Part shown: positions 1 to 64,000 of the stretch, piece by piece | How positions within the stretch are numbered: position 1 is the stretch's first letter | Layout: each line of letters begins with the position of its first letter | Virus record (IMG/VR): IMGVR_UViG_3300032462_000002 | Location: 42,871 to 106,870 of that record | Source of the DNA: a virus | Length of the DNA: 64,000 nucleotides | Strand: one strand, 5' to 3' | Translations under genes and position numbers: made by a program | The notes under the pieces: model-generated | What the model was told of the DNA's origin: nothing | The model's input: the letters and a program-made list of their open reading frames with translations, nothing else | Databases searched by the model: none

Positions 1-4
1 GAGA

Positions 5-169
5 TCAGTTGGTTTTCTTAAACCAATCAGGACGCATTTTGCGAATCTCCGCATCAAACTCAGGATCATATCCTTGACTGTTGAATACAGCTTTTGAGAG
101 CGGTCGTGGCTCGCCATTACGAGCCATTTCCATAAGTTGTTGCTTCTTCGCCTTTGCTTCGTCACTCAT
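5..169 (-). CDS. single-repeat mini-protein of the helicase-cluster repeat family
   Basis: This 54-residue ORF starts at an ATG at 169 and ends with TGA at 5-7. It is one condensed copy of the repeat that fills the two arrays upstream: it has KKQQLMEMARNGEPRP, then YDPEFDAEIRKMRPDWF, but lacks most of the middle LG-x-x-L-x-x-Y helix. It is the last visible gene of the minus-strand helicase operon, 65 bp after the array ending at 235. It may be a decayed array or an accessory unit that pairs with the arrays. Function is inferred only from the repeat. Confidence 0.6.
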   Translation of the reverse strand: MSDEAKAKKQQLMEMARNGEPRPLSKAVFNSQGYDPEFDAEIRKMRPDWFKKTN

Positions 170-234
170 CGCTACATTATCCAAATCAGATAATTAAGTA
201 ACCACTACGCATCATACCAAAAGATTATTGAGTG

Positions 235-1566
235 TCAACTCCTGAACCAATCAGACCGCAGTTTTCGAATTTCTTTGTCGAAGTCTGGGTCGTAAGAACC
301 ACCTTGATTAGTATAATGAGTTAAAACCTTTCCTAATTCTCCCGTCTTTTGACTGGGTCTTAGTTCACCATTCTTTGCCATGTCCAGAAGTTGTTGTTTC
401 TTCTGGTCAGCAATATCAGATGTTAATACAAACCAATCAGGTCTTAAATTTCTGATTTCCTTATCAAATTCTGGATTATAACAGCCATTTTTTAGACTTG
501 TATAAGAAGACAACATGCCTCCTAATTCATGTTTTTTATTATTTGGTCTTGGTTCACCATTTTTAGCCATTTCCAATAGTTGTTGTTTAGCAATATTAGA
601 TGTTGAGATAAACCAATCAGGTCTGAGATTGCGAATCTCTGCGGCAAATTTAGGATCGTAACATTTTGATACAGTACAAATGTAATTATTAAACACCGAT
701 CCCAATTTAGTTTTTCTCTTTGGTTTTGGCTCACAGTTTCTCGCCATTTCCAGAAGTTGTTGTTTCTTCTCGCTTGCAACATCGAACTGAGATATAAACC
801 AATCAGGTCTAAGTTCACGGACTTCCTTGTCAAATTCTGGATTATAACAGCCATTTTTTGGATTAGTATAAGAAGACAACGTGCTTCCTAATTCATGTTT
901 TTTATCATTTGGTCTTGGTTCACCGTTTCTCGCCATTTCCAGAAGTTGTTGTTTAGCAATATTAGATGTTGAGATAAACCAATCAGGTCTAAGCCTACGA
1001 ATTTCTGCATTAAATTCAGGATCAGATCTCATGTAATGATTAAACGCAATTCCTAATTCATGTTTTTTATCATTTGGTCTTGGTTCACCATTCTTTGCCA
1101 TTTCCAGAAGTTGTTGTTTTTTATCGCTTGCAACATCGAACTGAGATATAAACCAATCAGGTCTGAGATTGCGAATCTCTGTGGAAAAATTAGAATCGTA
1201 ACATGGGTTTTTTGGATTAGTATAAATTCTCAAAAAAATTCCCAAGTTATGCGTCCGTACTTTTGGTATTGGATGTTCTTTACGAGCCATTTCCAAAAGT
1301 CGCTGTTTCTTCTGTACGGAATTATCAAACCAATCAGGTCTAAGTTCACGGATTTCTGCGTCAAACACATCATCATAACAGCCACCTTTAAGGCGTATAT
1401 AGTTGCGAAAAACCGATCCCAATTTAGTTTTTTTCTTTGGTTTTGGCTCTCCGTTTCTCGCCATTTCCAGAAGTTGTTGTTTATTCTGGTCAGATTGAGT
1501 TAAGCAGAACTTCTCCCAGCCGTCAATTGATTCTAAGAGTTGTAATTGCCATGTTTTGAGTGTCAT
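235..1566 (-). CDS. seven-repeat array protein (helicase-associated-domain-like repeats), second array
   Basis: The 443-residue product begins at the ATG at 1566, which overlaps the previous stop as ATGA; its N-terminus MTLKTWQLQLLES matches that of the neighbouring array and so fixes the start. After a ~27-residue head come seven repeats of about 50-62 residues, each running KKQQLLEMA(R/K)NGEP(R/K)P, LG-x-x-(L/F)-x-x-Y, YDPxFD-x-E-I-R-x-L, RPDWF. The pattern resembles the bacterial Helicase Associated (HA) domain, which ends in a similar LG...W helix; I infer a divergent relative. Residues in the LG helix differ in every copy while the frame is kept. Likely a nucleic-acid-binding array acting with the helicase upstream. 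Confidence 0.8.
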   Translation of the reverse strand: MTLKTWQLQLLESIDGWEKFCLTQSDQNKQQLLEMARNGEPKPKKKTKLGSVFRNYIRLKGGCYDDVFDAEIRELRPDWFDNSVQKKQRLLEMARKEHPIPKVRTHNLGIFLRIYTNPKNPCYDSNFSTEIRNLRPDWFISQFDVASDKKQQLLEMAKNGEPRPNDKKHELGIAFNHYMRSDPEFNAEIRRLRPDWFISTSNIAKQQLLEMARNGEPRPNDKKHELGSTLSSYTNPKNGCYNPEFDKEVRELRPDWFISQFDVASEKKQQLLEMARNCEPKPKRKTKLGSVFNNYICTVSKCYDPKFAAEIRNLRPDWFISTSNIAKQQLLEMAKNGEPRPNNKKHELGGMLSSYTSLKNGCYNPEFDKEIRNLRPDWFVLTSDIADQKKQQLLDMAKNGELRPSQKTGELGKVLTHYTNQGGSYDPDFDKEIRKLRSDWFRS

Positions 1567-2924
1567 TTTATTTTTCTGAACCAATCAGACCGCAGTTTTC
1601 GAATTTTTTTGTCGAAGTCTGGGTCGTAAGATTTATGTTTTAGTCTTGTGTAACAACCCAAAACCGATCCCAGTTTATGTGTTTTTTGATTTGGTCTAGG
1701 CTCGCCGTTCCTTGCTATCTCCAGAAGTTGTTGTTTCTTCTGGTCAACAATATCAGATTGAGTTTTTTTATTTCTGAACCAATCAGGCATAAGTTCACGA
1801 ATTTTTTTGTCGAAATCTGGATCGTAAGAACTGTCTTTTGGTTTTGTGTAATAAACCAAAGCCGATGCCAATTTATGTGATTTCCTATTTGGTCTTGGTT
1901 TGCCACGACGTGCCATATCGATAAGTTGTTTTTTTTTATGATTTACGGCATAACGAAACCAGTCGGGTCTAAGGCTGCGAATTTCCTTATCAAAATTTTT
2001 GTCAAAGGTATTGCCTACGGTTGTATATTTGCTTAAACAACTACCAATGTGTTCTGAAATTTTTGGTCTTAGTTTTCCTCGTCGTGCCATCTCTAAGAGT
2101 TGTTTCTTCTTTTGGTTGGCACGCTCAGATAGAGACACAAACCAATCAGACCGCAGTTTTCGAATTTCTTTGTCGAAGTCTAGGTCGTAACAATTAGATT
2201 TTGTAGTGTATAAAGTCAATGAATGGCCCAACTCATGTACTTTTTGAATAGGTCTTGGTTCACCACGACGTGCCATCTCCAAAAGTTGTTGTTTCTTCTG
2301 ATCGGCAATATCAGATAAAGATGAAAACCAGTCAGGTACGATTTTGCGGATTACCTTGTCAAACTCTGGATCGTAGCAATCTCGCTTGTGTTCTGTGTAA
2401 ATACGCAAGACATTTCCTAGACCATCTCGTTTAGGTTTTTTCTCTCCATTCCTTGCCATCTCCAAAAGTTGTTGTTTCTTCTGATCGGAAATATTAGATC
2501 GAGACACGAACCAATCAGGTCTGATCTTACGAATTTTTTTATCAAAGTCTTGGTCGTAGCTGCCGCTTTTTTGACTCGTATAGCAAGTCAAACCAGATCC
2601 CAATTTATGTGATTTCTTATTTGGTCTTGGTTTGCCACTATATGCCATCTCTAAGAGTTGTTGTTTCCTTTTCTTGGCACACATGAACCAGCGGGGTATG
2701 CGTTCTCTGATTTGCTTGTTGAATTCTGAATCATAAGAACTGCTGTTGTGTCTCGTGTATTCATTCAAAACATACCCCAGAGGATGCTTTCCCGGAATGG
2801 GTTTTGTCTCGCCATTCTTTGCCATCTCCATAAGTTTCTGTTTCTTCTGACTTGATTTAGATAAACAGAACTCCTTCCAGCCACTTTTGGAATCCAAAAG
2901 TTGTATTTGCCAAATACTAAGCAT
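1563..2924 (-). CDS. seven-repeat array protein (helicase-associated-domain-like repeats), first array
   Basis: I start this gene at the ATG at 2924, 8 bp inside the 3' end of the helicase gene, because MLSIWQIQLLDSKSGW aligns with the head of the paralogous array; a longer frame to 3026 would lie wholly inside the helicase gene. The 453-residue product has a ~26-residue head and seven repeats with the same frame as its neighbour, ending (S/P)DWF. Variable helix pairs read YV/NE, SG/TC, NV/RI, HS/TL, SC/SK, SA/VY and SV/GC. The tight overlaps with helicase and second array imply translational coupling and fixed stoichiometry. The HA-domain relation is inference; the repeat count and operon structure are seen directly. 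Confidence 0.82.
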   Translation of the reverse strand: MLSIWQIQLLDSKSGWKEFCLSKSSQKKQKLMEMAKNGETKPIPGKHPLGYVLNEYTRHNSSSYDSEFNKQIRERIPRWFMCAKKRKQQLLEMAYSGKPRPNKKSHKLGSGLTCYTSQKSGSYDQDFDKKIRKIRPDWFVSRSNISDQKKQQLLEMARNGEKKPKRDGLGNVLRIYTEHKRDCYDPEFDKVIRKIVPDWFSSLSDIADQKKQQLLEMARRGEPRPIQKVHELGHSLTLYTTKSNCYDLDFDKEIRKLRSDWFVSLSERANQKKKQLLEMARRGKLRPKISEHIGSCLSKYTTVGNTFDKNFDKEIRSLRPDWFRYAVNHKKKQLIDMARRGKPRPNRKSHKLASALVYYTKPKDSSYDPDFDKKIRELMPDWFRNKKTQSDIVDQKKQQLLEIARNGEPRPNQKTHKLGSVLGCYTRLKHKSYDPDFDKKIRKLRSDWFRKIK

Positions 2925-4809
2925 TCTCTGTCTGCCTTTTATAATGTGCTCGTTGAACTGCCATAAATCGGTACAGCGAGCTATCTTTGTCAAGATTTTC
3001 AAAGCCAATTCGACTTGCTTCTTCAACTTTTTCTTTCCAATCTGTTCCTAAGAACTGTTGGAGTCTTTGAAGGTCATTTGTATTGGCTCGACCTTCAAAT
3101 GGAGAATGCGGAGCTATATGAGTTCTGACGACTACGTCCCAACCATGTTCACGCACAAAATCAACAATCATTCCATCAAGTCGTAGATCAGGGTTATTTG
3201 GATTTTGTCGTCTTAGGAGTTCTTTACGGAGTCGTTCTTTGAGGACTTCATAAGAGACATTTTCCAAGATATAATCATCAAATGATTCGATGATATCTTC
3301 GATTACTTCGTTGATGGCATCTGGAGTGCGAAGGTCTTCTGGGATTGCAAGTACAGCTTGGAGCATTTCTTCGATTACATCGTTACGTTTAGAGCCGTAA
3401 ACATCTTCAAGGCTGACGTATTTAACTGGTTCAGTGTCTTCTTCGTCGTCATCAAATGGCAATGTGGGCATGAGGATGGGATAGAACATATCATCGAGCA
3501 TTGACGAGACGATAACTGCGTTAAACATATCCGAGATGTTTTGGCGGATTTTATCTGATGGTGAGTCCCATTGTGCGAAGTATTCGATGTAATTGACCAT
3601 TTTGACATCTTGTTTGTCTTTATGGTCTCGAAGACTGCGGCCCAATTTTTGGATGGCCAAGTGTACCGAACGATCAAAACTAGCGTTGTGGATTCGTGAG
3701 CATGGAGGCCAATCTGTCCCTTCTCGACCTATCATGCAGGTGACAGCAACTTGAAAGTCATGGTCATCTGACATGAGTCGATCTTTATCTCGTTTTTGTC
3801 GATCTGGTCGTACTAGATCGAGAACCAATTTTGGTCCATAGATTTGTTCTAGTTTTTCTACTAATGTCTTAACCCATTCGGTTTTATTGGTGGTCTTAAA
3901 AAAGCTATTGCCATCTGAGGGAACAATAATGAGGGCAGGTTCGTTTGATTCTTCTTTGACAGAATCAATGATCTGATTCATGAGTTGAGTGCTATTTTCA
4001 TAGCAAACATAATTTTGTCGTAATTCACGCAGTCCAAGGACATTCCAGTGTTCCATGAATGGCACTCTGAAAATCTCGAAATCACTAAGATAATCGGTGT
4101 CAATAATGGCTTGTTTATTGCCACGATAGAAGAGTGCGGTCATTACATGAAGAAATCCCTCTTGATCCAAGAGGTATTTGCAAAATTCACCCAATCTATT
4201 CATTTCATAATCATCTTCACTTACGCCTGAAACATGTTGTATTTCATCGATGCGAAACGATGTATTTTTGATCGCACGTTTCTTTTCAGAATTGCTCATA
4301 TTCTGAAAGGCTTTTATGAAGGCGGCGTATGTAGCAACGCAAGTGACTCCTCCGAGGACATCTTGTTTTCTGAAGGAATCTAGGCTTTTTTTAGTTCGTT
4401 TTTCCAGAAGAAATTTACGAACACTTTCGACTGAGCCATCATTTTCTTCACAGCAATTGGTGGTTATTTCCCAATGATAAATTTTGCCATCTATATTCAA
4501 CATGGGGTGTTTTTTCTCAGTGAACCCATATCCGATATTGAGTTGTGGCACAATAAAGATTTGTTTTCGTTCATAGTCAGTTTGGATAATTTCACGAGCT
4601 GCGTCGAAGATTTGCATTAAACTTTTACCACTCCCTGTTGGTGCAACGGTGAGGGTGCGAGTTTTGCCGTCAAAGCTCTTAAATCTACGTATTTGATAAT
4701 CTCGTCCAGCATACCCAAGCTCTCTTGGTTGAGATTGTTTTATCGCAGGCAGTTTGGCTTGATGTGGTTTCCAATTTGGATCTCTAAAACTGAAATCGGC
4801 AGGCTTCAT
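2917..4809 (-). CDS. SF2 (DEAD/DEAH-like) helicase
   Basis: A 630-residue superfamily 2 helicase. Motif I (Walker A) is APTGSGKS at residues 56-63, preceded by a Q-motif-like DYQ; motif II is DEIQH at 188-192; motif III-like MTAL at 223-226; motif V GREGTDW at 361-367; motif VI QKLGRSLR at 387-394. The C-terminal ~220 residues match no domain I recognise. It lacks fused HA domains, and the next two genes supply HA-like repeats as separate proteins. It starts 1 nt after the stop of the methyltransferase-like gene and overlaps the first array by 8 bp. Likely unwinds or translocates on nucleic acid in concert with the arrays. Confidence 0.93.
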   Translation of the reverse strand: MKPADFSFRDPNWKPHQAKLPAIKQSQPRELGYAGRDYQIRRFKSFDGKTRTLTVAPTGSGKSLMQIFDAAREIIQTDYERKQIFIVPQLNIGYGFTEKKHPMLNIDGKIYHWEITTNCCEENDGSVESVRKFLLEKRTKKSLDSFRKQDVLGGVTCVATYAAFIKAFQNMSNSEKKRAIKNTSFRIDEIQHVSGVSEDDYEMNRLGEFCKYLLDQEGFLHVMTALFYRGNKQAIIDTDYLSDFEIFRVPFMEHWNVLGLRELRQNYVCYENSTQLMNQIIDSVKEESNEPALIIVPSDGNSFFKTTNKTEWVKTLVEKLEQIYGPKLVLDLVRPDRQKRDKDRLMSDDHDFQVAVTCMIGREGTDWPPCSRIHNASFDRSVHLAIQKLGRSLRDHKDKQDVKMVNYIEYFAQWDSPSDKIRQNISDMFNAVIVSSMLDDMFYPILMPTLPFDDDEEDTEPVKYVSLEDVYGSKRNDVIEEMLQAVLAIPEDLRTPDAINEVIEDIIESFDDYILENVSYEVLKERLRKELLRRQNPNNPDLRLDGMIVDFVREHGWDVVVRTHIAPHSPFEGRANTNDLQRLQQFLGTDWKEKVEEASRIGFENLDKDSSLYRFMAVQRAHYKRQTENA

Positions 4810-4810
4810 A

Positions 4811-5446
4811 TCATGACCTTATAAAGAGGAAGGTTCCCATGTCGGTTCTGGACGCTTTGTAGCAATAAAGCTGTTCTGAAACAGTCCAATCTGTTGGATT
4901 TCTCAGATGTTTTACTACTGATTCGACCAAAATTTTTGGATCAAATCTTTTACTGGAATGCCCATCTGACAACATCAGATTTGCCGCCACAACAGTTTTT
5001 GGTGGGCAGAGATTCATGGTTTTAGCGAGATATTTGTGGCAACTCGTTTTGAGCACAGTTTTTGTGTAATCGAAATACACAAGTGCTGGATTGAAAATCT
5101 CGAAATTATCTTCGATTGTTTCGAGCCAATCTCCGCACAGCCAGTTGGCTTCGGGATGGTTTTTTTTATTGAATTCAATTACACCTTCACCTTTGAGGTC
5201 GTTGTCGATTCCAAAAAATTGATTTTTGGTGATAAATCCAGCTTGGACCAACTGAACGATTTCTGATCCTTCTGTATCGGGTTGTTTATTGCAGAAGGTC
5301 CAGTAAGATTTTTCCATTGGAATTGAATGGATGCCGGTAATTTTTCTATAAGCATTGATCAATTCTTGTCTTGCCTTTATCTTGGCAGAGTTCTTATAAT
5401 ATTCTGGCTGTTCGGCGAAATGATGTTTGTCGAATGGATTTTGCAT
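4811..5446 (-). CDS. methyltransferase-like protein (Rossmann-type, uncertain)
   Basis: First gene of the helicase operon, 211 residues from the ATG at 5446. I prefer this start over a GTG at 5515 because a promoter with TATAAA lies just upstream. The sequence has FFGIDNDLKGEGVIEFNK, an acidic-loop-like segment, then NPALVYFDYT, which fits the layout of SAM-dependent methyltransferases (an acidic residue after strand 2, then a hydrophobic strand 4 ending in D-Y). No glycine-rich motif I is evident before it, so the assignment is tentative. It could instead be a catalytically dead Rossmann protein that partners the helicase. Confidence 0.5.
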   Translation of the reverse strand: MQNPFDKHHFAEQPEYYKNSAKIKARQELINAYRKITGIHSIPMEKSYWTFCNKQPDTEGSEIVQLVQAGFITKNQFFGIDNDLKGEGVIEFNKKNHPEANWLCGDWLETIEDNFEIFNPALVYFDYTKTVLKTSCHKYLAKTMNLCPPKTVVAANLMLSDGHSSKRFDPKILVESVVKHLRNPTDWTVSEQLYCYKASRTDMGTFLFIRS

Positions 5447-5447
5447 G

Positions 5448-5481
5448 TGTGATTTATAGCACAAATCACACAATTGTTCAA
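5448..5481 (-). promoter_or_regulatory. promoter plus 8-bp inverted repeat (operator-like) of the helicase operon
   Basis: On the minus strand a TTGAAC box (5476-5481) and TATAAA (5453-5458) are 17 bp apart, and the ATG at 5446 follows 6 bp after TATAAA, so the transcript would be nearly leaderless. The -10 region is spanned by a perfect inverted repeat, TGTGATTT-N7-AAATCACA (5448-5470), well placed for a repressor or activator. Confidence 0.55.
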
Positions 5482-5548
5482 GGACAAAATAACTGATGAA
5501 GATTGACACTGTCACAAGCCTTTAGATGGCAAAGCATCCGAGGATGTA

Positions 5549-5695
5549 ATGAGCAATCAGATCAATGAAAATTTGTTTCCACCAAAGTTCTTAAACTGGC
5601 CTGTTCATTTGCATCACGATCATAAGACTGGCATGACAGTAGGTGCAGTTCATTCCCACTGCAACGCTGTATTATGGCAATATCATAATGAGTAA
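5549..5695 (+). CDS. mini ββα-metal-type protein, endonuclease VII-like fragment
   Basis: A 48-residue ORF with an upstream GAGG. Its second half, LHHDHKTGMTVGAVHSHCNA, matches the core of recombination endonuclease VII/HNH proteins, in which a DHDH-x-TG stretch and a C-N pair carry the metal-binding ββα fold. The zinc-binding cysteine pair of full T4 endonuclease VII is absent, so this is either a minimal nuclease/DNA-binding domain or a remnant. It ends 2 bp before the next start codon, indicating coupling. Confidence 0.55.
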   Translation: MSNQINENLFPPKFLNWPVHLHHDHKTGMTVGAVHSHCNAVLWQYHNE

Positions 5696-5697
5696 AT

Positions 5698-6078
5698 ATG
5701 AATTACATCATCGTTCAAGTAGATCAAGATTATGGTCAAGTAGTAGGCGTCAGGTACATTGAAAGTTTTGAAGACAAAGAATCTGCGAATGCGTTTATTT
5801 TAGGAAAGAATGAACAGCGGATCGCAGAATGGAAAAATAGATTAGAATACATTGAACAATGGGTCGATGCTATTGAACTTCCTGAGACAGATTATCATGG
5901 CTGGATTAAATATCTCGAACAATACCATCCATTTGGTGTCATGTATGTGACTCCCGATGACTTCAAAGAAAATTTGAAGAGTTATTTAACAACACACTCG
6001 GTGAAATTGAATGAATATGAGCCGCCTCCAGTAGATTTAGAATGCAACGGTTTTCATATAGTGAAGATGAGTCGGTAG
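5698..6078 (+). CDS. conserved-looking unknown protein, 126 aa
   Basis: An acidic 126-residue protein starting MNYIIVQVDQDYGQVV. The first ~40 residues look like a small beta-alpha unit with a helix containing SFEDKESANAFI, a layout common in small phage proteins that handle a pasted-on parameter; a helical middle and a PPPVDLE tail follow. No catalytic motif is visible. It begins 2 bp after the endonuclease VII-like mini-gene and is followed by hairpin DNA at 6081. Function unknown. Confidence 0.7.
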   Translation: MNYIIVQVDQDYGQVVGVRYIESFEDKESANAFILGKNEQRIAEWKNRLEYIEQWVDAIELPETDYHGWIKYLEQYHPFGVMYVTPDDFKENLKSYLTTHSVKLNEYEPPPVDLECNGFHIVKMSR

Positions 6079-6080
6079 GA

Positions 6081-6192
6081 TTTCAAAGGCTTTTGCAGCC
6101 TTTGAAACTCGCTTGGCGTGCAACTTCTGAAACATTTCAATCCACAAAGGCTTTTGTCCCCGTATCCCGCAGCCTTTGAAACCGGCTGGCGT
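6081..6192 (+). repeat. paired hairpin repeats in the 6.1-kb gap
   Basis: TTTCAAAGGC (6081-6090) pairs with GCCTTTGAAA (6098-6107) in a 10-bp stem. A second copy, with CAAAGGCT at 6145-6152 and AGCCTTTG at 6171-6178, has a longer loop, and both copies are followed by a related stretch ending CTGGCGT or TTGGCGT. No U-tract follows, so these are not simple intrinsic terminators; they may be processing sites or a protein-binding repeat. The rest of 6193-6308 shows nothing I can name. Confidence 0.45.
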
Positions 6193-6308
6193 CGATAGAC
6201 AAATGCCCGGATCTTGTATGAGTGATTCTCGTTATGTAATGATATTTGATAGTTAAATCGTAAATATCTAAAGGAAAGATATTCGATAAAACAAACATAG
6301 AGGCGAAG

Positions 6309-7160
6309 ATGAAATTCAGAAAATGGTTTGAAGTTGTGGAGTTAATGAAGCCGAAAGGTGCAAGAAAGAGCAACATTGTAAGGGATGCTGGCACGAATAC
6401 AGCCAGAGGTGCGATTCAGTACAAATGGAAAACACAACTGGGAAGCGAAGTAAAGTTATTGTTTACTCCTGAAGGCAATGACGAATACACGGTTGTTTTT
6501 TATGTAAACAATACATTGTATGACGATGCTGCATCTAACACAGAAAATGGTAGAGACCCAGAGATTTTGTCTGGTATTTTTTACTTATTAAAGTCCAAGT
6601 CGGAAGTAATTGGAGCAAAGACTTTATCGTTTAGGGCACATCAATCTCCTGGCGACACTAAAATTGTGCGAAGTCTAAACATAGATTTGTATAAGCAACA
6701 AGCATTGACAGACATTTTCAATTTCTCAAAAGAATCGTCTACAGTTGTTCCTAATGTTGTACCTCCGAGCGAGAGATCGCTGTCGCTTATGAAAAAAATC
6801 AACAGGCCGATTCTAACAGTATACGATTTTGAAAAGGATCGTTGGTTGAATTTTGCAAAACAAGTAAAATCAGCAATTGAACAAAACGAATCGATTTACA
6901 ATTATGTGAATCAGTTAAAAACTGGAGTAGGGGTTGGCGACTTCCGTACTTTGAATTTTGATATCAACAAATTGATTTATTCTTTAAGCAATTATCAAAA
7001 CGCATTTATATCAAATACAGAGCAGGGCTGGAGCAAAACCAAAAACAGACGTGCTGTGATATATGAAAAGCTGTTGAATCGTCATATGTCTAATGACTGG
7101 TCTATTAGTGTTGTTCGTGGCGACAATTTTTTGTTGACTAAAAAACATGATGTGGTTTAA
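6309..7160 (+). CDS. unknown protein with capsid-targeting-like N-terminus
   Basis: A 283-residue protein beginning MKFRKWFEVVELM, one of about twenty in this window sharing an M-x-x-[FY]-x-x-[WF] head that resembles the T4 capsid-targeting sequence. The body is mixed alpha/beta with a basic region at residues 14-30 and no recognisable catalytic motif. It is preceded by AGAGGCGAAG, a reasonable ribosome-binding site. If the N-terminus is a true targeting tag, the protein is packaged in the head; this is inference. The GTGAAACA tandem repeat lies directly downstream. Confidence 0.75.
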   Translation: MKFRKWFEVVELMKPKGARKSNIVRDAGTNTARGAIQYKWKTQLGSEVKLLFTPEGNDEYTVVFYVNNTLYDDAASNTENGRDPEILSGIFYLLKSKSEVIGAKTLSFRAHQSPGDTKIVRSLNIDLYKQQALTDIFNFSKESSTVVPNVVPPSERSLSLMKKINRPILTVYDFEKDRWLNFAKQVKSAIEQNESIYNYVNQLKTGVGVGDFRTLNFDINKLIYSLSNYQNAFISNTEQGWSKTKNRRAVIYEKLLNRHMSNDWSISVVRGDNFLLTKKHDVV

Positions 7161-7167
7161 TGAATGC

Positions 7168-7199
7168 GTGAAACAGTGAAACAGTGAAACAGTGAAAGT
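7168..7199 (+). repeat. GTGAAACA tandem repeat
   Basis: Four near-perfect copies of the 8-bp unit GTGAAACA lie between two genes (the last ends GTGAAAGT). The unit contains no obvious binding motif; the array may vary in copy number by slippage and sits just ahead of the ribosome-binding site of the gene at 7213. Confidence 0.8.
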
Positions 7200-7212
7200 T
7201 GAATAAGGAAAC

Positions 7213-7476
7213 ATGATGTCAGACGAGAATTGGGAATGGGCCGAGCGAGGAATAAGTCCTAATGACAATTTCAAGCCTACGGTGATAACGGATGGTGGTC
7301 CTTGGGCGACTCACAACATGCCTTGTGCTGTATTGAATCAAACGGAGAAGGCTGTATTGGACATGAATAGTAATGTATTTCAACCGTCTTGGAAGGCACA
7401 ATCTGAGGGCTGGCGATTAGTTCATGCTCGGAGTTGGTTTCAAAGGTTTTTGTTAAAAGTTGCGGGTTTGGTTTAG
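7213..7476 (+). CDS. small unknown protein, 87 aa
   Basis: An 87-residue tryptophan-rich protein (seven Trp) starting MMSDENWEWAERG, with AAGGAAAC upstream of the ATG pair. It has no signal peptide, membrane segment or cysteine motif. The C-terminus ends in a short hydrophobic basic helix, FQRFLLKVAGLV. The short GTGAAACA array lies before it and a large inverted repeat begins at its stop codon. Function unknown. Confidence 0.6.
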   Translation: MMSDENWEWAERGISPNDNFKPTVITDGGPWATHNMPCAVLNQTEKAVLDMNSNVFQPSWKAQSEGWRLVHARSWFQRFLLKVAGLV

Positions 7477-7519
7477 CAATTGTCTATAATGTAGCTTAAA
7501 GCTATTTATGGACAATTGC
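7476..7519 (+). promoter_or_regulatory. long inverted repeat containing TATAAT
   Basis: GCAATTGTC (7476-7484) is the exact inverse of GACAATTGC (7511-7519), and an inner palindrome TAGCTT-A-AAGCTA lies at 7492-7504. A perfect TATAAT is at 7485-7490 but no good -35 precedes it. The element ends just before the ATG at 7525 and starts on the previous stop codon, so it may act as operator, RNA stem or both. Confidence 0.5.
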
Positions 7520-7524
7520 GATCT

Positions 7525-8037
7525 ATGATTGACGAAAGACTTCTTCAAGATAAGTACATATTAACAAATGTAAGACAAGGTGGAGTTTCTGATTTCATTG
7601 AAGATGAAATACGTCGCATTTGCGATTGTCCGAAGAAAGGCGAAAAGTCGATTGGCGATTTGTTTATTGATGGAAGTCCGTTAAACATAAAGACGATTGA
7701 CATAGGAAAGAGTTTTCATATGCCCAATTTAGTTTCTGCAAAGAAGGCGTTTGATTTTCTTCAGAAACCAGAAAACAAGCTGCGATATATGTTTGTTGAA
7801 TACGAAAAAAATGGAGACATAGTGGAAATCAAAAGAGAAACCATCAAAGAGATCGAAGAGTTGTCTGACGTTAAAATACAAGCTCAAGGAGAGGGAGTAA
7901 TTCAACTTCAAAGTTTGACATTTAGGGATCACATTGATGAATTCAGAGTGCTTATGCGAGACTTCATCAATAGACAAAACAAAAAATGGGAAATGCGATG
8001 GGACTATTATGGTTTACAACAAAAAACTTTGTTGTAA
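7525..8037 (+). CDS. PD-(D/E)XK-like nuclease candidate
   Basis: A 170-residue protein; I start at the ATG at 7525 rather than the in-frame TTG at 7516. GDLFIDGSPLNIKT (residues 44-57) fits the second beta hairpin of restriction-type PD-(D/E)XK nucleases, with D45 as metal ligand and N-I-K in place of the E-x-K half, followed by a strand ending in FVEYE; FIEDEI (24-29) would supply the helix acid. The match rests on motif spacing only. The gene's 3' end is embedded in a 13-bp hairpin. Confidence 0.45.
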   Translation: MIDERLLQDKYILTNVRQGGVSDFIEDEIRRICDCPKKGEKSIGDLFIDGSPLNIKTIDIGKSFHMPNLVSAKKAFDFLQKPENKLRYMFVEYEKNGDIVEIKRETIKEIEELSDVKIQAQGEGVIQLQSLTFRDHIDEFRVLMRDFINRQNKKWEMRWDYYGLQQKTLL

Positions 8038-8047
8038 ACCATAAATA
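8011..8047 (+). terminator. stop-overlapping hairpin followed by an ATAAATA element
   Basis: GGTTTACAACAAA (8011-8023) pairs perfectly with TTTGTTGTAAACC (8028-8040), with the stop codon inside the stem. There is no U-run; instead ATAAATA (8041-8047) follows, 5 nt before the next ATG. The hairpin may terminate or protect the upstream mRNA while the AT element starts the next transcript. Confidence 0.55.
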
Positions 8048-8052
8048 CAATT

Positions 8053-8409
8053 ATGACAGCATCATCAGTAACAGGCGTATCAGGACCAGGCGCAGCAACA
8101 AGCAAAGGTCCACACAACAATCGTGACACTTATGTACCATTGGCTGGTCCAAGAGTGATTGTGGCAGGATCGGCAACACTAGACGGAGGGGGCGGCTTTA
8201 CACTAGAGTTTCCTACGCCACTACCCGGTGGATTCTACAACTATTCTTACGCTGTAACGCCTCTAGGTTCGGAACGATTCTCTGTAACTGTCGGTGGAGC
8301 CGAAAACGCTGAAGGCGAGCTAGCAAGCATCACCATCATTGGCAACAGCAACAAGACGATTACTTATATGGTAGTCAGCAATGGGCAAGCAGCCATTCCT
8401 TTAAGCTAA
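8053..8409 (+). CDS. small beta-rich virion-type protein (SVTGVSGPG family), copy 1
   Basis: A 118-residue protein whose N-terminus TASSVTGVSGPGAA is shared with the gene at 16563. The rest is predominantly beta, rich in Gly/Thr/Val, with LAGPRVIVAGSATL aligning to LIGPKVSAAGKITL of the paralog. Such short beta-sandwich proteins in T4-like giant phages are usually head or tail decoration proteins; this is inference from composition. The ATG follows an ATAAATA element by 5 nt, as expected for a late gene with almost no leader. Confidence 0.7.
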   Translation: MTASSVTGVSGPGAATSKGPHNNRDTYVPLAGPRVIVAGSATLDGGGGFTLEFPTPLPGGFYNYSYAVTPLGSERFSVTVGGAENAEGELASITIIGNSNKTITYMVVSNGQAAIPLS

Positions 8410-8421
8410 AGGAGCAGGCTC

Positions 8422-8874
8422 TTATTCCTTCAGCACAGCCTTCTTGACGTGCTTGTTTTTATTCATCCATTCTAAAAACGCAGGTCTGCTTTTGCGTGTT
8501 GACACTTTGACTTCATAGGTGAATTCTTCTGTTTGTTTCACGGCAAGAATTTTTCCCCCATCATCAGATACAATCTTGGCCAAGGATCGTGCGTCGGATT
8601 CTTTGGTGACATCTACGACAACCGTAAGTTGCTGTGTTGAGGTTAGCTCATAGGTTATCACGCCTATTCCAGCCAAAGCCATAACCGAAGCCATTGACAA
8701 AACAATTCGCTGAGTCCATTTCATGAATGAGTTGGACTTCTGTTTTGCTGGCATTACGATTCGCCCCATGTCAACAAGACAGTCTTCCATACTTCCTTGT
8801 TCTTTCATAAATTTCAAATGTCCCGGTAGGTTCTCAAGGGACATTGGAATTTGTTCATCTTTTGGTGTTGCCAT
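8422..8874 (-). CDS. single-pass membrane protein, 150 aa
   Basis: A 150-residue protein with a cytoplasmic-type head, one transmembrane helix at about residues 54-76 (IVLSMASVMALAGIGVITY) and a ~75-residue outer domain. The outer domain alternates strands and helices with VVVDVTKESDARSLAKIV, a ferredoxin-like or BON-like pattern. AAAGGAG precedes the ATG. It lies convergent to the virion gene at 8053 and divergent from the DUF6527 gene, with which it shares a 35-bp promoter gap. It may alter the host envelope; no specific function is visible. Confidence 0.75.
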   Translation of the reverse strand: MATPKDEQIPMSLENLPGHLKFMKEQGSMEDCLVDMGRIVMPAKQKSNSFMKWTQRIVLSMASVMALAGIGVITYELTSTQQLTVVVDVTKESDARSLAKIVSDDGGKILAVKQTEEFTYEVKVSTRKSRPAFLEWMNKNKHVKKAVLKE

Positions 8875-8909
8875 TTTATCTCCTTTTTGGTGGCTAACGT
8901 ATTTAGTAT

Positions 8910-9188
8910 ATGCTCAATACAATTACACCAGAATTCGTCCACTACATCCCTGAAGACATGCAAGAAGGCGTACTGTATGTTTCTTTGGAGTACAGCACAG
9001 CGATCCACAAGTGCTGCTGTGGCTGCGGACATCAAGTCTGTACGCCAATTGATCCCAATCCACCACACAACGGCTGGACGCTTATAAACGACGATGGCAA
9101 GGTATCTCTCAGCCCGTCAATAGGCAACTTCCAGTTGTCTTGTAAAACACACTACTTCATCAAAGAAAACCAAGTCATGTGGTGTTAA
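8910..9188 (+). CDS. DUF6527 family putative zinc-binding protein
   Basis: A 92-residue protein with EFVHYIPEDMQEGVLYVSLE, then the cysteine cluster HKCCCGCGHQV, then SPSIGNFQLSC and a C-terminal H-Y-F-I. This order matches DUF6527, whose bacterial members occur near ubiquitin-like (multiubiquitin, E2, ThiF-like, JAB) gene sets; here it stands alone. The cysteine/histidine ligands for one metal appear intact. The ATG is embedded in TTTAGTATATG, suggesting a leaderless transcript. It could be a decoy or modifier of a host conjugation system, but that is speculation. Confidence 0.8.
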   Translation: MLNTITPEFVHYIPEDMQEGVLYVSLEYSTAIHKCCCGCGHQVCTPIDPNPPHNGWTLINDDGKVSLSPSIGNFQLSCKTHYFIKENQVMWC

Positions 9189-9253
9189 TTACTTCACGAC
9201 ATATTAGCAAATTAGTGGAGGAAATGTACGCTGAAGATTACAAACTATTTGAG

Positions 9254-9260
9254 TATATAT
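9254..9260 (+). promoter_or_regulatory. TATATAT element just before a start codon
   Basis: TATATAT sits 4 nt before the ATG at 9265. Similar elements occur at 10575-10582, 16443-16450, 31706-31714, 40943-40950 and 58660-58666; together with the ATAAATA sites they look like a phage-specific -10 box. Confidence 0.4.
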
Positions 9261-9264
9261 TTTA

Positions 9265-9507
9265 ATGGAATCATTCAAAGAATATATCAACGAAGGAAAA
9301 GATCGAGGCAACAATAGGATTGAGGCCATATCGACTCTCGTATCTGCTTTGAAAACAGCACTCGGTCAGTACGATATATCAACCCGTCATTTCGTCTGGG
9401 AGCATCTCAACAGCCAAAAAGGGAAAGAATTGATGGAAAAGATTCTACGCAATCCGAAAACCTACCTTTCCGACAGCGAATTCACCAAGTTGGTTATAAA
9501 GAAATGA
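9265..9507 (+). CDS. small capsid-targeting-like protein, 80 aa
   Basis: An 80-residue protein starting MESFKEYINEGKDRG, one of the closest matches here to the T4 internal-protein tag (MKTYQEFIAEA). The remainder is helical and mildly basic with no cysteine. T4 internal proteins are of similar size (roughly 75-200 residues), basic and packaged with DNA, so an internal head protein is the most economical reading. It lies between the DUF6527 gene and an exported proline-rich protein. Confidence 0.7.
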   Translation: MESFKEYINEGKDRGNNRIEAISTLVSALKTALGQYDISTRHFVWEHLNSQKGKELMEKILRNPKTYLSDSEFTKLVIKK

Positions 9508-9511
9508 CGTG

Positions 9512-9539
9512 TTGACTTCAGACGAGAAAAGAGTAAATT
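9512..9539 (+). promoter_or_regulatory. sigma70-like promoter
   Basis: TTGACT (9512-9517), a 16-bp spacer and TAAATT (9534-9539) precede the exported protein gene at 9598; GAAGGAG at 9584-9590 is its ribosome-binding site. Confidence 0.45.
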
Positions 9540-9597
9540 GTGTTGGATCAGTTGGATCGCCGACTGAAATTTCCGATTCTCTCGAAGGAGTCTTGCA

Positions 9598-10137
9598 GTG
9601 AAGAAGTTTCTCTCAGTTATGGCTGCAATCGCAGTCCTCGTGGCCTGGAGTGGCACAGCTCCGGCTCAATGTGGCAGCGGGCGTTTCTTTAGTGGCCAAA
9701 ACCAATGCGAGAATGGCTACTTCGGTGGTTGGCGAGTGATTCACTCGAACTATTCCCCCGTCTACTCGCACAGCAGCTTTGGATCGTGTTCCAGTGGAGG
9801 ATATGTGACGGCGAGTCAACCAGTGCCTCAGACGGTGCCATACATCGAAAACAAAGGCACCAACAAGGCCGTGATGCCTGATCCAAATTACCAACCCTAT
9901 AAGGGTGGCAATTTGCCAGCTCCTACTCCAAAGAAGACTTCCCAACCGGGAGACCTTCCTCTGCCTCCGAAGAAGATTCAGCCGCCGAATCCTCGCCAAG
10001 ATGGATTTCCCGAAGGGACCATTCAGATTGACAACCAATCGTATGGCAGATTGCTTGACGGTACTTACGCCAAGATTTCCGATGGGACGTACTCTCGCTT
10101 GAAGGGCAATACGGCATACGGAAGTTACTCGAAGTAA
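9598..10137 (+). CDS. exported proline/glycine-rich protein
   Basis: A 179-residue protein with a GTG start, supported by GAAGGAG 7 bp upstream and by an immediate signal peptide (MKKFLSVMAAIAVLVAWSG, cleavage near APA-QC). The cysteine at the cleavage site could also make it a lipoprotein, but the lipobox is poor. The mature part has cysteines near its start, a central proline-rich linker with LPLPPKK, and a C-terminal tyrosine repeat (YGRLLDGTY, YAKISDGTY). A strong terminator follows. Probably displayed at or outside the host membrane; function unknown. Confidence 0.8.
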   Translation: MKKFLSVMAAIAVLVAWSGTAPAQCGSGRFFSGQNQCENGYFGGWRVIHSNYSPVYSHSSFGSCSSGGYVTASQPVPQTVPYIENKGTNKAVMPDPNYQPYKGGNLPAPTPKKTSQPGDLPLPPKKIQPPNPRQDGFPEGTIQIDNQSYGRLLDGTYAKISDGTYSRLKGNTAYGSYSK

Positions 10138-10157
10138 TTTGAGTCAGTATCAAAAAG

Positions 10158-10187
10158 CAAAAGCCAGGGATCAAACCCTGGCTTTTG
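10158..10187. terminator. bidirectional intrinsic terminator
   Basis: CAAAAGCCAGGG pairs with CCCTGGCTTTTG around a 6-nt loop. It separates convergent genes ending at 10137 and 10191 and has A- and T-rich flanks for both directions. Confidence 0.85.
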
Positions 10188-10190
10188 TCG

Positions 10191-10559
10191 TTATTTGGGG
10201 GCTGGATAACGGTCTATTCTGTTTTTTCGGTCATAAGACCCAAGCATATGACCCTGACGATAATCGTCACTTAATGTCCAACGGATTGGACCCAGCCACT
10301 TGCCATGCCCCCCATCCCAATATCCAGTCATAAATGTAGCTGACGGGGTTGCTGGTTGTGTAGTCGCTCCCACTGCGGGGGCAACTGGACTTGATTCTGA
10401 CGGTACAGGAACAGGTTGAACCTGCCTGATTTCTGACATAGGCGATTCGTTGATTGGACGAGCCTCCGGCTTAACTCGCACAATGCTAATGATACCTAAG
10501 ATCACAAGTGGAGTCGAAAGTATCGCCAACAATAATACGACAAAGAAACTCTTTTTCAT
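10191..10559 (-). CDS. membrane-anchored protein with C-terminal GYxDG motif
   Basis: A 122-residue protein with AAAGGAGG before the ATG, an N-terminal membrane anchor (residues 5-27), a proline-rich linker to about residue 75 and a compact C-terminus, FMTGYWDGGHGKW...GHMLGSYDRKNR. The same motif, F-x-M/T-GY-x-DG ... G-x-x-x-G-x-x-DR, ends the protein at 15332-15808, so the two are related modular proteins. A minus-strand GTATATAC element at 10575-10582 is a likely promoter. Probably sits in the inner membrane facing outward. Confidence 0.75.
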   Translation of the reverse strand: MKKSFFVVLLLAILSTPLVILGIISIVRVKPEARPINESPMSEIRQVQPVPVPSESSPVAPAVGATTQPATPSATFMTGYWDGGHGKWLGPIRWTLSDDYRQGHMLGSYDRKNRIDRYPAPK

Positions 10560-10620
10560 AAGTCCTCCTTTATCGTATATACCTGCACACTGGAATAATT
10601 CAGAGGTTACAAGAAGTTAA

Positions 10621-11571
10621 ATGCGAGTTGCATCTATCACTATGATCGGTCAGTTTCCCGATGGGATCAACATTCATGTAAGAAATTTGAAATGGGCATT
10701 GACGGAAGATGACCACATTTTCATCATTACTTTGCCATCTTTTATTGAATCTCTTGATCTAAAAAACGATAAGCAAGTCACCTACATTCCCTTCCATACA
10801 CAACTTAATTCGGAAAAAGGATTCATCAACTTTTGGAAATATTTTCCGAAAATAATCAAAGAGTACAAAATATACCCTGAGTGGTTTTTGTTCATGGAGG
10901 AAGACATTTGGTTTTTTGCCAAGCCACTACTCCAAAGCGATCCTAAAATTATCCGTGGATATTTACCTCGTGGCTCGTACAGAAACATCTTACTCGACGA
11001 CCAAATCATACACAATCGAGTGTGGGAAGGTGCGCAGGTAATCCACAGTGATATTGTGAAAAACGCCATCAATTTCGGCATCGACTTTTCTTTTGTGCGA
11101 AACACATTCTTGGTCAAGAACAGAAAAAAATACGAAGATGAATTTGGTGGCGAGATTACCATGTCCATGTATCAGAACCCTGATACATTTGACGAGTTTG
11201 GTCTATATTGCGCTTTGGTCGAAAAGACGAAAATGCAACATGAAGTTAAAGCTCTGCATGTTCGTGGGCCGGAAAGTCTGCACCGCATGTATCCCGATGC
11301 TTATTTGCACGCAACCAAACAACGCATAGATGAAATACAAAAGAAATTGCCATATATTGATGTTCTACTTGCTGTTGCTGTATATTACACAGTTGGATTG
11401 TGGAAGCACATTCATCATTTGGACTGGACCAAGGCTCAGATAGAAAGTAAGAGAGAAATACAGCGGCTGTTGTTGACTGGTAACGAATGGATTACATTCG
11501 AGGAATACACCAAATTAGATTCATTGCATGTCTTAATGAATGGCTTATCTCCGAGCAGGAAGAAGGTATAA
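10621..11571 (+). CDS. glycosyltransferase-like protein (GT-A type)
   Basis: A 316-residue protein with an N-terminal Rossmann-like half (MRVASITMIGQFPDGINIHVRN) and LFMEEDIWF at about residues 90-98, resembling the acidic DxD-type metal site of GT-A glycosyltransferases; VWEGAQVIHSD and HVRGPESLHRMYPDAY follow, the latter fitting an acceptor-side loop. The protein at 44001 has a similar FVEDDYLHLP segment. It probably contributes to the glycan pathway represented by at least four other transferases in the window. The acceptor cannot be told. An AAGAAG motif precedes the ATG. Confidence 0.6.
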   Translation: MRVASITMIGQFPDGINIHVRNLKWALTEDDHIFIITLPSFIESLDLKNDKQVTYIPFHTQLNSEKGFINFWKYFPKIIKEYKIYPEWFLFMEEDIWFFAKPLLQSDPKIIRGYLPRGSYRNILLDDQIIHNRVWEGAQVIHSDIVKNAINFGIDFSFVRNTFLVKNRKKYEDEFGGEITMSMYQNPDTFDEFGLYCALVEKTKMQHEVKALHVRGPESLHRMYPDAYLHATKQRIDEIQKKLPYIDVLLAVAVYYTVGLWKHIHHLDWTKAQIESKREIQRLLLTGNEWITFEEYTKLDSLHVLMNGLSPSRKKV

Positions 11572-11694
11572 TGCGATATACTCATTCTCCGGGCGATCTC
11601 GATCAGCAATCGTCGGTTTCTATGTGAGAAAGCCGGACTTCTATCGGTACGAGCAAGACTGATAAGCCAAGCTGGTTTCACCCGGAGAGTGAGT
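11567..11694 (+). ncRNA. structured RNA candidate closed by a 14-bp stem
   Basis: ACTCATTCTCCGGG (11580-11593) pairs with CCCGGAGAGTGAGT (11681-11694), 13 Watson-Crick pairs and one G-U, enclosing 87 nt that contain at least one further hairpin (CGGTTTCT...AGAAAGCCG). A perfect TATAAT at 11567-11572 ends 7 nt before the stem, so transcription would start right at the structure. No U-tract follows; the RNA is either processed or the 5' leader of the gene at 11724. I do not recognise a known riboswitch or ribozyme core. Confidence 0.5.
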
Positions 11695-11723
11695 TGTCTT
11701 TGGTCAAATTTATTGGATTCGAT

Positions 11724-12101
11724 ATGATACGCAAAATTACTGATCCGTGGGAAGTAAGCAAAGATGCACCGCCCAAGACTCTGGAAGGAGCCATCGTATT
11801 TTTGAATAATTGGTTATCTCAAACATCAGGTAAAGAAAAAGACGAAGACCCTGAGCAACCTATGATTGAGGTAGTTACAAAGATGATAAACGAAAACCCA
11901 ACCGAATGGTGGCTTGGACATCATTTCGGTTGGGGCATGGGTATGAGAAACATACTTCGCAAGAATGGATACGACGAGCAAACGCTCGGCGTCAGCAATC
12001 TTGACGATTACTACATTGGGCTGATCGAGCAAGCATGTTTAGGCAAGGGAAACCATCACCATGAAATGCCTAGTCTCGACGCCGATAGTACAAAAGAATG
12101 A
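11724..12101 (+). CDS. unknown protein, DUF6794-like
   Basis: A 125-residue acidic protein; I use the ATG at 11724 because the longer frame needs a TTG at 11694. It opens MIRKITDPWEVSKDAPPKTLEGAI, a start also found as ITDPWEVS at the end of the frameshifted gene at 13600. The core WWLGHHFGWGMGMRN...LDDYYIGLIEQA resembles the DUF6794 pattern of a short helical fold with an H-F-G-x-G-x-x-x-R-N centre. Function unknown. A 14-bp-stem RNA structure forms its leader. Confidence 0.6.
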   Translation: MIRKITDPWEVSKDAPPKTLEGAIVFLNNWLSQTSGKEKDEDPEQPMIEVVTKMINENPTEWWLGHHFGWGMGMRNILRKNGYDEQTLGVSNLDDYYIGLIEQACLGKGNHHHEMPSLDADSTKE

Positions 12102-12186
12102 CTCGTCTAATGTGATCTGCTTCGATTTTTCCCCACGATCCATCGTCGTGAAAAATCTCTTTAATGAATTTCCATATTCGGTTCAT
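12070..12186 (-). CDS. small basic protein with capsid-targeting-like start, 38 aa
   Basis: A 38-residue ORF, MNRIWKFIKEIFHDDGSW, with a strong AAAGGAGG before its ATG and an ATAAATA element (12217-12223) further upstream overlapping the stop of the methyltransferase gene. It overlaps the 3' end of the plus-strand gene at 11724 by 32 bp. The ending ILLYYRRRD is very basic. The expression signals are better than chance, so I count it as a real small gene of unknown function. Confidence 0.55.
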   Translation of the reverse strand: MNRIWKFIKEIFHDDGSWGKIEADHIRRVILLYYRRRD

Positions 12187-12219
12187 ATAGCCTCCTTTGC
12201 CAAAAGGAACCGAATGTAT

Positions 12220-12816
12220 TTATCCTACCTGTCGATACTTCACTTTTTCTTGGAATTCATTTGGATGAATTAAACCCAACAAACTGGGTTTATCAGTTGC
12301 AAATTGATCCCAACTGATGCTTCTGTTGAAATTATTGATTTGAGTTGCTTGGATGTCACATTCGATGACGCCGCAGCCCCAATCAATATCGAAGAACATC
12401 AAACTTATTTTCCAACTACGGTCGCATGGACAGGCGACGTGTGGAAGTCATTCGTAAAGTTCCGAAACTCCTGGAATCTTCCAGCGTATGTTGTTGAGAT
12501 AAGGATTGCAATCATGGACAACAATAGTGCCACCAATATTGATGCTCCGAATGGAATTCAAGATGTCTTTGTCTACTTGATCTGATTGATGCAATCCATC
12601 AATGAAAATCAAATCAAACTTTTGTGTATTGAAAGCAAAGAATTCATCTGAAGTGATTTGATATGTGGCCGCAGTATTATTCGGGTCTACACAAAATTTG
12701 TGTTCACATTGGATGTGCTGGTATGTGTCAAATGTACCAATACCTATTTCCAAGTAGCTTTTGTAAGATAGCTCTTTAATCAAGAACGAAATCAATTCGA
12801 GTCGAGTTGAAAACAT
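12220..12816 (-). pseudogene. class I SAM methyltransferase interrupted by a 109-bp inversion
   Basis: Minus-strand translation from the ATG at 12816 gives methyltransferase motifs: LEIGIGTFDTYQH (motif I), FDLIFIDGLHQSDQV and GGTIVVHDCNPYL (typical of the Methyltransf_24 type), then runs out of register. The expected continuation, EEHQTYFPTTVAWTGDVWK, is present on the opposite strand at 12391-12447, and the tail DIDWGCGVIECD reappears on the minus strand down to the TAA at 12220. Flipping 12389-12497 restores one uninterrupted ~198-residue protein. Such enzymes often sit beside glycosyltransferases and methylate sugars. As assembled it is inactive: translation stops after the wrong segment. 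Confidence 0.88.
12389..12497. other. inverted 109-bp segment inside the methyltransferase gene
   Basis: Re-inverting exactly 12389-12497 joins HDCNPYL to EEHQT and AYVVD to IDWGCG, both in frame. The segment is flanked by imperfect inverted repeats, CAATCAATATC (12380-12390) and GATAAGGATTG (12498-12508), matching at 9 of 11 positions; the breakpoints share the dinucleotide TC/GA. It could be an invertible switch, a replication template-switch event or an assembly artefact. Confidence 0.85.
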
Positions 12817-12818
12817 CC

Positions 12819-13547
12819 TTAAAATTTCACTTGAGCCAAACACGGCGGCATAATTTGTTTGAGCATTGACACTGGAATATACGCCATGAGTTTATCTTGC
12901 TGGCTTCTAGGATCAGGGCGAACTCGCAATGTTGCAGCACCCATCCGATAGTTACCTCGTTGATCGAATCCCTCATCTTCGGCCCCGGCTCGCATCTCTT
13001 CTATGAGCTTTTTGGCTTCAGCAACGCTTACCAACACGATTTTGCCGCCAACTCGACTTAGAACAGCATAGAACTCAGCTTTGCCAACCATGTCTCTACC
13101 AGGGACGCCACGGCGATAATCCTTCATGACTTCAAAGAGAATATCATCTCCAGTATCACGATATTTGATTTGAATGGGTTTTTCACCGCTGGGAGTGTCC
13201 CACCATCCGTCAACCTTGTCATATTTATCTTCTTGAGTGGATGGCTCTCTAAGTTTCATTCCACATTGAACCAAGCTATCAAATATCTGCTTTTCAATAC
13301 TTTTGCCATATTGAACTCTCTGGTCAATGTCCTGAAATCTATTGCCCATACGCATTTGAGGCGGTGAAGTACGATCAGCAGGGTTTGGAGCATGACCAAG
13401 AGATGGCTTAGGAATTTCTTCTTCAGGATTTGTCACAGGTATCACCGGCTTTTGTTGTTGCATACGACGAGGATCACGGCCAAAGGCTCCACCTACGGGG
13501 CCTCGCCAGCGAGCTTCATTAGTTGATAACCATTTTGAAAAGTTCAT
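12819..13547 (-). CDS. PD-(D/E)XK-like nuclease with capsid-targeting-like N-terminus
   Basis: A 242-residue protein opening MNFSKWLSTNEARW, nearly identical in pattern to MNFKHWLSLNEGGW at 14542. A proline-rich, basic linker (residues 14-70) leads to a domain with E85, KVDGWWDTPSGEKPIQIKYR (D113, Q126-x-K128) and LFEVMKDYR, the layout of a PD-(D/E)XK nuclease with Q in place of E. If the N-terminal tag is real, this would be a nuclease packaged with the genome, able to act on host DNA at infection or on packaging intermediates. A GGGAG and ATAAATA lie just before the ATG. Confidence 0.65.
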   Translation of the reverse strand: MNFSKWLSTNEARWRGPVGGAFGRDPRRMQQQKPVIPVTNPEEEIPKPSLGHAPNPADRTSPPQMRMGNRFQDIDQRVQYGKSIEKQIFDSLVQCGMKLREPSTQEDKYDKVDGWWDTPSGEKPIQIKYRDTGDDILFEVMKDYRRGVPGRDMVGKAEFYAVLSRVGGKIVLVSVAEAKKLIEEMRAGAEDEGFDQRGNYRMGAATLRVRPDPRSQQDKLMAYIPVSMLKQIMPPCLAQVKF

Positions 13548-13599
13548 AGCTTATTTATCTCCCAAGCTACATATTATTCAAAGTTAAATATAATGAAAT

Positions 13600-13876
13600 A
13601 TGATTGAGCATGAACCAGAAGAAATCCGAATCAAAACATACAAAGACCCTTTAATGGATGGGAAGCTCCTCATGGGACACACACACACAATATAAAGGCA
13701 ACAGCCATATGGGTGCTGGATATTTCTTTGCGCCTTACGTCCCTTTGACTCGAACTCCGACCGTTTTTGGTCAGACGCACCAAGCTGTTGATTACGCTCG
13801 TGGTGATGATGTTGTAAAGCCAACAAAAGCTCACAGAAGCATCACCGATCCGTGGGAAGTTTCTCGATTCGACTGA
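13600..13876 (+). pseudogene. small virion-type gene frameshifted at an (AC)6 tract
   Basis: From the ATG at 13600 the frame encodes 31 residues (MIEHEPEEIRIKTYKDPLMD...) and stops just after an (AC)6 run at 13677-13688. With seven AC units the frame continues to TGA at 13876, giving a 92-residue protein with QYKGNSHMGAGYFFAPYVPL and a final ITDPWEVSRFD. The YKDPL...GY(F)FAPYVPL...TPTVF layout recalls the C-terminal region of T4-like major capsid proteins (inference). Either a slippage-switchable gene or a sequencing error in the dinucleotide run. Confidence 0.72.
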
Positions 13877-13886
13877 AATAAACTGC

Positions 13887-13914
13887 TTGTATTCGGCTGT
13901 CCAGCAAGTAAAAT
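13887..13914 (+). promoter_or_regulatory. sigma70-like promoter
   Basis: TTGTAT (13887-13892), 16 bp, TAAAAT (13909-13914), upstream of the coiled-coil/winged-helix gene whose ATG is at 13988. Confidence 0.4.
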
Positions 13915-13987
13915 GAAAGTTGACAGTACAAGACCAGCGTGCCGTCCAATTTCAATTCTGCTGGCCAATCCCTCACGGAGTCAAAAC

Positions 13988-14470
13988 ATGACCACAACAC
14001 AAGAGGGCATGGACGCCACAACAGAAGAACCCGAAAAAATTGTTGTCCCTGTCTTAACAGACACGGATGAACAAGAAATTCTTGGTCTTCACAATGCCAT
14101 CGGAAAGGTCTTGGAAAAGATCAAATGGCATGAAGAACAGATCAAAGAACGACGACAAGACATCACCGGCCACGAAAATCAAATCAATGATTTGCGAAAT
14201 TCATTAAGGCAACACGTCGGTCCATTGATGAGTCAAGCTCTGAGTCAGCCTCAAAAAACTGAGAGCCGAACTCGTGAATCGACTGATGCGACAGGAACTT
14301 TGATTACAGACTGTCTTCGCAAAAGCAGCAAGCCGCTGGATACAAACCACATCAAAAAGTTCCTGGTGAAGCATGGAAATACCACCAACCCTAGTGTCGA
14401 ACTCAGTCGAATGGTCAAGCGTGGATTCATCGAACGGTCAGGACGTGGGCTTTACCAACTGAAGAAGTAG
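13988..14470 (+). CDS. coiled-coil plus winged-helix putative DNA-binding protein
   Basis: A 160-residue protein from the ATG at 13988 (ACGGAG 10 bp upstream); the frame extends to 13913 but without a ribosome-binding site. Residues ~30-80 form a heptad-rich coiled coil (HEEQIKERRQDITGHENQI). After a polar linker, residues ~100-160 give a winged-helix pattern: LITDCLRKSSKPLDTNHIKKFL, a recognition helix at PSVELSRMVKRG and a wing FIERSGRGLYQL. Probably a dimeric DNA-binding regulator. A strong terminator follows directly. Confidence 0.7.
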   Translation: MTTTQEGMDATTEEPEKIVVPVLTDTDEQEILGLHNAIGKVLEKIKWHEEQIKERRQDITGHENQINDLRNSLRQHVGPLMSQALSQPQKTESRTRESTDATGTLITDCLRKSSKPLDTNHIKKFLVKHGNTTNPSVELSRMVKRGFIERSGRGLYQLKK

Positions 14471-14484
14471 AATTTCGAGGAAGG

Positions 14485-14516
14485 AAAAAAGGACGGCTTT
14501 CAGGCCGTCCTTTTTT
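14485..14516 (+). terminator. intrinsic terminator
   Basis: AAAAAAGGACGGC pairs with GCCGTCCTTTTTT around a 6-nt loop, directly after the winged-helix gene. Confidence 0.92.
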
Positions 14517-14541
14517 ATTGCGCCAAGTCGTACATACCTTC

Positions 14542-14745
14542 ATGAATTTCAAACATTGGTTATCTCTGAACGAGGGCGGTTGGATTAGCAAAGGCAAAGC
14601 ACAAAACTCTTTGTTCAAGCCCGGCCCCAAAGATACAACACCAAAACCACACGATCTAAAACTTTGTGGTATCGGCGGCGGTCCAGGTCCTGGTGGTGCA
14701 TGCGCAAGTGCCGGAGGCGGGGCAACGGCTGTTCCTGTTAAGTAA
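14542..14745 (+). CDS. small capsid-targeting-like glycine-rich protein, 67 aa
   Basis: The 67-residue product starts MNFKHWLSLNEGGW, aligned with the head of the nuclease at 13547 (minus strand). After the tag it is low-complexity: a lysine/proline stretch (KPGPKDTTPKPHD), two cysteines and GIGGGPGPGG. There is no folded-domain signature. The ORF would begin at 14518 if a TTG were used, but the tag motif fixes the ATG at 14542. Its 3' end overlaps the convergent tail-tube gene by 8 bp. A packaged small protein or a propeptide are both possible. Confidence 0.6.
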   Translation: MNFKHWLSLNEGGWISKGKAQNSLFKPGPKDTTPKPHDLKLCGIGGGPGPGGACASAGGGATAVPVK

Positions 14746-15226
14746 GTGGCTTCAACCAACTGGTAGGATTAGGCGTAGAATAACTAACATCAGAATATCT
14801 GACTGTTACATTTATCTCATAGTCTAACGAGCTTGTGATGTCCATGCTACCAAAGTCCAGAGCGGAGATAAGTGAATTTTCTAAATACAACAATTCTAAA
14901 ACTTCACCATTTTCACCATGTAGCCTCAATACCACAGTCGCTTTTTCTGATTGCCACTTGCGATCTTCTAACGCACGAAATTGCTCAGACACCCAACACA
15001 TGAACAATGCGCCACCTTCGTCGTTTTCAACATCGTTGTAGGTGATTTTCATTTCGTCCCATGACGATTTGCCCGGCAACCAAGTGGTGTTCCCATTATG
15101 TTGAACAGTCGTTGATTGAACGGTCATTGATGGAAGCGAACCAATTTTAACTGGAGACGGTGGGGCTATGAGTTGCCATGTCTTATCGTCTCGCCATTCC
15201 GCAGACCAATTGAATTTGTGAGGCAT
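14738..15226 (-). CDS. tail tube-like protein (T4 gp19 type)
   Basis: A 162-residue protein starting at 15226 behind CAGGAG; the longer frame to 15286 has no ribosome-binding site. Its plan matches T4-type tail tube subunits: an N-terminal segment with SAEW, the LPGKSSWDEMKITYND strand-loop (target LPG...W..I...Y.D), a central helix with ALFMCWVSEQFRAL, a strand pair carrying VVLRLHGENGEVLELLYLENS, and the final DITSSLDYEINVTVRYSDVSY strand. Tube subunits assemble as hexameric rings inside the contractile sheath; related proteins also form the tube-initiator, so it could be gp54-like. Confidence 0.72.
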   Translation of the reverse strand: MPHKFNWSAEWRDDKTWQLIAPPSPVKIGSLPSMTVQSTTVQHNGNTTWLPGKSSWDEMKITYNDVENDEGGALFMCWVSEQFRALEDRKWQSEKATVVLRLHGENGEVLELLYLENSLISALDFGSMDITSSLDYEINVTVRYSDVSYSTPNPTSWLKPLT

Positions 15227-15285
15227 ATATTTTCTCCTGCATCCATTATAAGAAAATGAACTTCTCAAAAAGCCTATGCGGAGCA

Positions 15286-15292
15286 TAAATAC
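15286..15292 (+). promoter_or_regulatory. ATAAATA late-promoter-like element
   Basis: GCATAAATAC lies 39 bp before the ATG at 15332 and resembles the T4 late -10 box TATAAATA. Further copies: 8041-8047, 12217-12223 (minus), 13552-13558 (minus), 16554-16560, 23830-23836 (minus) and 42239-42245 (minus). Confidence 0.5.
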
Positions 15293-15331
15293 TTATTGAT
15301 AGAGGTTAAATCAACCATCAAGGAGGAAGAT

Positions 15332-15808
15332 ATGAGCAACAACAACTCTGTCGCTGTTATTGTTGTGGGCCTGTTAGGGTTCATGGCAATTGCCATCACA
15401 GGAAAATGGATTCTCGATCAAAATAATGAGTGTAATCATCATCGCCAAGATCATCGAGATCGAATTGAAATAAACACACCGGCACCACAAGTTGTGACAC
15501 CACCGGCTCAACAAATAATTGTGACACCACCGGCTCAACAAATAATTGTGACACCACCGGCTCAACAAATCATCATTGGTCGTCCTTACCCACAAGCCTA
15601 CCCACAATATCACAGCAGAAACGAATTCTGGATGGGATATTCCGATGGATGGAATGGTATGGGAATGCGTCAGAATTGCCCTGAATATATTCAGGGCTAT
15701 CAGATCGGCACGCATGATCGCAGTTGTCATCGACCATATTATCACGAACGACATTGCCCACCAGGGTTCTCTTTGAGAGTCCCTGGCTTTAGCTTGAATA
15801 TCCGTTAA
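15332..15808 (+). CDS. membrane-anchored repeat protein with C-terminal GYxDG motif
   Basis: A 158-residue protein from the ATG at 15332, behind AAGGAGG. An N-terminal transmembrane helix (residues 6-27, VAVIVVGLLGFMAIAI) is followed by a histidine-rich stretch, three tandem copies of VTPPAQQII encoded by a 27-bp DNA repeat, and a C-terminal domain FWMGYSDGWNGMG...GYQIGTHDRSCHR related to that at 10191-10559. The final residues contain several Cys/His that could bind metal. Likely anchored in the membrane with the C-terminus outside. Confidence 0.78.
   Translation: MSNNNSVAVIVVGLLGFMAIAITGKWILDQNNECNHHRQDHRDRIEINTPAPQVVTPPAQQIIVTPPAQQIIVTPPAQQIIIGRPYPQAYPQYHSRNEFWMGYSDGWNGMGMRQNCPEYIQGYQIGTHDRSCHRPYYHERHCPPGFSLRVPGFSLNIR
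15492..15572 (+). repeat. three tandem 27-bp repeats
   Basis: Two identical units and a third differing near its end encode VTPPAQQII x3 in the membrane-anchored protein. Confidence 0.95.
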
Positions 15809-15812
15809 GCAA

Positions 15813-15846
15813 AAAAACACCCCATGATTTTTCATGGGGTGTTTTT
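15813..15846. terminator. bidirectional intrinsic terminator
   Basis: AAAAACACCCCATGA pairs with TCATGGGGTGTTTTT around a 4-nt loop, between convergent genes ending at 15808 and 15852. Confidence 0.95.
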
Positions 15847-15851
15847 GTTTT

Positions 15852-16427
15852 TTACTCGTATTTTTCAATCAAGAAATTTGGCAACTTAGGAGCGATGATT
15901 GAAAGCAATTCAAACGCTCCTTTATTGGTAAACACGATTTCGTATCTGCCTCTACACTGATGCAGATCACAGGTGCAATCTAGCGAATTGAAATATTCAG
16001 CTATGATCTTTGTGCCTTCTTCGCCAAACTTGTGAGTCCGCAAATAGGCTTTTCTTTTACTTTTCCGACCGGCATCAACAAACCAAACCATCCAGGCTTC
16101 GTCTGTCAATATTTCCAGCATCTCACGAGTCACTGTCTTAGCGCCATCTTTGTAATACATTTCGTATGCTTCATTGAAGATTGGAAAAGCAACACTGTAA
16201 CACCTGTAAGTGTTTTTGTCTTTCTTGATGGTATTTTGGTCGATCTTGAAGAAATCCTTTAAGACCTCGATCTTATAAGACAACCACATATTGTCGTGGT
16301 CACGCATGGCGAGGTAACAATTCTTACCACGCTCAGGGTGAATGATAGAGGAGCCTCCAAGGATGGTCCCGTATAGCACTTGTCTCTGGCTGTCTTTTAA
16401 GTTTGGTCCGCACTGATAAGTCATCAT
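15852..16427 (-). CDS. LAGLIDADG homing endonuclease
   Basis: A 191-residue protein. I start at the ATG pair at 16424-16427, behind AAGGAG; an open frame reaching 16976 has no ribosome-binding site and is antisense to the virion gene at 16563. Two degenerate LAGLIDADG helices are present: LYGTILGGSS (residues ~18-27) and LTDEAWMVWFVDAG (~120-133), followed by KAYLRTHKFGEEGTKIIAEYF and RYEIVFTNKGAFELLSIIAP as in single-chain members. The usual catalytic Asp/Glu of helix 1 is Gly/Ser here while helix 2 keeps its Asp, so cleavage activity may be reduced. Free-standing, not in an intron. Would spread by cutting tagless relatives. Confidence 0.82.
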   Translation of the reverse strand: MMTYQCGPNLKDSQRQVLYGTILGGSSIIHPERGKNCYLAMRDHDNMWLSYKIEVLKDFFKIDQNTIKKDKNTYRCYSVAFPIFNEAYEMYYKDGAKTVTREMLEILTDEAWMVWFVDAGRKSKRKAYLRTHKFGEEGTKIIAEYFNSLDCTCDLHQCRGRYEIVFTNKGAFELLSIIAPKLPNFLIEKYE

Positions 16428-16562
16428 TGTCTCCTTGTTGCCATATATACGTTTCGCAACATTGTTCCCGAAGATATGTAGTAGAAATCGGAATAAAAAT
16501 ATGAGCAGCATAGCTATTGTGAACAAAAAGTTCACTCGCATTAAAAAAAGGAGATAAATACT

Positions 16563-16901
16563 ATGGGAGCAACAAGCGTAACAGGCGTTAGTGGTCCAGG
16601 AAGCGTAGCCGGTCTTCAGAAGGGTTCGGAGCATATGTCTCTTGGCGTAGCCAAGTTGATTGGTCCGAAGGTTTCTGCTGCTGGTAAGATTACTTTGACT
16701 GGCACAACTGGCGTTGTAGAATTTCCAGAATTGGTTGGTGTAGTTGGCGATTACGTCGTCATGTTGACTGCTAATAGCGTCACACATGTTTTCGTTTCGA
16801 CACCATTGGCCGCTATTGCAAGCACAGATCAGTGGGGATTCGTCGCAACTGGTGGTACTAATGCAGTAGTTAATTGGGCAGTCGTTAAAGTCGGCAACTA
16901 A
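16563..16901 (+). CDS. small beta-rich virion-type protein (SVTGVSGPG family), copy 2
   Basis: A 112-residue paralog of the protein at 8053: GATSVTGVSGPGS, then LIGPKVSAAGKITLTGTTGVVEFPEL and a beta-rich end VNWAVVKVGN. The KGSEHMSLG segment is unique to this copy. AAGGAG with an ATAAATA spacer precedes the ATG. As with the other copy, a head or tail decoration role is inferred from size, composition and context. Confidence 0.72.
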   Translation: MGATSVTGVSGPGSVAGLQKGSEHMSLGVAKLIGPKVSAAGKITLTGTTGVVEFPELVGVVGDYVVMLTANSVTHVFVSTPLAAIASTDQWGFVATGGTNAVVNWAVVKVGN

Positions 16902-17010
16902 TTGATGACAAAATGAAAGAATTGAATGAAGCAAAAAAGTGATGCCCGGCAGCATTGCTCTTTTGGAAAAAGGCAAAACTCATCCTTATTAGCCTTTCTA
17001 ATTAAGCTAA

Positions 17011-17048
17011 CAAAACCTTGACATTGTGTGATGTCAAGGTTTTGTTTT
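17011..17048. terminator. intrinsic terminator
   Basis: CAAAACCTTGACAT pairs with ATGTCAAGGTTTTG, followed by TTTTT. Otherwise 16902-17156 holds only very short frames; I see no gene there. Confidence 0.9.
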
Positions 17049-17156
17049 TATATCAGGTCGCCATTCTCATCGAGACAACACAGAGGCATTTGCGAACCTG
17101 CGATTTACTCTGTTCAGCCCGGTCTTTTGAGTAGACTGCTACCTTGTCTTTATTTT

Positions 17157-17723
17157 CTATTCAGTCTCATCTTTTGGACGATAGAACTTGAAGTTTTTGT
17201 CGGCCCATTCGATTGCCATGTGCGATCCCCTTGCCAAAAGACCTACAAGTTGCGTTGGATTGCCACTTCCTTCAATGGCGATGTTGTCTCGCTCATTGTT
17301 TTCAATCCAAACCAGAGCAAACGTCAAATTAGGTCGCTGCTTCAACTCCATTGCCATCTGACGAATAGTCACAAGAGAAAGATCAGGTAGTCCCAATTCT
17401 TTGAGAGTGGCCCGCAGAGCATCACCGCCAGCTTCCAAAATGTTGTTTAACTTCTTTGTCAGAACTTTCATAGCCATCAGTCGATCATCGGCTTCGATGA
17501 TGAGTTGATACGAGAAATCATCTACATTGTCCTGATTAGACAGGACTAAAAGACTGCAAGGGTGTTGTTCTTTAACATCTGAAACTTGGTTTGATATGCT
17601 CACCAAACTTTTTTCATCTGTTAGCTTAAAATGTATCCAACTTCCTTCAGCACTGGTGTCGATTAGCGTAAGCCCATCAAATTTTTTCAGTGCCTCAATC
17701 AATAATTCAAATTCCTTTTCCAT
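17157..17723 (-). CDS. unknown alpha/beta protein, 188 aa
   Basis: A 188-residue protein, MEKEFELLIEALKKFDGL, with an alternating pattern typical of a small alpha/beta fold and no visible catalytic motif, cysteines or membrane segment. The C-terminal half has FALVWIENNERDNIAIEGSG and ARGSHMAIEWADKNFK. It ends 4 bp before the next gene of the same strand begins (17728), so the two probably form an operon with the SWIM-type protein upstream. Function unknown. Confidence 0.72.
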   Translation of the reverse strand: MEKEFELLIEALKKFDGLTLIDTSAEGSWIHFKLTDEKSLVSISNQVSDVKEQHPCSLLVLSNQDNVDDFSYQLIIEADDRLMAMKVLTKKLNNILEAGGDALRATLKELGLPDLSLVTIRQMAMELKQRPNLTFALVWIENNERDNIAIEGSGNPTQLVGLLARGSHMAIEWADKNFKFYRPKDETE

Positions 17724-17727
17724 ATGG

Positions 17728-18264
17728 TTAATCCTCCAAGATTCCAGCGTGATCGAGAGATTGCACGAGTTTGATTAGATGTTTGCACATTCCTGGCATT
17801 TCGAGCGGATTCGCCGAGCCAGGATTTACATTCGCTTCGTACTTCTTTCTGACTCTTCCATACAACGATGTATCTATGTGATCTGTGTAGTTGAAACGCC
17901 ATTTGAAATCGTTACAATCACACCGAACCAACACATTGTTCTCTTTATCGAGTCTTTCAAAAACGTAGTGACGACCATCGTTCGCTACAATCTCGATCCA
18001 GTTCTGGTTGTCTTTGGAGTCGTGATAATTCACGCCTTTGAACAATACCATAGGGGAATATTCTTTTCCGCTTTCTTCACTATGCGCAATACCCTTTATG
18101 AACAGGGTTTTAACTCCCAAGAAAGGCGTCCAATTCAACTCGATGATCCGAACTAAATCGGTGGCATGTTGTCTTTTGGTCGTCTGGGGGAAGGCTTGAA
18201 CCGTACTTGTGTAAAGGTCTTGAAGATTAGATTCTTGAAAAACCAGCCAATTTTGGAAACGCAT
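17728..18264 (-). CDS. SWIM zinc finger-like protein with capsid-targeting-like N-terminus
   Basis: A 178-residue protein from the ATG at 18264, MRFQNWLVFQESN, which fits the recurring N-terminal tag. The frame extends to 18429 but there it is antisense to the next gene. The C-terminal half has VRCDCNDFKW, then PGMCKHLIKLVQ: a C-x-C ... C-x-H arrangement characteristic of SWIM zinc fingers, which bind DNA or proteins. The start codon follows TAAATATTGTATG directly, suggesting a leaderless transcript and a promoter shared back-to-back with the gene at 18298. Confidence 0.68.
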   Translation of the reverse strand: MRFQNWLVFQESNLQDLYTSTVQAFPQTTKRQHATDLVRIIELNWTPFLGVKTLFIKGIAHSEESGKEYSPMVLFKGVNYHDSKDNQNWIEIVANDGRHYVFERLDKENNVLVRCDCNDFKWRFNYTDHIDTSLYGRVRKKYEANVNPGSANPLEMPGMCKHLIKLVQSLDHAGILED

Positions 18265-18297
18265 ACAATATTTAAGCAGCCAAACTATATTATTGAC

Positions 18298-18594
18298 ATG
18301 AGCGAAGAAATACTCCAATTCCCGACGCCTCCAGAGGGAAAAAAACGATTCGAGGTTAAAATGCGACCAGCCAACGGCGGCGGCATTGAGAAAGCAATTT
18401 TCATTGATAATGAAATTATGGATTGGCAAATTGACCTAAATTCATATATGGAAGCCGTGAAAATGGGACCGATGTATCGCCGTGAAATTCAGCGAAGCAT
18501 CGAAGAACATTTCATCGAATCGGTATCCGATACCTTGGGCCGAAAGGTTACAATGGAAGAGATCAAAGTGGCAATCAAAACCGGATGGATTTAA
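18298..18594 (+). CDS. small unknown protein, 98 aa
   Basis: A 98-residue protein, MSEEILQFPTPPEGKKRFEVKM, with a beta-rich first half and helical second half (YRREIQRSIEEHFIESVSDTL) ending in a segment with TMEEIKVAIKTGWI. No recognised domain. Start chosen at 18298, 20 bp after TATATT. A 48-residue frame begins inside its last codons (ATGGATTTAA), implying coupling. It overlaps nothing on the plus strand upstream. Confidence 0.65.
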   Translation: MSEEILQFPTPPEGKKRFEVKMRPANGGGIEKAIFIDNEIMDWQIDLNSYMEAVKMGPMYRREIQRSIEEHFIESVSDTLGRKVTMEEIKVAIKTGWI

Positions 18595-18750
18595 CAGGGA
18601 AGTCATTAGTATCACAGAACAAGGAGGTGCGGCTTGTTGTAGAACATGTTGATGGAAGCAAACATTGGCATATTGATGGTATCTTTCATCGACCTTTGGA
18701 AAAAGCCTGTTGTAGAATATGCAGATGCTAGGATGTTACTCAATGTTTAG
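18585..18750 (+). pseudogene. small W-x-x-DG-x-x-HR repeat gene, frameshifted at an A5 run
   Basis: The frame starts inside the previous stop and reads MDLTGKSLVSQNKEV, then DGSKHWHIDGIFHRPLEK, a unit typical of phage and bacterial proteins with tandem W-x-x-x-G-x-x-H-R repeats. After HRPLEK the frame drifts into a cysteine-rich end and TAG at 18729. Removing one A from AAAAA near 18701-18705 restores PVVEYADARMLLNV and a stop at 18748. Either a homopolymer error or a decayed gene; it also shares a stretch with lat's start region downstream. Confidence 0.5.
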
Positions 18751-19325
18751 ACCAGATCAAGTCCATGATGTCATGAAGCTGTACACCATCGGTGACGGCG
18801 AGCCTAATACTTGATGAAGTTCAAACCGGCGTAGGCTTGACCGGGACAACATGGGCATACGAACATCATGCCGGGCTGCGGCCCGATATGATAGCGTTCG
18901 GGAAGAAAACGCAGGTCTGTGGCTTCGCTTCTACCACCCGTATTGATGAAGTGCCTGATAATGTATTCAAACAATCCAGTCGTATCAATTCGACCTGGGG
19001 TGGAAACATTATTGACATGATTAGATTCACGCACATTGCAGAGATCATGAAAGAAGATGGAATCTTAAATCAAGTTGCCATAGTTGGCGACTACTTCTTA
19101 AAGCAGCTTCACACGATTCCACGCATCACTAATGTTCGTGGCAAAGGATTGATGCTGGCTTTTGATTTAGAGACGCCTGACGCACGCAACAAGGTCTTAG
19201 ATAACCTACTAAAAAGAATGACCGTCCTGCCTTGTGGAGAACGGTCAATTCGATTAAGACCACATTTGATATTCTCAATGGCCGACGTAGACGAGGCCAT
19301 CGACATCATTAAACACGCCGTTTAA
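18743..19325 (+). pseudogene. lat: L-lysine 6-transaminase (lat) with large internal deletion
   Basis: The first 20 codons (MFRPDQVHDVMKLYTIGDGEP) match the N-terminus of L-lysine epsilon-aminotransferase, then the frame jumps out of register into the C-terminal half starting LILDEVQTGVGLTG. The half retains FGKKTQVCGF with the PLP-binding lysine, RINSTWGGN and LLPCGERSIRLRP-type ending (here VLPCGERSIRLRP). About 200 residues of the PLP domain, including the region between, are missing at about 18760. An intact enzyme would convert lysine plus 2-oxoglutarate to allysine plus glutamate. It overlaps the minus-strand gene at 19309 by 17 bp. Confidence 0.85.
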
Positions 19326-20802
19326 GATACTCAAAGAATAATGGCATCTTGTTTTTGTTCCTCAGATTGTGATCTGCAAATTTACTTGTGTGAGGAGTAT
19401 CCAAATTTGGTTCTGGCAATCCAAGTTTAGCAAGATCGACTCCCTGTTTTTTCAGCATGGACAATAAGGTGTCCTTGTCTACGCCTGCCTTTTCAGCAGA
19501 CGCCATGATTTCTGGAATTTCTGCCTGGAAAACCACAGGTGGCTCTTTTGAAACATCAATCAAATTTTTGAGATGAGACTGTAAAGGATCAGATTTTGCT
19601 TCTGGTGCTGTTTCTGGTGCTGTTTCTGGTGCTGTTTCTGGAGTTGTTTCTGGTGCTGTTTCTGGAGTTGCTTCTGGTGCTGTTTCTGGAGTTGCCGCCT
19701 GATTCAATCCAGCCTTAACTTGTTTGAGTGCAGCAGCAAAGTCTTCTGTTGGTTGACTTCCAGTCATACCCTTCTCAAGCTCTCCCAATGCGTGCATAGC
19801 TTGTTGGATAGCATCCGTGTCACGTCCTTGATCTTTCTGTGCTTGATACTCATCGCCAGCTTTACCCCATTGGTTCCAAGCCCCTTTGGCATTAGCCCAT
19901 TGACGACCAAACCAATCTTTAGCACCATCGAACATGCCTTCATTGAGGTATTGCCCTTCTTCGATATACCAATCAACAAATTTAACTGGATCAATACCAT
20001 GTTCTTGAAGAGTTCGCAGCCCAGTCTTAATTTCATTATGAAGCCTGATCTTACGAGTGAATTCGCCAAATCCATTTGATTCAAAAGATGGCGTATCAGC
20101 ACTAGCCGCTTGAGCAATATTAGCTGGGTTGTTGAGTAGATGCAGCAAATTAACAACTGCTGCTTGGAAAGAAGGTCCGCCAAGTTTTTCCATCAATGAC
20201 TTGGACTTAGACATACGCTTAGAAAGTGCATCTACAGCGGTTGCTGCATTCTTGGCATGTTGTGTGTATGCTGGCTGTGGCGTTGATCCTGGTGGCGTTG
20301 ATCCTGGTGGCGTTGATCCTGGTGGCGTTGATCCTGGTGGCGTTGATCCTGGTGGCGTTGATCCTGGTGGCGTTGATCCTGGTGGCGTTGATCCTGGATG
20401 AATTGAAGAGTAGGGATTTCCCTCAACGCCTGAGTTAAAACTTTTTGCAATATCTCCTCCCTGCCCTTGTAGCCAGCCACCAACTTTGCCTCCTAATTCA
20501 CTAGCTCCTCCTAATGCTCTACCTAATCCATAAGTAACGGCGGAACTTTTTGGTCGATTGGCAGTTTGTTGATAGCCCTGTTTGAATCTATCGAAAAAAC
20601 CTTCATTTAGATAAATCTCATTTTTAAGCCATTCTTCAGATGCTTCTGTAAGCAATCCTTGGTCCTGCATACCGATTCCATCGGTTGTGTACCACTCGAC
20701 AAAATCGTTAGGATCAATTCCACGTTCGGACATCAAAATGAACGATTCTCTTACCATTCTGAGATTCGTGGTGGTTTTTAGGCTTTCAGTAAATGTTCTC
20801 AT
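19309..20802 (-). CDS. large modular low-complexity protein with collagen-like repeats and tag
   Basis: A 497-residue protein opening MRTFTESLKTTTNL, a weaker form of the N-terminal tag. Two copies of a ~40-residue unit follow the pattern GIDPxxFVxWY ... EGxxxNEGxFD (residues ~28-70 and ~258-300): SERGIDPNDFVEWY and QEHGIDPVKFVDWYIEEGQYLNEGMFD. Between them lies eight-fold PPGST collagen-like sequence encoded by a 15-bp tandem repeat, and later a run of APETx repeats. The unit spacing suggests two domains on flexible linkers. Possibly a head-internal or scaffolding-type protein; function unknown. Confidence 0.75.
   Translation of the reverse strand: MRTFTESLKTTTNLRMVRESFILMSERGIDPNDFVEWYTTDGIGMQDQGLLTEASEEWLKNEIYLNEGFFDRFKQGYQQTANRPKSSAVTYGLGRALGGASELGGKVGGWLQGQGGDIAKSFNSGVEGNPYSSIHPGSTPPGSTPPGSTPPGSTPPGSTPPGSTPPGSTPPGSTPQPAYTQHAKNAATAVDALSKRMSKSKSLMEKLGGPSFQAAVVNLLHLLNNPANIAQAASADTPSFESNGFGEFTRKIRLHNEIKTGLRTLQEHGIDPVKFVDWYIEEGQYLNEGMFDGAKDWFGRQWANAKGAWNQWGKAGDEYQAQKDQGRDTDAIQQAMHALGELEKGMTGSQPTEDFAAALKQVKAGLNQAATPETAPEATPETAPETTPETAPETAPETAPEAKSDPLQSHLKNLIDVSKEPPVVFQAEIPEIMASAEKAGVDKDTLLSMLKKQGVDLAKLGLPEPNLDTPHTSKFADHNLRNKNKMPLFFEYLKRRV
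20279..20398. repeat. eight tandem 15-bp repeats (collagen-like coding)
   Basis: GGCGTTGATCCTGGT is repeated eight times, the last with one change, encoding PPGST on the minus strand. Copy number is likely to vary by slippage in frame. A second, 12-bp-based APET repeat covers about 19612-19690. Confidence 0.95.
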
Positions 20803-20815
20803 TTAATTCCTCATA

Positions 20816-21640
20816 CTATTCTGACAACTGGTATTCGTAATCTTTCAGTTTTAACTTCACGAAGGGAAGTAAAGGCAACGCTGCCGACTCCGTATATACA
20901 GATTCGAGAACATTATTTAGCTCTGTGTCCCAGGTTTTGAGGTCTGAGATAGGACGATAATACGAGACATTAGGAAGCAGCATCTGCTTGTGAGAACGAA
21001 GTCCAACGCAAATTGCAATGACCTTGTAATTATCAGTCAAAAACAACGGCCCGCCTGAATCACCCAGGAAAGCAAAACAATTGGCTCGAATCAAACCTTG
21101 AAATCCCTTCGGGAAAAGAGTTTTAGGCTGCGTAATTTGTCCATAATCTATTCTCACATCGTCTAACAAGGCATATCCACAGTGAAAAACCTCTGTGTTT
21201 ATGTAAAGTTTTGAATCAAAGCAAATCTTCGCTACAGGCATTTTCTGTTCACTTACAAAGTAACCAATCGCCAAATCTCTATTGGAATCGAGAGCATAAG
21301 GAACCATGCGGTGTTTTTTGTAGTCTTTGATCTCAGACCAGTTTTGATATTCAGCCACATGAACTTCGAGAGCGTCTTCGTCTTCAACGACATGAGCCGC
21401 AGTAACAATGGTATTGTGCCACTTATCGCCTACTTGAGTTGATCGAACGACAACTCCACTGCCACCGGCTTCATCTCCATCTGTGATTTTCACAGTCGGG
21501 TAAATACACTGTTTGTGTAATTTTCTATCAACTGCATTGGTTCTCTGCCTCTTGTTTGAAGTTTTGTCTGTTTCTTCACTAAATACAAGAGTGGAAAAAG
21601 TACAAAGGGTTAGCACGATGCTGAACAATATTTTGTGCAT
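20816..21640 (-). CDS. secreted trypsin-like serine protease
   Basis: A 274-residue protein from the ATG at 21640; AACAAGG precedes it and the signal peptide (residues 1-21, HKILFSIVLTLCTFSTLVFS) begins at once. The chymotrypsin-fold triad is complete: H83 in VTAAHVV, D122 in SNRDLAIGYF and S195 in GDSGGPLF. It lacks a PDZ domain, so it is not DegP-like. Exported to the periplasm or cell surface, it could process envelope proteins or phage adsorption components. It diverges from the acidic membrane protein at 21669. Confidence 0.93.
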   Translation of the reverse strand: MHKILFSIVLTLCTFSTLVFSEETDKTSNKRQRTNAVDRKLHKQCIYPTVKITDGDEAGGSGVVVRSTQVGDKWHNTIVTAAHVVEDEDALEVHVAEYQNWSEIKDYKKHRMVPYALDSNRDLAIGYFVSEQKMPVAKICFDSKLYINTEVFHCGYALLDDVRIDYGQITQPKTLFPKGFQGLIRANCFAFLGDSGGPLFLTDNYKVIAICVGLRSHKQMLLPNVSYYRPISDLKTWDTELNNVLESVYTESAALPLLPFVKLKLKDYEYQLSE

Positions 21641-21668
21641 ACATACCTTGTTATAGGAGGACAATCAA

Positions 21669-22034
21669 ATGGATAGGAATTTCCTTTATGGAATAGCTAC
21701 ATTCTTAGCTATAGCGCTATTTGGCGTTTATATTCAAAACAATCATCCCAATTTCTTCTCTGAAATTACGGGGGAAAAAGAAACCGAAGATTCTTGGAAA
21801 GAAGAAGCGCCAATTTTGGAACAGGATGAAACCCTTCCAAAAGAAGTGACGCCCCCAGAAATCAAAGTAAACCCAGATGCAACATCGCCAGAAACAGAGC
21901 CAAGCGATCCTGAATCTGACGAGCCAGAAATCAATTCTCCAGAACAACATCAAAATCGACGATTACGCAGACACAATCGTGATAGGCATGTCAATCTGAG
22001 CCGGTCGCCCAATCTTTTTGGGGATGTGATCTAA
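21669..22034 (+). CDS. membrane-anchored acidic/basic tail protein, 121 aa
   Basis: A 121-residue protein with ATAGGAGG before the ATG, an N-terminal membrane helix (residues 5-23, FLYGIATFLAIALFGVYI), a long Glu/Pro/Asp-rich linker (31-93) and a strongly basic end, RRLRRHNRDRHVNLSRS. The pattern of anchor, acidic rod and basic tip suggests surface interaction, perhaps with the cell wall or DNA. A hairpin/terminator that also carries the next gene's ribosome-binding site follows. Confidence 0.75.
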   Translation: MDRNFLYGIATFLAIALFGVYIQNNHPNFFSEITGEKETEDSWKEEAPILEQDETLPKEVTPPEIKVNPDATSPETEPSDPESDEPEINSPEQHQNRRLRRHNRDRHVNLSRSPNLFGDVI

Positions 22035-22050
22035 CAAACGTCAATGAATT

Positions 22051-22111
22051 AAACTCCCTCGCACACTAGAATAATGTAGGTCATTATTCTATAGAATGCG
22101 AGGGAGTTTTT
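22051..22111 (+). promoter_or_regulatory. two-tier hairpin with U-run overlapping the gdh ribosome-binding site
   Basis: AAACTCCCTCGCA (22051-22063) pairs with TGCGAGGGAGTTT (22097-22109) and an inner 10-bp stem TAGAATAATG / CATTATTCTA (22067-22076 / 22082-22091) stacks within. The 3' strand is followed by Ts, so it can terminate the upstream mRNA, and it contains GAGGGAG, the only ribosome-binding site for the ATG at 22113; in mRNA read through from upstream this site would be masked. Confidence 0.7.
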
Positions 22112-22112
22112 C

Positions 22113-23378
22113 ATGTCGATGTTAGAGGAAGCCAAAAAACAACTACATGCTGCGTACAAGTTTGCTCAAATTGATGATGAAAGTTGGCAGCGTCTTCAAT
22201 ATCCACAAAAGACCCTCAATGTCACAATTCCAATGCGACATGATGATGGCACTCTCAAAATGTATCAGGCATTTCGCTGCCAATACGATACAACTCTCGG
22301 CCCAGCAAAGGGTGGTATTCGCTACCATCCATCCGTAGACGCAGACCATTGCGAAGCTCTCGCATTATGGATGACTTTCAAGTGTGCCTGCCTCAAATTA
22401 CCATATGGTGGTGCCAAAGGCGGTATTTGCGTAGATGCGACAAAATTATCGCACCGTGAATTAGAACGTCTCAGTAAGGCTTATATCGCATCTATGATCG
22501 ACTTTATCGGTCCAGATGTTGATGTGCCTGCACCGGACCTTTATACCGACGAACGAATCATGGGCTGGATGTATTCTGAATACAAAAGAATCAAAGGTGG
22601 ACATCCAAAAGATATTGTCACTGGAAAACCAGTTGCTCTGGGAGGCATAGAAGGTAGAAGCTCTGCTACTGGCTATGGTGGATTTTACGTTCTGGAAAAT
22701 ATCCTCAACAATAGCGTGAGCAAAATAAACATTCCATCCAATCCAGAAGACATCCGAATTGCAATTCAAGGTTTCGGAAAAGTTGGGTATTGGTTAGCTG
22801 AAAAATGCTTCCGTTCTGGATTGAAGGTTGTGGCCTTGACGAATGAGTTTGGTGGCTCGTATAACGAACATGGACTAAATGTCTCAGCTTGTCGCAAGTC
22901 ATTAGATGAAAGCGGCGGCAAAGAATGGGGAGATGGTGACAAAATAACCAATGAAGAATTATGGTCATTGGATATTGATGTTCTGGCACCCTCGGCTGTT
23001 GAAAATGTCATCACCATCAATAATGCCGACAAAATCAAAGCCAAGGTAATTTTGGAAATGGCTAACGGACCCACCACAAATGAAGCTGATGCGATTCTAA
23101 ATGACCGTGGCATATTGGTGATTCCCGATATTTTGGCGAATGCTGGTGGTGTGGTTGTCAGCTATTTTGAATGGCTCCAAAACCGAACGGCGATCAGCCG
23201 AACACTGCAAGAAGTCGATCATGATCTCCGAGAAATGATGGTATACGCAACCGAAAGAGTTATTGCGTTGCACATGAAGCACGATATTTCTGCTCGGACG
23301 GCAGCATACGTTTTGGCATTAAAAAGAATCAATGATGCAAACATCTGTTTAGGAAGTCGAGGGTATTTTCAGAAATGA
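22113..23378 (+). CDS. gdhA: glutamate dehydrogenase (bacterial GdhA/GudB-like)
   Basis: A complete 421-residue glutamate dehydrogenase. It interconverts glutamate with 2-oxoglutarate and ammonia. Active-site segments are intact: K66 in GPAKGGIRYHP, K90 in MTFKC, K102 in PYGGAKGGI and D142 in PAPDLYTD; the nucleotide-binding domain has GFGKVG at 220-225 and VNEF-like TNEFGG at ~249, and the C-terminal AGGVVVSYFEW is conserved. Length is normal for the hexameric bacterial type. It is unusual in a phage; a decayed lysine aminotransferase that uses the same keto-acid pair lies 3 kb away. A terminator-like hairpin masks its ribosome-binding site. Confidence 0.96.
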   Translation: MSMLEEAKKQLHAAYKFAQIDDESWQRLQYPQKTLNVTIPMRHDDGTLKMYQAFRCQYDTTLGPAKGGIRYHPSVDADHCEALALWMTFKCACLKLPYGGAKGGICVDATKLSHRELERLSKAYIASMIDFIGPDVDVPAPDLYTDERIMGWMYSEYKRIKGGHPKDIVTGKPVALGGIEGRSSATGYGGFYVLENILNNSVSKINIPSNPEDIRIAIQGFGKVGYWLAEKCFRSGLKVVALTNEFGGSYNEHGLNVSACRKSLDESGGKEWGDGDKITNEELWSLDIDVLAPSAVENVITINNADKIKAKVILEMANGPTTNEADAILNDRGILVIPDILANAGGVVVSYFEWLQNRTAISRTLQEVDHDLREMMVYATERVIALHMKHDISARTAAYVLALKRINDANICLGSRGYFQK

Positions 23379-23461
23379 AAATTGAAAACATCGAACGTGG
23401 TCCCGGTTGTGCAGTTTGGGGTTTGACCAATATCTCTATCCGAGACGGAATGGCTGGTTAA
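23375..23461 (+). CDS. 28-aa ORF coupled to gdh
   Basis: The ATG overlaps the gdh stop as ATGA. The peptide MKIENIERGPGCAVWGLTNI ends at a TAA that overlaps the stop of the convergent gene. The GPGCAVWG start looks like the beginning of a truncated protein. It could be a coupled small peptide or a remnant. Confidence 0.35.
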   Translation: MKIENIERGPGCAVWGLTNISIRDGMAG

Positions 23462-23802
23462 AATTTTGGTGCCAACTGAGGCAATGTGAAATTAAGCACT
23501 CGCATACCAGATGTAGCAAAAATTTGCACACAAACTAATCTTGATGCCGGATTGAAGCTCGTTATTCGCCAATTCTGATTGGTCAGTAAAATCCTCCTCG
23601 GATAACGGTCTTCAAAGTAAATCCACGTCCCATCATTCAAATGAGGGTTGATCTCCGTTTGAGCCATTTGGCTCACGTCTATAATCTCACCAGAAGACAC
23701 AACAATCACTTTTGACGTGTCGATGTGACTATCCAACATGGCCAAAAGCGAAGGTTTCGACAATCTTTGGTCAGGAAGACAGGCTTGCAAATATGGATTC
23801 AT
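23458..23802 (-). CDS. unknown protein, 114 aa
   Basis: A 114-residue protein, MNPYLQACLPDQRLSKPSLL, with AGAGGG 12 bp upstream and an ATAAATA box (23830-23836 read on the minus strand) further up, giving a clear promoter-leader-gene order. The fold appears beta-rich, with VIVVSSGEIIDVSQ and WIYFEDRYPRRILLTNQNWRI. No catalytic motif. It is convergent with gdh. Function unknown. Confidence 0.7.
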   Translation of the reverse strand: MNPYLQACLPDQRLSKPSLLAMLDSHIDTSKVIVVSSGEIIDVSQMAQTEINPHLNDGTWIYFEDRYPRRILLTNQNWRITSFNPASRLVCVQIFATSGMRVLNFTLPQLAPKF

Positions 23803-23853
23803 GAATTTTACCCTCTATTAAGAACAACTTATTTATGCGGGAGCACATATAGT

Positions 23854-24093
23854 ATGGACGTGCGGCAAGAAGATTGTTATCTTTGGATGGACGAGTCGAT
23901 CCCCGAAGACGAAAGAACGATGAACGTGTTGTGTGAACAGTGTCATCTAAAATATCCCACTCTAGGATGGTTTTGGGAAGGATCAAAGCTCGGTTACGGA
24001 CCTTTTGAGTTTGTCTGCAACATATGCGGGCATTTGGTATACGCCGCCCCTAAGTCCAGCACAAACAACGAGATAGGGCAAGGGACTACATGA
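23854..24093 (+). CDS. zinc-ribbon protein, 79 aa
   Basis: A 79-residue protein from the ATG at 23854, directly after CATATAGT (leaderless-like). Two C-x-x-C pairs, LCEQCHLKYP and FVCNICGHLVY, form a zinc ribbon around residues 28-57, preceded by an acidic head (MDVRQEDCYLWMDESIPEDE). Its TGA overlaps the dam ATG (ATGA), so the two are co-translated, and the ribbon protein may assist or target the methylase. Confidence 0.75.
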   Translation: MDVRQEDCYLWMDESIPEDERTMNVLCEQCHLKYPTLGWFWEGSKLGYGPFEFVCNICGHLVYAAPKSSTNNEIGQGTT

Positions 24094-24887
24094 AAACCAT
24101 CAGACCAGTGTTTAAGTGCCACGGTGGAAAATTCTATTTGGCACAGTGGATTATTTCGCATTTTCCTGAGAAGTACACAGAGATGACGTACTTGGAACCC
24201 TTTTGCGGGGGTGCGAATGTTCTTTTGAATAAAGAAAAATCTATCATCGAGATCATAAACGATCTCGATCCAAATGTCACTCAAATCTATCAGGCGTTGC
24301 GAGACGAACCGAAAGAACTGATTCGACGTTTGAACCTCTGCAAATATTGCGAAGAAACTTTTGATCGAGCCGTCAAGAAAACCCAATACGATGACTATTT
24401 GGATTATGCTGTAAATGAATTTATCGTTCGCCGCATGAGCCGTGGAGGGTTGAAAAAAGCATTCGCCTGGAGCAATCGTTTACGAGGCGGTCAACCTGGA
24501 GATGTCAACGCTTGGATGACAGCCGTAAAAGGTTTGCCTGATCTTGGAGAGCGAATCAAAGAAGTTTACATCTTCAATAAACCTGCCCTTGAAGTAATGA
24601 AGGCATTCAACTCGCCAAATACTTTTTTATATTGCGATCCACCATATTTGCACGAAACACGAGTATCAAAAACCGTATATTCTTCAGAAATGACTACCTA
24701 CGATCATATCGAATTAGGACATGCCTTGAACGCATTTCAGGGCAAGGCCATGATTAGCGGATATGCTTCACCGCTGTACAACCGACTCTACAAAGAGTGG
24801 AATGTTGAGAAGAAAAAGATCGCCAATCATTCGTCGCAACAAAAGACCAAAGAGAAAAAGATCGAAGTGATCTGGAAAAATTACTGA
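24090..24887 (+). CDS. dam: DNA adenine N6-methyltransferase (D12 class), Dam-like 1
   Basis: A 265-residue D12-class adenine methylase that transfers a methyl group from SAM to N6 of adenine. Motif I is YLEPFCGGANVLL (34-46), with HGGK at 11-14, motif IV DPPY at 183-186 and an AMISGY motif later. Length matches T4 Dam. It probably protects phage DNA from restriction or regulates transcription. It differs strongly from the second D12 methylase at 56834, so the two probably recognise different sites. Confidence 0.95.
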   Translation: MKTIRPVFKCHGGKFYLAQWIISHFPEKYTEMTYLEPFCGGANVLLNKEKSIIEIINDLDPNVTQIYQALRDEPKELIRRLNLCKYCEETFDRAVKKTQYDDYLDYAVNEFIVRRMSRGGLKKAFAWSNRLRGGQPGDVNAWMTAVKGLPDLGERIKEVYIFNKPALEVMKAFNSPNTFLYCDPPYLHETRVSKTVYSSEMTTYDHIELGHALNAFQGKAMISGYASPLYNRLYKEWNVEKKKIANHSSQQKTKEKKIEVIWKNY

Positions 24888-24926
24888 GTTGCAGGCTAAT
24901 TAAGATCAGAATCGAGAAAGACAGAC

Positions 24927-24955
24927 TTGACTTCAAGTTCCTTTTAGTTTAAGAT
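24927..24955 (+). promoter_or_regulatory. strong sigma70-like promoter
   Basis: TTGACT, exactly 17 bp, TAAGAT. It drives the gene at 25045 and perhaps the VWA gene; the leader contains short repeats (AGATTAAG and AGTTAGAAGA). Confidence 0.7.
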
Positions 24956-25044
24956 TAAGATTAAGATGTCGCAGTTGTGGAGCGACGGGATTGTTTCCCA
25001 AATCCACTGAAGTTAGAAGAAGTTAGAAGAAGAAAAGGTGAACA

Positions 25045-26001
25045 ATGTCGTACAACGACCGTATCGAGGCTGCGCTCGCAGCCATCAATCAACACAACGA
25101 AGCCGTAGGTGGTGAAGGCAAGTCAGGGTATCTAAACCCTGACGAATTCATCCAATGCGTAAAGGCTTCAGGCGGGACAAGTGAGGAACGCCTCTCTGCT
25201 CTGTCCCACGAAGACTTGCTGGCATGTATGCCAGCAACCTCTCCCAACGGGATCAAACCTCGTGTCTTGGCGAAAGAAGTCGCCGACATCTTCCGCAGCA
25301 AATCTGCTGCCAAAACCGATGATAAGCGTCCTGTTTCCGGCAAAAAGGCCGAAAAAATGACGCCTCGTGAATTGGTGGAAGCATTCGATCCCGAAGACCA
25401 CAGCAATCCGGTTGGGGTTCGTCTTACCACAATTTCCAAGGGCGAAAAGTTCATCGTTTATTCTGATGGACGGATCGTGGACGTGGATTCCACTTTCAAA
25501 CTGCTCACAGAAATCAAAGGCGGCTACTCTGGACGTGATGATGTGGACGTGAATGGGGCCATTAAGAAGGTGTACCAAATCGGCGAACTGCCGGAAAACT
25601 ACGCTGACGAGAATCCTCTGTATAGAGGTCGTCCGTTGCGTCCTGATGGAACGTGCGACCAGACTGGTCGAAGCTGGGAAGGTGTTGATCTTTCCGTTCG
25701 TCAACTCATCCGTGTTGCAATGGATGAAGGCGAACTGCGGGTCACACTGGAAATTGCCCATGATACTCTTGACGCCGTGATGGAAACTGGCGATCAGAAG
25801 AAACTACGATCTCGCTATCGCAAGTCAGCAATCAAATTTGATGAGCTTGCAAAGACCGGCGATCTTCCGACGTTGAAGATTCCTCTCGACGGAGGCAGCG
25901 AAGGCACCAGCCCTTTTTCCGGGGGTAAGCAAGTAGTTTGGGGTCAAAGCCCCGTTCTGCCCAATGCTTACATCACCAATCGCCATCTGCGTGGCCGATA
26001 A
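25045..26001 (+). CDS. unknown protein upstream of VWA gene, 318 aa
   Basis: A 318-residue protein behind a clean sigma70 promoter and AAAAGGTG. An N-terminal helical region (1-75), a lysine-rich linker (90-105), a central beta part with GVRLTTISKGEKFIVYSDGRIVD, and ENPLYRGRPLRPDGTCDQTGRSWEG are visible; the last ~70 residues are helical then Gly-rich. Codon use is more GC-rich than in the virion genes, as in the VWA, AAA+, DUF2934 and NAMPT genes, suggesting a common early set. I do not recognise the family. Confidence 0.75.
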   Translation: MSYNDRIEAALAAINQHNEAVGGEGKSGYLNPDEFIQCVKASGGTSEERLSALSHEDLLACMPATSPNGIKPRVLAKEVADIFRSKSAAKTDDKRPVSGKKAEKMTPRELVEAFDPEDHSNPVGVRLTTISKGEKFIVYSDGRIVDVDSTFKLLTEIKGGYSGRDDVDVNGAIKKVYQIGELPENYADENPLYRGRPLRPDGTCDQTGRSWEGVDLSVRQLIRVAMDEGELRVTLEIAHDTLDAVMETGDQKKLRSRYRKSAIKFDELAKTGDLPTLKIPLDGGSEGTSPFSGGKQVVWGQSPVLPNAYITNRHLRGR

Positions 26002-26062
26002 CTTCCGGGCTGGTGGCACTTTCAGTAACAACATCGCTCCCAAGAAGTAAGCAATGTAACGT

Positions 26063-26099
26063 ATATCCCGCCCATCTGTATGGTGGGCGGGATATTTTT
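26063..26099 (+). terminator. intrinsic terminator
   Basis: ATATCCCGCCCA pairs with TGGGCGGGATAT, followed by TTTT, after the 25045 gene. Confidence 0.88.
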
Positions 26100-26131
26100 C
26101 TCTCAGCACATCTCAAACAAGGTACACTATA

Positions 26132-27070
26132 ATGGCGAAGAAGAAAGCAGTAGCAACCGTCGCAAAGCCTAAGACGTATGTTGCGATCATTTTGGACAAG
26201 TCCGGCTCAATGGCTGCGACTAAGGCAGGAGCAATCAGCGGGTTCAACGAACAAATTCAACAATTGAAAGAAGACTCCAAGACGCAGGAAATTTACTGCT
26301 CGTTGGTAACTTTCAACGGCGAAGTGTTCGAGCATCTGTGGAATGTTCCAGCAGAAAAACTGTCAGAGGCAAACGCCAACGACTTTCAGCCCAATGGCAA
26401 CACAGCCATGCGGGACGCAGTAGGTTACACTGTTCAGAAATTGTTGAACACAACCGATCATGAAGACCCCAATACGGCCTACTTGATTGTGACGATCTCT
26501 GATGGTCAAACTAACCAAGACCGTCATTACAATTGGGATGCTCTAAAGGAATTGACCCAGGGTTGTGAAGCCACCAAGAAGTGGACTTTCACCTACATGG
26601 GTTGCACGAAAGAGTACATGCAACAACTTGCAGAAAATGTTGGAACACAAGTTTCCAATATGGCAGCGTGGTCCAACCATTCCGTCGCTGCTGCTGGTCT
26701 TGGTTTTTCCAATATGCGAGGTCGTCAAAAGAAATACTTTGCTGAACGAGCTATGGGACAAAGCGCTGCGTCCAATTACGCTTCGGATAGTCTGAGCGTT
26801 GCTGACTTCACTGAAGATGTCGTAGAATCGGCACCGGCTCCTGTGTTGGTGGATGTGGCGGCTTTACCAAAGGTGGACTTTGCCACCATCTTGAGTCTCC
26901 AACCTAAGTATGAGGTTCAAGATTCTCCAGCCTGGAATGGTGGGACATTGTTCGCCAATTCCATGAAAGTAGCCTGGAGCGGTGATGAGGGATCAGATTT
27001 AACCGCCAATGGCGGCGTAGCTTCGATGGCTGTCGCCAACAATGTTCGGCGTGGCGTCAAGAAGAACTAA
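26132..27070 (+). CDS. von Willebrand factor A (VWA) domain protein
   Basis: A 312-residue protein whose first ~200 residues are a VWA domain. The MIDAS metal site is intact: DKSGS (D22, S24, S26), the GNTAM threonine at about residue 93 and TISDGQ with its aspartate. A basic head (MAKKKAVATVAKPK) precedes it and a linker plus a ~50-residue C-terminal unit follow. VWA proteins commonly work with MoxR-type AAA+ ATPases; a AAA+ gene with similar base use lies at 47630. No signal peptide, so cytoplasmic. Confidence 0.92.
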   Translation: MAKKKAVATVAKPKTYVAIILDKSGSMAATKAGAISGFNEQIQQLKEDSKTQEIYCSLVTFNGEVFEHLWNVPAEKLSEANANDFQPNGNTAMRDAVGYTVQKLLNTTDHEDPNTAYLIVTISDGQTNQDRHYNWDALKELTQGCEATKKWTFTYMGCTKEYMQQLAENVGTQVSNMAAWSNHSVAAAGLGFSNMRGRQKKYFAERAMGQSAASNYASDSLSVADFTEDVVESAPAPVLVDVAALPKVDFATILSLQPKYEVQDSPAWNGGTLFANSMKVAWSGDEGSDLTANGGVASMAVANNVRRGVKKN

Positions 27071-27100
27071 TTCCCACTTCTCCCCATTTCCTCCCATTAA

Positions 27101-27132
27101 GCGGACCCGATTTATTTCGGGTCCGCTTTTTT
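27101..27132 (+). terminator. intrinsic terminator
   Basis: GCGGACCCGA pairs with TCGGGTCCGC, then TTTTTT, after the VWA gene. Confidence 0.93.
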
Positions 27133-27156
27133 GTTGCGCCAACCCTAAATAACAAC

Positions 27157-27417
27157 ATGAGTTTAATAGGCTTCAAAGAATGGCTATCTAAGACTGCACC
27201 AGAAGGTGGAGGCGAAATATGGGACAACCGTTCCAATGCCGATCTCGATTTCGGGAGAACAGGAGCTAAATCCAGAAATGTCTCTCAAAACAAGTCAGGT
27301 CAAGTGGAGATAGACCCTGAAAAGCTATTCTTTGGAATATCCAAAAAGCGAAACCCTAAACTAGATACAGATAAGAATTCCAATACCGGAGGAAGTAATG
27401 AAAACAATTACATTTAG
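27157..27417 (+). CDS. small capsid-targeting-like protein, 86 aa
   Basis: An 86-residue protein opening MSLIGFKEWLSKTAPEG: the tag motif F-K-E-W is offset by two residues. The rest is polar and unstructured (DNRSNADLDFGRTGAKS, SNTGGSNENN). No ribosome-binding site is obvious; CTAAATAA lies 7 bp before the ATG. It heads a five-gene run of overlapping small genes (27157-28860), three or four of which carry the tag. Confidence 0.6.
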   Translation: MSLIGFKEWLSKTAPEGGGEIWDNRSNADLDFGRTGAKSRNVSQNKSGQVEIDPEKLFFGISKKRNPKLDTDKNSNTGGSNENNYI

Positions 27418-27694
27418 AGTAAATCTTGAAACAGTGAACCGTCAAGGTTTTTTGCAACCAAACCGTACAACACTGGCTGGAAACGAAACTGTTTCCGAAG
27501 CTGACAACATGCGTATTACTCGCACTATTTATATCCCTGGTCTGTTACAGACCAATGTTCAAGGTCTTGGCCCAAAGGGATATTTGCACCACGGCGACAC
27601 ATTTGTTGCTACTGATTCGCAAGCTATGTATTTGAAGAAAACTTATGTGTTGGGTCAAGCCGACGACGTTCTTCAAATCGTTTCCGAAGACTAA
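27398..27694 (+). CDS. small beta-type protein, 98 aa
   Basis: A 98-residue protein with GGAGG 7 bp before its ATG, overlapping the previous gene by 20 bp. KTITFRVNLETVN, GLLQTNVQGL and GYLHHGDTFVATD indicate a beta barrel-like, possibly virion-structural, domain. No catalytic motif is visible. It lacks the N-terminal tag that its neighbours have. Confidence 0.62.
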   Translation: MKTITFRVNLETVNRQGFLQPNRTTLAGNETVSEADNMRITRTIYIPGLLQTNVQGLGPKGYLHHGDTFVATDSQAMYLKKTYVLGQADDVLQIVSED

Positions 27695-27728
27695 TTTCAA
27701 ATAGCTTTGTCATTCAATAGGGTGGGAA

Positions 27729-28067
27729 ATGAGTTCGTTTCAACGATTGTGGGAAAATATCCAAGCTGATAAAGAGAAGACGCCCCAGGATGACAGGGCA
27801 ATGTCTGCTATACGCACCGGCATGGGTGTTCGTGATGAATTTTGGGATGACTTTCTATTGGTCATCAACAATTCAGAAGGTCTTTCGCAACTGCTGGATA
27901 TTCCGACCACAAAGATTTCTGGTTGGCATGACAAAGTAAAGCATGTTTTGGATAAGGTCAGGCAAGCCGATGCTTCTCCTGACCCTAGAGACAACGGCAA
28001 GTTGCTCAAGACAGGGCAATCAGACGAACCAGACCCACATACTCTTGTCATGAATCCGGTACAATGA
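27729..28067 (+). CDS. tagged helical protein, 112 aa
   Basis: A 112-residue protein, MSSFQRLWENIQADK, carrying a variant of the N-terminal tag (F-x-x-x-W). The sequence is helical with many charged residues, ending DPHTLVMNPVQ; its stop overlaps the next start. Likely a small head-associated protein. The spacing of the tag differs from the majority, so I hold its tag assignment more loosely than for the neighbours. Confidence 0.6.
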   Translation: MSSFQRLWENIQADKEKTPQDDRAMSAIRTGMGVRDEFWDDFLLVINNSEGLSQLLDIPTTKISGWHDKVKHVLDKVRQADASPDPRDNGKLLKTGQSDEPDPHTLVMNPVQ

Positions 28068-28462
28068 TGAAATCACTTAAAGATTGGCGAATTAAAGAGA
28101 ACACTCAAAATGCTGAGTGGGATCACATCAAGTCAATGAAGTTCCCCACAAGCCCTGATATGAAAGCGTTTATTGCGCCCAGGGTAGGGAAACTTCAAGA
28201 GGCTATTGTACTTCGATTAAGTGAAGGAAATCCAAAGATCAAATCTTTCAGAGACGTACCACCTGAAGTAAGAGATCAGTTTGCCCAAGCAATCGTGTCC
28301 TCAACGCTGGAAGCATTCTTTGGTGGCATGGACCCACAAGCGGCTCAATCAAGCCACGGTCAACAACCCATGACTCCACAACCCATGACTCCACAACAGC
28401 CGCAGCCTCCACAGATGTTGCCACAAGATGAACCACAAACTCCAGCCGCATCGAGGGGATAA
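28064..28462 (+). CDS. tagged protein with proline/glutamine-rich tail, 132 aa
   Basis: A 132-residue protein opening MMKSLKDWRIKENTQN. A helical middle (KLQEAIVLRLSEG, EVRDQFAQAIVSS) precedes a Pro/Gln-rich tail with QPMTPQ duplicated (28368-28395). Start ATGATG overlaps the previous stop; its own stop overlaps the next ATG as TAATG. Consistent with a small packaged protein translated as part of a coupled run. Confidence 0.65.
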   Translation: MMKSLKDWRIKENTQNAEWDHIKSMKFPTSPDMKAFIAPRVGKLQEAIVLRLSEGNPKIKSFRDVPPEVRDQFAQAIVSSTLEAFFGGMDPQAAQSSHGQQPMTPQPMTPQQPQPPQMLPQDEPQTPAASRG

Positions 28463-28860
28463 TGAAAAGTTTCAATGATTTTGTTTGCCTAAAAGAAGAC
28501 GGGATGCCACCTACTCAAAACCAGATGAATCCTGCGGCCAATCAAATGCCACCAACAGGTCTAAGTCCAGAAGAACAAAATCCCGGACAGGGAGCCGAAC
28601 GTGATCCACCACCCGAAGCGGCAGCAGAGATGGAAGGCATAACCAACGATATTCAACGTCAAGTTAATCGTCTTTTCCAAGTGTTAGATCGACACAATCT
28701 GAATAAGACAAAGACAACTACTCTATTAACTGCGCTCATTCAGCAAGTGGCTAGTGGTGGAAAACTAACTGCTACAGGTGCGACTCAAACAACTCGCAAT
28801 GCGATGACCACAAATGGAAGCGGAATGTCCCCACCAATGCAGCCAATGGCGAATGGTTAA
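28462..28860 (+). CDS. tagged proline-rich protein, 132 aa
   Basis: A 132-residue protein opening MKSFNDFVCLKEDG. A Pro/Asn/Gln-rich linker (15-55) leads to a helical core DIQRQVNRLFQVLDRHNLNKTKT, then another low-complexity tail. The core contains LLTALIQQV, amphipathic and possibly self-associating. Start overlaps the previous stop. It closes the small-gene run just before the glycosyltransferase fusion. Confidence 0.65.
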   Translation: MKSFNDFVCLKEDGMPPTQNQMNPAANQMPPTGLSPEEQNPGQGAERDPPPEAAAEMEGITNDIQRQVNRLFQVLDRHNLNKTKTTTLLTALIQQVASGGKLTATGATQTTRNAMTTNGSGMSPPMQPMANG

Positions 28861-28874
28861 ACAAGGAGCCATGA

Positions 28875-30917
28875 ATGAACGAGAGAAAAAATATCGTAAG
28901 GCAAAATACCACAAGAAAAACGCAAAACGATAAATTGAAAGAAGCGTTGGCAAAAAAGCCGACCGCATCTCATTTGAATACAGTGGGCATTTCTCCAATT
29001 CAAATGGACCAACTCAGTAGAATGCCGCCAGAAAAAGAAAAATTACTTAAAGATCGTCTGGTCAGAAATTCCAAGAATCGAAAAAGGTTTAACAATCGTC
29101 CCCTGACAGTTGTTCTTTCCGATCAGATAGCTGGCACTAGCTACATGGAGTCATTGGGTTCAAATGATGGTCGGTCCAATGAATGGCCTGCTCCTGCTTG
29201 GTTTCGCACAACACAACCAGTAGATGTTTCTGTAATTATTCCGCTATACAAAAGTGATAGTGTCATACAGGATTTAATTCGTACATGGCCAATTGAAACA
29301 GGAAAATACACTGTCGAAATAATCTTTGTTGACGATCAATGTCCAAAAAAATCAAAAGAAGTAGCATTGAACACCTGGACACTTCGCAAAAGTGAACTTA
29401 AAGGTCCAGTTGGTAAGATCATCTACAATTCAAGCAACAAAGGTTACGGACAAGCCTGTAATGCAGGTGCCGCTGTTGCTTCTGGCAAATACTTGATATT
29501 TTTGAATGCCGACACAAAGGTTACTTCGGGTTGGGTTGATCCTATGATCGAGTTGTTCAATGATCCCAAAGTTGGATTGGTTGGCAACATGCACCTAAAA
29601 GAAGGTGGCGATCATAATGGAACAATCGACAGTGCCGGGTCCGAGTGGAAATGGAACGATATGTCTTTTATTCACATCGGAAGACACTGTTATCGAAAAC
29701 AGGGCATTGCCGGACCCTACAAACCAGAAAATGCTCCTAGAGACTTGTTAGAAGTCAACGAACGAGAAATGGTAACTGGTTGCTGTTTTGCAATGACAAA
29801 ATCATTGTTTGAATATATTGGCGGATTCAATCCAAATTATAGAATTGGTTATTGGGAAGATTCTGAAATCTGCCTAAACGTCAAAGAACTTGGCTACAAG
29901 GTCATGTTCCAGCCTAAATCTGTAATCTATCATAAATTAGGACACACAGCATCAGGTGGGCATAGATATTTTGGTCACAACAAACTTTACTTCATGAACA
30001 AATGGGTCAAATCTCATCGACTCGATGATCTTTTGTTAACAGAAGCACGCTCAAAGAATGACAATCCTGTGAATCGCATTTTAGTTCGTCGTAGCAATGC
30101 TCATGGAGACGCATTGGTTGCAGCAGGCGTATGTGCTGGTCTTCGGAAGAAGTATCCAAAGGCCCACATTATGTTTTGCACTCTCTTTCCTGAAGTCATA
30201 TGCCAAAATCCAAACATTGATGAATTCATTGATGTTCGTCAAATACACAAAACTCCATTTGATGTATTTTACAATTTAGATTTTTGCTACGAATGGCGTC
30301 CAAGGATCAACATCCTTACGGCTTATGCTGAAGCTGTGGGCATCAAGAAAGAAGACTGCAAAGTCTGCATGGTGCCAGAGCCTTTCGAGTCACTTCCAAA
30401 AAATTACATTGTAGTTCACGCTGGTCGTACTGATTGGGTTGGCCGGGATTGGCCACACGAAAACTTCGTTGAATTAACGAAGAGGCTTATATCGGCTGGC
30501 GAAACTGTAGTGGCTGTTGGCAAATACTCTGAAGGTGAAATCCCTTGCAATCTGGACCTGAGATCAAAGACCAACATCGCACAAATGGCATTTGTCATGA
30601 GCAAAGCAAAGGCGTTTGTCGGCATTGATTCTTTGCCCATGCACGTCGCTCAGGCGTTCGACGTACCAGGAGTTTCTTTCTTTGGCTGCGTGTGGCCCGA
30701 ATCAAGAATCTACAGCGATAAGATGCGTGGCATCAACGCAAAAGATTTATCCTGTTTAGGTTGCCACCATCGTAAACCAGCGCCATCTACTGTGACTAAG
30801 AGTTGCGAAACAGGCACTCTGGATTGCATCAGTGGTGTATCTGTTGATGATATGTGGTTCAAAGTGCAAGACTTACTTGAGGAAGTGAACAATGGACGTA
30901 TTAGCCTCTTGGGATGA
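28875..30917 (+). CDS. bifunctional glycosyltransferase: GT2 fused to GT9
   Basis: A 680-residue fusion. After a ~115-residue basic head, residues ~118-375 form a GT2 domain: VSVIIPLYKSDS, FLNADTKVTSGW with the N-A-D metal site and YWEDSEICLNVKELGYKVMF. Residues ~405-670 form a GT9 (heptosyltransferase-like) domain: RILVRRSNAHGDALVAAG, YIVVHAGRTDWVGRDWP and GIDSLPMHVAQAF. The two activities would add consecutive sugars, probably to a virion or host glycan. No signal peptide. It overlaps the NodB gene by 26 bp. Confidence 0.93.
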   Translation: MNERKNIVRQNTTRKTQNDKLKEALAKKPTASHLNTVGISPIQMDQLSRMPPEKEKLLKDRLVRNSKNRKRFNNRPLTVVLSDQIAGTSYMESLGSNDGRSNEWPAPAWFRTTQPVDVSVIIPLYKSDSVIQDLIRTWPIETGKYTVEIIFVDDQCPKKSKEVALNTWTLRKSELKGPVGKIIYNSSNKGYGQACNAGAAVASGKYLIFLNADTKVTSGWVDPMIELFNDPKVGLVGNMHLKEGGDHNGTIDSAGSEWKWNDMSFIHIGRHCYRKQGIAGPYKPENAPRDLLEVNEREMVTGCCFAMTKSLFEYIGGFNPNYRIGYWEDSEICLNVKELGYKVMFQPKSVIYHKLGHTASGGHRYFGHNKLYFMNKWVKSHRLDDLLLTEARSKNDNPVNRILVRRSNAHGDALVAAGVCAGLRKKYPKAHIMFCTLFPEVICQNPNIDEFIDVRQIHKTPFDVFYNLDFCYEWRPRINILTAYAEAVGIKKEDCKVCMVPEPFESLPKNYIVVHAGRTDWVGRDWPHENFVELTKRLISAGETVVAVGKYSEGEIPCNLDLRSKTNIAQMAFVMSKAKAFVGIDSLPMHVAQAFDVPGVSFFGCVWPESRIYSDKMRGINAKDLSCLGCHHRKPAPSTVTKSCETGTLDCISGVSVDDMWFKVQDLLEEVNNGRISLLG

Positions 30918-31512
30918 TGGATCAACGGCTGATTTGAAGATGGCTGAACTTATGGCACGCTACAACGTACCAACCATTTTCTATTGGCCATCCATGCTAG
31001 GCAAAGCCAAGAATATGGCAATGACGAGTTCTTGGCTCACAGAAAAGGACTGCAAAGAGATAGCCAGTCGATTTGAAATCGGATCACATTCTGCGAGTCA
31101 TCAAGCAATGAGCAAAATGACCATTCCCCAATTGGGGATGGAAATTACAGATTCTCGTAAACACTGGCAAGACTTGACCGGGCAAGAAATTAAATCCTTT
31201 GCGTATCCTAAAAGCAGCATGAATAGTTTAACAAAAGCTCTTATTCGAGGAGCGGGCTACGAATCTGCTCGCACCAGCATACCGGGACACTTACAACCCG
31301 GTGACGATCCTTTTGCAATTCAATGCACAGTTCAAATCGGGATCGACCGCATTGAATACGTTGATAGATGCTGGGAATACTTTGCTGACGATATGTTATC
31401 CAAAGCAGAACCCAATAGTGTTTTCTACATCTTCGGAAACTCTTGGGATGTAGAAGCATACAACGATTGGGATGCTTTAGAGTCGCTTCTTATGAAGATA
31501 AAGTCCGCTTAA
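30892..31512 (+). CDS. polysaccharide deacetylase (NodB homology domain)
   Basis: A 206-residue NodB-family deacetylase, removing acetyl from N-acetylated sugars. Visible: ASWDDGS with catalytic D8 and metal D9, GSHSASH with H66 and H70 as the H-x-x-x-H pair, FAYPKSS matching motif 3, and a C-terminal FYIFGNSWDVE where the usual motif-5 histidine would be. No signal peptide, so it acts on cytoplasmic sugar intermediates, fitting its overlap with the GT2-GT9 fusion. Confidence 0.88.
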   Translation: MDVLASWDDGSTADLKMAELMARYNVPTIFYWPSMLGKAKNMAMTSSWLTEKDCKEIASRFEIGSHSASHQAMSKMTIPQLGMEITDSRKHWQDLTGQEIKSFAYPKSSMNSLTKALIRGAGYESARTSIPGHLQPGDDPFAIQCTVQIGIDRIEYVDRCWEYFADDMLSKAEPNSVFYIFGNSWDVEAYNDWDALESLLMKIKSA

Positions 31513-31687
31513 ACCAAGAAAACCAAGGTTCTTTTTCTGGAAGTGGGTCCATTTCATCTAAGAAGTCATTGATATAATCTTCCAAAACGAATTGCGGAAT
31601 CCAACCTAACTTTTCAGTTGTAAACTGAATGTCTGCTAGTGTTGTGTCGGCTTCACCAGGACGCTGAGGTATGTATGCAGTCTTCAT
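31490..31687 (-). pseudogene. C-terminal remnant of a nucleotide-sugar epimerase
   Basis: A 65-residue ORF, with MKTAYIPQRPGEADTTLADI followed by KLGWIPQFVLEDYINDFLD. This is the diagnostic C-terminus of extended-SDR UDP-sugar epimerases (R-P-G-E/D ... T-x-A-D ... LGW-x-P ... LE). The Rossmann N-terminal three-quarters are absent. It overlaps the NodB gene's 3' end antisense by 23 bp. Evidence that a second epimerase was once present; the intact one is at 38813. Confidence 0.65.
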
Positions 31688-31743
31688 AAAATAGAATAAA
31701 TTGTACTATATATCTTAGCTGCTTCTGACAACAAGGAGGAATC

Positions 31744-32181
31744 ATGAAACGACAGCTTACCGCATTTGAAGTACAAGATGTTCTTCACAAACTAGAATTA
31801 TATCTTGGCGATCTAAAGGTTCGCTGGGACCAGGAAAACTCTGGAACTCGCTCTTGGTTCACGGTGCCAAGAAGCTACATCTTAAAAGCCACGACATTTA
31901 TTGTCGGCATTCTTGACGAATTGATTACATTTGTCGAACCGATTATTCCAGAAGGCAGCGATAAGAAAGCTGCTGTTATGGCAGTAATAGGAAAACTATT
32001 TGACTACATTGTAGTTCAAGCGTTCCCTTTCTGGCTGAGGCCATTTGCAGGGACAATCAAGACAATTATTGTGGGCATTGTCATCGGTCACTTGATTGAT
32101 TTCATCGTCACAAAATACAACTCTGGTTATTGGTCAATGAAGCAGGAGGCTACAAATGGCACAACGGATCAAGTTGCGTAA
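31744..32181 (+). CDS. hydrophobic-helix protein coupled to the subtilase, 145 aa
   Basis: A 145-residue protein with AAGGAGG before the ATG. Hydrophobic helices at about 41-58 and 102-125 (TIKTIIVGIVIGHLIDFIV) suggest membrane association. Its last 26 bp overlap the subtilase start, so the two are co-translated and it may anchor or regulate the protease. A CTATATATC element lies at 31706-31714. Function otherwise unknown. Confidence 0.7.
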   Translation: MKRQLTAFEVQDVLHKLELYLGDLKVRWDQENSGTRSWFTVPRSYILKATTFIVGILDELITFVEPIIPEGSDKKAAVMAVIGKLFDYIVVQAFPFWLRPFAGTIKTIIVGIVIGHLIDFIVTKYNSGYWSMKQEATNGTTDQVA

Positions 32182-33112
32182 TCCCGTATGCAATCTTTTG
32201 CCATACGAACGGGAAGATTTCTTGACTATTCAAGAGGTCGCACAAAAAATAGGGTGGGAAATTACAGCATTCAATCTTCCAGAAGCCTGGGAATTCTCCA
32301 AGGGCGAAGGAGTGATCGTTGCTGTACTCGATACGGGAGCAGATTTAGACCATGATGACCTCGTGGAAAATCTTCTTCCTGGCAGGAACTTTGTTGATTC
32401 AAATTCACCGCCAGAAGATGATAACGGTCATGGATCACACGTCGCTGGCATCATCTGTGCTGCTAATAATGATTTTGGAGTTGTAGGTGTTGCTCCAAAG
32501 GCCAAGATCATTCCGGTTAAGGTGTTAGACAATAAAGGTGCGGGGAACCTACCAAACGTCGCCAATGGAATTCGTTGGGCCGCAGATCAAGGTGTTGACT
32601 TTATTACGTTGTCGCTTGGCGCACCGGCTCAAATGCCAATGATTCAAGATGCCATTCGTTATGCGGCATCCAAAGGAGCAGTAACTTGGTGTGCTGCTGG
32701 TAATGCTGGCAAAACACGACAGATATTCTATCCGGCTGCTTATCCCGAAGTAATCGGCATTGGTGCCATTGATGAAAACTTCGACCGTGCTTCTTTTAGC
32801 TGCACAGGTCCAGACTTGGATTTTGTGGCCCCAGGAGTAAAAATTTTGAGTACGGTTCCAGACAACTGGTATGCCGTTCTATCAGGCACGAGTATGGCAA
32901 ATCCATTTGCCGTAGGCGTGGCGTCATTGCTGTTGTCTTACAAGCGGACCAAGAATCTGAATATTCAGTTGAGAAATAATACTGACTATATCAATTTAAT
33001 GAAATCTTACACAATATCAACGAAAAATCCCGAATACGCCGGTCAAAGATTCTTTGAGGGATTCGGGATTATCGACCCACGCAAGATGGAATATTGGGTT
33101 AAGTCACATTAG
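32156..33112 (+). CDS. intracellular subtilisin-like serine protease (S8)
   Basis: A 318-residue subtilase without signal peptide. The triad is complete: D59 in AVLDTG, H92 in NGHGSHVAG and S246 in SGTSMANP, with oxyanion N183 in AAGNAG. The N-terminal NLLPYERE matches the LIPY-type pro-sequence of Bacillus intracellular proteases, which blocks the active site until removed. The ~45-residue C-terminal extension is unusual. Possible jobs: cleaving host proteins, processing phage precursors such as tagged head proteins, or both. Convergent with the McsA-like gene. Confidence 0.94.
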   Translation: MAQRIKLRNPVCNLLPYEREDFLTIQEVAQKIGWEITAFNLPEAWEFSKGEGVIVAVLDTGADLDHDDLVENLLPGRNFVDSNSPPEDDNGHGSHVAGIICAANNDFGVVGVAPKAKIIPVKVLDNKGAGNLPNVANGIRWAADQGVDFITLSLGAPAQMPMIQDAIRYAASKGAVTWCAAGNAGKTRQIFYPAAYPEVIGIGAIDENFDRASFSCTGPDLDFVAPGVKILSTVPDNWYAVLSGTSMANPFAVGVASLLLSYKRTKNLNIQLRNNTDYINLMKSYTISTKNPEYAGQRFFEGFGIIDPRKMEYWVKSH

Positions 33113-33698
33113 ATTCATTTTGAAGTTGTTCCCGTAGTTCTTGAATCTTTAATTTCAAAACTCCCGCAACTTCATAGTTCTCAACCTTGACGGCCTTGGC
33201 CATCTTGTCCTCAAGGTTTTTAATTTGATCTCGAATATTAAGCGCCGCTTCTTCTACGAGGCGGCGTTTTTCTTGTTCTTCAGGAAATCGTTTAGGCACT
33301 TTTCCGATGTGCTTGGTAGCTCCGTTTTGGCATTTCTGTAAAATGTGTTCAATAGAAGCGTGATAATGCTCATAGCATTTTACACAACCAAATTTACCAG
33401 TCTTGGCTATGTCCTCTGGAGTTGTACCACAACCAGGACATTTAGTCGATGATCTTGCAGCTTCACGCTTTTTTGAAGCGACAGTTCCGAGCATTAGCAG
33501 GGACAACAAACCGAGCAAACCACCCAAACCAGAGAGCTTCTCTGGTTCTAGCTTTATCTCTGATTCAATTGGACCGCCTGTATATTTGGCTGCACATTTT
33601 TCACACATATGCAAGTCTGTGTAGCTTCCATCTTTTAATTCTGTGATATGAAGAACCTTCTTCTCATCACAGGGCTGTTTGGAATATGGACAATCCAT
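33099..33698 (-). CDS. McsA-like zinc-finger/UVR protein
   Basis: A 199-residue protein with the McsA plan: a first zinc-binding unit (C3..C10 with HMCEKCA at about 31-37), a leucine/glycine-rich link (55-74), a second unit KCPGCGTT ... FGCVKCYEHYHA, HIGKVP, and a C-terminal UVR-type helix pair with LEDKMAKAVKVENYEVA. In Firmicutes and relatives McsA activates the arginine kinase McsB and delivers substrates to ClpC. No McsB-like gene is in the window. The link is more hydrophobic than usual. Confidence 0.85.
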   Translation of the reverse strand: MDCPYSKQPCDEKKVLHITELKDGSYTDLHMCEKCAAKYTGGPIESEIKLEPEKLSGLGGLLGLLSLLMLGTVASKKREAARSSTKCPGCGTTPEDIAKTGKFGCVKCYEHYHASIEHILQKCQNGATKHIGKVPKRFPEEQEKRRLVEEAALNIRDQIKNLEDKMAKAVKVENYEVAGVLKLKIQELREQLQNESNVT

Positions 33699-33701
33699 AA
33701 G

Positions 33702-34283
33702 TCATTCCTTTTTTCTTTCGATTAACTTTTCGACATTGTGAACAGATCGGATTTGATTAAGTGTGAACTCACTTTCTTTCTTATCCAATTTGCTGAATTC
33801 CTTCAATGTCTTATCGGCGAAATCTTCGTAAGCGATGGCGTATTTCTTTCTTAGGTCCAATAGTTGATTATTGTATTTCTCGACATCGGTTTTAAGAGCA
33901 GGCTTATTTTCTTTTTCGCCTTCACCTTTTGGTTCATAAGCAGGGTCATCGAACTTTTTAAGTTCACGTTCCCATGCCTTTTGCAAATTGGTCATCAACT
34001 TAGTCTGTTTTTCGGCCAACTCAAGTATAAAAACATTCTGCTCTTGAGTCGAAAAATCACTGAGCTTTTTTTCTTTTTTTGAATCTTTGGCTACCAATTT
34101 GAGGTCTTTATATCCACCACTAAAAGTGGCTGATTCTACTTTTTTGAAATAGTCAAAAGTATTTTTATAGTCTTCCAGAAAAGGAGCAGACTCTTGAACC
34201 AAGATGACTATTTGTGCTTTAGCAGGTTGGCAAACGCCAACGGACACAATCAAGGCGAACAAAAGAAGCAATAGGTTTTTCAT
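33702..34283 (-). CDS. exported helical protein, 193 aa
   Basis: A 193-residue protein with GGAGATG before the ATG and a signal peptide (residues 1-23, KNLLLLLFALIVSVGVCQP). The mature part is highly charged and helical, with repeated Lys/Asp/Glu segments, including LAEKQTKLMTNLQKAWEREL and DEFADKTLKEF-type stretches, likely coiled coil. It is 3 bp upstream of the McsA-like gene and probably in one operon with it. Function unknown. Confidence 0.75.
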   Translation of the reverse strand: MKNLLLLLFALIVSVGVCQPAKAQIVILVQESAPFLEDYKNTFDYFKKVESATFSGGYKDLKLVAKDSKKEKKLSDFSTQEQNVFILELAEKQTKLMTNLQKAWERELKKFDDPAYEPKGEGEKENKPALKTDVEKYNNQLLDLRKKYAIAYEDFADKTLKEFSKLDKKESEFTLNQIRSVHNVEKLIERKKE

Positions 34284-34336
34284 TTCATCTCCAATATGTG
34301 GAACGTCACATATTCATAGGAGCAACAAGTATGAAA

Positions 34337-35161
34337 TTATGCTGGAATGCCATCACCTTTTATTCTCAAAACAAAACCGTCATTTTCAATTGCTGGCGTA
34401 TTGACAGGAACTATTCTCTTGATCCACACAGGAATACTATCAAGGGGACGAATATCGCCTACAGAAGCCGTTGAATCAAAAACGATATTGTTGGGGTTTG
34501 TGGTATCGACATCAATAACGTCGGCCACACGATTGATGGGACCACCATTAACGGACTTGGCAACACTAATGGTTGTCAGTTGACTAGACACTAGATTATT
34601 CCCGCCAGCTTTGAGAACCAAAACTTCGTGATGCCTTTTGGATGCCGCTCCTACAAAATCAATTTCAAACGTCGCACTTGAACCCGACAACAACCCAGAA
34701 ACCGTAACATCTTCGAGATTGGCAATAGATCGAATCGCAGTTTGAAGGTTTCCTGACCAAATGCTTAAATTTGCATCGTAATTTACGATTATATCGTGGT
34801 TGCTGGTGTCTGTATACGTCAATGTAAAAGAACCACTTGTAATGGACGTGGCGTTCGCAACAGTTAAATTCTGTCGTTCATTGGATAAATCGAATCCCAA
34901 TTGCACCGTTACTTCGCCAGGAACAGTGTAGGCAACATAAATCAATGCGTTGTATAAAGAATCAACATTGCTTTCATTGTTGACATAAAAACACCGATAG
35001 TCAATGACGCCCGATTTAGTTTCGGCATTCGACACATCATCAAACAATCTCTTGTTGAGGATTGGCTGCACAGAGGGTTCGCCGCCCAGAGAGTTGTTGG
35101 GATCGGAATTTATGCTGCCACCTGAAAAAGTAAAAGTAATGTCGGAAATTGACAAGCTCAT
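34337..35161 (-). CDS. beta-rich virion-type protein, 274 aa
   Basis: A 274-residue beta-rich protein, MSLSISDITFTFSGGSINSDPNNSLGG, with Thr/Ser/Asn-rich strands, repeated GSFTLTYTDTS-type units and no cysteine apart from one. The start overlaps the stop of the HTH gene as TAATG. Composition and the N-terminal GGSINSDPNNSLGG-x-x-S pattern are typical of phage tail or baseplate-associated proteins. Specific position in the virion cannot be assigned. Confidence 0.68.
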   Translation of the reverse strand: MSLSISDITFTFSGGSINSDPNNSLGGEPSVQPILNKRLFDDVSNAETKSGVIDYRCFYVNNESNVDSLYNALIYVAYTVPGEVTVQLGFDLSNERQNLTVANATSITSGSFTLTYTDTSNHDIIVNYDANLSIWSGNLQTAIRSIANLEDVTVSGLLSGSSATFEIDFVGAASKRHHEVLVLKAGGNNLVSSQLTTISVAKSVNGGPINRVADVIDVDTTNPNNIVFDSTASVGDIRPLDSIPVWIKRIVPVNTPAIENDGFVLRIKGDGIPA

Positions 35162-35466
35162 TATTTGTTCCCTTCAGTAATATTTTTCGCAAGGATATAT
35201 CGGACATTCCGAGGGGTATATCCTGTAAATTCGGCTATTTCTCGCACACCCCAGCCCAATTGAGAAAGATTCATCACTTTCTGATGATTTACCTTTTGTC
35301 TATTTGGCGACACATCATTTGAGTGTAGAATACGATATATTTCCGCCTCCGACTTCCCAAATTGCTGGGCGATTTCCGAGATGCGTATTTTTGGGCTGTT
35401 AAGGTAAACATTTATGATGTCCCCGTCCCCGCCCTGATCGGTTATGAATTGTTTGAATCCGTACAT
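35161..35466 (-). CDS. tagged helix-turn-helix protein, 101 aa
   Basis: A 101-residue protein opening MYGFKQFITDQGGDG, a good match to the N-terminal tag. Two helix-turn-helix units follow: IRISEIAQQFGKSEAEIYRIL (shown in part) at ~28-48 and WGVREIAEFTGYTPRNVRYIL at ~72-92. A sequence-specific DNA-binding protein that may be packaged and delivered with the genome, or used to organise it. Its stop overlaps the start of the next virion-type gene. Confidence 0.72.
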   Translation of the reverse strand: MYGFKQFITDQGGDGDIINVYLNSPKIRISEIAQQFGKSEAEIYRILHSNDVSPNRQKVNHQKVMNLSQLGWGVREIAEFTGYTPRNVRYILAKNITEGNK

Positions 35467-35553
35467 GCTTTATTAACGCTTGTGGGATATTTTTTCCCAA
35501 AGGGCATTGACCCACTTGATGAGCAACTGTAACATTTAGGACTGGAGACTGAT

Positions 35554-36330
35554 ATGAGTTACAACCGCTATATCGACTGGAAGCCGGTCCCGGCAAACTC
35601 GAAGATTCTACAGATATATTCCAAAGGATTGGAATATGCCTTGGTTTCTGCCGATTACGAGCAGTGTCATCCATTCGTGTGGTGTAAAGACTTTCTCCAT
35701 GATGTCATGTATGGAACTTTGCACAATAAATGGTTTGAAATATACAAGTTCAAATACAACCCGACACTTGATTCGGCTCCTTGTCTTGACCGGATTCGGT
35801 TGTTGCTCACAAATTCAAAAGACAAGAAATTTGCAGAAAAAATTCCGGCTGTTATTGATTTCATAAATCAAATTGAAGAACGCCTCAAAATCAAAAAGTC
35901 ATTTGCTCGAAAATGCGGTTGTCCACCCGAAGCATACCAAAAAGCTGGTGTGTTTATGTTTGAAGGCAGCAAGAGATGGATTCAATCACCGCCAATGCTT
36001 TCGCTCTACACTTTGTTGTTGCGTGTAGGGTTCTGTCACACAGTAGGTGACTCCTTTTTGAAAACAATCGAAGGAGTCAAGTCTGGCGAGATCAAACCTT
36101 ACCAGAAGAAGGACGGATACTGGCTTAAAAGCTCAGATATTGCCCTTCAAAAGATTTTGCGGGTCGGCGACCGACGAATCTTCTACAGAGATATTCAGTT
36201 GAACTACCCTAGCAATATGCAGATCGACTCGATCCACAACAAGCTGGGTATTATCGGGTTTGCCACGGACATAATGTACAATGCCATTGGCCAACCCGTT
36301 CTCGTTCCGTACTGGCACTATCAAAAGTGA
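35554..36330 (+). CDS. unknown protein preceding the amidoligase, 258 aa
   Basis: A 258-residue protein behind GGAG, 9 bp before the amidoligase gene. The first half is alpha/beta with WCKDFLHDVMYGTLHNKWFEIY; a basic middle (RLKIKKSFARKCGCPPEAYQ) leads to a helix-rich end with GDSFLKTIEGVKSGEI and NKLGIIGFATDIM. Cysteines at KCGC are isolated. Operon position suggests it supplies or binds the amidoligase substrate. I do not recognise the family. Confidence 0.7.
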   Translation: MSYNRYIDWKPVPANSKILQIYSKGLEYALVSADYEQCHPFVWCKDFLHDVMYGTLHNKWFEIYKFKYNPTLDSAPCLDRIRLLLTNSKDKKFAEKIPAVIDFINQIEERLKIKKSFARKCGCPPEAYQKAGVFMFEGSKRWIQSPPMLSLYTLLLRVGFCHTVGDSFLKTIEGVKSGEIKPYQKKDGYWLKSSDIALQKILRVGDRRIFYRDIQLNYPSNMQIDSIHNKLGIIGFATDIMYNAIGQPVLVPYWHYQK

Positions 36331-36339
36331 GGATTAGTT

Positions 36340-37281
36340 ATGGGCTTTACATTTGGAAGCGACCCTGAGTTCATGTTGACGCATCATGATGAACTCAAGA
36401 GCGCAATCGACATTCTTCCCAAAAAAGAAAATGCCGTAATCAAACACGGGCATGGATATTACTTCGATAATGTCTTAGCTGAGATTGCAGTAAAACCAGC
36501 CAAGAATAAAGACGAAGCTCTATACAACATGCGATCTGCGCTGCATGGACTTGCTCAGGTCATTCAACCTGCCAAGTTCGTCACAAGGGCATCTGGCAAT
36601 TACCCTAAAAAAGAATTGAATTGCCCTGATGCCAAGATTGCTGGATGTAATCCAGAATGGAACGTGTACAGTCTTCAACAGGTATTCCCACCCGACGAGG
36701 ATGTGGACCTTCTGGATGGCTACTACCAGTTCAAGACGCCATTCCGTTCAGCGGGCGGTCACATCCATATTGGAAGTGATAGCCTTCAAGACCCTATGGA
36801 AGCATTCAGCGTCATTCGCATGATGGACTTGTTCCTGGGCATTCCTTCTATCTTTATGGATACAGATGAGACATCCAAAGACAGAAGAACAATCTATGGT
36901 CATGCAGGGTCGCATCGTATTCCAGATTATGGTTTGGAATATCGTGCATTGGGTAATTTCTGGCTGTCATCGCCAGAGCATGTTGCTTTGATGTACGATC
37001 TCACTGAATTCGTTTTAGGCTTTGTAAACAAAAAAACCCACGAACGATTCTGGACTGTGAACGAGGATTTGTTGGACGAAGACGATCCCAGCGTTGCGTA
37101 TTCTTGTTTTGGCTACGATGTCAATATGCTCCGCAAAGCAATTGACACATGCAGCAGAAAAGAAGCTGATAAGTTCATGATATTCGTGAGCAACTATCTG
37201 CCGACTCGTTTGTCACAAGCGATTGAACGGCTTTCTGGTAAAGCCCTTCCTGATCCTTATGTCGCATGGAATATTGAATAA
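36340..37281 (+). CDS. phage-type COOH-NH2 ligase (amidoligase, phiEco32-like type 2)
   Basis: A 313-residue ATP-grasp-related amidoligase. Family marks in order: FGSDPEFMLT (4-13), VLAEIAVKPAKN (~46-57), FRSAGGHIHIGS (~131-142), and HRIPDYGLEYRALGNFWLSSP (shown in part). Such enzymes form amide bonds between a carboxyl and an amine using ATP, but their natural substrates in phages are unproven; proposed roles include modifying peptides, cell-wall or surface glycans. Its stop overlaps the ATG of the hydrolase (TAATG). Confidence 0.88.
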   Translation: MGFTFGSDPEFMLTHHDELKSAIDILPKKENAVIKHGHGYYFDNVLAEIAVKPAKNKDEALYNMRSALHGLAQVIQPAKFVTRASGNYPKKELNCPDAKIAGCNPEWNVYSLQQVFPPDEDVDLLDGYYQFKTPFRSAGGHIHIGSDSLQDPMEAFSVIRMMDLFLGIPSIFMDTDETSKDRRTIYGHAGSHRIPDYGLEYRALGNFWLSSPEHVALMYDLTEFVLGFVNKKTHERFWTVNEDLLDEDDPSVAYSCFGYDVNMLRKAIDTCSRKEADKFMIFVSNYLPTRLSQAIERLSGKALPDPYVAWNIE

Positions 37282-37946
37282 TGTATGAAGTATTCGTTCG
37301 TGAATCACACGGAGAGTGTCTAGGTTTAATCGTGTTGCTACCGGGTCGTGGACAGCCTGCAAAGGACATCCTGACCCGGTATCATCGCTATTCGACATTA
37401 GATCAATTCACATTGGTGGCTGTAGAGCCAGTCGATGAATGGTATCCTGCGCCAAATGGCGCAGAAGATCAAATGGAAGCGGTATGGGGGCTGAGGCTAT
37501 CTGTGCCTCAGATGGATGGGTTCATTGCTGAACTTGAAGAAGAATTTGAAGTGGATAGGTCCAATGTGACCTTGAGTGGTTTTTCAGCCGGGGCTGTAAT
37601 GGCAATTCAAATTGCGGCCCACACAGATAGACCATTCAACTCTGTGATTGCTCACAATGGAGCAATTCTGGCACCTGAAGAATTGCCAGAGTCAATTCAT
37701 CCAACTAAATATCTTGTTCTTCACAACGAAAATGACGATTGCTTTTCATGGGAAGAACGATATTTGCCTATGAAGAATGCACTAATGGAACGAGGTTACG
37801 ACTTAGAAGTGTTCGAGAACGAAGTCGGTGGTCACTATATCGCTCCAGAAGACGTTGAAGAAGTTGGCCTCTGGTTGAGAGAGCAATATGATTTACCTAT
37901 GCCGGAAAAATCAACGGACTCTTTTTCTGAAGAGTCTCCCGAATAA
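37281..37946 (+). CDS. alpha/beta hydrolase (phospholipase/carboxylesterase-like)
   Basis: A 221-residue alpha/beta hydrolase of the carboxylesterase/YpfH type. LLPGRGQPAKD marks the oxyanion strand, LSGFSAGAVMA carries the nucleophile serine (G-x-S-x-G), NENDDCFSWEE the acid and GGHYIAPED the histidine. The C-terminal 25 residues are Ser/Glu-rich. Being coupled to an amidoligase, it may undo or trim the ester/amide products, or activate the substrate. It overlaps the convergent Prim-Pol gene by 50 bp. Confidence 0.88.
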   Translation: MYEVFVRESHGECLGLIVLLPGRGQPAKDILTRYHRYSTLDQFTLVAVEPVDEWYPAPNGAEDQMEAVWGLRLSVPQMDGFIAELEEEFEVDRSNVTLSGFSAGAVMAIQIAAHTDRPFNSVIAHNGAILAPEELPESIHPTKYLVLHNENDDCFSWEERYLPMKNALMERGYDLEVFENEVGGHYIAPEDVEEVGLWLREQYDLPMPEKSTDSFSEESPE

Positions 37947-38607
37947 CTCGGCATGATTGCCTCAAGTCGAACTCTCGACACTTGTGACACATCCACGACA
38001 ACTTGTATTCTTGGAAGGCCCTCATTTCCAATAATAAACGCTTTTTGTGAATGAAGAATTCTTCTTTGCAACATTTGCATATCGTTTGAGTGTATCCGTC
38101 TTTGGCTTGTTTGCCAATTTTATGTTTGGAATTATGCGATTCATAATATCGCAGTAATTCATCAGGCATATTTGGCACTATGAAATTAGAGCCAACCAGC
38201 CAGCCATATTTAGAACCATCTTTGTGCATTGACGGCGGCACAACAGATTGATGTTTGTGCGCACGGAATTCCATTCCGTTAAAGACCTTGCGAGTCAAAG
38301 AGGGATCGGGATTCAAAAAAATATGATGTGTTGACTTGGAGCTACGAAACTTAGGATGAGGCGTATATTCTGTCATCTGATGCAAAAGATCATTCGCCTC
38401 TTCTGTATCTCCTTCAACGTCTACTACACTCCCAAGCAATATACCCATTTCGTAGGCGTTTTCAATTTCAAAGTATGGACGCCATTTTTCAGCGGTCCAG
38501 TTGCCATTCCAATTTAGTCCAACAGGGGCTTTCTTTGCTTTGAAAATCGCAATGGGCTGGAACCCGGCTTGAACGTAGAGTTCAAACCATTCTGCTTTTG
38601 TTGGCAT
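37897..38607 (-). CDS. primase-polymerase (Prim-Pol, AEP) with C-terminal zinc finger
   Basis: A 236-residue archaeo-eukaryotic-type Prim-Pol. The acidic motif VVDVEGD (D63, E65), the STHHIF motif (H94/H95) and VVPPSMHKDGSKYGW (123-136) follow the order of the bifunctional primase/polymerase N-terminal family. The C-terminus adds a zinc site with C177, C179/180 and C207, C210, joined by a basic helix. No helicase domain is fused. It could prime phage replication or restart; stand-alone AEPs also occur in defence modules. Confidence 0.82.
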   Translation of the reverse strand: MPTKAEWFELYVQAGFQPIAIFKAKKAPVGLNWNGNWTAEKWRPYFEIENAYEMGILLGSVVDVEGDTEEANDLLHQMTEYTPHPKFRSSKSTHHIFLNPDPSLTRKVFNGMEFRAHKHQSVVPPSMHKDGSKYGWLVGSNFIVPNMPDELLRYYESHNSKHKIGKQAKDGYTQTICKCCKEEFFIHKKRLLLEMRAFQEYKLSWMCHKCREFDLRQSCRVIRETLQKKSPLIFPA

Positions 38608-38618
38608 GTGCGTCCTGC

Positions 38619-38777
38619 TTACGAGTGAGATGGATCACGAAGATACGCTTTTGTAGCTTCAATAATATTGTCAGTGGTGAGACTTTCAATAACAATGCCC
38701 TGACGATGCGCCCACTCTACCACCTTGAGAATATTCTTCTCATTTGATTTGTTGAGCCAGAAGTTTCGCAGTTTCAT
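38619..38777 (-). CDS. small tagged helical protein, 52 aa
   Basis: A 52-residue ORF from the ATG at 38777, MKLRNFWLNKSNE, fitting the tag family; the frame extends to 38819 but overlaps the promoter of the epimerase. The remainder is one amphipathic helix plus YLRDPSHS end. It diverges from the epimerase gene and precedes the Prim-Pol gene by 11 bp on the same strand, so it may be co-transcribed with it. Confidence 0.5.
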   Translation of the reverse strand: MKLRNFWLNKSNEKNILKVVEWAHRQGIVIESLTTDNIIEATKAYLRDPSHS

Positions 38778-38812
38778 TTTGCACACTCTACTATTGTTAA
38801 GAGGTAAAATCA

Positions 38813-39721
38813 ATGTCAAAAACAGCCCTAGTTACTGGTGCCAGCGGGTTCGTTGGCCATCATCTTTGCAATATACTTTACAACCAAGGTTGGAAAGTTG
38901 TCGCCATAGGAACCAAAGGTGAACATAAACCTTTGTGTCATAAATTCCTCCAGTTTAACTTAGATGGTATCGCATGGGATTTAGTCCCAAAGATAGACGT
39001 TTGTTTTCATCAGGCGGCAAATAATGATACGACGGATATGGACATGGAAAATATGCTCCGGTCGAACCTGACTGCTCCGTCGAATCTATTCTATAGTTTG
39101 GCACGAGAAAAAGGTTGCAAACAATTTGTGTATGCGTCCAGTTGTTCTGTATATGGCAACGAGGCTGTGCCATACAAAGAGAAAGAAACACGATTAGACC
39201 CTTTGAACCCATACGCTCATTCCAAAATGTTGTTTGAGCAATTCGCTGAGAGCTTTGCCCTTGAATACAGCGTCAATCTTATTGGTCTTAGATATTCCAA
39301 TGTTTATGGACCGGGAGAAAGTCACAAGGGGAAGCGATCAAGTATGATAAGCCAATTATTGCAAAAAATGCAACTAGGGGAAAGGCCAAAAATATTCAAA
39401 TTAGGAGAACATTTAAGAGATTGGGTGTACATCGAAGATGTTATAAGTGCCAACATATTGGCAAGCGAATACAAATACTCAAACGTATTCAATGTTGGTT
39501 CAGGAGAAGCCATGAGTTTCAACAACGTAGTTGCTACGTTGAATGCCGAATTGGGATCAAATCTGGAACCAGAGTATATCGACTGTCCATTCTTAGATAC
39601 CTATCAATCACACACATTGCTTGATCTAACGCACTCTAAGGCAAATTTAGGATATAACCCCGAATACGGACCAAAGGCGGGAATCAAACGATTTGTGGAA
39701 GAAATTAGAATCGCTCCTTGA
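38813..39721 (+). CDS. NAD-dependent nucleotide-sugar epimerase/dehydratase (extended SDR)
   Basis: A 302-residue extended short-chain dehydrogenase. TGASGFVG (8-15) binds NAD; the catalytic triad is S110/S112 region with Y134 and K138 in PYAHSK; RYSNVYGPGE and GEHLRDWVYIEDV are the family's sugar-binding segments. Such enzymes isomerise UDP- or dTDP-sugars. It probably supplies sugar donors to the glycosyltransferases at 28875, 42274, 44001 and 52678. AGAGGT precedes the ATG. Confidence 0.94.
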   Translation: MSKTALVTGASGFVGHHLCNILYNQGWKVVAIGTKGEHKPLCHKFLQFNLDGIAWDLVPKIDVCFHQAANNDTTDMDMENMLRSNLTAPSNLFYSLAREKGCKQFVYASSCSVYGNEAVPYKEKETRLDPLNPYAHSKMLFEQFAESFALEYSVNLIGLRYSNVYGPGESHKGKRSSMISQLLQKMQLGERPKIFKLGEHLRDWVYIEDVISANILASEYKYSNVFNVGSGEAMSFNNVVATLNAELGSNLEPEYIDCPFLDTYQSHTLLDLTHSKANLGYNPEYGPKAGIKRFVEEIRIAP

Positions 39722-39896
39722 CTTCTCTTGGTCTGCCAATTGTAGAGTCTTTGTCTATCTTTTCAGAATAGCATCACATACAAAATCAATCAAATTACAA
39801 ACTTTGTATTTGCGACAGAATTCCACGACGACTAATCATAATTCAACCTAACTACAAAAAATTGTTAAATAGCGTTTTGATCCATTGAATTAAAAA

Positions 39897-39922
39897 AAAA
39901 AGTGTCATTTCTGACACTTTTT
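39897..39922. terminator. bidirectional intrinsic terminator
   Basis: AAAAAGTGTCA pairs with TGACACTTTTT with a TTTC loop; serves the convergent epimerase and acidic-protein genes. The rest of 39722-39896 is AT-rich and shows no gene. Confidence 0.88.
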
Positions 39923-39940
39923 GACCCGTTTATATTGATG

Positions 39941-40909
39941 TTACAAATCGCCTATTCTGCTTTGGACAGGGAATCCTGCTTGTCCCGGCTCAGGACGAAC
40001 AGCCTGAGTTAAGTTTTCAGTGTCAACTGGAGTGAACAAGTTTTCGCCATTGCCAGTGCTTTGATATTCAGTCCAACCATCGTTGTACTTCGTATCAGGT
40101 GAACTGCCAGTCATGCTCTTAACACTGTTCCACCATTTTTCGTCATCAGTAGCTTCTTTTTGCATTTTCTTCTTGGATGACTTCTTGGAGTTCTTCTTTG
40201 AGAACATTGGGCCAGCATCGCCCATGCCACCACCGACATCGCCGCCCTTGCCACCGAGCTTGATCTTAGACTTCAGGTCTTCACCTTCATCGTCCCCTTC
40301 ATCATCGCCCATATCTTCGTCGCTGTCGCCTTCTTCGTCCTCGACGCCCATATCCATATCTTGGTCATCTTCTTCAGCGTCTTCTTCATCGTCGCTGTCG
40401 TCGTTATCAGACCACATTTTCTTCTTGGACTTCATCATCTTTTTCTTGGACTTCTTTTTAGAGAAGAGAACTGAGTTCAAGTCTTTCTTGCCCTCGTCGT
40501 CTCCTTCGTCGTCGCCCTCAGCGTCAATGTCATCGCCTTCTTCATCATCCATGTCTTCGTCGCCCATATCGGCACCACACTTGGACTTAGACTTCTTCTT
40601 GGACTTAGCACCACACATATTGCTGAACTTAGGCTTTTCGTCACCGTCATCAGCATCTACATCAACGTCCACATCTGGATCGTCTTTGTCGGACGAAGGC
40701 TCGACCATTTCGCCGTCGCCTGTTTCGTCATCATCATCGCCAAACATTTTCTTTTTGGCTTTCTTCTTTGCCATTTTCTTGGATTCTTCAAGGTCCATGC
40801 CGAAACCGGATGGAGCTTGAATTCCGAGGTTTGATGGGTTGGAAATACCAAGATTGAAACTCGGCAATACAGACTCATTCAGCGTCTTCCACTGTTTGTA
40901 CGTTAGCAT
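39941..40909 (-). CDS. tagged protein with alternating acidic and lysine blocks
   Basis: A 322-residue protein opening MLTYKQWKTLNES, the closest match here to the T4 tag. It alternates acidic runs (DDDDETGDGE, DDEGDDIDAEGDDEGDDEG) with lysine-rich SKKKSKKKMMKSKKK-type blocks, at least four of each, then a ~70-residue ordered end with WWNSVKSMTGSSPDTKYNDGW. Such composition suits DNA condensation or a scaffold/core protein; acidic blocks may buffer charge during assembly. A CATATATAG element lies in the promoter. Confidence 0.78.
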   Translation of the reverse strand: MLTYKQWKTLNESVLPSFNLGISNPSNLGIQAPSGFGMDLEESKKMAKKKAKKKMFGDDDDETGDGEMVEPSSDKDDPDVDVDVDADDGDEKPKFSNMCGAKSKKKSKSKCGADMGDEDMDDEEGDDIDAEGDDEGDDEGKKDLNSVLFSKKKSKKKMMKSKKKMWSDNDDSDDEEDAEEDDQDMDMGVEDEEGDSDEDMGDDEGDDEGEDLKSKIKLGGKGGDVGGGMGDAGPMFSKKNSKKSSKKKMQKEATDDEKWWNSVKSMTGSSPDTKYNDGWTEYQSTGNGENLFTPVDTENLTQAVRPEPGQAGFPVQSRIGDL

Positions 40910-40984
40910 AATTATTCCTCTTTCGATCTAAACGGGTTAAATCTATATATGTCAGGCTCCAAATCTTTTCCAAAGGAACGGGAA

Positions 40985-41806
40985 ATGAAAAAAATACTTC
41001 TCGCCTTGGCTTTCTTCGGTGCATTAGCGTATTTGTATTGGGTTTTGACAACACCGAGAATAACGCCGGTTTATCTATCCCCCACAGATCAAATATCTAA
41101 GCAAGAAAAGCCACAGCCAATTCATGAGATTTACGATATTATCAAAGTAATCAACGATAGAAGCTCAAAGATCAAGAGCCTTTATATTGACGAAATGCCT
41201 ATTCGTCTTCAACAAGGCAACATGACCGCCAAGGTATATGGTGAGTTAGCAATGGAAAAAGAAAAGAACTTCCGATTAAAGGTGACACACCGATTGACCG
41301 GAAAAGAGATGGATATTGGGTCAAATAAGAGTCATTTTTGGTTCTGGTCCAAACGCATGACCCCACCCTCTCTGCACTTTGCAAAGCATGAAGACCTTGA
41401 CAAAACGATGCTGCGAACCGCCCTAAATCCATCCTGGATGATGGAATCCCTCAATATAAGTCCGGTCAACACAGAAAACATTGAAATCGCCAAATTCAAA
41501 GACTTTTGGGCAACCATTCAACCCAGAACAAGTAGTACCGGCGAAAAAGTCACAGTTGTTACGTTGATCCATCCTACTCAAAAAGTAATTGTTGGAAGAT
41601 ATTTGTATAATCAAGACGGAAAATTGATCGCCAGCACTGAGTATCAGGACTTTTCCAGTGCCATTCCTCGAAAGATATTTATCATCTGGTATGAGGAAGG
41701 AATAACTTTGGATTGGGATTTATCTGGAGTACAAACAAATGTGGGCATCAATCCACAATTCTGGGTGATGCCCGACATGAAAAACAAAATAGACATGGGA
41801 AAATAG
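40985..41806 (+). CDS. exported/lipid-binding LolA-like protein
   Basis: A 273-residue protein from the ATG at 40985 behind AAAGGAACG. A single N-terminal hydrophobic helix (4-22, ILLALAFFGALAYLYWVL) is followed by a LolA/LolB-like beta domain: SSKIKSLYIDEMPIRLQQG, LAMEKEKNFRLKVTH, DIGSNKSHFWFWSKR and a later GITLDWDLSGVQTN. Similar proteins are widespread in Planctomycetes, hinting at the host. It is possibly involved in passage through the host envelope. Confidence 0.75.
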   Translation: MKKILLALAFFGALAYLYWVLTTPRITPVYLSPTDQISKQEKPQPIHEIYDIIKVINDRSSKIKSLYIDEMPIRLQQGNMTAKVYGELAMEKEKNFRLKVTHRLTGKEMDIGSNKSHFWFWSKRMTPPSLHFAKHEDLDKTMLRTALNPSWMMESLNISPVNTENIEIAKFKDFWATIQPRTSSTGEKVTVVTLIHPTQKVIVGRYLYNQDGKLIASTEYQDFSSAIPRKIFIIWYEEGITLDWDLSGVQTNVGINPQFWVMPDMKNKIDMGK

Positions 41807-42040
41807 TTACTTGTTGAGTGCCTTTCTGATGGCATCTCGTCTAATCGCCTGTGTCTTGCGACGTTCGGCACTCAATCCAGCAGCATTAGTCTGCTGTGGA
41901 GGCGCTGCGGCTTGCGCACGAAGCTGAGTTGGTGTAGGACCAGCAGCTATGCCGCCTGATGTTGAACGAACAGATGTGCTAGGACGAAGAACTGGTCCGT
42001 TTCTACTTCCGCCTCTATTTTTAGTGCATCCACATGCCAT
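41807..42040 (-). CDS. CGC-motif small protein, copy 1
   Basis: A 77-residue Ala/Arg-rich protein from the ATG at 42040 (GAGGT upstream), MACGCTKNRGGSRNG. It has a C-G-C head like the KGCGCGSTN of the next gene and an end RRKTQAIRRDAIRKAL. The two look like a diverged pair of small proteins, perhaps metal-binding or virion-associated. It overlaps nothing on its strand; its 3' end abuts the LolA-like stop. Confidence 0.55.
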   Translation of the reverse strand: MACGCTKNRGGSRNGPVLRPSTSVRSTSGGIAAGPTPTQLRAQAAAPPQQTNAAGLSAERRKTQAIRRDAIRKALNK

Positions 42041-42048
42041 AGTTGACC

Positions 42049-42234
42049 TCACATGAAATAACGTGTATTGGTTTTATAGATCGAGTTTTTTCTTTGATTT
42101 GTCTTTTGAATACGACTAATCAACCTTTGTTGCTGCTCGGTCAATGGTGGATTTGTTGCAAGATTAGTGCTTCCGCAACCACAACCTTTCGGTTTCTCTT
42201 CTGGTTTGTCGCTTGGTACTTGCAATTCATCCAT
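42049..42234 (-). CDS. CGC-motif small protein, copy 2
   Basis: A 61-residue protein, MDELQVPSDKPEEKPKGCGCGS, whose ATG lies 4 bp after an ATAAATA element (42239-42245 read on the minus strand). The Cys-Gly-Cys centre and QQQRLISRIQKTNQRKN helix relate it to the gene 8 bp downstream. Function unknown; coupling and shared motif suggest a joint role. Confidence 0.5.
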   Translation of the reverse strand: MDELQVPSDKPEEKPKGCGCGSTNLATNPPLTEQQQRLISRIQKTNQRKNSIYKTNTRYFM

Positions 42235-42273
42235 ACTCTATTTATGAATGAGCAACCAAAAAGGATTTCCAAT

Positions 42274-43758
42274 ATGTTTACAGAAGACGATGTTTTGAAG
42301 TTGATTGAAAAAGCAATCGAAGCTGCATTCAAAAAGTTTAAGGCGGGATGCTATCAGGACGCCGAAATAATACTCAATCAAACCATTAAAGTCTTTCCTA
42401 CAGAAATTCACGCATTGCAATTGATGGGTCTTGTAAAACACAATCTTGGCAAATTCACAGAAGCCATCGACATCTTCAACAAAACAATAGAAATTGCTCC
42501 CAACGATCCAGAAAACTATAACAACATAGGTTTGTGTTATTCAAACAATGGAAAATACGATGCTGCAATTGAAATGCTAAAAAAGGCCATCGAACTAAAT
42601 CCAACTTGCGCCTACATGCACAGCAACCTGGGGCTTCAACACAGAAACATCAATAATCTCGATTCCGCTATCGAATGTTTCCAAAAATCACTTTCTATCG
42701 AAGAGAGTGATTTAACCTGGGGCATGTTAGGTGGATGCTACGGGGAAAAACGTCATTTAGACGACGCTGAAAGGTGTTTCAAAAAGTCGATTGAAATCAA
42801 CCCAAACTTTGCTGGTGGCCATGTAGACTTGGCAAACGTATATCACTTAAAAGGCGAGTGGGATAAGGCTTGGGAAGAATACGAATGGCGATATGAAGTA
42901 TTTGAACAACTTAAAGTATGGAAAAATCTCTATGACCCAAGCAAGACATGGAATGGCGAACCACTTGATGGCAAGACTATAATCGTTCATGGAGAACAAG
43001 GTCACGGTGATACCATTCAGTTCTTCAGATACATCCATCATTTGAAAGCTCGTGTCATATTACACTGTTCAAATGATTTGGCTTCTATTTTTGCTGGTCA
43101 TGTAGATGAGATTTACACAAATGAACCTAGTGAAACTAAAACAGAACAATTGCCAGTTCACGACTACCACTGTTCTATTTTGAGTTTGCCTTATCTTCTA
43201 AAACTGAAAGCGATACCGCCTTTCTCATTGAAGATTGACAAAAGTATAAATCTTGATGGTTACTCTAATCTAATGAAGATCGGCATTGTTTGGGCGGGAA
43301 ATCCACAACATCCAAACGACGCCAATCGCTCCTGCCATCTGAAACATTTTCGTGAGATTCATGATATTCCTGGCGTTAAATTGTTTAGCTTAGTCAAGGA
43401 CATACGACCTCGCATCTACCGCTTTAACGCCAATCCAATTGATCTCACCGAAGAAACTGAGGACATGAAAATTGTGGATATGGCACCAATGATGGAAACA
43501 TTCAGAGACACAGCAGAAGTCATCAATTCTCTCGATTTAGTGATTACTGTAGACACATCTGTTCTGCATCTCGCCGGATCAATGGGAAAACCGACCTGGG
43601 CCTTATTGCCGTGGACTTGTGACTGGAGATGGGGTTCAGGAGAAGAAACAATATGGTATCCGAGCGTTCGGATATTTCGCCAACCGTCCAAAGGCGATTG
43701 GCAGTCAGTATTTTCAAACATCAAAAAAGAGATTTACAATGAACAACGATTATGTTGA
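42274..43758 (+). CDS. TPR-glycosyltransferase
   Basis: A 494-residue protein; of several in-frame starts I choose the ATG at 42274, preceded by AAAAAGGA. Residues ~1-225 hold about six tetratricopeptide repeats (AIDIFNKTIEIAPNDPENYNN, shown in part). The C-terminal half is a GT9-like glycosyltransferase: WNGEPLDGKTIIVHGEQGHGD, IGIVWAGNPQHPNDANRSC and DTSVLHLAGSMGKPTWALLP. TPR-transferases commonly glycosylate proteins or O-antigen-like glycans. It overlaps the next gene by 20 bp. Confidence 0.9.
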   Translation: MFTEDDVLKLIEKAIEAAFKKFKAGCYQDAEIILNQTIKVFPTEIHALQLMGLVKHNLGKFTEAIDIFNKTIEIAPNDPENYNNIGLCYSNNGKYDAAIEMLKKAIELNPTCAYMHSNLGLQHRNINNLDSAIECFQKSLSIEESDLTWGMLGGCYGEKRHLDDAERCFKKSIEINPNFAGGHVDLANVYHLKGEWDKAWEEYEWRYEVFEQLKVWKNLYDPSKTWNGEPLDGKTIIVHGEQGHGDTIQFFRYIHHLKARVILHCSNDLASIFAGHVDEIYTNEPSETKTEQLPVHDYHCSILSLPYLLKLKAIPPFSLKIDKSINLDGYSNLMKIGIVWAGNPQHPNDANRSCHLKHFREIHDIPGVKLFSLVKDIRPRIYRFNANPIDLTEETEDMKIVDMAPMMETFRDTAEVINSLDLVITVDTSVLHLAGSMGKPTWALLPWTCDWRWGSGEETIWYPSVRIFRQPSKGDWQSVFSNIKKEIYNEQRLC

Positions 43759-44011
43759 GAAGAATTTAGTTTACCAAGATCAGGTGCAACAAATTGCAAA
43801 GCTGGTATTTCACGCCTTCTATTATGATGAAGAAGAAAAATTCAATGCTTCATCACCTGAAGTTTACGAAAAAGAAGTCATCAGTGATTTGTTACCGATG
43901 TCAGATAAGATTTTTCAATTCTTTGGAACTGCGGACGAAGCGAAGAAAGCAATTCGCTTCCTACATACAGTAAATCCAATTAAGGCCAAGGAAATATTTG
44001 ATGAACTGTAA
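43739..44011 (+). CDS. small helical unknown, 90 aa
   Basis: A 90-residue protein from the ATG at 43739, inside the end of the TPR-transferase gene. The sequence, MNNDYVEKNLVYQDQVQQIA, is acidic and helical with KEVISDLLPMSDKIFQFFG. No known domain. It overlaps the following transferase by 11 bp, giving a three-gene coupled glycan module. Confidence 0.6.
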   Translation: MNNDYVEKNLVYQDQVQQIAKLVFHAFYYDEEEKFNASSPEVYEKEVISDLLPMSDKIFQFFGTADEAKKAIRFLHTVNPIKAKEIFDEL

Positions 44012-44846
44012 AATCTTCTACAGGATTAGCAGCAATAGCCTGTCTAAGCCAAAACTGCCTGGGGCCAACAAGCTCCGTTGCTTGGACAACTTCATTAGCG
44101 TATTTGGTCCTGAAATAAACGTCCTGGCAGACAATTGCGATCCAGATATATTGGGCGAACTTGAACGCCGTCATTTACGCACTTTGGACACGGATTATGG
44201 AAACGCCCAATCGTTTTTGCATACATTGTCTGAGGTTAAATATTGTTCAGACGATACAGTGGTCTATTTTGTAGAAGATGATTACCTTCATTTGCCGACA
44301 TCTCGCACACTTCTTGAAGAAGGCATTGATTCTGGAGCCGATTACGTCAGTCTGTATGACCACCCGGACAAATATGGTCCGTTATATGATGGAGGCGAAA
44401 CATCCAAGGTATTTCGCACAGCGTCATCTCATTGGAGAACTTCCATATCCACTTGCATGACATTTGCAGCAACAGCGAGCGTGCTAAAGACGGACATGGA
44501 AACATGGCAGAAATGGTGCCAAGGTGCAAACCCCGACGATCATGGTGCCTTTTGTGATTTGAATGCCCAAGGTCGAAAATTGGCAGTATCCATTCCGGGG
44601 GCTGAGTGTCACACAGATTTGAACTATTCGACAATCATTGGAGAGAATTGGATCGAGCCGTGGGCAATCCAGATGATGCTAAAAAATATAGAGCAAAGCA
44701 TATACAAGTCATATGATGCCGATGCTATTGATGCAATGGAAGAAATACTTCATCACCAAAGAGAGCAACATAACGACTTGTCTAAATTGGTATTGATTTC
44801 AGAAATTGAAAGTCACAGCAAAAAGAAAAAAGCGAGTAAACTGTGA
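44001..44846 (+). CDS. glycosyltransferase-like protein with DD motif
   Basis: A 281-residue protein from the ATG at 44001 (an in-frame TTG at 43998 is the alternative). VVYFVEDDYLHLPTSRTLLEEG (shown in part) at about 88-100 is an acidic E-D-D site as in GT-A enzymes; SLYDHPDKYGPLY and WRTSISTCMTFAA follow. It resembles the gene at 10621 at the metal site. A basic KKKKASKL end is embedded in the terminator hairpin. Third gene of the TPR-transferase module. Confidence 0.65.
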   Translation: MNCKIFYRISSNSLSKPKLPGANKLRCLDNFISVFGPEINVLADNCDPDILGELERRHLRTLDTDYGNAQSFLHTLSEVKYCSDDTVVYFVEDDYLHLPTSRTLLEEGIDSGADYVSLYDHPDKYGPLYDGGETSKVFRTASSHWRTSISTCMTFAATASVLKTDMETWQKWCQGANPDDHGAFCDLNAQGRKLAVSIPGAECHTDLNYSTIIGENWIEPWAIQMMLKNIEQSIYKSYDADAIDAMEEILHHQREQHNDLSKLVLISEIESHSKKKKASKL

Positions 44847-44861
44847 TGTTTACTCGCTTTC
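44827..44861 (+). terminator. stop-overlapping hairpin
   Basis: AGCGAGTAAAC pairs with GTTTACTCGCT around 6 nt; the stop codon of the 44001 gene lies in the loop. U-content downstream is low, so termination is moderate. Confidence 0.7.
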
Positions 44862-44887
44862 AGAAGTGATTTCAACAAGCTCAGTAA

Positions 44888-45232
44888 TTACGACTGAGTG
44901 GTTGTCGATGCAGAAGACTTGCTCTTGGCCGGAGCCTTGACAGAAGTGACCTTCTTAGAAGCGGCAGACTTCTTTGCAGCTTTCTTCAGCGTTGCGGTTG
45001 CAGGAGTCGCAGTCTTGCTGCTGTCGCTGACATCAACATCAGTGAAGCCCAGAGATTTGGCTAGATTGCGTGCAGCGCCGCTGACTGCGGACTTTGTAGG
45101 GAACTGTGTGCTACCATCACTACGACGAGCCAACTTGGTTGGCTTGAGTCCAGCGATGCTGACGGTTCCTTCATAATAATCACCAGCATCGCTCTTGCGG
45201 CTGGCTACTCGGACAGAGAGAGTGTTGCTCAT
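44888..45232 (-). CDS. basic histone H1-like tail protein, 114 aa
   Basis: A 114-residue protein. The first ~65 residues form a small domain (VRVASRKSDAGDYYEGTVSIAG); the rest is an Ala/Lys/Ser/Thr tail with KKAAKKSAASKKVTSVKAPAK, like histone H1 C-terminal tails that bind and condense DNA. No N-terminal tag. It may cover phage DNA in the cell or head. A stretch of T-rich DNA (45240-45330) precedes it without a clear promoter. Confidence 0.78.
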   Translation of the reverse strand: MSNTLSVRVASRKSDAGDYYEGTVSIAGLKPTKLARRSDGSTQFPTKSAVSGAARNLAKSLGFTDVDVSDSSKTATPATATLKKAAKKSAASKKVTSVKAPAKSKSSASTTTQS

Positions 45233-45329
45233 TCGGGTTCGTACCTTTCTTTCATGAAATAAGTCTGTATAGATTCCCAGACGTTAGGGAATTCTATATT
45301 CAACATAGTAGTCAGTCAATATCTTTCGC

Positions 45330-46028
45330 TTATTTTTTTGCTTTCAAATCATCAAAGACAAAGTTTCTCATCTTGTCCAAGCTGCACATCTTTGGCTCGA
45401 CGACCCCTGTGTTGGCAAGAGTCGGGATCAACATGCGACGATCAGCCGGTCGAAATCGCTTGCGATAAAATCCATCGACCGCATCTTTATATTTCAAAAA
45501 CAAAGAGGACATGCTCACGCCTGGAGTTGTTTCTGACAAGTTGAAAGTCGTCAAAATACTCACGATGGTTTTCATGACTTCATCTATGTGTATTTTCTTT
45601 TTGCTTTTGCCGATCCTGGAGAAGTTCAAGAACCAGAGCATGGTATCAGGATCGTATAAAAACAACGGGTTCACCAAACCGGCGTGGCAATGAGCGTCGA
45701 TATAATCCTCAATTTGAGAAATCCAGAGTTTTTGACCATTGTTGGCTTGGATATAGTTCTGAAAATAGAAGTACCCAATTATGCTCCGAAAGCTCAAAAT
45801 CAAGACATCTCGGTTTCCCTTGTTGTTTAAGCCATGCCGAAGACAAAAGGAACAGTAAAAATTTCCTGGACCGGAGAGCCTATCTATAAGCGATGATTGG
45901 ACACTAGCGGTTTCGCAGTTCTTTTCGCAAAAGAAGCATTTACGAAAAACTTTGTCCGATAGCTCTCCTGAAAGGGTGGCTGGGATCGGTTTGAGCCGAA
46001 CTTGGCTTATAGAAAGTTTTTCAGACAT
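45330..46028 (-). CDS. zinc-binding unknown protein, 232 aa
   Basis: A 232-residue protein with a C-F-F-C-x(3)-C ... Y-C-S-F-C-L-R-H zinc site (residues ~31-62), then an all-alpha body with FRSIIGYFYFQNYIQANNGQK and a basic end RFRPADRRMLIPTLANTG. I have seen this layout in other huge phages but know no function. The paired cysteine clusters suggest DNA or RNA binding, perhaps as a late transcription factor (speculative). Confidence 0.72.
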   Translation of the reverse strand: MSEKLSISQVRLKPIPATLSGELSDKVFRKCFFCEKNCETASVQSSLIDRLSGPGNFYCSFCLRHGLNNKGNRDVLILSFRSIIGYFYFQNYIQANNGQKLWISQIEDYIDAHCHAGLVNPLFLYDPDTMLWFLNFSRIGKSKKKIHIDEVMKTIVSILTTFNLSETTPGVSMSSLFLKYKDAVDGFYRKRFRPADRRMLIPTLANTGVVEPKMCSLDKMRNFVFDDLKAKK

Positions 46029-46114
46029 CGTTTATTCACCGAAATTTGTAAAAGCTCGCATACATAATAAGAAGCGAGTGAACTCTACTCAATCACCAGA
46101 ACGAGGAAAAAAAT

Positions 46115-46339
46115 ATGAAGACATTTATTCAATGGGCAGGCGAAGTCAAGAAAGAACTGCCTCTGTACATGCAAGACGAAAATACAAAGCGTGCTGGTAT
46201 TGCACATTGGGCTTACCCGGACGCATACGTCCGTCAGCAGTATCCAGATGCTTATTTCATGCCTCACGCCGCTGATGCTCTACAGAAAATGGGAAAACAT
46301 CAGCCAAGTCGCAAGGCTCCTGCTGATAGCTCTTGGTAA
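46115..46339 (+). CDS. small tagged protein, 74 aa
   Basis: A 74-residue protein, MKTFIQWAGEVKKELP, strongly resembling the T4 tag in its first four residues. The rest is short and Tyr/Ala/Pro-rich with AYPDAYVRQQYPDAYFMPHAA, a repeat of YPDAY. Behind GAGGAAAAAA. Among the best candidates for a packaged internal protein. Confidence 0.7.
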   Translation: MKTFIQWAGEVKKELPLYMQDENTKRAGIAHWAYPDAYVRQQYPDAYFMPHAADALQKMGKHQPSRKAPADSSW

Positions 46340-46413
46340 GTAACAAACCCGCTGCTACTCTGGTCTGAAAAGACAATTGAGCATTAAGGGCGGGTAGACA
46401 TTTACCTTTAGTT

Positions 46414-46448
46414 AAAAAACCCCTGCCTTTATTGGCGGGGGTTTTTGT
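46414..46448. terminator. bidirectional intrinsic terminator
   Basis: AAAAACCCCTGCC pairs with GGCGGGGGTTTTT (one G-U); convergent genes end at 46339 and 46450. Confidence 0.9.
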
Positions 46449-46449
46449 T

Positions 46450-46785
46450 TTAGCCCTTAACTTTGTTGATGCGGTCGTTGTGATCCTTGGCAGTAATCGA
46501 CTCTTCTTCAACTGGAAGCATTTCGGGACATCTTTCCCAATAACCCCATTGATCTTCATTTTGTGGGTTTTGGAAGACCATGCCCTTCTTCCAATACTTA
46601 TTCAATATTTCATCGACCCGCTCCTTGGACAACTTTGATTCCTTGGAAAGTTGAGCGGTTGATCGCCATTGCCATTTGATGCTGCGAGCCAAAGCGATAA
46701 AAAATCCTTGTTCCTCGTCGCCCTCTTTGGTGCCTTGGGGATACACTGAAGTCCATTTGGGCGGTGTCTTTGTTTTATTCTTCAT
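46450..46785 (-). CDS. winged-helix protein, 111 aa
   Basis: A 111-residue protein from the ATG at 46785 behind CGGAGTC; a longer frame to 46851 lacks a ribosome-binding site. It has FFIALARSIKWQWRSTAQLSK, a recognition-helix-like KLSKERVDEILNKY, and a wing MVFQNPQNEDQWGYWERC: a winged-helix DNA-binding fold. It neighbours the gene for a 172-residue unknown on the other strand and the AAA+ gene. Possible regulator of that module. Confidence 0.72.
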   Translation of the reverse strand: MKNKTKTPPKWTSVYPQGTKEGDEEQGFFIALARSIKWQWRSTAQLSKESKLSKERVDEILNKYWKKGMVFQNPQNEDQWGYWERCPEMLPVEEESITAKDHNDRINKVKG

Positions 46786-46890
46786 GATTGACTCCGAAAA
46801 AAATGGCGAGATTGCCATACTATAATAATGAGGTATTTGGAGAAAATCCAACCCTTTGAATTATATACTCTGCTTAAAAGGAAATGCCAA

Positions 46891-47409
46891 ATGAGAAATT
46901 CACCAAGATTGAATCGTTTTGAGAAGCGAACAATGCACGCCGAGAAGCTGAAGAACGACATGAGCGGCACAGGCGTCTACGTGTATGAGAACAATACTGA
47001 GGGTGATTTGAAGCTGCCGAAGCCGACAGATTCAGGGGTCCGTCAGATTTCTCCAAAAAACAAACCTGGATGTCGATTCCAGGGAGACAGTTACTATCTA
47101 CAATGGGTTGGTTCGCCAATGAATCTACTCAAGCTGGTTGAAGAAGTGGTTCCAAAGATGACTCATGTGGAACTAATGGAACACCGAGCCAAACAAGAAC
47201 AATTACTGGAGGAAGAAGCTATGGCAAATGAGCGACAACTATTGCTAGACCAACCTGATTGCATCACTCATCACGGCAAGATCGAGAGAGTGGTCACAGA
47301 ACCGGGCCAGCAACCGATCAACGACAATACGGACCTTTCTCAGAAGAAACCTGCCGAGGTTCTTTTGACGGAAGACCCATTGGATGGCATTGAGATTATC
47401 CTGGGCTAA
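46891..47409 (+). CDS. unknown protein preceding the AAA+ gene, 172 aa
   Basis: A 172-residue protein from the ATG at 46891, behind AAAAGGA. The first ~30 residues are basic (MRNSPRLNRFEKRTMHAEKL), then GTGVYVYENNTEGDLKLPK, a beta unit with CRFQGDSYYLQWVG, and a long helix with MEHRAKQEQLLEEEAMANE. No known domain. It is followed by a terminator and the AAA+ ATPase promoter, so it is independently transcribed. Confidence 0.68.
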   Translation: MRNSPRLNRFEKRTMHAEKLKNDMSGTGVYVYENNTEGDLKLPKPTDSGVRQISPKNKPGCRFQGDSYYLQWVGSPMNLLKLVEEVVPKMTHVELMEHRAKQEQLLEEEAMANERQLLLDQPDCITHHGKIERVVTEPGQQPINDNTDLSQKKPAEVLLTEDPLDGIEIILG

Positions 47410-47437
47410 ACCCACACGTCAATACAAACAACGACTA

Positions 47438-47466
47438 CAGCACCCGAATATCGGGTGCTGTTTTTA
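47438..47466 (+). terminator. intrinsic terminator
   Basis: CAGCACCCGA pairs with TCGGGTGCTG around ATA, followed by TTTTTA. Confidence 0.93.
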
Positions 47467-47478
47467 TTTACAGCCGAT

Positions 47479-47507
47479 TTTACAAGTCCCTGTCTCCGTG
47501 GTATGAT
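47479..47507 (+). promoter_or_regulatory. sigma70-like promoter
   Basis: TTTACA, exactly 17 bp, TATGAT, in front of the AAA+ gene; leader of about 115 nt to the ATG at 47630. Confidence 0.65.
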
Positions 47508-47629
47508 CCGAATCACAGCGTGTTTTGCCAAAATATTCACGCATGAAAAATTTGACGACAGGTCGAACCAAACGATCTCGAATCTCTCTAGGCATTTGAT
47601 CGGTCGTCACTCAAATCTGTGGAGCAACC

Positions 47630-48928
47630 ATGTACACTCTGTTTTTGCAGCGGGTTTTGTCGAAAAGAAGCGGCGACGATAAAATTCAGGCGCAAATCGA
47701 ATACATCCTTCAGCGTGGAATGGCCGGAACCCGTGGAAAAACCTGGAAGGCCGAGCCGCATCGCCTCCCGCCCATCCAACAAGAAAGCGGCAATTGGCTA
47801 TTCAAATATTGCATTACCTTTGAGAAGGTGCGTGGCGACCGGGGACAACAAGCTGAATACAGTCAGTGGGAAGAAATCAAAGCAATGCTCCAACAGACCG
47901 GAGCAATCACTCGCTTTCAGCCTTTTCCTTGGACTGTTCAAGTTGCTCCCAATGTCGCTCTTGTTGCGACTGCTGCTCCTACGGTTCAGACAGCGGAACC
48001 CGTTGAATTAGACCCAAACGCTATTGCCACGACTCCCTTGCCGCAACCTGAAGGGTTTGAGGGTGTATTGGACGGTATGCTCACACAGATTTTGGGCGGC
48101 GTCCGCACGGTTGGACAATTTGGTCCCGCCAAAAAATGGGACCAACTGATTGTTCCACCCGAACTATTGGGCAGAGACAGCGATGCCCATCTTGCAGAAC
48201 ATCCAGCGTGGAAGAACCTCTATGGAGTCAACCCTCAGACTCGCATCATCCTGAGCAACATCAAGCGAGCGCACGAAACGAACGGCGAAAGTCGTAATCA
48301 TGGCGTATTGTTCGGTCATGCCGGTTGTGGGAAAACAACTACGATGTTTGCATTGGAAAGTATGTTTGGTGCTGACGCCGTATTGAAGCTAGATGCAACC
48401 AGCACAACCAAAGCTGGTCTGGAGAAGATGTTCTTCAACGACCTGAACGAAATCCCGCCGTTGGTGTTCATGGAAGAGGCTGAAAAGGCCGATCCTGAAG
48501 CCCTGAAAATTTGGCTTGGCGCTCTCGACGACCGTGGAGAAATTCGTAAGGTCAACTTTCGAGTCAACCAACTTCGGTCGGTCAAGGTATTGTTCCTCTG
48601 CTCTGTCAACAACAAAGCCGCATTCGACAAGATGATGGGAAGTGACGGAACGGAAGCTGGCGCTCTATCCAGCCGGTGTGTGACTCAGGTGTATTACCCC
48701 CGTCCAAGCAAAACTGTATTGCTCCAAATTCTTGATAAAGAAGTTCGAGAAAAGGGTGGTCGCCAAGAATGGATTACTCCCGCAATTCAACTTGCCACTG
48801 AAATGGGCATCACTGATCCTCGTATTGTTCGCAGCTACCTTGCTGGTGGGGACCGATTGCTCGATGGAACCTACCAGCGTGACTGGCAGGCGATTCATCA
48901 GGCTCAAAATACCTTCAACAAAGCGTAA
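47630..48928 (+). CDS. AAA+ ATPase (MoxR/ClpX-like core)
   Basis: A 432-residue ATPase. Residues ~150-400 are a AAA+ core: Walker A GHAGCGKTT (229-237), Walker B LVFMEE (278-283, E-E instead of D-E), sensor-like SVNNKA and an arginine-rich SRCVTQVYYPRP. The N-terminal ~150 residues include a basic head, KYCITFEKVRGDRG and a Pro-rich linker. GGAG precedes the ATG. With the VWA gene (26132) it recalls MoxR-VWA chaperone pairs, but the two genes are 20 kb apart. The DUF2934/zinc gene follows 11 bp later. Confidence 0.9.
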   Translation: MYTLFLQRVLSKRSGDDKIQAQIEYILQRGMAGTRGKTWKAEPHRLPPIQQESGNWLFKYCITFEKVRGDRGQQAEYSQWEEIKAMLQQTGAITRFQPFPWTVQVAPNVALVATAAPTVQTAEPVELDPNAIATTPLPQPEGFEGVLDGMLTQILGGVRTVGQFGPAKKWDQLIVPPELLGRDSDAHLAEHPAWKNLYGVNPQTRIILSNIKRAHETNGESRNHGVLFGHAGCGKTTTMFALESMFGADAVLKLDATSTTKAGLEKMFFNDLNEIPPLVFMEEAEKADPEALKIWLGALDDRGEIRKVNFRVNQLRSVKVLFLCSVNNKAAFDKMMGSDGTEAGALSSRCVTQVYYPRPSKTVLLQILDKEVREKGGRQEWITPAIQLATEMGITDPRIVRSYLAGGDRLLDGTYQRDWQAIHQAQNTFNKA

Positions 48929-48939
48929 GCAACTTAGTT

Positions 48940-50022
48940 ATGGGTCGTGAAATCAAACGTGTAGACACTGGTTTTGAGTGGCCATTGGAAAAAGTGTGGA
49001 AAGGCTACCAAAACCCATATTGCAAACATGCACATAACTGTGCTGCTTGTGATGGATCGGGCTACAGTACAATGGCAAATCTATACAAAGATCAATGGTA
49101 TGGGTATCACGAATTCAATCCTGTTGCCTATGGCAGCGAATTGCTCACACCTGAAACTCCGGCATTAAAATCATTCGTGGAATTTCAAGTGGATCGCTCC
49201 ATTCGAGATGCTGCCAATGGCACAGCTTTGGAATTCCATGCTGATTTTCGCTCGACACGAACTGGTACAATGTGCCATAAGACTAAAAATGGTCTATACA
49301 CTCGTGAAGAGGCCATTGAACGTGACTGCAATCGACTATTGGAAATGTGGAACGAGCAATGGAGCCATCATCTGATTGCAGTTGATATTGCTGCATTGGT
49401 TGAGGGAAATCGGCTTTATGATTTGACTCGACAACGATTGAAAAATATTCCATTGGAGGAATATATCCGCACCCGTGCATATTACTTGTGGGTAGATGCT
49501 GGTCGTCCTGAAGGCGATGCGTCACAATTTTGGGAAATAGCCGCCAAAGAACACAGTGGTCCTTGGCTCCCGTTCTGGAACGGGCATACCCCCACGCCAG
49601 AAGAAGTCAATGGCTGGAGCATCGCTGGCTTTGGTCACGATTCCATCAATTGTCACATTTGCATTGAAGCTCGATGTAAACGTGAAGGATATTCCACGGA
49701 ATGTGAAGTGTGCAAGGGAAAGGGTTCTATCTGGCAACCGGCAGAAGCCGAACAATGGGCTGAAGATTGGGTAGAAGAAAAACCGCCAGCAGGCGAAGGA
49801 TACCAAATTTGGGAGACAGTATCTGAAGGTTCTCCAATCTCGCCCGTATTTTCCGACCCACGCATCCTGGCTGAATGGATGGCAAATTCCCCAACATGGG
49901 GTGCCGCCGAACCAATGTCTGCTGATCGGTGGTTGGAATGGATTGTCGGCCCAGGCTGGTCCCCGTCCGGCATGATGATAAATGGCGTCTACAAAGATGG
50001 CGTTGCCGCAATGACTGAGTAA
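48940..50022 (+). CDS. DnaJ-type zinc motif plus DUF2934 protein
   Basis: A 360-residue protein with two C-x-x-C-x-G-x-G zinc motifs, CAACDGSGY (~34-42) and CEVCKGKGSIW (~258), separated by an IRTRAYYLWVDAGRPEGDA (~183-201) unit typical of DUF2934. The bipartite zinc motifs could form a DnaJ-like cysteine-rich domain interrupted by insertions; no J domain is present. It is in one operon with the AAA+ ATPase and is probably its partner or substrate adaptor. A terminator that includes the next ATG follows. Confidence 0.8.
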   Translation: MGREIKRVDTGFEWPLEKVWKGYQNPYCKHAHNCAACDGSGYSTMANLYKDQWYGYHEFNPVAYGSELLTPETPALKSFVEFQVDRSIRDAANGTALEFHADFRSTRTGTMCHKTKNGLYTREEAIERDCNRLLEMWNEQWSHHLIAVDIAALVEGNRLYDLTRQRLKNIPLEEYIRTRAYYLWVDAGRPEGDASQFWEIAAKEHSGPWLPFWNGHTPTPEEVNGWSIAGFGHDSINCHICIEARCKREGYSTECEVCKGKGSIWQPAEAEQWAEDWVEEKPPAGEGYQIWETVSEGSPISPVFSDPRILAEWMANSPTWGAAEPMSADRWLEWIVGPGWSPSGMMINGVYKDGVAAMTE

Positions 50023-50028
50023 TTTTCT

Positions 50029-50061
50029 CTTCCCCATGACGTAAATAACGTCATGGGGAAG
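50029..50061 (+). terminator. terminator hairpin containing the next start codon
   Basis: CTTCCCCATGACGT pairs perfectly with ACGTCATGGGGAAG around AAATA, then TTTT. The ATG at 50053 and the first codons of the zincin gene are in the 3' strand, so transcripts reading through have a buried start. Confidence 0.88.
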
Positions 50062-50823
50062 TTTTCATTTCATCACTGGCTTAATCTTCAAGAAAACCAA
50101 CACGTCGTTGAGATTCAGGTAGCACGCTTCCTTGAAGATATTCTTGAAAAAGCAACCGCTCACAAAAAGCAGGACATGCAGGCTGGTCAGCCAAATCAGA
50201 CGTATACGAACTACGTCAGACAAGTTTGGCCACAGGACGCCATTCAAAATGGCGAATTTGTGTTGCCAAGCATCTTCCCTGCCGACATTGCAGGTCAGCG
50301 AGTACAATTCAAACTCAAGCTGGGACATAATGCCGCCGACACCGTTCACAATAACGGCAAGTTCGAGGGCTTTGTCATCAATATGTATCCATTCAACTAT
50401 GCCAAAAGCATAGAAGATGTTGATCGTCATTTGATGACTCTCAAATCAGCAATGCACCATGAAGCGGAACATATCTATAACGTGGGTGCTGAATATGAAT
50501 CCAATGATTGGGATGGCGACGACAAGCATCGCATGGCGATGCAATACATGAGCAATCCCGGAGAAATTCGAGCGCACGCTCGACAGATGGCCTATATGTA
50601 CGCCAAGCACTTCCCTGGTGAGCCATTTGATCTAAAGAAGGCACAGTCAATTCTGAACGGTCCTGGGTTCACCACTACCCATAAGAACTACTTCAATGGC
50701 TTTGCCAAGCCTGACGTTTGGCAAAAAAACGTCAATAGGTTTGGATATAATCATGCAAATCCGCACGATCAAATCATGCCATTGGTGCCACAATTTTTGG
50801 CCCAATATCAGTCTCAGCCATGA
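50053..50823 (+). CDS. zincin-like metalloprotease with tag-like N-terminus
   Basis: A 256-residue protein opening MGKFSFHHWLNLQENQ, a tag variant. The segment KSAMHHEAEHIYNVGAEYES carries HEAEH, an H-E-x-x-H zinc motif, with downstream acidic residues (NPGEIRAHARQMAY) that could provide the third ligand. No signal peptide. If packaged, a head-internal protease could act on the tag or on host proteins upon injection. The start codon is inside a terminator stem. Confidence 0.7.
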   Translation: MGKFSFHHWLNLQENQHVVEIQVARFLEDILEKATAHKKQDMQAGQPNQTYTNYVRQVWPQDAIQNGEFVLPSIFPADIAGQRVQFKLKLGHNAADTVHNNGKFEGFVINMYPFNYAKSIEDVDRHLMTLKSAMHHEAEHIYNVGAEYESNDWDGDDKHRMAMQYMSNPGEIRAHARQMAYMYAKHFPGEPFDLKKAQSILNGPGFTTTHKNYFNGFAKPDVWQKNVNRFGYNHANPHDQIMPLVPQFLAQYQSQP

Positions 50824-50872
50824 ATGCGGCATTGCTCCTTACGCCTGGGTCGTAAGAAAAACGACATGAGGG

Positions 50873-50900
50873 TTGCAACTTGGCGAGTCTTTCCTAAAAT
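50873..50900 (+). promoter_or_regulatory. sigma70-like promoter
   Basis: TTGCAA, 16 bp, TAAAAT, upstream of the gene at 50936. Confidence 0.5.
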
Positions 50901-50935
50901 AGCTCGATCAATTCGTTCCCTTTGAGGATTTTCTA

Positions 50936-51196
50936 ATGAACCCCAAGGCTGTTGAGCTTGTCGATGAGTACGGCGACCAAGCGTATCACGTCGCCGTTGA
51001 GTTTACCGTGCTGGCTACCCACATCGGGGACACGGTTGGTGCTGAATTGTTTGGAGAGTGTGCCAGAGATTTAATAGAGGCGGGCTTCCACAAGCACCGG
51101 AAAGAAAATGAAAGAAGATTTAGCTGGTGGAATTCGCTTCAGCGAAAGGATGAAACTCTACGAGGCGGGCTTCCACAAGCACCGGAAAGAAAATGA
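50936..51196 (+). CDS. small unknown protein ending in a duplicated segment, 86 aa
   Basis: An 86-residue protein, MNPKAVELVDEYGDQAYHVAV, with a helical N-terminal ~50 residues (CARDLIEAGFHKHRKENERR). After the first copy of a 48-bp repeat it runs into WWNSLQRKDETL and stops inside the second copy. The ancestral C-terminus was probably ERRFSRKDLLW, as read from copy 2 in another frame. Behind GAGGATTTTCTA. Confidence 0.6.
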   Translation: MNPKAVELVDEYGDQAYHVAVEFTVLATHIGDTVGAELFGECARDLIEAGFHKHRKENERRFSWWNSLQRKDETLRGGLPQAPERK

Positions 51197-51209
51197 AAGA
51201 AGATTTAGC
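51077..51209 (+). repeat. 48-bp perfect direct repeat
   Basis: Identical copies at 51077-51124 and 51162-51209, 85 bp apart. Each copy ends with an ATG-AAA-GAA-GAT-TTA-GC that can start a frame (MKEDLA...). The 37 bp between contain AGCGAAAGGATG, related to the AGCCGAAAGGAT following copy 2, so this is a recent tandem duplication with partial decay. Confidence 0.93.
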
Positions 51210-51230
51210 CGAAAGGATCTTCTATGGTGA
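51108..51230 (+). CDS. 40-aa ORF across the 48-bp duplication
   Basis: The frame begins at the ATG in copy 1 and reads MKEDLAGGIRFSERMKLYEA, then re-enters the EAGFHKHRKENE sequence in copy 2 and ends RKDLLW. It is out of frame with the 50936 gene but recodes the same segment. Possibly an artefact of the duplication, possibly a small product. Confidence 0.3.
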   Translation: MKEDLAGGIRFSERMKLYEAGFHKHRKENERRFSRKDLLW

Positions 51231-51285
51231 AGAACCACGATTACATGAAGAACCAAGATTACAAACCGAAGAGGCGGCTTCGTAG
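51193..51285 (+). CDS. 30-aa ORF from copy 2 of the duplication
   Basis: MKEDLAERIFYGEEPRLHEE then PRLQTEEAAS, ending at TAG before the terminator. It shares the MKEDLA start with the 51108 frame and contains the short repeat EEPRL. Could be the original small gene downstream of 50936, with overlap. Confidence 0.4.
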   Translation: MKEDLAERIFYGEEPRLHEEPRLQTEEAAS

Positions 51286-51290
51286 TAAAG

Positions 51291-51320
51291 AAAAGACCCC
51301 GGTTTTAGCCGGGGTCTTTT
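51291..51320. terminator. bidirectional intrinsic terminator
   Basis: AAAAGACCCCGG pairs with CCGGGGTCTTTT around TTTTAG; convergent genes end at 51285 and 51324. Confidence 0.93.
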
Positions 51321-51323
51321 TGT

Positions 51324-51830
51324 TTAGCGAATGTTTTCTTCCAACAACTTCTTCACCCTGTTGAGATGGACGTTCGTGTCGATACGAAGCTGGCCCGATC
51401 TAACTCGTGGGTTGTTTATTCCAGTGGATGTTTTGATATTGATAATTGCACCGCCTCTAATATCCTTGATTACAACTTCGGATTTAGAGTATTCCATCCC
51501 ACCTTCAATGGATTCAATCATAGTTGATTTGAAAACAAAAATACCATTTGGTTTCTTTTCAATTGTTTCTTTTGCAATCCAAACGAAGACTCCTTTGCTG
51601 GAATCTCTGCGAACTTTGAACTTGCCGTTGCCAAGGTCTTCAACAAGAGTTACGCCGGACGCTTCTCGAACGGCATCTCTGTGAGAATCGACCCAATCAA
51701 TTGTCTTTTGTGCAGTCGATCTAACTTCGATTTCTTTTTCGACCGTTGCTGCTGCATCTGCTGCATTGGCGATGTGTGGCATAAAGATGCTCGTACCAAG
51801 CAATGCCAATAGAACTAACAAGTGTTTCAT
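51324..51830 (-). CDS. exported SRPBCC-like protein, 168 aa
   Basis: A 168-residue protein with GGAGGGG before the ATG and a signal peptide (1-23, KHLLVLLALLGTSIFMPHIANA). The mature part begins with a helix, then VEDLGNGKFKVRRDSSKGVFVW and FVFKSTMIESIEGGMEYSKSEV, and ends in a long helix with VHLNRVKKLLEENI. This beta-sheet-plus-C-terminal-helix plan resembles SRPBCC/START-type binding domains. Periplasmic; function unknown. Confidence 0.75.
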   Translation of the reverse strand: MKHLLVLLALLGTSIFMPHIANAADAAATVEKEIEVRSTAQKTIDWVDSHRDAVREASGVTLVEDLGNGKFKVRRDSSKGVFVWIAKETIEKKPNGIFVFKSTMIESIEGGMEYSKSEVVIKDIRGGAIINIKTSTGINNPRVRSGQLRIDTNVHLNRVKKLLEENIR

Positions 51831-51941
51831 ATCCCCTCCGTGTGAAATGTGACTTGAAGTGACTTCTGATGTTATATAGCCTCAATATTTTGATATTGCA
51901 CACTCCTTTATGTCGTCCAACCTTTTATCGGAGGAAACAAA

Positions 51942-52676
51942 ATGAAAGGCATTATTTTAGCAGGCGGGATGGGGACAAGACTTCATCCTTTGACAAAAGT
52001 AACCAACAAATGCTTATTGCCAGTGCATGATAGACCCATGATTTATTGGCCAATTCAAACACTTGTGGGCAGTGGCATCAAAGATATTCTTTTAGTATGT
52101 GGCGGGAACGCCGCAGGTGAATTTTTGAGAATCCTTGGCAACGGTGAAGAATTTGGCCTGAAACATCTTCACTACACATACCAGAAAGAAGCAAATGGAA
52201 TTGCCGACGCTTTATCTTTGGCAGAAGAATGGGCAGACAATGAACCAGTAGCCGTAATTCTGGCTGACAACATTTATGAAAATCCGGTTCCTGAAGTTGT
52301 TACCGCCTTTGAAAAGAATCCTGATGGCGCACACATCTTCTTGACGCCAGTAGACCATCCAGAGTGTTACGGCGTAGTTGAAACAGACGCAGCAGGAAAA
52401 GTAATAGGGATCGAAGAAAAACCTAAAGAACCGAAATCCAACTTGATCGCAACAGGGTTGTATATGTACGACGGAGGAGTTTGGGACTACATCCGAACGC
52501 TCAAGCCATCCAAGAGAAACGAACTTGAGATCACCGATCTCAATAATCGTTATTTGGGCATTGGGAAGCTCCACGCTCACACAATCAATGGTTGGTGGGC
52601 AGACTGCGGAGAAAGTCTCGAAGGATATACGCAGACGTGCTATGCAGCCAGCAGACTTGGAAAGAAGGCTGAGTAA
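51942..52676 (+). CDS. sugar-1-phosphate nucleotidyltransferase (RmlA-like)
   Basis: A 244-residue nucleotidyltransferase making NDP-sugar from NTP and sugar-1-phosphate. GGMGTRLHPLT (8-18) is the signature, with LLPVHDRPMIYWP, ILADNIYE (metal aspartate) and GIEEKPKEPKS with the second catalytic lysine. It resembles glucose-1-phosphate thymidylyltransferase but is ~45 residues shorter at the C-terminus, as in short RmlA/RfbF forms. CGGAGG precedes the ATG. It feeds the transferases at 52678 and elsewhere. Confidence 0.93.
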   Translation: MKGIILAGGMGTRLHPLTKVTNKCLLPVHDRPMIYWPIQTLVGSGIKDILLVCGGNAAGEFLRILGNGEEFGLKHLHYTYQKEANGIADALSLAEEWADNEPVAVILADNIYENPVPEVVTAFEKNPDGAHIFLTPVDHPECYGVVETDAAGKVIGIEEKPKEPKSNLIATGLYMYDGGVWDYIRTLKPSKRNELEITDLNNRYLGIGKLHAHTINGWWADCGESLEGYTQTCYAASRLGKKAE

Positions 52677-52677
52677 A

Positions 52678-53565
52678 ATGAAAGTTGTAGTTTGTCCTTT
52701 GGTTAGTCGAGATGTCCCGAAAGCAATTAGGGCAGTCAACTCGATTCGCAACATGATGGCAACAACCGAAGTTCAGTTTTCGGTTGTTGCCATCATCAAT
52801 TCGTTAAACGCTGAATTCATTCAGGAATTCAAAACTTGGTGCGACCAAGAATCTGTTGAATACAAAATAACGCCGTCCAAAGGAACTCCCGCAGCAGGTA
52901 AAAATCAATGCCTGAAGTTTTTCCGGGAATCTCAATATGATGGAATGTGCATGGTTGATGGTGACGATCTGTATTATCCAAGTGCCGGACTCCAAATCGA
53001 GAGACACTTAAAGCATCACCCTGGCACTGATTTATTGATCGTCAAGCCATCCGATCAAATCAATAACTACAGCAACAATTCAGTCCAAATAAAAGAAAAA
53101 GTACACGCCTGTTGTTGGGGCGACAATATATTCCCATTGCCATACACTTATGGACCCGCAAAACATGAAATGTTCTCCAACAGAGCGGCTGCTCACAACT
53201 TAGGCGGGCATGTTTTTTACAGTCGCAAATTTGTCGAACTCCTTGAATACGATGAAGACCAACTATTGGGAGAAGACCTCTTGTTGGAGTTCAAAGCATT
53301 GAAGCTGCATCAGGAAGGGAAGTTGTGCTTCTGGCTGAGTTTTGCCAGCGACGTTCAGTTTCTTGATCGAACAGGCGAATCAAATATTCAAGCGATAAAA
53401 AACGAAACAGACGGAGAGATGTATTACAACCGGCTGGTTGAAAAAGTAACGTCGATCCTTGATACAAATCGAAGTTCGTTCAATGAGCTTCCTGTGGAAT
53501 TTCCCAAAATCATATTCGGTCATGCCGAAAAAATTGCGTGGATTGCCCAACAAGTCGTAGTCTAA
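52678..53565 (+). CDS. glycosyltransferase family 2-like protein
   Basis: A 295-residue protein one base after the nucleotidyltransferase stop (TAAAATG). MKVVVCPLVSRDVPKAIRAVNS begins a GT-A fold (shown in part); GTPAAGKNQCLKFF and MVDGDDLYYPSAGL carry the D-x-D-D metal site at ~98-101; LLGEDLLLEF fits the ED catalytic base. Pairing with the nucleotidyltransferase suggests that it uses that enzyme's product. Confidence 0.82.
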   Translation: MKVVVCPLVSRDVPKAIRAVNSIRNMMATTEVQFSVVAIINSLNAEFIQEFKTWCDQESVEYKITPSKGTPAAGKNQCLKFFRESQYDGMCMVDGDDLYYPSAGLQIERHLKHHPGTDLLIVKPSDQINNYSNNSVQIKEKVHACCWGDNIFPLPYTYGPAKHEMFSNRAAAHNLGGHVFYSRKFVELLEYDEDQLLGEDLLLEFKALKLHQEGKLCFWLSFASDVQFLDRTGESNIQAIKNETDGEMYYNRLVEKVTSILDTNRSSFNELPVEFPKIIFGHAEKIAWIAQQVVV

Positions 53566-53566
53566 A

Positions 53567-53595
53567 TTTACAAACGGCAAATTTCGTGGTAGAAT
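53567..53595 (+). promoter_or_regulatory. sigma70-like promoter of the NAMPT gene
   Basis: TTTACA, exactly 17 bp, TAGAAT. The leader contains a small hairpin, CGATGCA-AGG-TGCATCG, near 53630-53648; too short for a known NAD riboswitch. Confidence 0.6.
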
Positions 53596-53678
53596 ACTTC
53601 CGTCACAACGCCCCTAAATGAAGCAAGCCCCGATGCAAGGTGCATCGAGGCCAAGGTATTCTCCAGAAAGGACCGAAA

Positions 53679-55094
53679 ATGAATTGGCTCAACAACATTT
53701 GCTGGCTTTCCGATTCGTACAAAATCAGTCACTACAAGCAGTATCCGCCTGGGACAAAACGAATTTACTCGTATTTCGAGTCACGATCCGGGTCGGTTCA
53801 TCCTGCCACGACCTTTTTTGGCCTCCAATATTGGCTGAAGCAATATCTGGTTGGGCAAGTCGTAACCGCCGAAAAAATCGACAAAGCAGAACGGCTGTTT
53901 AACAAACACTTCGGCGGCAAGGTTTTTAATCGTGAGGGTTGGGAATACATCCTCAACGTCCACAATGGTCGCCTACCTGTCGAGATTAAAGCGGCCCCCG
54001 AAGGTACAGTGGTTGGAGAATCCAACGTGTTGATGACGGTCGAAAATACCGACGACAACGCATTTTGGTTGACCAACTATCTGGAAACTTTACTGGTCCA
54101 GGTTTGGTATCCATCGACAGTCGCCACGCAAAGCCGAGCGATGAAGAAAGTCATCCTCGAATATCTTGCAAAGACAGGCGATACGGACCTGATCCACTTC
54201 AAGTTACACGACTTCGGTTTCCGTGGGGTCACTTGCCCAGAACAAGCCGCAATCGGTGGTGCATCGCACCTTGTAAACTTCATGGGAACCGATACGATTC
54301 TAGGGCTTGTCTTATTGGACGAATTCTATCATGAACCATGTGCTGGCTTCTCGATTCCGGCTGCTGAACACAGCACAATCACGTCATGGGGACGTGAACA
54401 CGAAGTCGATGCTTGTCGCAACATGCTAGTTCAGTATCCAACCGGCCTCGTAGCAACAGTGAGCGATAGCTACGACATTTTCAACTGCTGTGCCAATATT
54501 TGGGGCGGCGTCCTCAAAGACGAAGTGTTGGCTCGTGACGGTGTTTTGGTTGTTCGCCCGGACTCTGGCGACCCTCCGACCGTTGTGGTGAAAGTGCTGG
54601 ATATTCTTGGCGAGAAATTCGGCATCACGATGAACAACAAGGGATATAAAGTCCTGCATCCCAAGGTTCGAGTTATTCAAGGAGACGGCATCGACTTCAA
54701 GATGCTCGACCTGATCCTCTCAGCAATGGAAAAAGCTGGTTGGTCGGCTGACAACATTGCCTTCGGTTCAGGTGGTGGACTGCTTCAAAAACTCAATCGA
54801 GACACCCAACGATTTGCCTTCAAGTGTTCTTCGGCAGTTGTTGGCGATGAAGTCAGAGACGTTTACAAGCAGCCCATCACGGACGGCTGCAAGAAGTCCA
54901 AAGCTGGACGATTGAAGTTGGTCTGGTCAGACCGTCTCGGCCTCCTGGCGGGCGCACACGGCAAGGTTTTACAAACTGTGCCTGAGTCTGATCCACGTCC
55001 CGATCAGTTGCAGTTTGTCTTCAGGAACGGCGAACTTCTGGTTGACCAGACATTCGAGCAAGTTCGAGAAGCGACTAAACATACGATTCTGTAA
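53679..55094 (+). CDS. nadV: nicotinamide phosphoribosyltransferase (NAMPT)
   Basis: A 471-residue NAMPT converting nicotinamide and PRPP to NMN. The ATG at 53679 follows AGAAAGGA. Key residues are present: D178 in KLHDFGFRG, H231 in AAEHSTITSWG, R293 and D295 in VVRPDSGDPP, and FGSGGGLLQKLNRDT near the end. In other large phages NAMPT, with an NMN adenylyltransferase, rebuilds NAD after NADase-type defences (NARP2 logic); no adenylyltransferase is in this window. A broken SLOG-like gene and a NUDIX gene, both plausible in nucleotide metabolism, follow. Confidence 0.96.
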   Translation: MNWLNNICWLSDSYKISHYKQYPPGTKRIYSYFESRSGSVHPATTFFGLQYWLKQYLVGQVVTAEKIDKAERLFNKHFGGKVFNREGWEYILNVHNGRLPVEIKAAPEGTVVGESNVLMTVENTDDNAFWLTNYLETLLVQVWYPSTVATQSRAMKKVILEYLAKTGDTDLIHFKLHDFGFRGVTCPEQAAIGGASHLVNFMGTDTILGLVLLDEFYHEPCAGFSIPAAEHSTITSWGREHEVDACRNMLVQYPTGLVATVSDSYDIFNCCANIWGGVLKDEVLARDGVLVVRPDSGDPPTVVVKVLDILGEKFGITMNNKGYKVLHPKVRVIQGDGIDFKMLDLILSAMEKAGWSADNIAFGSGGGLLQKLNRDTQRFAFKCSSAVVGDEVRDVYKQPITDGCKKSKAGRLKLVWSDRLGLLAGAHGKVLQTVPESDPRPDQLQFVFRNGELLVDQTFEQVREATKHTIL

Positions 55095-55136
55095 AATCAG
55101 AATAGATCAAGTACCACAATTTTATTCAGGAATGAT

Positions 55137-55540
55137 ATGACGAACTTCCAAGAATTCGTTGATCGTAAAAAAACGGTAAAAGTTGGCGTCGTTGGTTTTT
55201 CAGCCCAGAAGTTTGACATCTCTAAGGCAAAAGCCTATATCGTGGCGGCTTTTGACAAGATTGAAAAGGACTTCTCGCCGAAGAACATTCATTGCATTTC
55301 CGGATTGACCGACCTTGGCATTCCAGCACTGGCGTACCGGGAAGCGCTCTGGAATACGACTTATTCAATGTCGATGAGACGATCTTGGTAGGGGAAGAGT
55401 GGGGCGATGAGAGCGATACATTCCTCTCCATGCTCGATGTCATGGTGAAGGTGGGCGGCGGTAAACAATCGGTAGCAGAGGCTGAAAAGGCCGAAGCGAA
55501 CGGGTTGTCGGTGATGAAATTTGATTTGAAGGCCGAATAG
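55137..55540 (+). pseudogene. SLOG/LOG-like protein broken by an internal deletion/frameshift
   Basis: The start MTNFQEFVDRKKT fits the tag family. KVGVVGFSAQKFD, then CISGLTDLGIPALAYREA gives the Rossmann-like SLOG pattern; the frame then leaves (WNTTYSMSM, stop at 55390). In the +1 frame EYDLFNVDETILVGEEWGDES and VGGGKQSVAEAEKAEANG continue to 55540. About 15 residues normally lying between AYREA and EYD (a G-W-x-T-x-G-I type strand) are missing, so a ~45-bp deletion near 55351 broke the gene. SLOG proteins sense or cleave nucleotides. Confidence 0.72.
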
Positions 55541-55629
55541 CAAGGTTCGTTGAAGGTACACCTTCGACGCTTCAGACGCTTCAGATTGTAGTCAAATTGC
55601 GATATTAGTCAATTAGTTGGTTGTAAACC

Positions 55630-56244
55630 CTAATTGTGACCTTTTCGGGCTTCGCACCAATCAGCAAAAGAGGTCTTATTTGGGAATCTCTTCTTAATTG
55701 CCCGCAAATGACCGGGCCAAGCCTCTGCGAATTTGGGATGCAATTTCATACCCTCCACCTTGTCCAAATCAGCCCATTCCGACGCATCGTGTTCTTTTGA
55801 AAGCTGTACGTCGAAAGGCTTTGCGACAGCCATCAGGTAGGTGTGAAAGTGATGTGCGCCATCTCTGGCGTGGAAGTGTCCGAACCGTTGTCCCTCTACG
55901 GTGCCGCATTCTTCTTTGGATTCTCGCCGAGCCACATCAAGTGGAGCTTCCCCTTCTTTGGCTTTTCCACCGGGAATGCCCCAATGACCGGCGTAATCAC
56001 TTGATCCATCTCTTTTCAACAAGAGAATCTTTTCACCATCGGTGAAAACGATGCCGCCGCCCAATCTACCCCAATATTTTTTGCCGTCTTTTCCGATCCG
56101 ATGAAATTGTTCTGCCATGTCGGCCACAGTGGGATATATCTCCTGATGAGTTATTCCCCATTGTTTGCAAATATCGCAAAATGGAATATCCGTTGTTTGT
56201 TCGTTTGTGATCGCTCCACAATGTTGACAAATATCGTGATTCAT
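55630..56244 (-). CDS. NUDIX hydrolase with N-terminal zinc ribbon
   Basis: A 204-residue protein. A C-x-x-C ... C-x-x-C ribbon (C5, C8, C23, C26) precedes a NUDIX domain: GGIVFTDGEKILLLKRDG and the NUDIX box GGKAKEGEAPLDVARRESKE (with E-E-C-G following). Hydrolyses nucleoside diphosphate derivatives, e.g. NADH/NMN-linked, capped RNA ends or NDP-sugars. Its start overlaps the previous stop as TAATG. The pairing with NAMPT suggests NAD turnover. Confidence 0.93.
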   Translation of the reverse strand: MNHDICQHCGAITNEQTTDIPFCDICKQWGITHQEIYPTVADMAEQFHRIGKDGKKYWGRLGGGIVFTDGEKILLLKRDGSSDYAGHWGIPGGKAKEGEAPLDVARRESKEECGTVEGQRFGHFHARDGAHHFHTYLMAVAKPFDVQLSKEHDASEWADLDKVEGMKLHPKFAEAWPGHLRAIKKRFPNKTSFADWCEARKGHN

Positions 56245-56837
56245 TATCCCTTCGGCCCTCTCTTCAAAGGCACCGGCTTCATTTTAGAGACATGACGATC
56301 TGGTTGTCCCTTCAAATGGTGCATCATATTGTGCAACTCTTTTGTGACATCTGCCGCTGAGTCTCCGTTGCACTTCTGAGCGTGTTGGACGGATACGGTT
56401 CGACGATCTTTGTTGTAGAAGCCTTTGCTTATAACAAAGCAATTGTGGTCTGTATTCCAAGTCACAACCCCCGTCCATTCTCCGTCATCCCAATTACGAT
56501 ACGAGACGAGCAGACGGAGGGGCTTTTCCGTGAAGACGTGTTTGGTGTGATAGCCGTGATTCTTCAGTGCAGCACTAACATAACCCAAGCATATTTTGGC
56601 GAAGCCCTCCAAGGATTCCTTGGATGTAGTTCGATAATTTACTTCAATTGCGTATCTGGATGTCTCCACGGCTTCGACTAGATTCTCTTCCAGATATTCA
56701 TGATGGGTTTTCATGCCGCCCCGTAGGGTTGTGGCAAAATACTCTTGACAAATACGCAAGAAGTCCTCTCGCTCTACCTTGAGTTCGGTATGCGTATCAT
56801 TTTTTTGCTCATTTCGCCAATTGTGAAAGTCTTTCAT
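56244..56837 (-). CDS. tagged unknown protein, 197 aa
   Basis: A 197-residue protein starting at 56837, whose ATGA overlaps the Dam stop; MKDFHNWRNEQKND is a tag-type start and AAGGATGGGA a plausible ribosome-binding site. Core segments: HHEYLEENLVEAVETSRYAIEV and LRLLVSYRNWDDGEWTGVVTW; the end is basic (KMKPVPLKRGPKG). No known domain. Encoded between two enzyme genes, it might be a packaged regulator. Confidence 0.68.
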   Translation of the reverse strand: MKDFHNWRNEQKNDTHTELKVEREDFLRICQEYFATTLRGGMKTHHEYLEENLVEAVETSRYAIEVNYRTTSKESLEGFAKICLGYVSAALKNHGYHTKHVFTEKPLRLLVSYRNWDDGEWTGVVTWNTDHNCFVISKGFYNKDRRTVSVQHAQKCNGDSAADVTKELHNMMHHLKGQPDRHVSKMKPVPLKRGPKG

Positions 56838-57691
56838 TGTTCCCATCCTTTTTCGCCAATTTCGCAATCAAAGTTTGTCCAAATGACTTCCTGTCGCAAT
56901 TTCTTTTCTCCGTTTTGGAGAGTCGAATTGGCAAACTCAGAGGTTCTTCTGAACTCTCTCCAGTCGTGGAGTAAACTCGGATACAGGTCATTTATATATC
57001 CAGACAAGATCACCTTGCCTTGTAAAGTCAGAAGCAATTTCAACAATAAAATGTGTTGATCGTCTGAGAATTCATGAGAGTAATTTTCACCGCCAGTTCT
57101 CGAACTCATCAAATAAGGCGGGTCAATATAATGCAAGGCATTAGGGGTGTCATATCTTTGTATTGCATCTAAGGCATCAATGTGTTCAATCTGAACATTC
57201 TTGATTCGGTTGCAAACATCTTCAAGTCCATCAATGGCTCCCAACCATTGACTGACTGGTAATGCCCTTTTTTGTCTAGCATCTTTTTTTGTATAACTCC
57301 ATCGTCCTGGAGTAGCCTTGGTTGCCAAGCCGCTTCTAACCTGTCTGGCTTTTACAAAGAATCTACGAGCTTTTTCCAATGGATCAATGGCTTCTTCCAT
57401 ACAAGCGATTCTGAATTCTTCTCGACTATACGGAGTAAGGTCCAATAGACCGACCAATTCTTTTTGATTCAATCTAAGAACTTCAAAGAAGTTCACCACA
57501 TCATTGTGAATGTCATTGTAAACTTCTACATCACTTGGAGCTTTATTCAAAAGCACTGCTGCCGATCCGCCGAACGATTCCACATACACTTTATGTGGAG
57601 TTGAATCCACTAATGGAACAAGCCAATTGAGATGACAGGTTTTTCCGCCATACCAAGAAAAAGCACTGATTTCATTTTTGCGTCTTCTCAT
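56834..57691 (-). CDS. dam: DNA adenine N6-methyltransferase (D12 class), Dam-like 2
   Basis: A 285-residue D12 methylase from the ATG at 57691, after TATATAC. FSWYGGK (11-17), YVESFGGSAAVLL (36-48) motif I and IDPPYL (189-194) motif IV are intact; MEEAIDPLEKARRFFVKARQ is the target-recognition region. It shares little with the methylase at 24090 beyond motifs. First gene of a coupled trio (methylase, tagged protein, NUDIX). Confidence 0.95.
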   Translation of the reverse strand: MRRRKNEISAFSWYGGKTCHLNWLVPLVDSTPHKVYVESFGGSAAVLLNKAPSDVEVYNDIHNDVVNFFEVLRLNQKELVGLLDLTPYSREEFRIACMEEAIDPLEKARRFFVKARQVRSGLATKATPGRWSYTKKDARQKRALPVSQWLGAIDGLEDVCNRIKNVQIEHIDALDAIQRYDTPNALHYIDPPYLMSSRTGGENYSHEFSDDQHILLLKLLLTLQGKVILSGYINDLYPSLLHDWREFRRTSEFANSTLQNGEKKLRQEVIWTNFDCEIGEKGWEQ

Positions 57692-57782
57692 GTATATAAT
57701 AAACAACTTTTTTTAGAATGGTTGAAAAATAAAGGCGTATATAGGATCAAAGAGCGAATAAATCACCAAATGAAATAAAGAG

Positions 57783-58655
57783 TCACCCCATCATGGGTCC
57801 AAGCAAATCGCCCCATTTAGAAATTAGCTTTTCTTCCCAATCCTTCTTTTCTTGAAGACCTTCGGCAAGAATAGCCTGACCATCTAATTGAACGCCGCCA
57901 CCAGGACCGGGAGGGTTAGCAATACGACTGCGAATGCGACCCAAAACGATCTTAGCGAATGCTAAAGACCCTTCCTGCATTGCCTGTGTCACCATTCGGA
58001 AATCTGGGCGGCGTTGTAAATACCGCACAGCGACAGGATAACTGCGATAAGGGATTGGATATAGCTTAATGTGGTTGTACCCACCTAGAAACTCCCATCC
58101 ACCTTGCTGACTTGAGATTCTGTTGTACATATCTTCATATTGTTTGTATAAAACCCAATCGGACATATTGCCCCAAACTGGCTGTTGAGGGTTAATGCCA
58201 CCGGCAATTGAGCCATAGGCTCCACCACCCATATAATCCAGAGGAATTACGCCACCCAAATCGGAAGCTGAAAAAGCATAATTGGCTGTTTCTTTATAGG
58301 AAATTTGTCTAATAAAGCCCACATCAGGTGGCATTTGATAAACGCTCTGTCCTGGTACTGTATAAAAAGTATGGTATTGAAAATATTCCATTGGGGCATA
58401 ATCTTCAAAGATTTGCAGGGCGAAATCAATGCAGTTTTCGATCTGTTGATCGTCCAATTCGAGCGGCAAAACTGGTGCGCCGAGCATAGTCAGGACATAT
58501 TCTTTAATTTGTCCACGCACTTTTTCTCTATTTCTGCGTGGGCCGATCTTATCTAAAGGATCGGTAGGGCCTAAATCTCCGCAGCCCTGTCCACAAGAAA
58601 GCTGTGAGAATTGGTCCTTAGTCGGTCGTGGGACAAAAAGCATATTGTTCATCAT
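57783..58655 (-). CDS. neck/connector protein (T4 gp13-like)
   Basis: A 290-residue protein from the ATG pair at 58652-58655, right after a TATATA element; the ORF to 58793 is antisense to the next gene. REKVRGQIKEYVLTMLGAPVLP and LDDQQIENCIDFALQIFEDYAPM match the helical head of T4-type neck proteins; then a beta insert with YTVPGQSVYQMPPDVGFIRQI, GGYNHIKLYPIP, and a C-terminal helical part with AFAKIVLGRIRSRI. Probably sits between portal and tail. Confidence 0.72.
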   Translation of the reverse strand: MMNNMLFVPRPTKDQFSQLSCGQGCGDLGPTDPLDKIGPRRNREKVRGQIKEYVLTMLGAPVLPLELDDQQIENCIDFALQIFEDYAPMEYFQYHTFYTVPGQSVYQMPPDVGFIRQISYKETANYAFSASDLGGVIPLDYMGGGAYGSIAGGINPQQPVWGNMSDWVLYKQYEDMYNRISSQQGGWEFLGGYNHIKLYPIPYRSYPVAVRYLQRRPDFRMVTQAMQEGSLAFAKIVLGRIRSRIANPPGPGGGVQLDGQAILAEGLQEKKDWEEKLISKWGDLLGPMMG

Positions 58656-58659
58656 GGTG

Positions 58660-58666
58660 ATATATA
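58660..58666. promoter_or_regulatory. divergent ATATATA element
   Basis: A palindromic ATATATA lies 4 bp from the minus-strand neck gene start and 36 bp from the plus-strand ATG at 58702; probably a bidirectional late promoter. Confidence 0.4.
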
Positions 58667-58701
58667 GGAAGAGTACAAATGAAACTCGTAAAGGCAGGAT
58701 T

Positions 58702-61671
58702 ATGGCTGTAATCACAAAATCGTTCCGTGACTTCTTCACTAAGAGTTTTACTGAAGAAAAGGCATACAGAGACTTTGGCACACGACATTTCAAACTTTTA
58801 TATGAAATGGCCCAGCGATTTCACAAACTAAACGCAATGCCAGCAAACATTGATGACGACGACCTAGAATTTCTGGGACAGTTCCCTCACGACTATTGGA
58901 TCAAAGCCAAACAAGCTCGCTATCAAATGTTTTTTGATGCTGTGAAGGGTCTTCACAAGAAAAGACATGAAGAACACGGACAGCCAAAACTCAAACAAGC
59001 CATTATCACTGCCATCGAAACTGGCGAGTATGGACATCTTCAGGGAGTCATTCCTGATCGGAACATCAACCAATTGAAGAGGGTAGGAACTACCCTAAGT
59101 GCCAAAGAACGTGCCGATGAAGCCGAAAAGCTCTCGCACGATCATGTGAAAGACAAAACGCCTCACATTGATGAACCACAAGGAGAAATTCCATTCACAC
59201 TCAAGGGATCAAGCGACAAGACAGCCACAAGAAAACCTGTGACGTTTATGGCAAAGCCATTTCTTAATCGACTCTATCACAAATTGGAAACAACTCCTGG
59301 CAATCCTTTTCACCCGGAGTCTGGGCTAAATGGGACGGGCAAGTATGGCCTTGATATGGCTGAACCTATGGATTCAAGAACCATTAAATCGCACGACGAA
59401 GATGGTGACGAAACTGAAGTCACTTACCCGAATTCTACAGCAGGCATGAAGTTTCCTACGGACTCTCAAATCCGTGACAGAATGATTGATTATTTTAATC
59501 TTAATGCCCACCGGATGTTCGGTAACTTGCCAGAAGACGCTGAATGGAAGCCCGTTCCTGGAATGCAGGACACTTGGTCTGTAGGGTATGTCAGACAAGA
59601 GCTTCAAAAAAGAATTGAAGCTCAACTGCGAGTCAGCGGCAAAAAATACGAAAAAGAAAGTGAAATGAGAAAAGAAGCCGCCGACTTAGTAAAACAGCAC
59701 ATCGTGAAAATGGCTGAATCTGGTCAATTAAAAGGACCGCCGATTCCTGGTCAATTTCCAGATGGCATTCCAATTAAAATTGAGGGCGGCAAACTTGTGA
59801 ATCCTCCATTGTATCTTCCGTATCAAATTAAAGATATTAAGATGCGAGATGAAAATGGTGGCGTCAAAGTAGTACAAAAAGCCGTTCCTGTGGTAAAGCC
59901 TGCTCACTTCTTCCGTGAACTCGGAAGTGATGAATCAGATTATGAACACGAATTAGGTGATGATGGTCAGCCAACCGACAAAAGAAAGTATGATCCAACT
60001 ACCGGAGAGCCGGTTTATCGGGTTCCTCAAGAAAAATTGAGGGGACACGAAAGACAATTCGTTCATGTTGGAGATGAAGAGTTTCAAAAGAAAAAACATC
60101 GAGCCGCTGGCGCTATTGATTTCAATAGCGAAACAGAACAGGTTATGCACATAACAAAAGGCGATCCTGGTTGGCAAGAAGCCTGGGAAAAGGCTTTTGG
60201 AGATCAACAAAAAGTTGAGATTGATCGTCGTGGTAATGCTACACCTTCAAATAGCGAATCTGGATTCTACGAAGACATCATCGCTGGCATAAATCAATGT
60301 TTTAAGAGTAGTCATTGTGGTGGAGCTACGCATCATGAACTTGAAATGTTGAAAAACAACATTGAAGACTTCCATCAAATAGTTGTAATTAAAATGCTCA
60401 ATAGCATGGGCGACCCAAATTTGTACACAAGCTCAGGACGCAAAGCCTTTGCTTACAACAAGGTTTCTTCAATTATGCAGAAAGACCTTGGAAGTGGTGG
60501 TGGAACTCGTCGAAAAAGAAACTTGACACAAACTAGCAGAAACACAAGTTTCAGTGCTGGTGGCGAAAAAAATATTGAAGACGATTTAATGGGCCAACTC
60601 GCTGGTGGTACGGGTAAAATCCGTGGCAGCAAAAAGCGTGGGAAGGGAGATCGCCAATTCGACACATCGGGAATGAACACTCCTTACAATTTGACAAACA
60701 TGAGAGAAGCCTTGATGCAAATGCAAAAGGATGCTCAAGAGGCCGATTCCACAAGCGATGAAGCAAAGAAATTAAGTCAAAGACAAAGGGGAACAGAAAT
60801 CATCAATATGCTTCGGGATGGCATAAAAAAACAAATTGATTTCAAAATGTATTTAACAGATACATTGATTGGATTGTACCAACAAGGAGGAATGGGTAAA
60901 GGCGAAGCAGAACAAGCAGCCCAAGCTCAAATGAAAAGTTGGCAGGACGAAGATGGACATAACTCATCTGAGACGTTGATGGCAGCATTTCAAAACCACC
61001 CACTTGTTCAAAGTGCAATTGGCGCAGCCGGTGAGGATAAAAAACAAGACGGTCAAGTACAACCAACCGACAAAGAGGACAACGCCAACGAACAAGAGGC
61101 CATGCGATTCTTGCAATCGACATTTGATAAAATGCAGAGTGCAGGTTTTGATGAAGACGACATCAAAGATAAACTATTGGCAAAACCTGGAGAAAAATAC
61201 AGTATATTTGTCAAGCAATTGGTCGCACAACAATTTGGCGGCATAAACGATAAAACTACTAAGTTGTTGGATCGTGTACAAGGTGAAATCAACAGACGCT
61301 TTAAGCTACCATCACCAGCGGCAGCACAAGCGGCCAGAGTTGTCACGACTCCACAAAGCAATGAACTAGCTAAGAAAAAACTAGGACAAACGCCAGAAGC
61401 AGAAGCGAAGCCAGTTCCAACTGTTGCTCCGACTACAAGAATTCCAACACAACAAGTTCCTATTCCTACTGAAAGTGTAAGTGAATTGTTCGCTAAGAAA
61501 AATTGGCTTGGGCTTGCTCACCATCCAGATTATTTGGGAACACACTCTCCAGTATTAGATGCACAAAAATTGAAGTTGCTAAATCACTTCAAAACAAACA
61601 AGGATAAGTACCAGCAGAATGAGATTGAATCTGCTATTGCGAACCTTGAAAGATCAATAAGGAGAGGTTAA
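58702..61671 (+). CDS. large virion-type protein, 989 aa
   Basis: A 989-residue protein from the ATG at 58702 (AAAGGCAGG upstream); MAVITKSFRDFFTKSFTEE has an internal tag-like FRDFF. The sequence is highly polar (Gln/Lys/Asp/Glu), helical, without cysteine clusters except CFKSSHCGG, and includes regions such as YEDIIAGINQCFKSSHCGGAT (shown in part). Gln/Pro-rich stretches occur near 930. Long size and position in the neck-tail region suggest a tape-measure-like, core or injected protein. No domain is recognised. Confidence 0.72.
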   Translation: MAVITKSFRDFFTKSFTEEKAYRDFGTRHFKLLYEMAQRFHKLNAMPANIDDDDLEFLGQFPHDYWIKAKQARYQMFFDAVKGLHKKRHEEHGQPKLKQAIITAIETGEYGHLQGVIPDRNINQLKRVGTTLSAKERADEAEKLSHDHVKDKTPHIDEPQGEIPFTLKGSSDKTATRKPVTFMAKPFLNRLYHKLETTPGNPFHPESGLNGTGKYGLDMAEPMDSRTIKSHDEDGDETEVTYPNSTAGMKFPTDSQIRDRMIDYFNLNAHRMFGNLPEDAEWKPVPGMQDTWSVGYVRQELQKRIEAQLRVSGKKYEKESEMRKEAADLVKQHIVKMAESGQLKGPPIPGQFPDGIPIKIEGGKLVNPPLYLPYQIKDIKMRDENGGVKVVQKAVPVVKPAHFFRELGSDESDYEHELGDDGQPTDKRKYDPTTGEPVYRVPQEKLRGHERQFVHVGDEEFQKKKHRAAGAIDFNSETEQVMHITKGDPGWQEAWEKAFGDQQKVEIDRRGNATPSNSESGFYEDIIAGINQCFKSSHCGGATHHELEMLKNNIEDFHQIVVIKMLNSMGDPNLYTSSGRKAFAYNKVSSIMQKDLGSGGGTRRKRNLTQTSRNTSFSAGGEKNIEDDLMGQLAGGTGKIRGSKKRGKGDRQFDTSGMNTPYNLTNMREALMQMQKDAQEADSTSDEAKKLSQRQRGTEIINMLRDGIKKQIDFKMYLTDTLIGLYQQGGMGKGEAEQAAQAQMKSWQDEDGHNSSETLMAAFQNHPLVQSAIGAAGEDKKQDGQVQPTDKEDNANEQEAMRFLQSTFDKMQSAGFDEDDIKDKLLAKPGEKYSIFVKQLVAQQFGGINDKTTKLLDRVQGEINRRFKLPSPAAAQAARVVTTPQSNELAKKKLGQTPEAEAKPVPTVAPTTRIPTQQVPIPTESVSELFAKKNWLGLAHHPDYLGTHSPVLDAQKLKLLNHFKTNKDKYQQNEIESAIANLERSIRRG

Positions 61672-61940
61672 TGGCAAGTTGGATGGACTACATGAGTAAT
61701 CCCCGTGGGCATTACTTGAAAAAGACAATGTTTGAAGTGTTACAAGAAAGATATGCACAGAATGAGCAGATTATCGAAAGAATGGGAGTGACCCTCCTTA
61801 CAGAAAGTGATCTCACTGCGTTCATGAAAATGGTCGCTGACATTTATGAAATGGCTTACCTGAAAGCCGTCAGTGACCACAAAGAACAACTTCAAAAGGC
61901 GGGGTTGGTTGCAAGGGTTGTCTCGCCAGGAAGATCATAG
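61671..61940 (+). CDS. small protein following the large virion gene, 89 aa
   Basis: An 89-residue protein whose ATG overlaps the previous stop (TAATGG). MASWMDYMSNPRGHYLKKTM followed by a helix-rich remainder with LQERYAQNEQIIERMG and FMKMVADIYEMAYLKAV. No known motif. Coupling with the 989-residue protein suggests a chaperone or subunit. It overlaps the next, convergent gene by 6 bp. Confidence 0.65.
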   Translation: MASWMDYMSNPRGHYLKKTMFEVLQERYAQNEQIIERMGVTLLTESDLTAFMKMVADIYEMAYLKAVSDHKEQLQKAGLVARVVSPGRS

Positions 61941-62558
61941 ATCAAAAGAAGGCTGGTGATCTGAAGGTGTTGCCGATAAGACCCAGCCTCCTCCTTTTTG
62001 TTGTTTTCCCTGAACTCTCCACCATCTTTTGTATCCTTGTTTTGGAAACAAAATAGAGCCAGCATTGATTGCGTCGGTGTCTGTCCAGATTTCAATAAAC
62101 AAATCTTGTTGGTTGAGAATCACTCCTTCAAAAGAAATGGGCTTTCCGTATTGAACGGTAGTATAAGAATCGCCATAAAGTGAATCTTTTCTGTTTCTCA
62201 ATACGGCTGGCAAGCAATGAATGAAAGTTTTTTCGATTCCACTATCTGTGGATGCTCGAAGTTCTTCTCGCTGAAGATCAGGTTGAACAACTGGTTTTCT
62301 TTCAACCACTTGTGGCTGAGATTCTGATTTGACTTCAGAAACCTTAATGTCGGCCTTGGCTTTATCTAAAGCAGACAAAAAAGTCTCTCGGACATCAAAA
62401 TCGGATGCCAAAGGGGTAACTTGATTAGTATCTTTGGCTGTTTCGCCATCCCACTGCATATTGTGGACCTTGAAGCCTTCCCATATTTCTTGGGTCTTCA
62501 TTACTGGATTTGGTCCAGCGAGACGATAGACGCTTCCATCTTTATTTTTCAATGTCAT
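61935..62558 (-). CDS. neck-associated protein sharing an N-terminus with 63310
   Basis: A 207-residue protein, MTLKNKDGSVYRLAGPNPVM, whose first ~40 residues align with those of the protein at 63310 (MTLKNLNGTPYQLRG; then IWEGF versus LFNLW). A disordered Gln/Glu/Lys linker (60-100) joins to a beta-rich end, QYGKPISFEGVILNQQDLFIEIW and KRWWRVQGKQQKGGGWVL. Likely a structural protein of the neck or tail completion. Minus-strand TATATAAA lies upstream. Confidence 0.68.
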   Translation of the reverse strand: MTLKNKDGSVYRLAGPNPVMKTQEIWEGFKVHNMQWDGETAKDTNQVTPLASDFDVRETFLSALDKAKADIKVSEVKSESQPQVVERKPVVQPDLQREELRASTDSGIEKTFIHCLPAVLRNRKDSLYGDSYTTVQYGKPISFEGVILNQQDLFIEIWTDTDAINAGSILFPKQGYKRWWRVQGKQQKGGGWVLSATPSDHQPSFDL

Positions 62559-62621
62559 TGAATATTCAGCCCCTTTATGTTTATATAGATTGAAGACAAA
62601 AACAAAATAAAAGGATGAATT

Positions 62622-63047
62622 ATGTCGCTAGTGGTTCCAAATATTTCCAATGTTCTCATGCTTCAATACATTGTGAACATGATTGGGCAAGACGGTGCCG
62701 CCGCTCCTGCGGGTGGTCAACGTCTGCTTCGTCTTTTTACAAACAATCTAACACCCGGTAAGTCAACCGTAATTGCAGATGTTACTGAAGCAACGGCACC
62801 TGGTTATGTGCCATACACAATGGTAGGAAGCAGTTGGACAACAACATCAAATTTGGGAGTGAATTCCGCAGTTTACAGTGAACAAACTTTCGCATTTACG
62901 ACAGGTGTGACCATTTACGGCTACTACGTTACTACAATTGAAGGTACACCTAGATTATTGTGGGTGGAAAGATTTTCCACGGCTCCGTACACTTTGCCAG
63001 CAGGCGGTGGCGAGATCGCAATATCCCCACGTTTTACATTAAATTGA
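62622..63047 (+). CDS. beta-rich virion protein (fibre/decoration-like), 141 aa
   Basis: A 141-residue protein, MSLVVPNISNVLMLQYIVNM, with RLLRLFTNNLTPGKSTVIADV, VPYTMVGSSWTTTSNLGVNS and a YGYYVTTIEGTPRLLWVERF core. This series of short strands is typical of small phage proteins that decorate heads or form tail-fibre tips. Behind AAAAGGATG. A strong terminator follows. Confidence 0.75.
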   Translation: MSLVVPNISNVLMLQYIVNMIGQDGAAAPAGGQRLLRLFTNNLTPGKSTVIADVTEATAPGYVPYTMVGSSWTTTSNLGVNSAVYSEQTFAFTTGVTIYGYYVTTIEGTPRLLWVERFSTAPYTLPAGGGEIAISPRFTLN

Positions 63048-63071
63048 TTTATATTGACACTTTGACTACTG

Positions 63072-63103
63072 AATGGCGAGAGAGCAATCTCTCGCCATTT
63101 TTA
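63072..63103 (+). terminator. intrinsic terminator
   Basis: AATGGCGAGAGA pairs with TCTCTCGCCATT around GCAA, then TTTAA. Confidence 0.92.
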
Positions 63104-63121
63104 ATTGTGGATAATTATTTT

Positions 63122-63286
63122 TCATCCACATCTTCCCTGTTTGAATTTGCTAAAGATAACTTTAGCTTCGTTTCCGCATTGGCAACGAAAAACAACAGGA
63201 ATTCTATCATTGCTATATGGGCAAAGTAATTCGCATCCATTTTCAATCATGAAAAGAGCAACTTCTTCATTGGTTCTTTTTTTCAT
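63122..63286 (-). CDS. small treble-clef zinc protein, 54 aa
   Basis: A 54-residue protein from the ATG at 63286 behind a strong GGAGGAA; MKKRTNEEVALFMIENGCEL is followed by VFRCQCGNEAKVIF and QGRCG. The C-x-C-G-N start of a zinc knuckle is present, but the closing C-x-x-C (usually C-x-x-C after G-R) is cut to RCG by the stop codon. It looks like the zinc end of a homing-endonuclease-associated or repair protein. The good ribosome-binding site argues for expression. Confidence 0.6.
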   Translation of the reverse strand: MKKRTNEEVALFMIENGCELLCPYSNDRIPVVFRCQCGNEAKVIFSKFKQGRCG

Positions 63287-63309
63287 TGTTCCTCCACCAT
63301 ACATACAGC

Positions 63310-63852
63310 ATGACTCTTAAAAATTTGAACGGGACACCGTATCAACTTCGTGGAAGCGTGCAAATGTACGATCCAAATGATCGCACGCATGATTTATTTA
63401 ACCTGTGGGATCAAGAGGCGATCCAACGGGGCGGATCGCCTCTTTACTATTACGAAGTGGTTATTACCCCAAACATGATTGATCCGGTGTATTTGGAAGC
63501 TCGTGGAAAACTGTTTTCAAACAATCCTGTTCAATTATGGTGCAATTACGAGCCGATTCCGTCACAAAACCTAATCAATCAGTTTGGCATTGATGCTCCA
63601 GATGAAATGAAATTCGAGCTTAACTACCGATCTGTATTACAGAGCATTGGACATCCACCTAAAATTGGATCAAGGTTGTTTACGCCACACCTTAGAGAGA
63701 ATTGGGTTATTGTTCAAAGAAACCTGGGCGAATTCAAATTATGGGGCGCACTCCGTATTGAATTGATTTGCCAACGATTCCAGGAAGACGTGGTTACAGG
63801 CGAAGGCAAAGTAACACAAAAACAACCAGATTTGAAAATCAAAATCGTTTAA
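63310..63852 (+). CDS. neck protein (T4 gp14-like)
   Basis: A 180-residue protein from the ATG at 63310, MTLKNLNGTPYQLRGSVQM. VVITPNMIDPVYLEARGKLFSN (shown in part), DEMKFELNYRSVLQSIG, PKIGSRLFTPHLRENWVIVQRN and ELICQRFQEDVVTGEG follow the order of T4 gp14-type neck proteins. It shares its N-terminus with 61935-62558. It probably joins the portal/neck complex to the tail. Confidence 0.75.
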   Translation: MTLKNLNGTPYQLRGSVQMYDPNDRTHDLFNLWDQEAIQRGGSPLYYYEVVITPNMIDPVYLEARGKLFSNNPVQLWCNYEPIPSQNLINQFGIDAPDEMKFELNYRSVLQSIGHPPKIGSRLFTPHLRENWVIVQRNLGEFKLWGALRIELICQRFQEDVVTGEGKVTQKQPDLKIKIV

Positions 63853-63866
63853 TCGAGGATACCACA

Positions 63867-64000
63867 ATGAAATCGTTTTATCAGTTCTATCAGAAAATGT
63901 TAAAAGAAGCTGCTCCGGGTCAACCTGCTCCGGGTCAACCTGCTCCGGGTCAACCTGCTCCGGGTCAACCTGCTCCGGGTCAACCTGCTCCGGGTCAACC
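63867..64000 (+). CDS. tagged collagen-like protein, truncated by window end
   Basis: Starts at 63867: MKSFYQFYQKMLKEA is a strong tag-type start (compare T4 MKTYQEFIAEA). It then enters (APGQP) repeats to the window edge, encoded by a 15-bp DNA repeat. The rest is outside the window. A packaged or virion-internal collagen-like protein is plausible; copy number is likely variable. Confidence 0.75.
   Translation, partial: MKSFYQFYQKMLKEAAPGQPAPGQPAPGQPAPGQPAPGQPAPGQ
63912..64000 (+). repeat. 15-bp tandem repeats (collagen-like coding)
   Basis: GCTCCGGGTCAACCT is repeated about 5.9 times and runs off the window; encodes APGQP. Confidence 0.97.

Follow-up and report, generated by a model that had tools for sequence, protein, structure and literature searches.

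A 105-109-bp in-place inversion splits a SAM methyltransferase gene in a T4-like phage contig and is probably a recent one-off microinversion

Microinversions are clean events that are explained by template switching or by microhomology-mediated break-induced replication (MMBIR) (PMC8755829, PMC8604942). The accompanying inverted repeats are often imperfect and sit at offsets of -5 to +4 nt relative to the inversion ends (PMC8755829). Their published sizes are 17-33 bp in primates (PMC8755829) and 2-5 bp for the spacer inversions that template switching produces in yeast genes (PMC8604942). The locus described here shares with these events the clean in-place reverse-complementing, an imperfect repeat a few nucleotides from both breakpoints and the lack of a requirement for a recombinase; it differs in its length of ∼105 bp, in its phage setting and in the truncation of a gene. 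Invertons, the phase-variable inversions of the Hin, Gin, Mpi and RecV type (PMC5903667, PMC11892184), offer a second comparison, since the locus likewise presents a short, invertible-looking segment with an ∼11-nt inverted repeat near its ends. Unlike invertons, however, it has no recombinase in the phage records searched, its repeats are out of register and unconserved in relatives, a single orientation is seen (in a single contig), and the block lies wholly inside coding sequence.

The window, the whole stretch of 64,000 nucleotides analyzed here, corresponds to positions 42871-106870 of a metagenomic virus record of 106,870 bases (IMGVR_UViG_3300032462_000002, here G000). Genes for a T4-like portal protein and for a terminase identify the record as that of a tailed phage; its DNA showed no similarity to named phages. 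Comparison with relatives and an in-silico flip reveal an exact, length-preserving inversion at window positions 12389-12497, in a class I SAM methyltransferase gene that lies on the minus strand. The ancestral gene (12220-12843, minus strand, ∼206 codons), whose extent is given by the flip and by the intact homolog, is now split into three parts. A truncated ORF of 131 residues (12448-12843, minus strand) ends in 15 residues, NNIRWKIPGVSELYE, that come from the inverted block. The block itself (12389-12497, plus strand), recognized by the flip, BLASTN and a motif scan, encodes EEHQTYFPTTVAWTGDVWKSFVKFRNSWNLPAYVV on the wrong strand. The orphaned 3' part (12220-12388, minus strand), from IDWGCGVIECD to the stop, is still open and intact and is no longer read in frame. 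Upstream lies an intact neighbor of unassigned function (12819-13547, minus strand), whose 3' end overlaps the methyltransferase start and which is 90% identical, and in the same order, in the relative L002.

The first-pass annotation had described a 109-bp inversion that can be repaired exactly, with in-frame junctions at both ends and a tail, IDWGCGVIECD, resuming on the minus strand, and each of these points is borne out. Reverse-complementing 12389-12497 joins the 131-residue ORF and the 3' remnant into a single 207-residue frame that ends at 12220 and contains the listed peptides, while frame and codon count agree with L002 and with a second relative, L022, across both junctions, so that no sequence has been gained or lost. 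The ends are ambiguous by 2 nt per side: flipping 12389-12497, 12390-12496 or 12391-12495 gives an identical product because TC (12389-12390) and GA (12496-12497) are mutually complementary, and the size of the inversion is therefore 105-109 bp.

The intact form, which the annotation had suggested seeking in related phages, is present in both close relatives, which were found through the neighbor gene and an alignment query. L002, reached via the neighbor at 12819-13547, is part of a 223-kb record (G001) that aligns collinearly along the full 107 kb of the contig at ∼83% identity (BLASTN). Its enzyme (L002 6740-7360, 206 residues) is 79% identical to the flipped reading, with EEHQTYF...AYVV in place, and the gene in L022 is also intact and uninverted. 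When the window is compared with the relative by BLASTN, an opposite-strand match appears at 12391-12494 (104 bases, 79%, E 4e-18), exactly in the expected place. This is the only in-place inversion that BLASTN detects along the 107-kb collinear contig, palindromic hairpins apart. Such hairpins account for the other in-place opposite-strand matches (window 50029-50061 and 52753-52796, L007 9528-9554), which were rejected as further inversions; the two in the window are long, near-perfect palindromes that match the relative in both orientations, and one of them is an intergenic, terminator-like hairpin.

Wider sampling gives the same picture. Of 87 phage and bacterial homologs, 86 span the block, each with it in the orientation of its N-terminal portion; the remaining homolog, matched only from residue 62 onward, also carries the block on the same strand, and a nearby opposite-strand piece occurs in none of the 87. 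A degenerate scan for WTGDVWKSF across 2.9 million viral contigs recovered three records, all uninverted, so that neither the motif scan nor the homolog set yielded the inverted form in any other record. The flipped sequence, used as a whole-protein query against the viral contigs, gave no match because its search patterns fell on variable stretches. By this comparison, the uninverted orientation of the relatives is the ancestral one.

The assignment of the gene as a SAM methyltransferase, also made in the first-pass annotation, is supported by profile and by fold. The 131-residue ORF matches Methyltransf_24 (PF13578) at 36.8 bits (cut-off 26.3, E 7.7e-9), while NCBIfam and a sequence search of solved structures returned no match. 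The intact relative, modeled with AlphaFold (AF2; mean pLDDT 82, pTM 0.85), is predicted to adopt a Rossmann methyltransferase fold whose nearest solved neighbors are SAM O-methyltransferases of the caffeoyl-CoA type. The gene thus resembles Methyltransf_24 and the O-methyltransferase fold both in its match over the curated Pfam cut-off and in the model of its intact relative; it differs from the solved O-methyltransferases in sharing only ∼11-17% identity with them and in that the window copy is broken. Several homologs adjoin glycosyltransferases and other methyltransferases, and a role in glycan methylation is therefore plausible.

In the model, αE (132-142) and β6 (147-150) fall within the block and β7 (156-161) within the orphaned tail. 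The reading frame of the truncated ORF runs into the inverted block for 15 residues before its stop, so that the protein has none of these three elements and has also lost the invariant W128, G130 and GCG 155-157. Judged on the modeled fold, the flip removes the C-terminal third of the protein, and the truncated enzyme would very probably be inactive; the methyltransferase gene itself appears to be dispensable. That the inverted form instead provides a new and useful product, either the 131-residue truncated methyltransferase or a 93-residue plus-strand ORF across the block, is highly improbable. Both ORFs are open, but the truncated protein would lack two of the seven strands and a core helix of the modeled fold, the plus-strand ORF owes its existence solely to coding sequence having been placed on the wrong strand, and neither form is found in any homolog.

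The ends of the block lie close to an imperfect inverted repeat, with a left arm, CAATCAATATC, at 12380-12390 (plus strand) and a right arm, CAATCCTTATC, at 12498-12508 (minus strand). The 9/11 repeats previously said to flank the block are indeed present, although they sit 2 nt off the breakpoint register: the repeat is centered at 12444 and the inversion at 12443, so that the repeat is not an in-register crossover site, and identity in register does not go beyond 2 nt, or 4 of 5. The arms do lie within the ∼5 nt of both breakpoints that characterizes microinversions. A repeat of this kind falls no more than 3 nt from the ends in 0.85% of random same-length intervals in the window, and a gapped version arises by chance in 1.2% in the window and, when intervals of any length inside the gene are considered, in 4.5%. 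A longer repeat with gaps (CAATC..TATC-.AA.AACAT) was discarded, as its significance is no better than that of the short one. The same positions match at 6/11 in L002 and L022, and no second copy of the site occurs elsewhere in the window. Homogenization of the arms, from 6/11 in the relatives to 9/11 here, was considered and not used because, at one changed site, the Asp of the window is commoner in distant homologs and the direction of change is ambiguous.

These features bear directly on the proposal, raised in the first-pass annotation, of an invertible on/off switch for a glycan- or virion-modifying enzyme. As an intragenic inverton, the methyltransferase gene would be flipped reversibly by a site-specific recombinase encoded by the phage or its host. 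In its favor, the inversion is clean and exact, the 2-nt TC/GA ambiguity would suit the core of a serine recombinase, and the relatives of the enzyme adjoin glycosyltransferases, a frequent target of phase variation. Against this, the serine and tyrosine recombinase families (PF00239, PF00589, PF07508) are absent from the incomplete 107-kb contig G000 and from the 223-kb G001, the phage records to which this search for a DNA invertase applies; a host enzyme could still be involved. The repeat arms are neither in register nor conserved, the window contains the site just once, no homolog carries the block inverted, and the 107 kb hold no other in-place inversion. With each testable hallmark missing, a dedicated switch is improbable. 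Less probable again is the specific form in which a host recombinase, or recurrent hairpin-driven template switching, toggles an accessory glycan methyltransferase in a T4-like phage; reversibility would make this a phage-borne intragenic switch, and the evidence points the other way.

The substitution pattern dates the event. When the block is read in its original frame, 21 synonymous and 2 nonsynonymous changes separate it from L002, and 20 synonymous and 1 nonsynonymous separate it from L022. The orphaned tail contains no stop and no indel, and its dN/dS is 0.22-0.31, versus 0.13-0.18 in the part that is still translated. On this sequence pattern the block was under coding constraint until recently; through most of the divergence, block and tail thus evolved under coding selection, and the flip is therefore recent, or reversible, or not real. 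The first option agrees with a recent microinversion, the second would fit a gene that returns to the on state, and the third is what a functional gene misrepresented in the consensus would give.

In this last case the real phage gene would be intact, and the consensus would have captured an amplification or library chimera formed by two strand switches of a strand-displacing polymerase. Such an artifact is an unlikely but serious alternative, given that the record is a metagenomic virus contig and that the inverted form appears in no other record. A pure assembly-graph error is itself unlikely: exact inverted identity near the breakpoints reaches 8 nt at most, well under the usual k-mer overlaps; both junctions must therefore have been present in sequenced molecules. 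For a random chimera, moreover, both switches would have to fall at exactly complementary positions and the chimeric reads would have to exceed the correct ones in number, and the contig contains no other such event.

The reading that is probably correct, and the better supported of the two offered by the first-pass annotation, is a recent one-off microinversion by template switching or MMBIR through which a T4-like phage lineage lost the function of an accessory gene. In overall character the flip resembles an ordinary mutation of recent date, or an artifact of the sample, rather than a dedicated switch. Two close relatives and at least 80 homologs are uninverted, the inversion is clean and single over the 107-kb collinear alignment, the coding pattern retained in block and tail marks it as recent, and both ends have an arm of an imperfect repeat no more than 2 nt away, an arrangement expected by chance in ∼1% of cases in the window. 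Neither the contig nor the record of the relative yielded a recombinase. Three other accessory genes are truncated in the same lineage relative to L002/G001, so that one more inactivated accessory gene is unremarkable. On the other side, the repeat may be a chance one and is out of register with the breakpoints, the published yeast (2-5 bp) and primate (17-33 bp) cases are far shorter, and the consensus of a single contig does not by itself separate polymorphism, reversibility and artifact.

For the microinversion, the following route can be proposed by analogy with the published cases. While the DNA was being replicated or a break repaired, the nascent strand would switch to the opposite strand near the lineage-specific 9/11 inverted repeat, which straddles the last third of the gene. 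Some 105 nt would then be copied in reverse, and a switch back through the 2-nt TC/GA microhomology would leave a clean inversion. The frame would thereby move off its own sequence, and the O-methyltransferase-like enzyme would end 15 residues on, without αE, β6 and β7. If real, the locus is a clean natural case in which a microinversion of ∼105 bp has disabled an accessory gene of a phage; the inverted-repeat microinversions of PMC8755829 and PMC8604942 are shorter. Automatic annotation would miss the true extent of the methyltransferase gene.

The three other truncated genes are of different kinds. A nucleoside hydrolase (PF01156), 305 residues long in the relative (L002 7852-8769), is reduced to a few short blocks at window ∼11571-11700. 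Of a class III aminotransferase (PF00202, 419 residues in the relative), a C-terminal ORF of 177 residues is left at window 18743-19325. A zinc carboxypeptidase (PF00246, 355 residues in the relative) has lost ∼200 codons at L007 9870-10352, on the same contig outside the window. Also outside the window, at L007 10955-14737, the T4-like portal protein (1260 residues) contains an intein splicing domain near its N-terminus, which is shared with the relative, and a second in-frame insertion of ∼410 residues with a LAGLIDADG domain, which is absent from it; the protein apparently carries two inteins. A separate LAGLIDADG homing endonuclease gene (PF03161) lies at window 15852-16976. The window further encodes a phage-borne glutamate/leucine-type dehydrogenase (PF00208, 22113-23378), a subtilase (PF00082, 32156-33112) and a nicotinamide phosphoribosyltransferase (53640-55094).

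Follow-up and report, generated by a model that had tools for sequence, protein, structure and literature searches.

A phage amidoligase system was reportedly predicted by Iyer et al. in 2009, and clusters of this type are already known, in a fuller version than the one described here, from other phages. The amidoligase island of LUZ24 comprises gp16-gp22, and GAP52 also carries such an island; that of UFV-P2 is given as ORF21-29 in PMC3890496. For phiEco32, PMC10580990 mentions, citing Iyer et al. 2009, the suggestion that its amidoligase and GATase genes alter the cell wall as a guard against superinfection; the same paper still treats the product of the phage amidoligases as an open question. 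A role in nitrogen metabolism has been proposed for a planctomycete phage that has amidoligase and GGCT genes (PMC10945688), and in the jumbo-phage survey PMC7824862 the word 'amidoligase' occurs only within the reference list. Among the titles and abstract openings of the matches listed, no publication on the gene trio treated here or on its protein A was found.

The trio (proteins A, B and C) lies in a window of 64,000 nucleotides, which is the whole stretch of DNA analysed and belongs to a 106,870-base virus record in IMG/VR, itself a fragment. Like the islands of the LUZ24/phiEco32-like podoviruses, the trio includes a PF14395 ligase within a multi-enzyme amide-chemistry cluster, and the LUZ24/phiEco32-type islands of MW202615 and MW202697 also hold a relative of A. 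Unlike the LUZ24/phiEco32 island, it has no linked Amidoligase_2, GATase, ATP-grasp or GGACT gene, and carries an alpha/beta hydrolase instead. Outside the phages, PafA and Dop share the fold predicted for B, with an identity of only 12-14%. A ligase coupled to an enzyme that undoes its work would be analogous to them, but C is a predicted alpha/beta hydrolase and not a Dop-like protein. YbdK, the best structural match of the B model, is ~11% identical to B, and GshA is longer than B, which is viral and usually tied to A.

Organization of the operon

The gene of protein A (258 aa, unnamed family) spans positions 35554-36330 of the plus strand and is separated by a 9-bp spacer (36331-36339, plus strand) from that of protein B (36340-37281, plus strand; 313 aa), a predicted phage COOH-NH2 ligase of type 2 (PF14395). 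The gene of protein C (37281-37946, plus strand; 221 aa) encodes a predicted alpha/beta hydrolase (PF02230), and the TAA stop codon of B and the ATG start codon of C have one base in common within the sequence TAATG (37279-37283, plus strand). The initial annotation had described three coupled plus-strand genes with a 9-bp gap and a TAATG junction, all of which were confirmed. Shine-Dalgarno-like stretches precede A (GGAG) and B (GAGG), the latter straddling the boundary between A and the 9-bp gap. No obvious stretch of this kind was found upstream of C, which fits coupled translation of this gene. The 9-bp gap was also present in loci L012-L015, L050, L052, L055 and L061, and overlapping start candidates (-1 or -4) at the B-C junction were seen again in many relatives.

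Comparison with the relative L003 gave protein identities of 95% for A, 91% for B and 83% for C, and dN/dS ratios (from computed dN and dS) of ~0.04, ~0.06 and ~0.09, respectively. These low ratios indicate that purifying selection acts on each of the three genes and, together with the conservation of the set in many other phage contigs, that the trio is not due to chance. A promoter scan remained at chance level (7 sites versus 6.5 expected), and 5 terminator-like sites were found versus 2.7 expected (standard deviation 1.8).

Conservation and linkage of the three genes

Among 18 loci retrieved by searches with A or B, near-duplicates included, B was present in all and A and C in 16 each, the counts for A and B being partly a matter of selection. 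The same holds for A and B in 40 whole virus records, where profile searches detected B in every record, A in 38 and C in 31; these records are often fragments, they include the near-duplicates G000/G001, G011/G012, G022/G024, G025/G027 and G034/G036, and the contigs that contributed to the profiles match by construction. The initial annotation had made its proposal depend on conservation of the trio in related phages, and the trio does recur as a unit, with C in 16 of the 18 loci. When A was used as the sole query, 39 IMG/VR loci were recovered; B starts no more than ~260 nt past the end of A in 34 of them, and C follows in 28, some of these contigs again having contributed to the profiles. 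In L071 and L073 B is located a few kb upstream of A, and in L069, L070 and L072 the 5 kb around A contain no B; L070 comes from record G037, in which the two genes are ~14 kb apart. The set occurs without A or without C in some loci: the near-duplicate loci L033/L034 (records G011 and G012) contain B and C with A nowhere in the record, and C is absent from L035 and L039 (G013 and G017). The C gene of L031 was recovered by tblastn.

One important question is whether this adjacency reflects joint function. In the 30 closer loci, at least five of which are shortened by contig ends, a minus-strand gene at 34337 that is unrelated to the trio is kept in 29, C in 28, the subtilase in 25, the epimerase in 22, the HTH gene in 21 and Prim-Pol in 20. 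Gene order is kept throughout this neighbourhood in close phages, and adjacency among these is therefore weak evidence of joint function. In L064, L065, L066 and L068 (L066 and L068 being near-identical), A and B stand together and the other 14 tabulated genes of the window were undetected within ~5 kb. C was also found near B where Prim-Pol, the epimerase or the subtilase were undetected, as in L046, L053 and L062. A is the regular companion of B in these phages and a core partner within the cluster, and the two genes occur together across islands.

Protein B

Protein B matched PF14395 with 58 bits (cut-off 25), in agreement with the ligase assignment of the initial annotation, and phrog_3815 with an E-value of 1.5e-42. 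With B as tblastn query, 304 of 50,697 phage records contained relatives at E 1e-5, none reaching 60% identity. Nine residues (E10, D43, E48, R136, H141, H143, D163, E200 and R202) were invariant in 18 aligned sequences; the conserved acidic and histidine residues are presumably the metal/ATP site, as in the superfamily. The AlphaFold2 model of B (pLDDT 93.2) matched YbdK, Dop, PafA, GshA and glutamine synthetases with Z-scores of 12.7-15.2 over 216-260 residues (best 50 rows). The top matches were of the YbdK type (1tt4, Z 15.2; 1r8g, Z 15.1), with Dop/PafA at Z 14.4-15.0 and GshA at Z 12.8-13.7. By predicted fold and motif, B is a carboxylate-amine ligase of the glutamine-synthetase/YbdK/PafA superfamily, its activity being a prediction.

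Protein C

Protein C matched PF02230 with 34 bits (cut-off 23), and a search of solved structures with its profile gave carboxylesterases and acyl-protein thioesterases (24 sequences at E 0.001, best E 3e-18). S102 (within GFSAG), D152 and H185 were invariant in 16 aligned sequences and probably form the catalytic triad, D152 and H185 being assigned to it by analogy with relatives. C can be placed in the carboxylesterase/acyl-protein thioesterase family by its profile, its solved relatives and the kept triad. It is set apart within PF02230 by the WYP.P and D.CF.W.R stretches, which stand out as conserved in the same alignment, as well as by the lack of a match in the PHROGs at E 0.1 and of a relative of the window C in INPHARED phage records at E 0.1. 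These comparisons identify C as a serine hydrolase of the esterase/acyl-protein-thioesterase type, with a predicted activity. The substrates known for PF02230 are mostly esters and thioesters, and the earlier suggestion that the hydrolase could reverse the amide formed by the ligase is not supported on this ground. A member of an esterase family need not act on amides.

Protein A: an unnamed protein family

The protein A of the window matched nothing in Pfam (threshold E 1), the PHROGs (E 0.1), NCBIfam (E 0.001) or 50,697 phage records (E 1). None of 57 pattern matches in genome contigs was confirmed, and no relative was found among PDB sequences (best E 0.11). When six relatives of A were compared with the PHROGs, only that of L065 matched, weakly, a family of unknown function (phrog_13811, E 0.0034). 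The same divergent protein, used as tblastn query against all phage records, gave one weak match, in MW202697 (E 2e-3). The relative in MW202615 recovered only itself in the phage records, and the copies of L071 and L069 gave no match there. Judged by its sequence, A represents an unnamed protein family that is absent from Pfam, PHROGs and NCBIfam, the three libraries searched.

In a 37-sequence alignment, C44, D46, W142, R157 and G232 were invariant, and G25, K45, D50, E108, S150, D187, Y218 and H228 near-invariant. The signature of the family can be written as C44-[KR]45-D46, D50, W142, S150, R157, D187, H228 and G232. The GGHxHxG motif of B was not seen in A on inspection of this alignment by eye, so that A is not a canonical ligase of B's kind. 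Hhalign gave no link of A to B or to Amidoligase_2; this negative result carries little weight, because the method also misses the link between B and Amidoligase_2.

The AlphaFold2 model of A (pLDDT 95.1, pTM 0.93) is compact and globular, with no low-confidence stretch. Its ten best VIA-align rows were YbdK and glutamine synthetases, at Z 4.8-5.3, a range below the Z of 8 under which the program warns that a match may reflect a common arrangement; the next row, at Z 4.4, was unrelated. The match to YbdK 1r8g covered 155 residues at 3.9 A and spanned YbdK residues 10-370, in parallel with the match of B. Lower rows included guanido kinases (Z 2.8-3.1), LuxS, biotin protein ligases and others, and families outside the VIA-align listing could match as well. 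A glutamine-synthetase-like fold for A, as this weak match (Z 5.3) would have it, is a lead and no more.

Foldseek found nothing for the model in the PDB at E 1e-3 and one match in BFVD, the uncharacterized A0A6J5LH58 (E 1.3e-5). The third-ranked BFVD protein, K4F9T7 (290 aa), was not significant (E 0.32, probability 0.20). It is most likely GAP52 gp028, an assignment made because this was the sole 290-aa CDS noticed by eye in the GAP52 record, and gp028 lies two genes upstream of the GAP52 COOH.NH2 ligase; the likeness of its model to A is suggestive only. The initial annotation had proposed that the unknown protein carries the substrate, which receives no support from the compact globular model with its pLDDT of 95. 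Since A also has a few strictly conserved residues, we judge a carrier unlikely, and a catalytic or specificity partner seems the likelier role.

Fuller amidoligase islands in divergent records

Divergent copies of A cluster with GATase_6, ATP-grasp, Peptidase_C26 or GGACT genes. Record G032 contains GGACT, A, B, C26 and a second A, all within 5 kb, and the gene order is the same in G034/G036. In G033, with neighbours assigned by Pfam, B, A, C26, ATP-grasp and GATase are consecutive, and a second B, GATase, C26 and GGACT are found further along. A and B lie within ~5 kb of each other in G038 and G039, with C26 between them. Among GenBank phages, MW202615 and MW202697 from Manatee Spring have a relative of A inside the amidoligase island, with 45 bits and E 5.4e-14 in the former (only seven regions searched) and 54 bits and E 5.7e-19 in the latter (search of that single protein). 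A was undetected in six of the seven GenBank island regions, namely those of LUZ24, Slicky01, Lbo-JY46, SJSY21, CW02 and T2S2. Proteins of the LUZ24 gp14/gp15 type were considered as equivalents of A and discarded, as they have no A motif and the alignment was too poor to use. LUZ24 gp14/gp15 and GAP52 gp028/gp029, which are encoded upstream of the ligase, showed no sequence link to A.

The 40 records were divided into 33 of the trio type (G000-G031 and G035) and seven divergent ones (G032, G033, G034 and G036-G039). C was found in 31/33 trio-type and 0/7 divergent records, and C26, counted in frames shorter than ~310 aa, in 6/33 and 7/7. The corresponding figures were 4/33 and 5/7 for GGACT, 18/33 and 5/7 for GATase_6, 10/33 and 2/7 for Amidoligase_2, and 1/33 and 2/7 for ATP-grasp_3 (other ATP-grasp families left out). 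In frames of 530-594 aa from trio-type records, many PF07722 matches were rejected as C26 peptidases: the one scanned, from G002, was a CTP synthase. Hence only frames under about 310 aa were counted as C26, a cut chosen after inspection of the data.

The near-complementary distribution of C and C26 follows phylogeny, includes near-duplicates and fragments, and has six trio-type records with both genes; it suggests that C probably occupies the hydrolase slot held by a C26 peptidase in fuller islands. This distribution is the one observation by which an editing role for C is suggested.

No Amidoligase_2, GATase_6, ATP-grasp_3 or GGACT was detected in the window's own record, a fragment. In the trio-type records no island part was linked to the trio, the nearest being Amidoligase_2 at ~8 kb (G022/G024) and GGACT at ~10 kb (G018). 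The GATase of G002 is a stand-alone class II protein of 395 aa, encoded ~1 kb from the confirmed CTP synthase gene and 26% identical (E 1e-14) to the GATase of the L065 island. A similar stand-alone class II GATase of 356 aa was found in G015. These two cases indicate that an ammonia-releasing partner may be located away from the trio.

Discussion

We propose, with a probability of roughly one half, that the operon is a compact jumbo-phage amidoligase island in which B ligates, A acts as its partner, C edits, and a small conjugate is produced. B would activate a carboxylate with ATP and join it to an amine, as do members of its superfamily such as YbdK, GshA, glutamine synthetase and PafA. A would most likely bind B or its substrate and in this way set what is joined. 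C would fill the place of the C26 gamma-glutamyl-amide hydrolase and/or GGACT of the fuller islands, and would most likely release or edit an acyl intermediate or the product. For the latter, a small conjugate of the gamma-glutamyl or aminoacyl type is most likely, which the phage would employ during infection on envelope material or molecules of the host.

The same genes may be read as auxiliary nitrogen or amino-acid metabolism, in which the ligase, fed by a phage glutamate dehydrogenase and a glutaminase, would provide a free gamma-glutamyl metabolite for biosynthesis during infection and no macromolecule would be modified. The window does encode a glutamate dehydrogenase (22113-23378; PF00208, E 6.2e-62, with NCBIfam relatives below cut-offs), GATase_6 occurs in over half of the trio-type records, with the stand-alone class II proteins of G002 and G015 among the examples, and such a role has been put forward for the planctomycete phage mentioned above. 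However, the dehydrogenase is 12 kb from the trio, and a metabolic role by itself leaves the regular partner A unexplained; we regard this reading as unlikely, if still the best placed of the alternatives. Gene order alone is another possible cause of the arrangement, A and B being a functional unit and C an unrelated hydrolase kept by lineage. This would agree with the synteny of the whole neighbourhood in close relatives and with the lack of C in all seven divergent and two trio-type records, but it sits badly with the recurrence of the B-C stop/start overlap in varied forms, with the loci in which C stays near B where other neighbours were undetected, and with its near-complementary distribution to small C26 genes, so that we hold it to be improbable.

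A Pup-like tagging system, in line with the peptide or surface tagging pathway suggested in the initial annotation, is quite doubtful. In it, B would attach a small group or a peptide to virion or host proteins, at lysines or amino sugars, and C would take the addition off or edit it. The B model matches Dop, PafA and YbdK in a tie at Z 14.4-15.2, and the window contains glycan genes (a GT2/GT9 protein, a polysaccharide deacetylase, an epimerase and a nucleotidyl transferase) that would suit such a modification. Nevertheless, YbdK scores equally and GshA and the glutamine synthetases only slightly lower, and C belongs by its profile to PF02230, an unrelated hydrolase family without the Dop fold. 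It is very improbable, finally, that A and B form a two-component ligase in which A would be a diverged glutamine-synthetase-like protein devoid of the HxH ligase motif, the invariant Cys44 would serve as an acyl-thioester relay and C would edit the thioester. If true, this would be a viral activation-relay-editing system with a logic reminiscent of E1/E2 conjugation, for which we know of no counterpart.

In the compact-island reading that we prefer, an amidoligase cluster would be condensed into a conserved set of just three genes (A, B and C) in phage contigs of up to 527 kb. The three proteins make a set that is open to expression and assay, and A may serve as a marker for finding further amidoligase islands.

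Genes adjoining the trio and paired A-type genes

The hydrolase gene of the trio (C) is met at its 3' end by a convergent gene on the minus strand (37897-38607), which overlaps it by 50 bp and encodes a 236-aa Prim-Pol protein with an N-terminal PF09250 domain (E 3.4e-13) and a C-terminal part that is Cys-rich by eye. This gene was found in 20 of the 30 loci of nearer relatives, and a subtilase-family serine protease gene (32156-33112, plus strand; PF00082, E 2.8e-52) lies near the trio in 25 of them.

Two genes of the unnamed family to which A, the first gene of the trio, belongs were located near each other in L064 (4956-9051) and L066 (4947-9079), both copies being recognized by profile, and in L087 (11303-12642), where the second copy was recognized by eye only. 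A similar arrangement is seen in LUZ24 (gp14/gp15) and GAP52 (gp028/gp029), where a pair of unknown genes lies upstream of the ligase gene.

Genes related to amide, glycan and NAD metabolism

GATase_6 was present in 18 of the 33 trio-type records. A stand-alone class II glutamine amidotransferase, comprising the GlmS-type N-terminal part only, is encoded near pyrG in the trio-type phage of L091 (4221-5408). The top NCBIfam match of the C26-type protein of record G022 (L093:2763-3584), under the cut-off, was gamma-glutamyl-CDP-amidate hydrolase (E 1.3e-12), an enzyme of capsule phosphoramidate synthesis.

On the plus strand, the window also encodes a 680-aa GT2 + GT9 glycosyltransferase fusion protein followed by a polysaccharide deacetylase (28875-31512), and a nucleotidyl transferase with a nicotinamide/nicotinate phosphoribosyltransferase (51942-55094); Slicky01, Lbo-JY46 and GAP52 likewise have NAD-salvage genes near their amidoligase islands. 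A phage-encoded glutamate dehydrogenase (22113-23378, plus strand; PF00208, E 6.2e-62; PF02812, E 1.8e-52), for which no PHROG match was obtained, possibly supplies glutamate or ammonia to amide chemistry.
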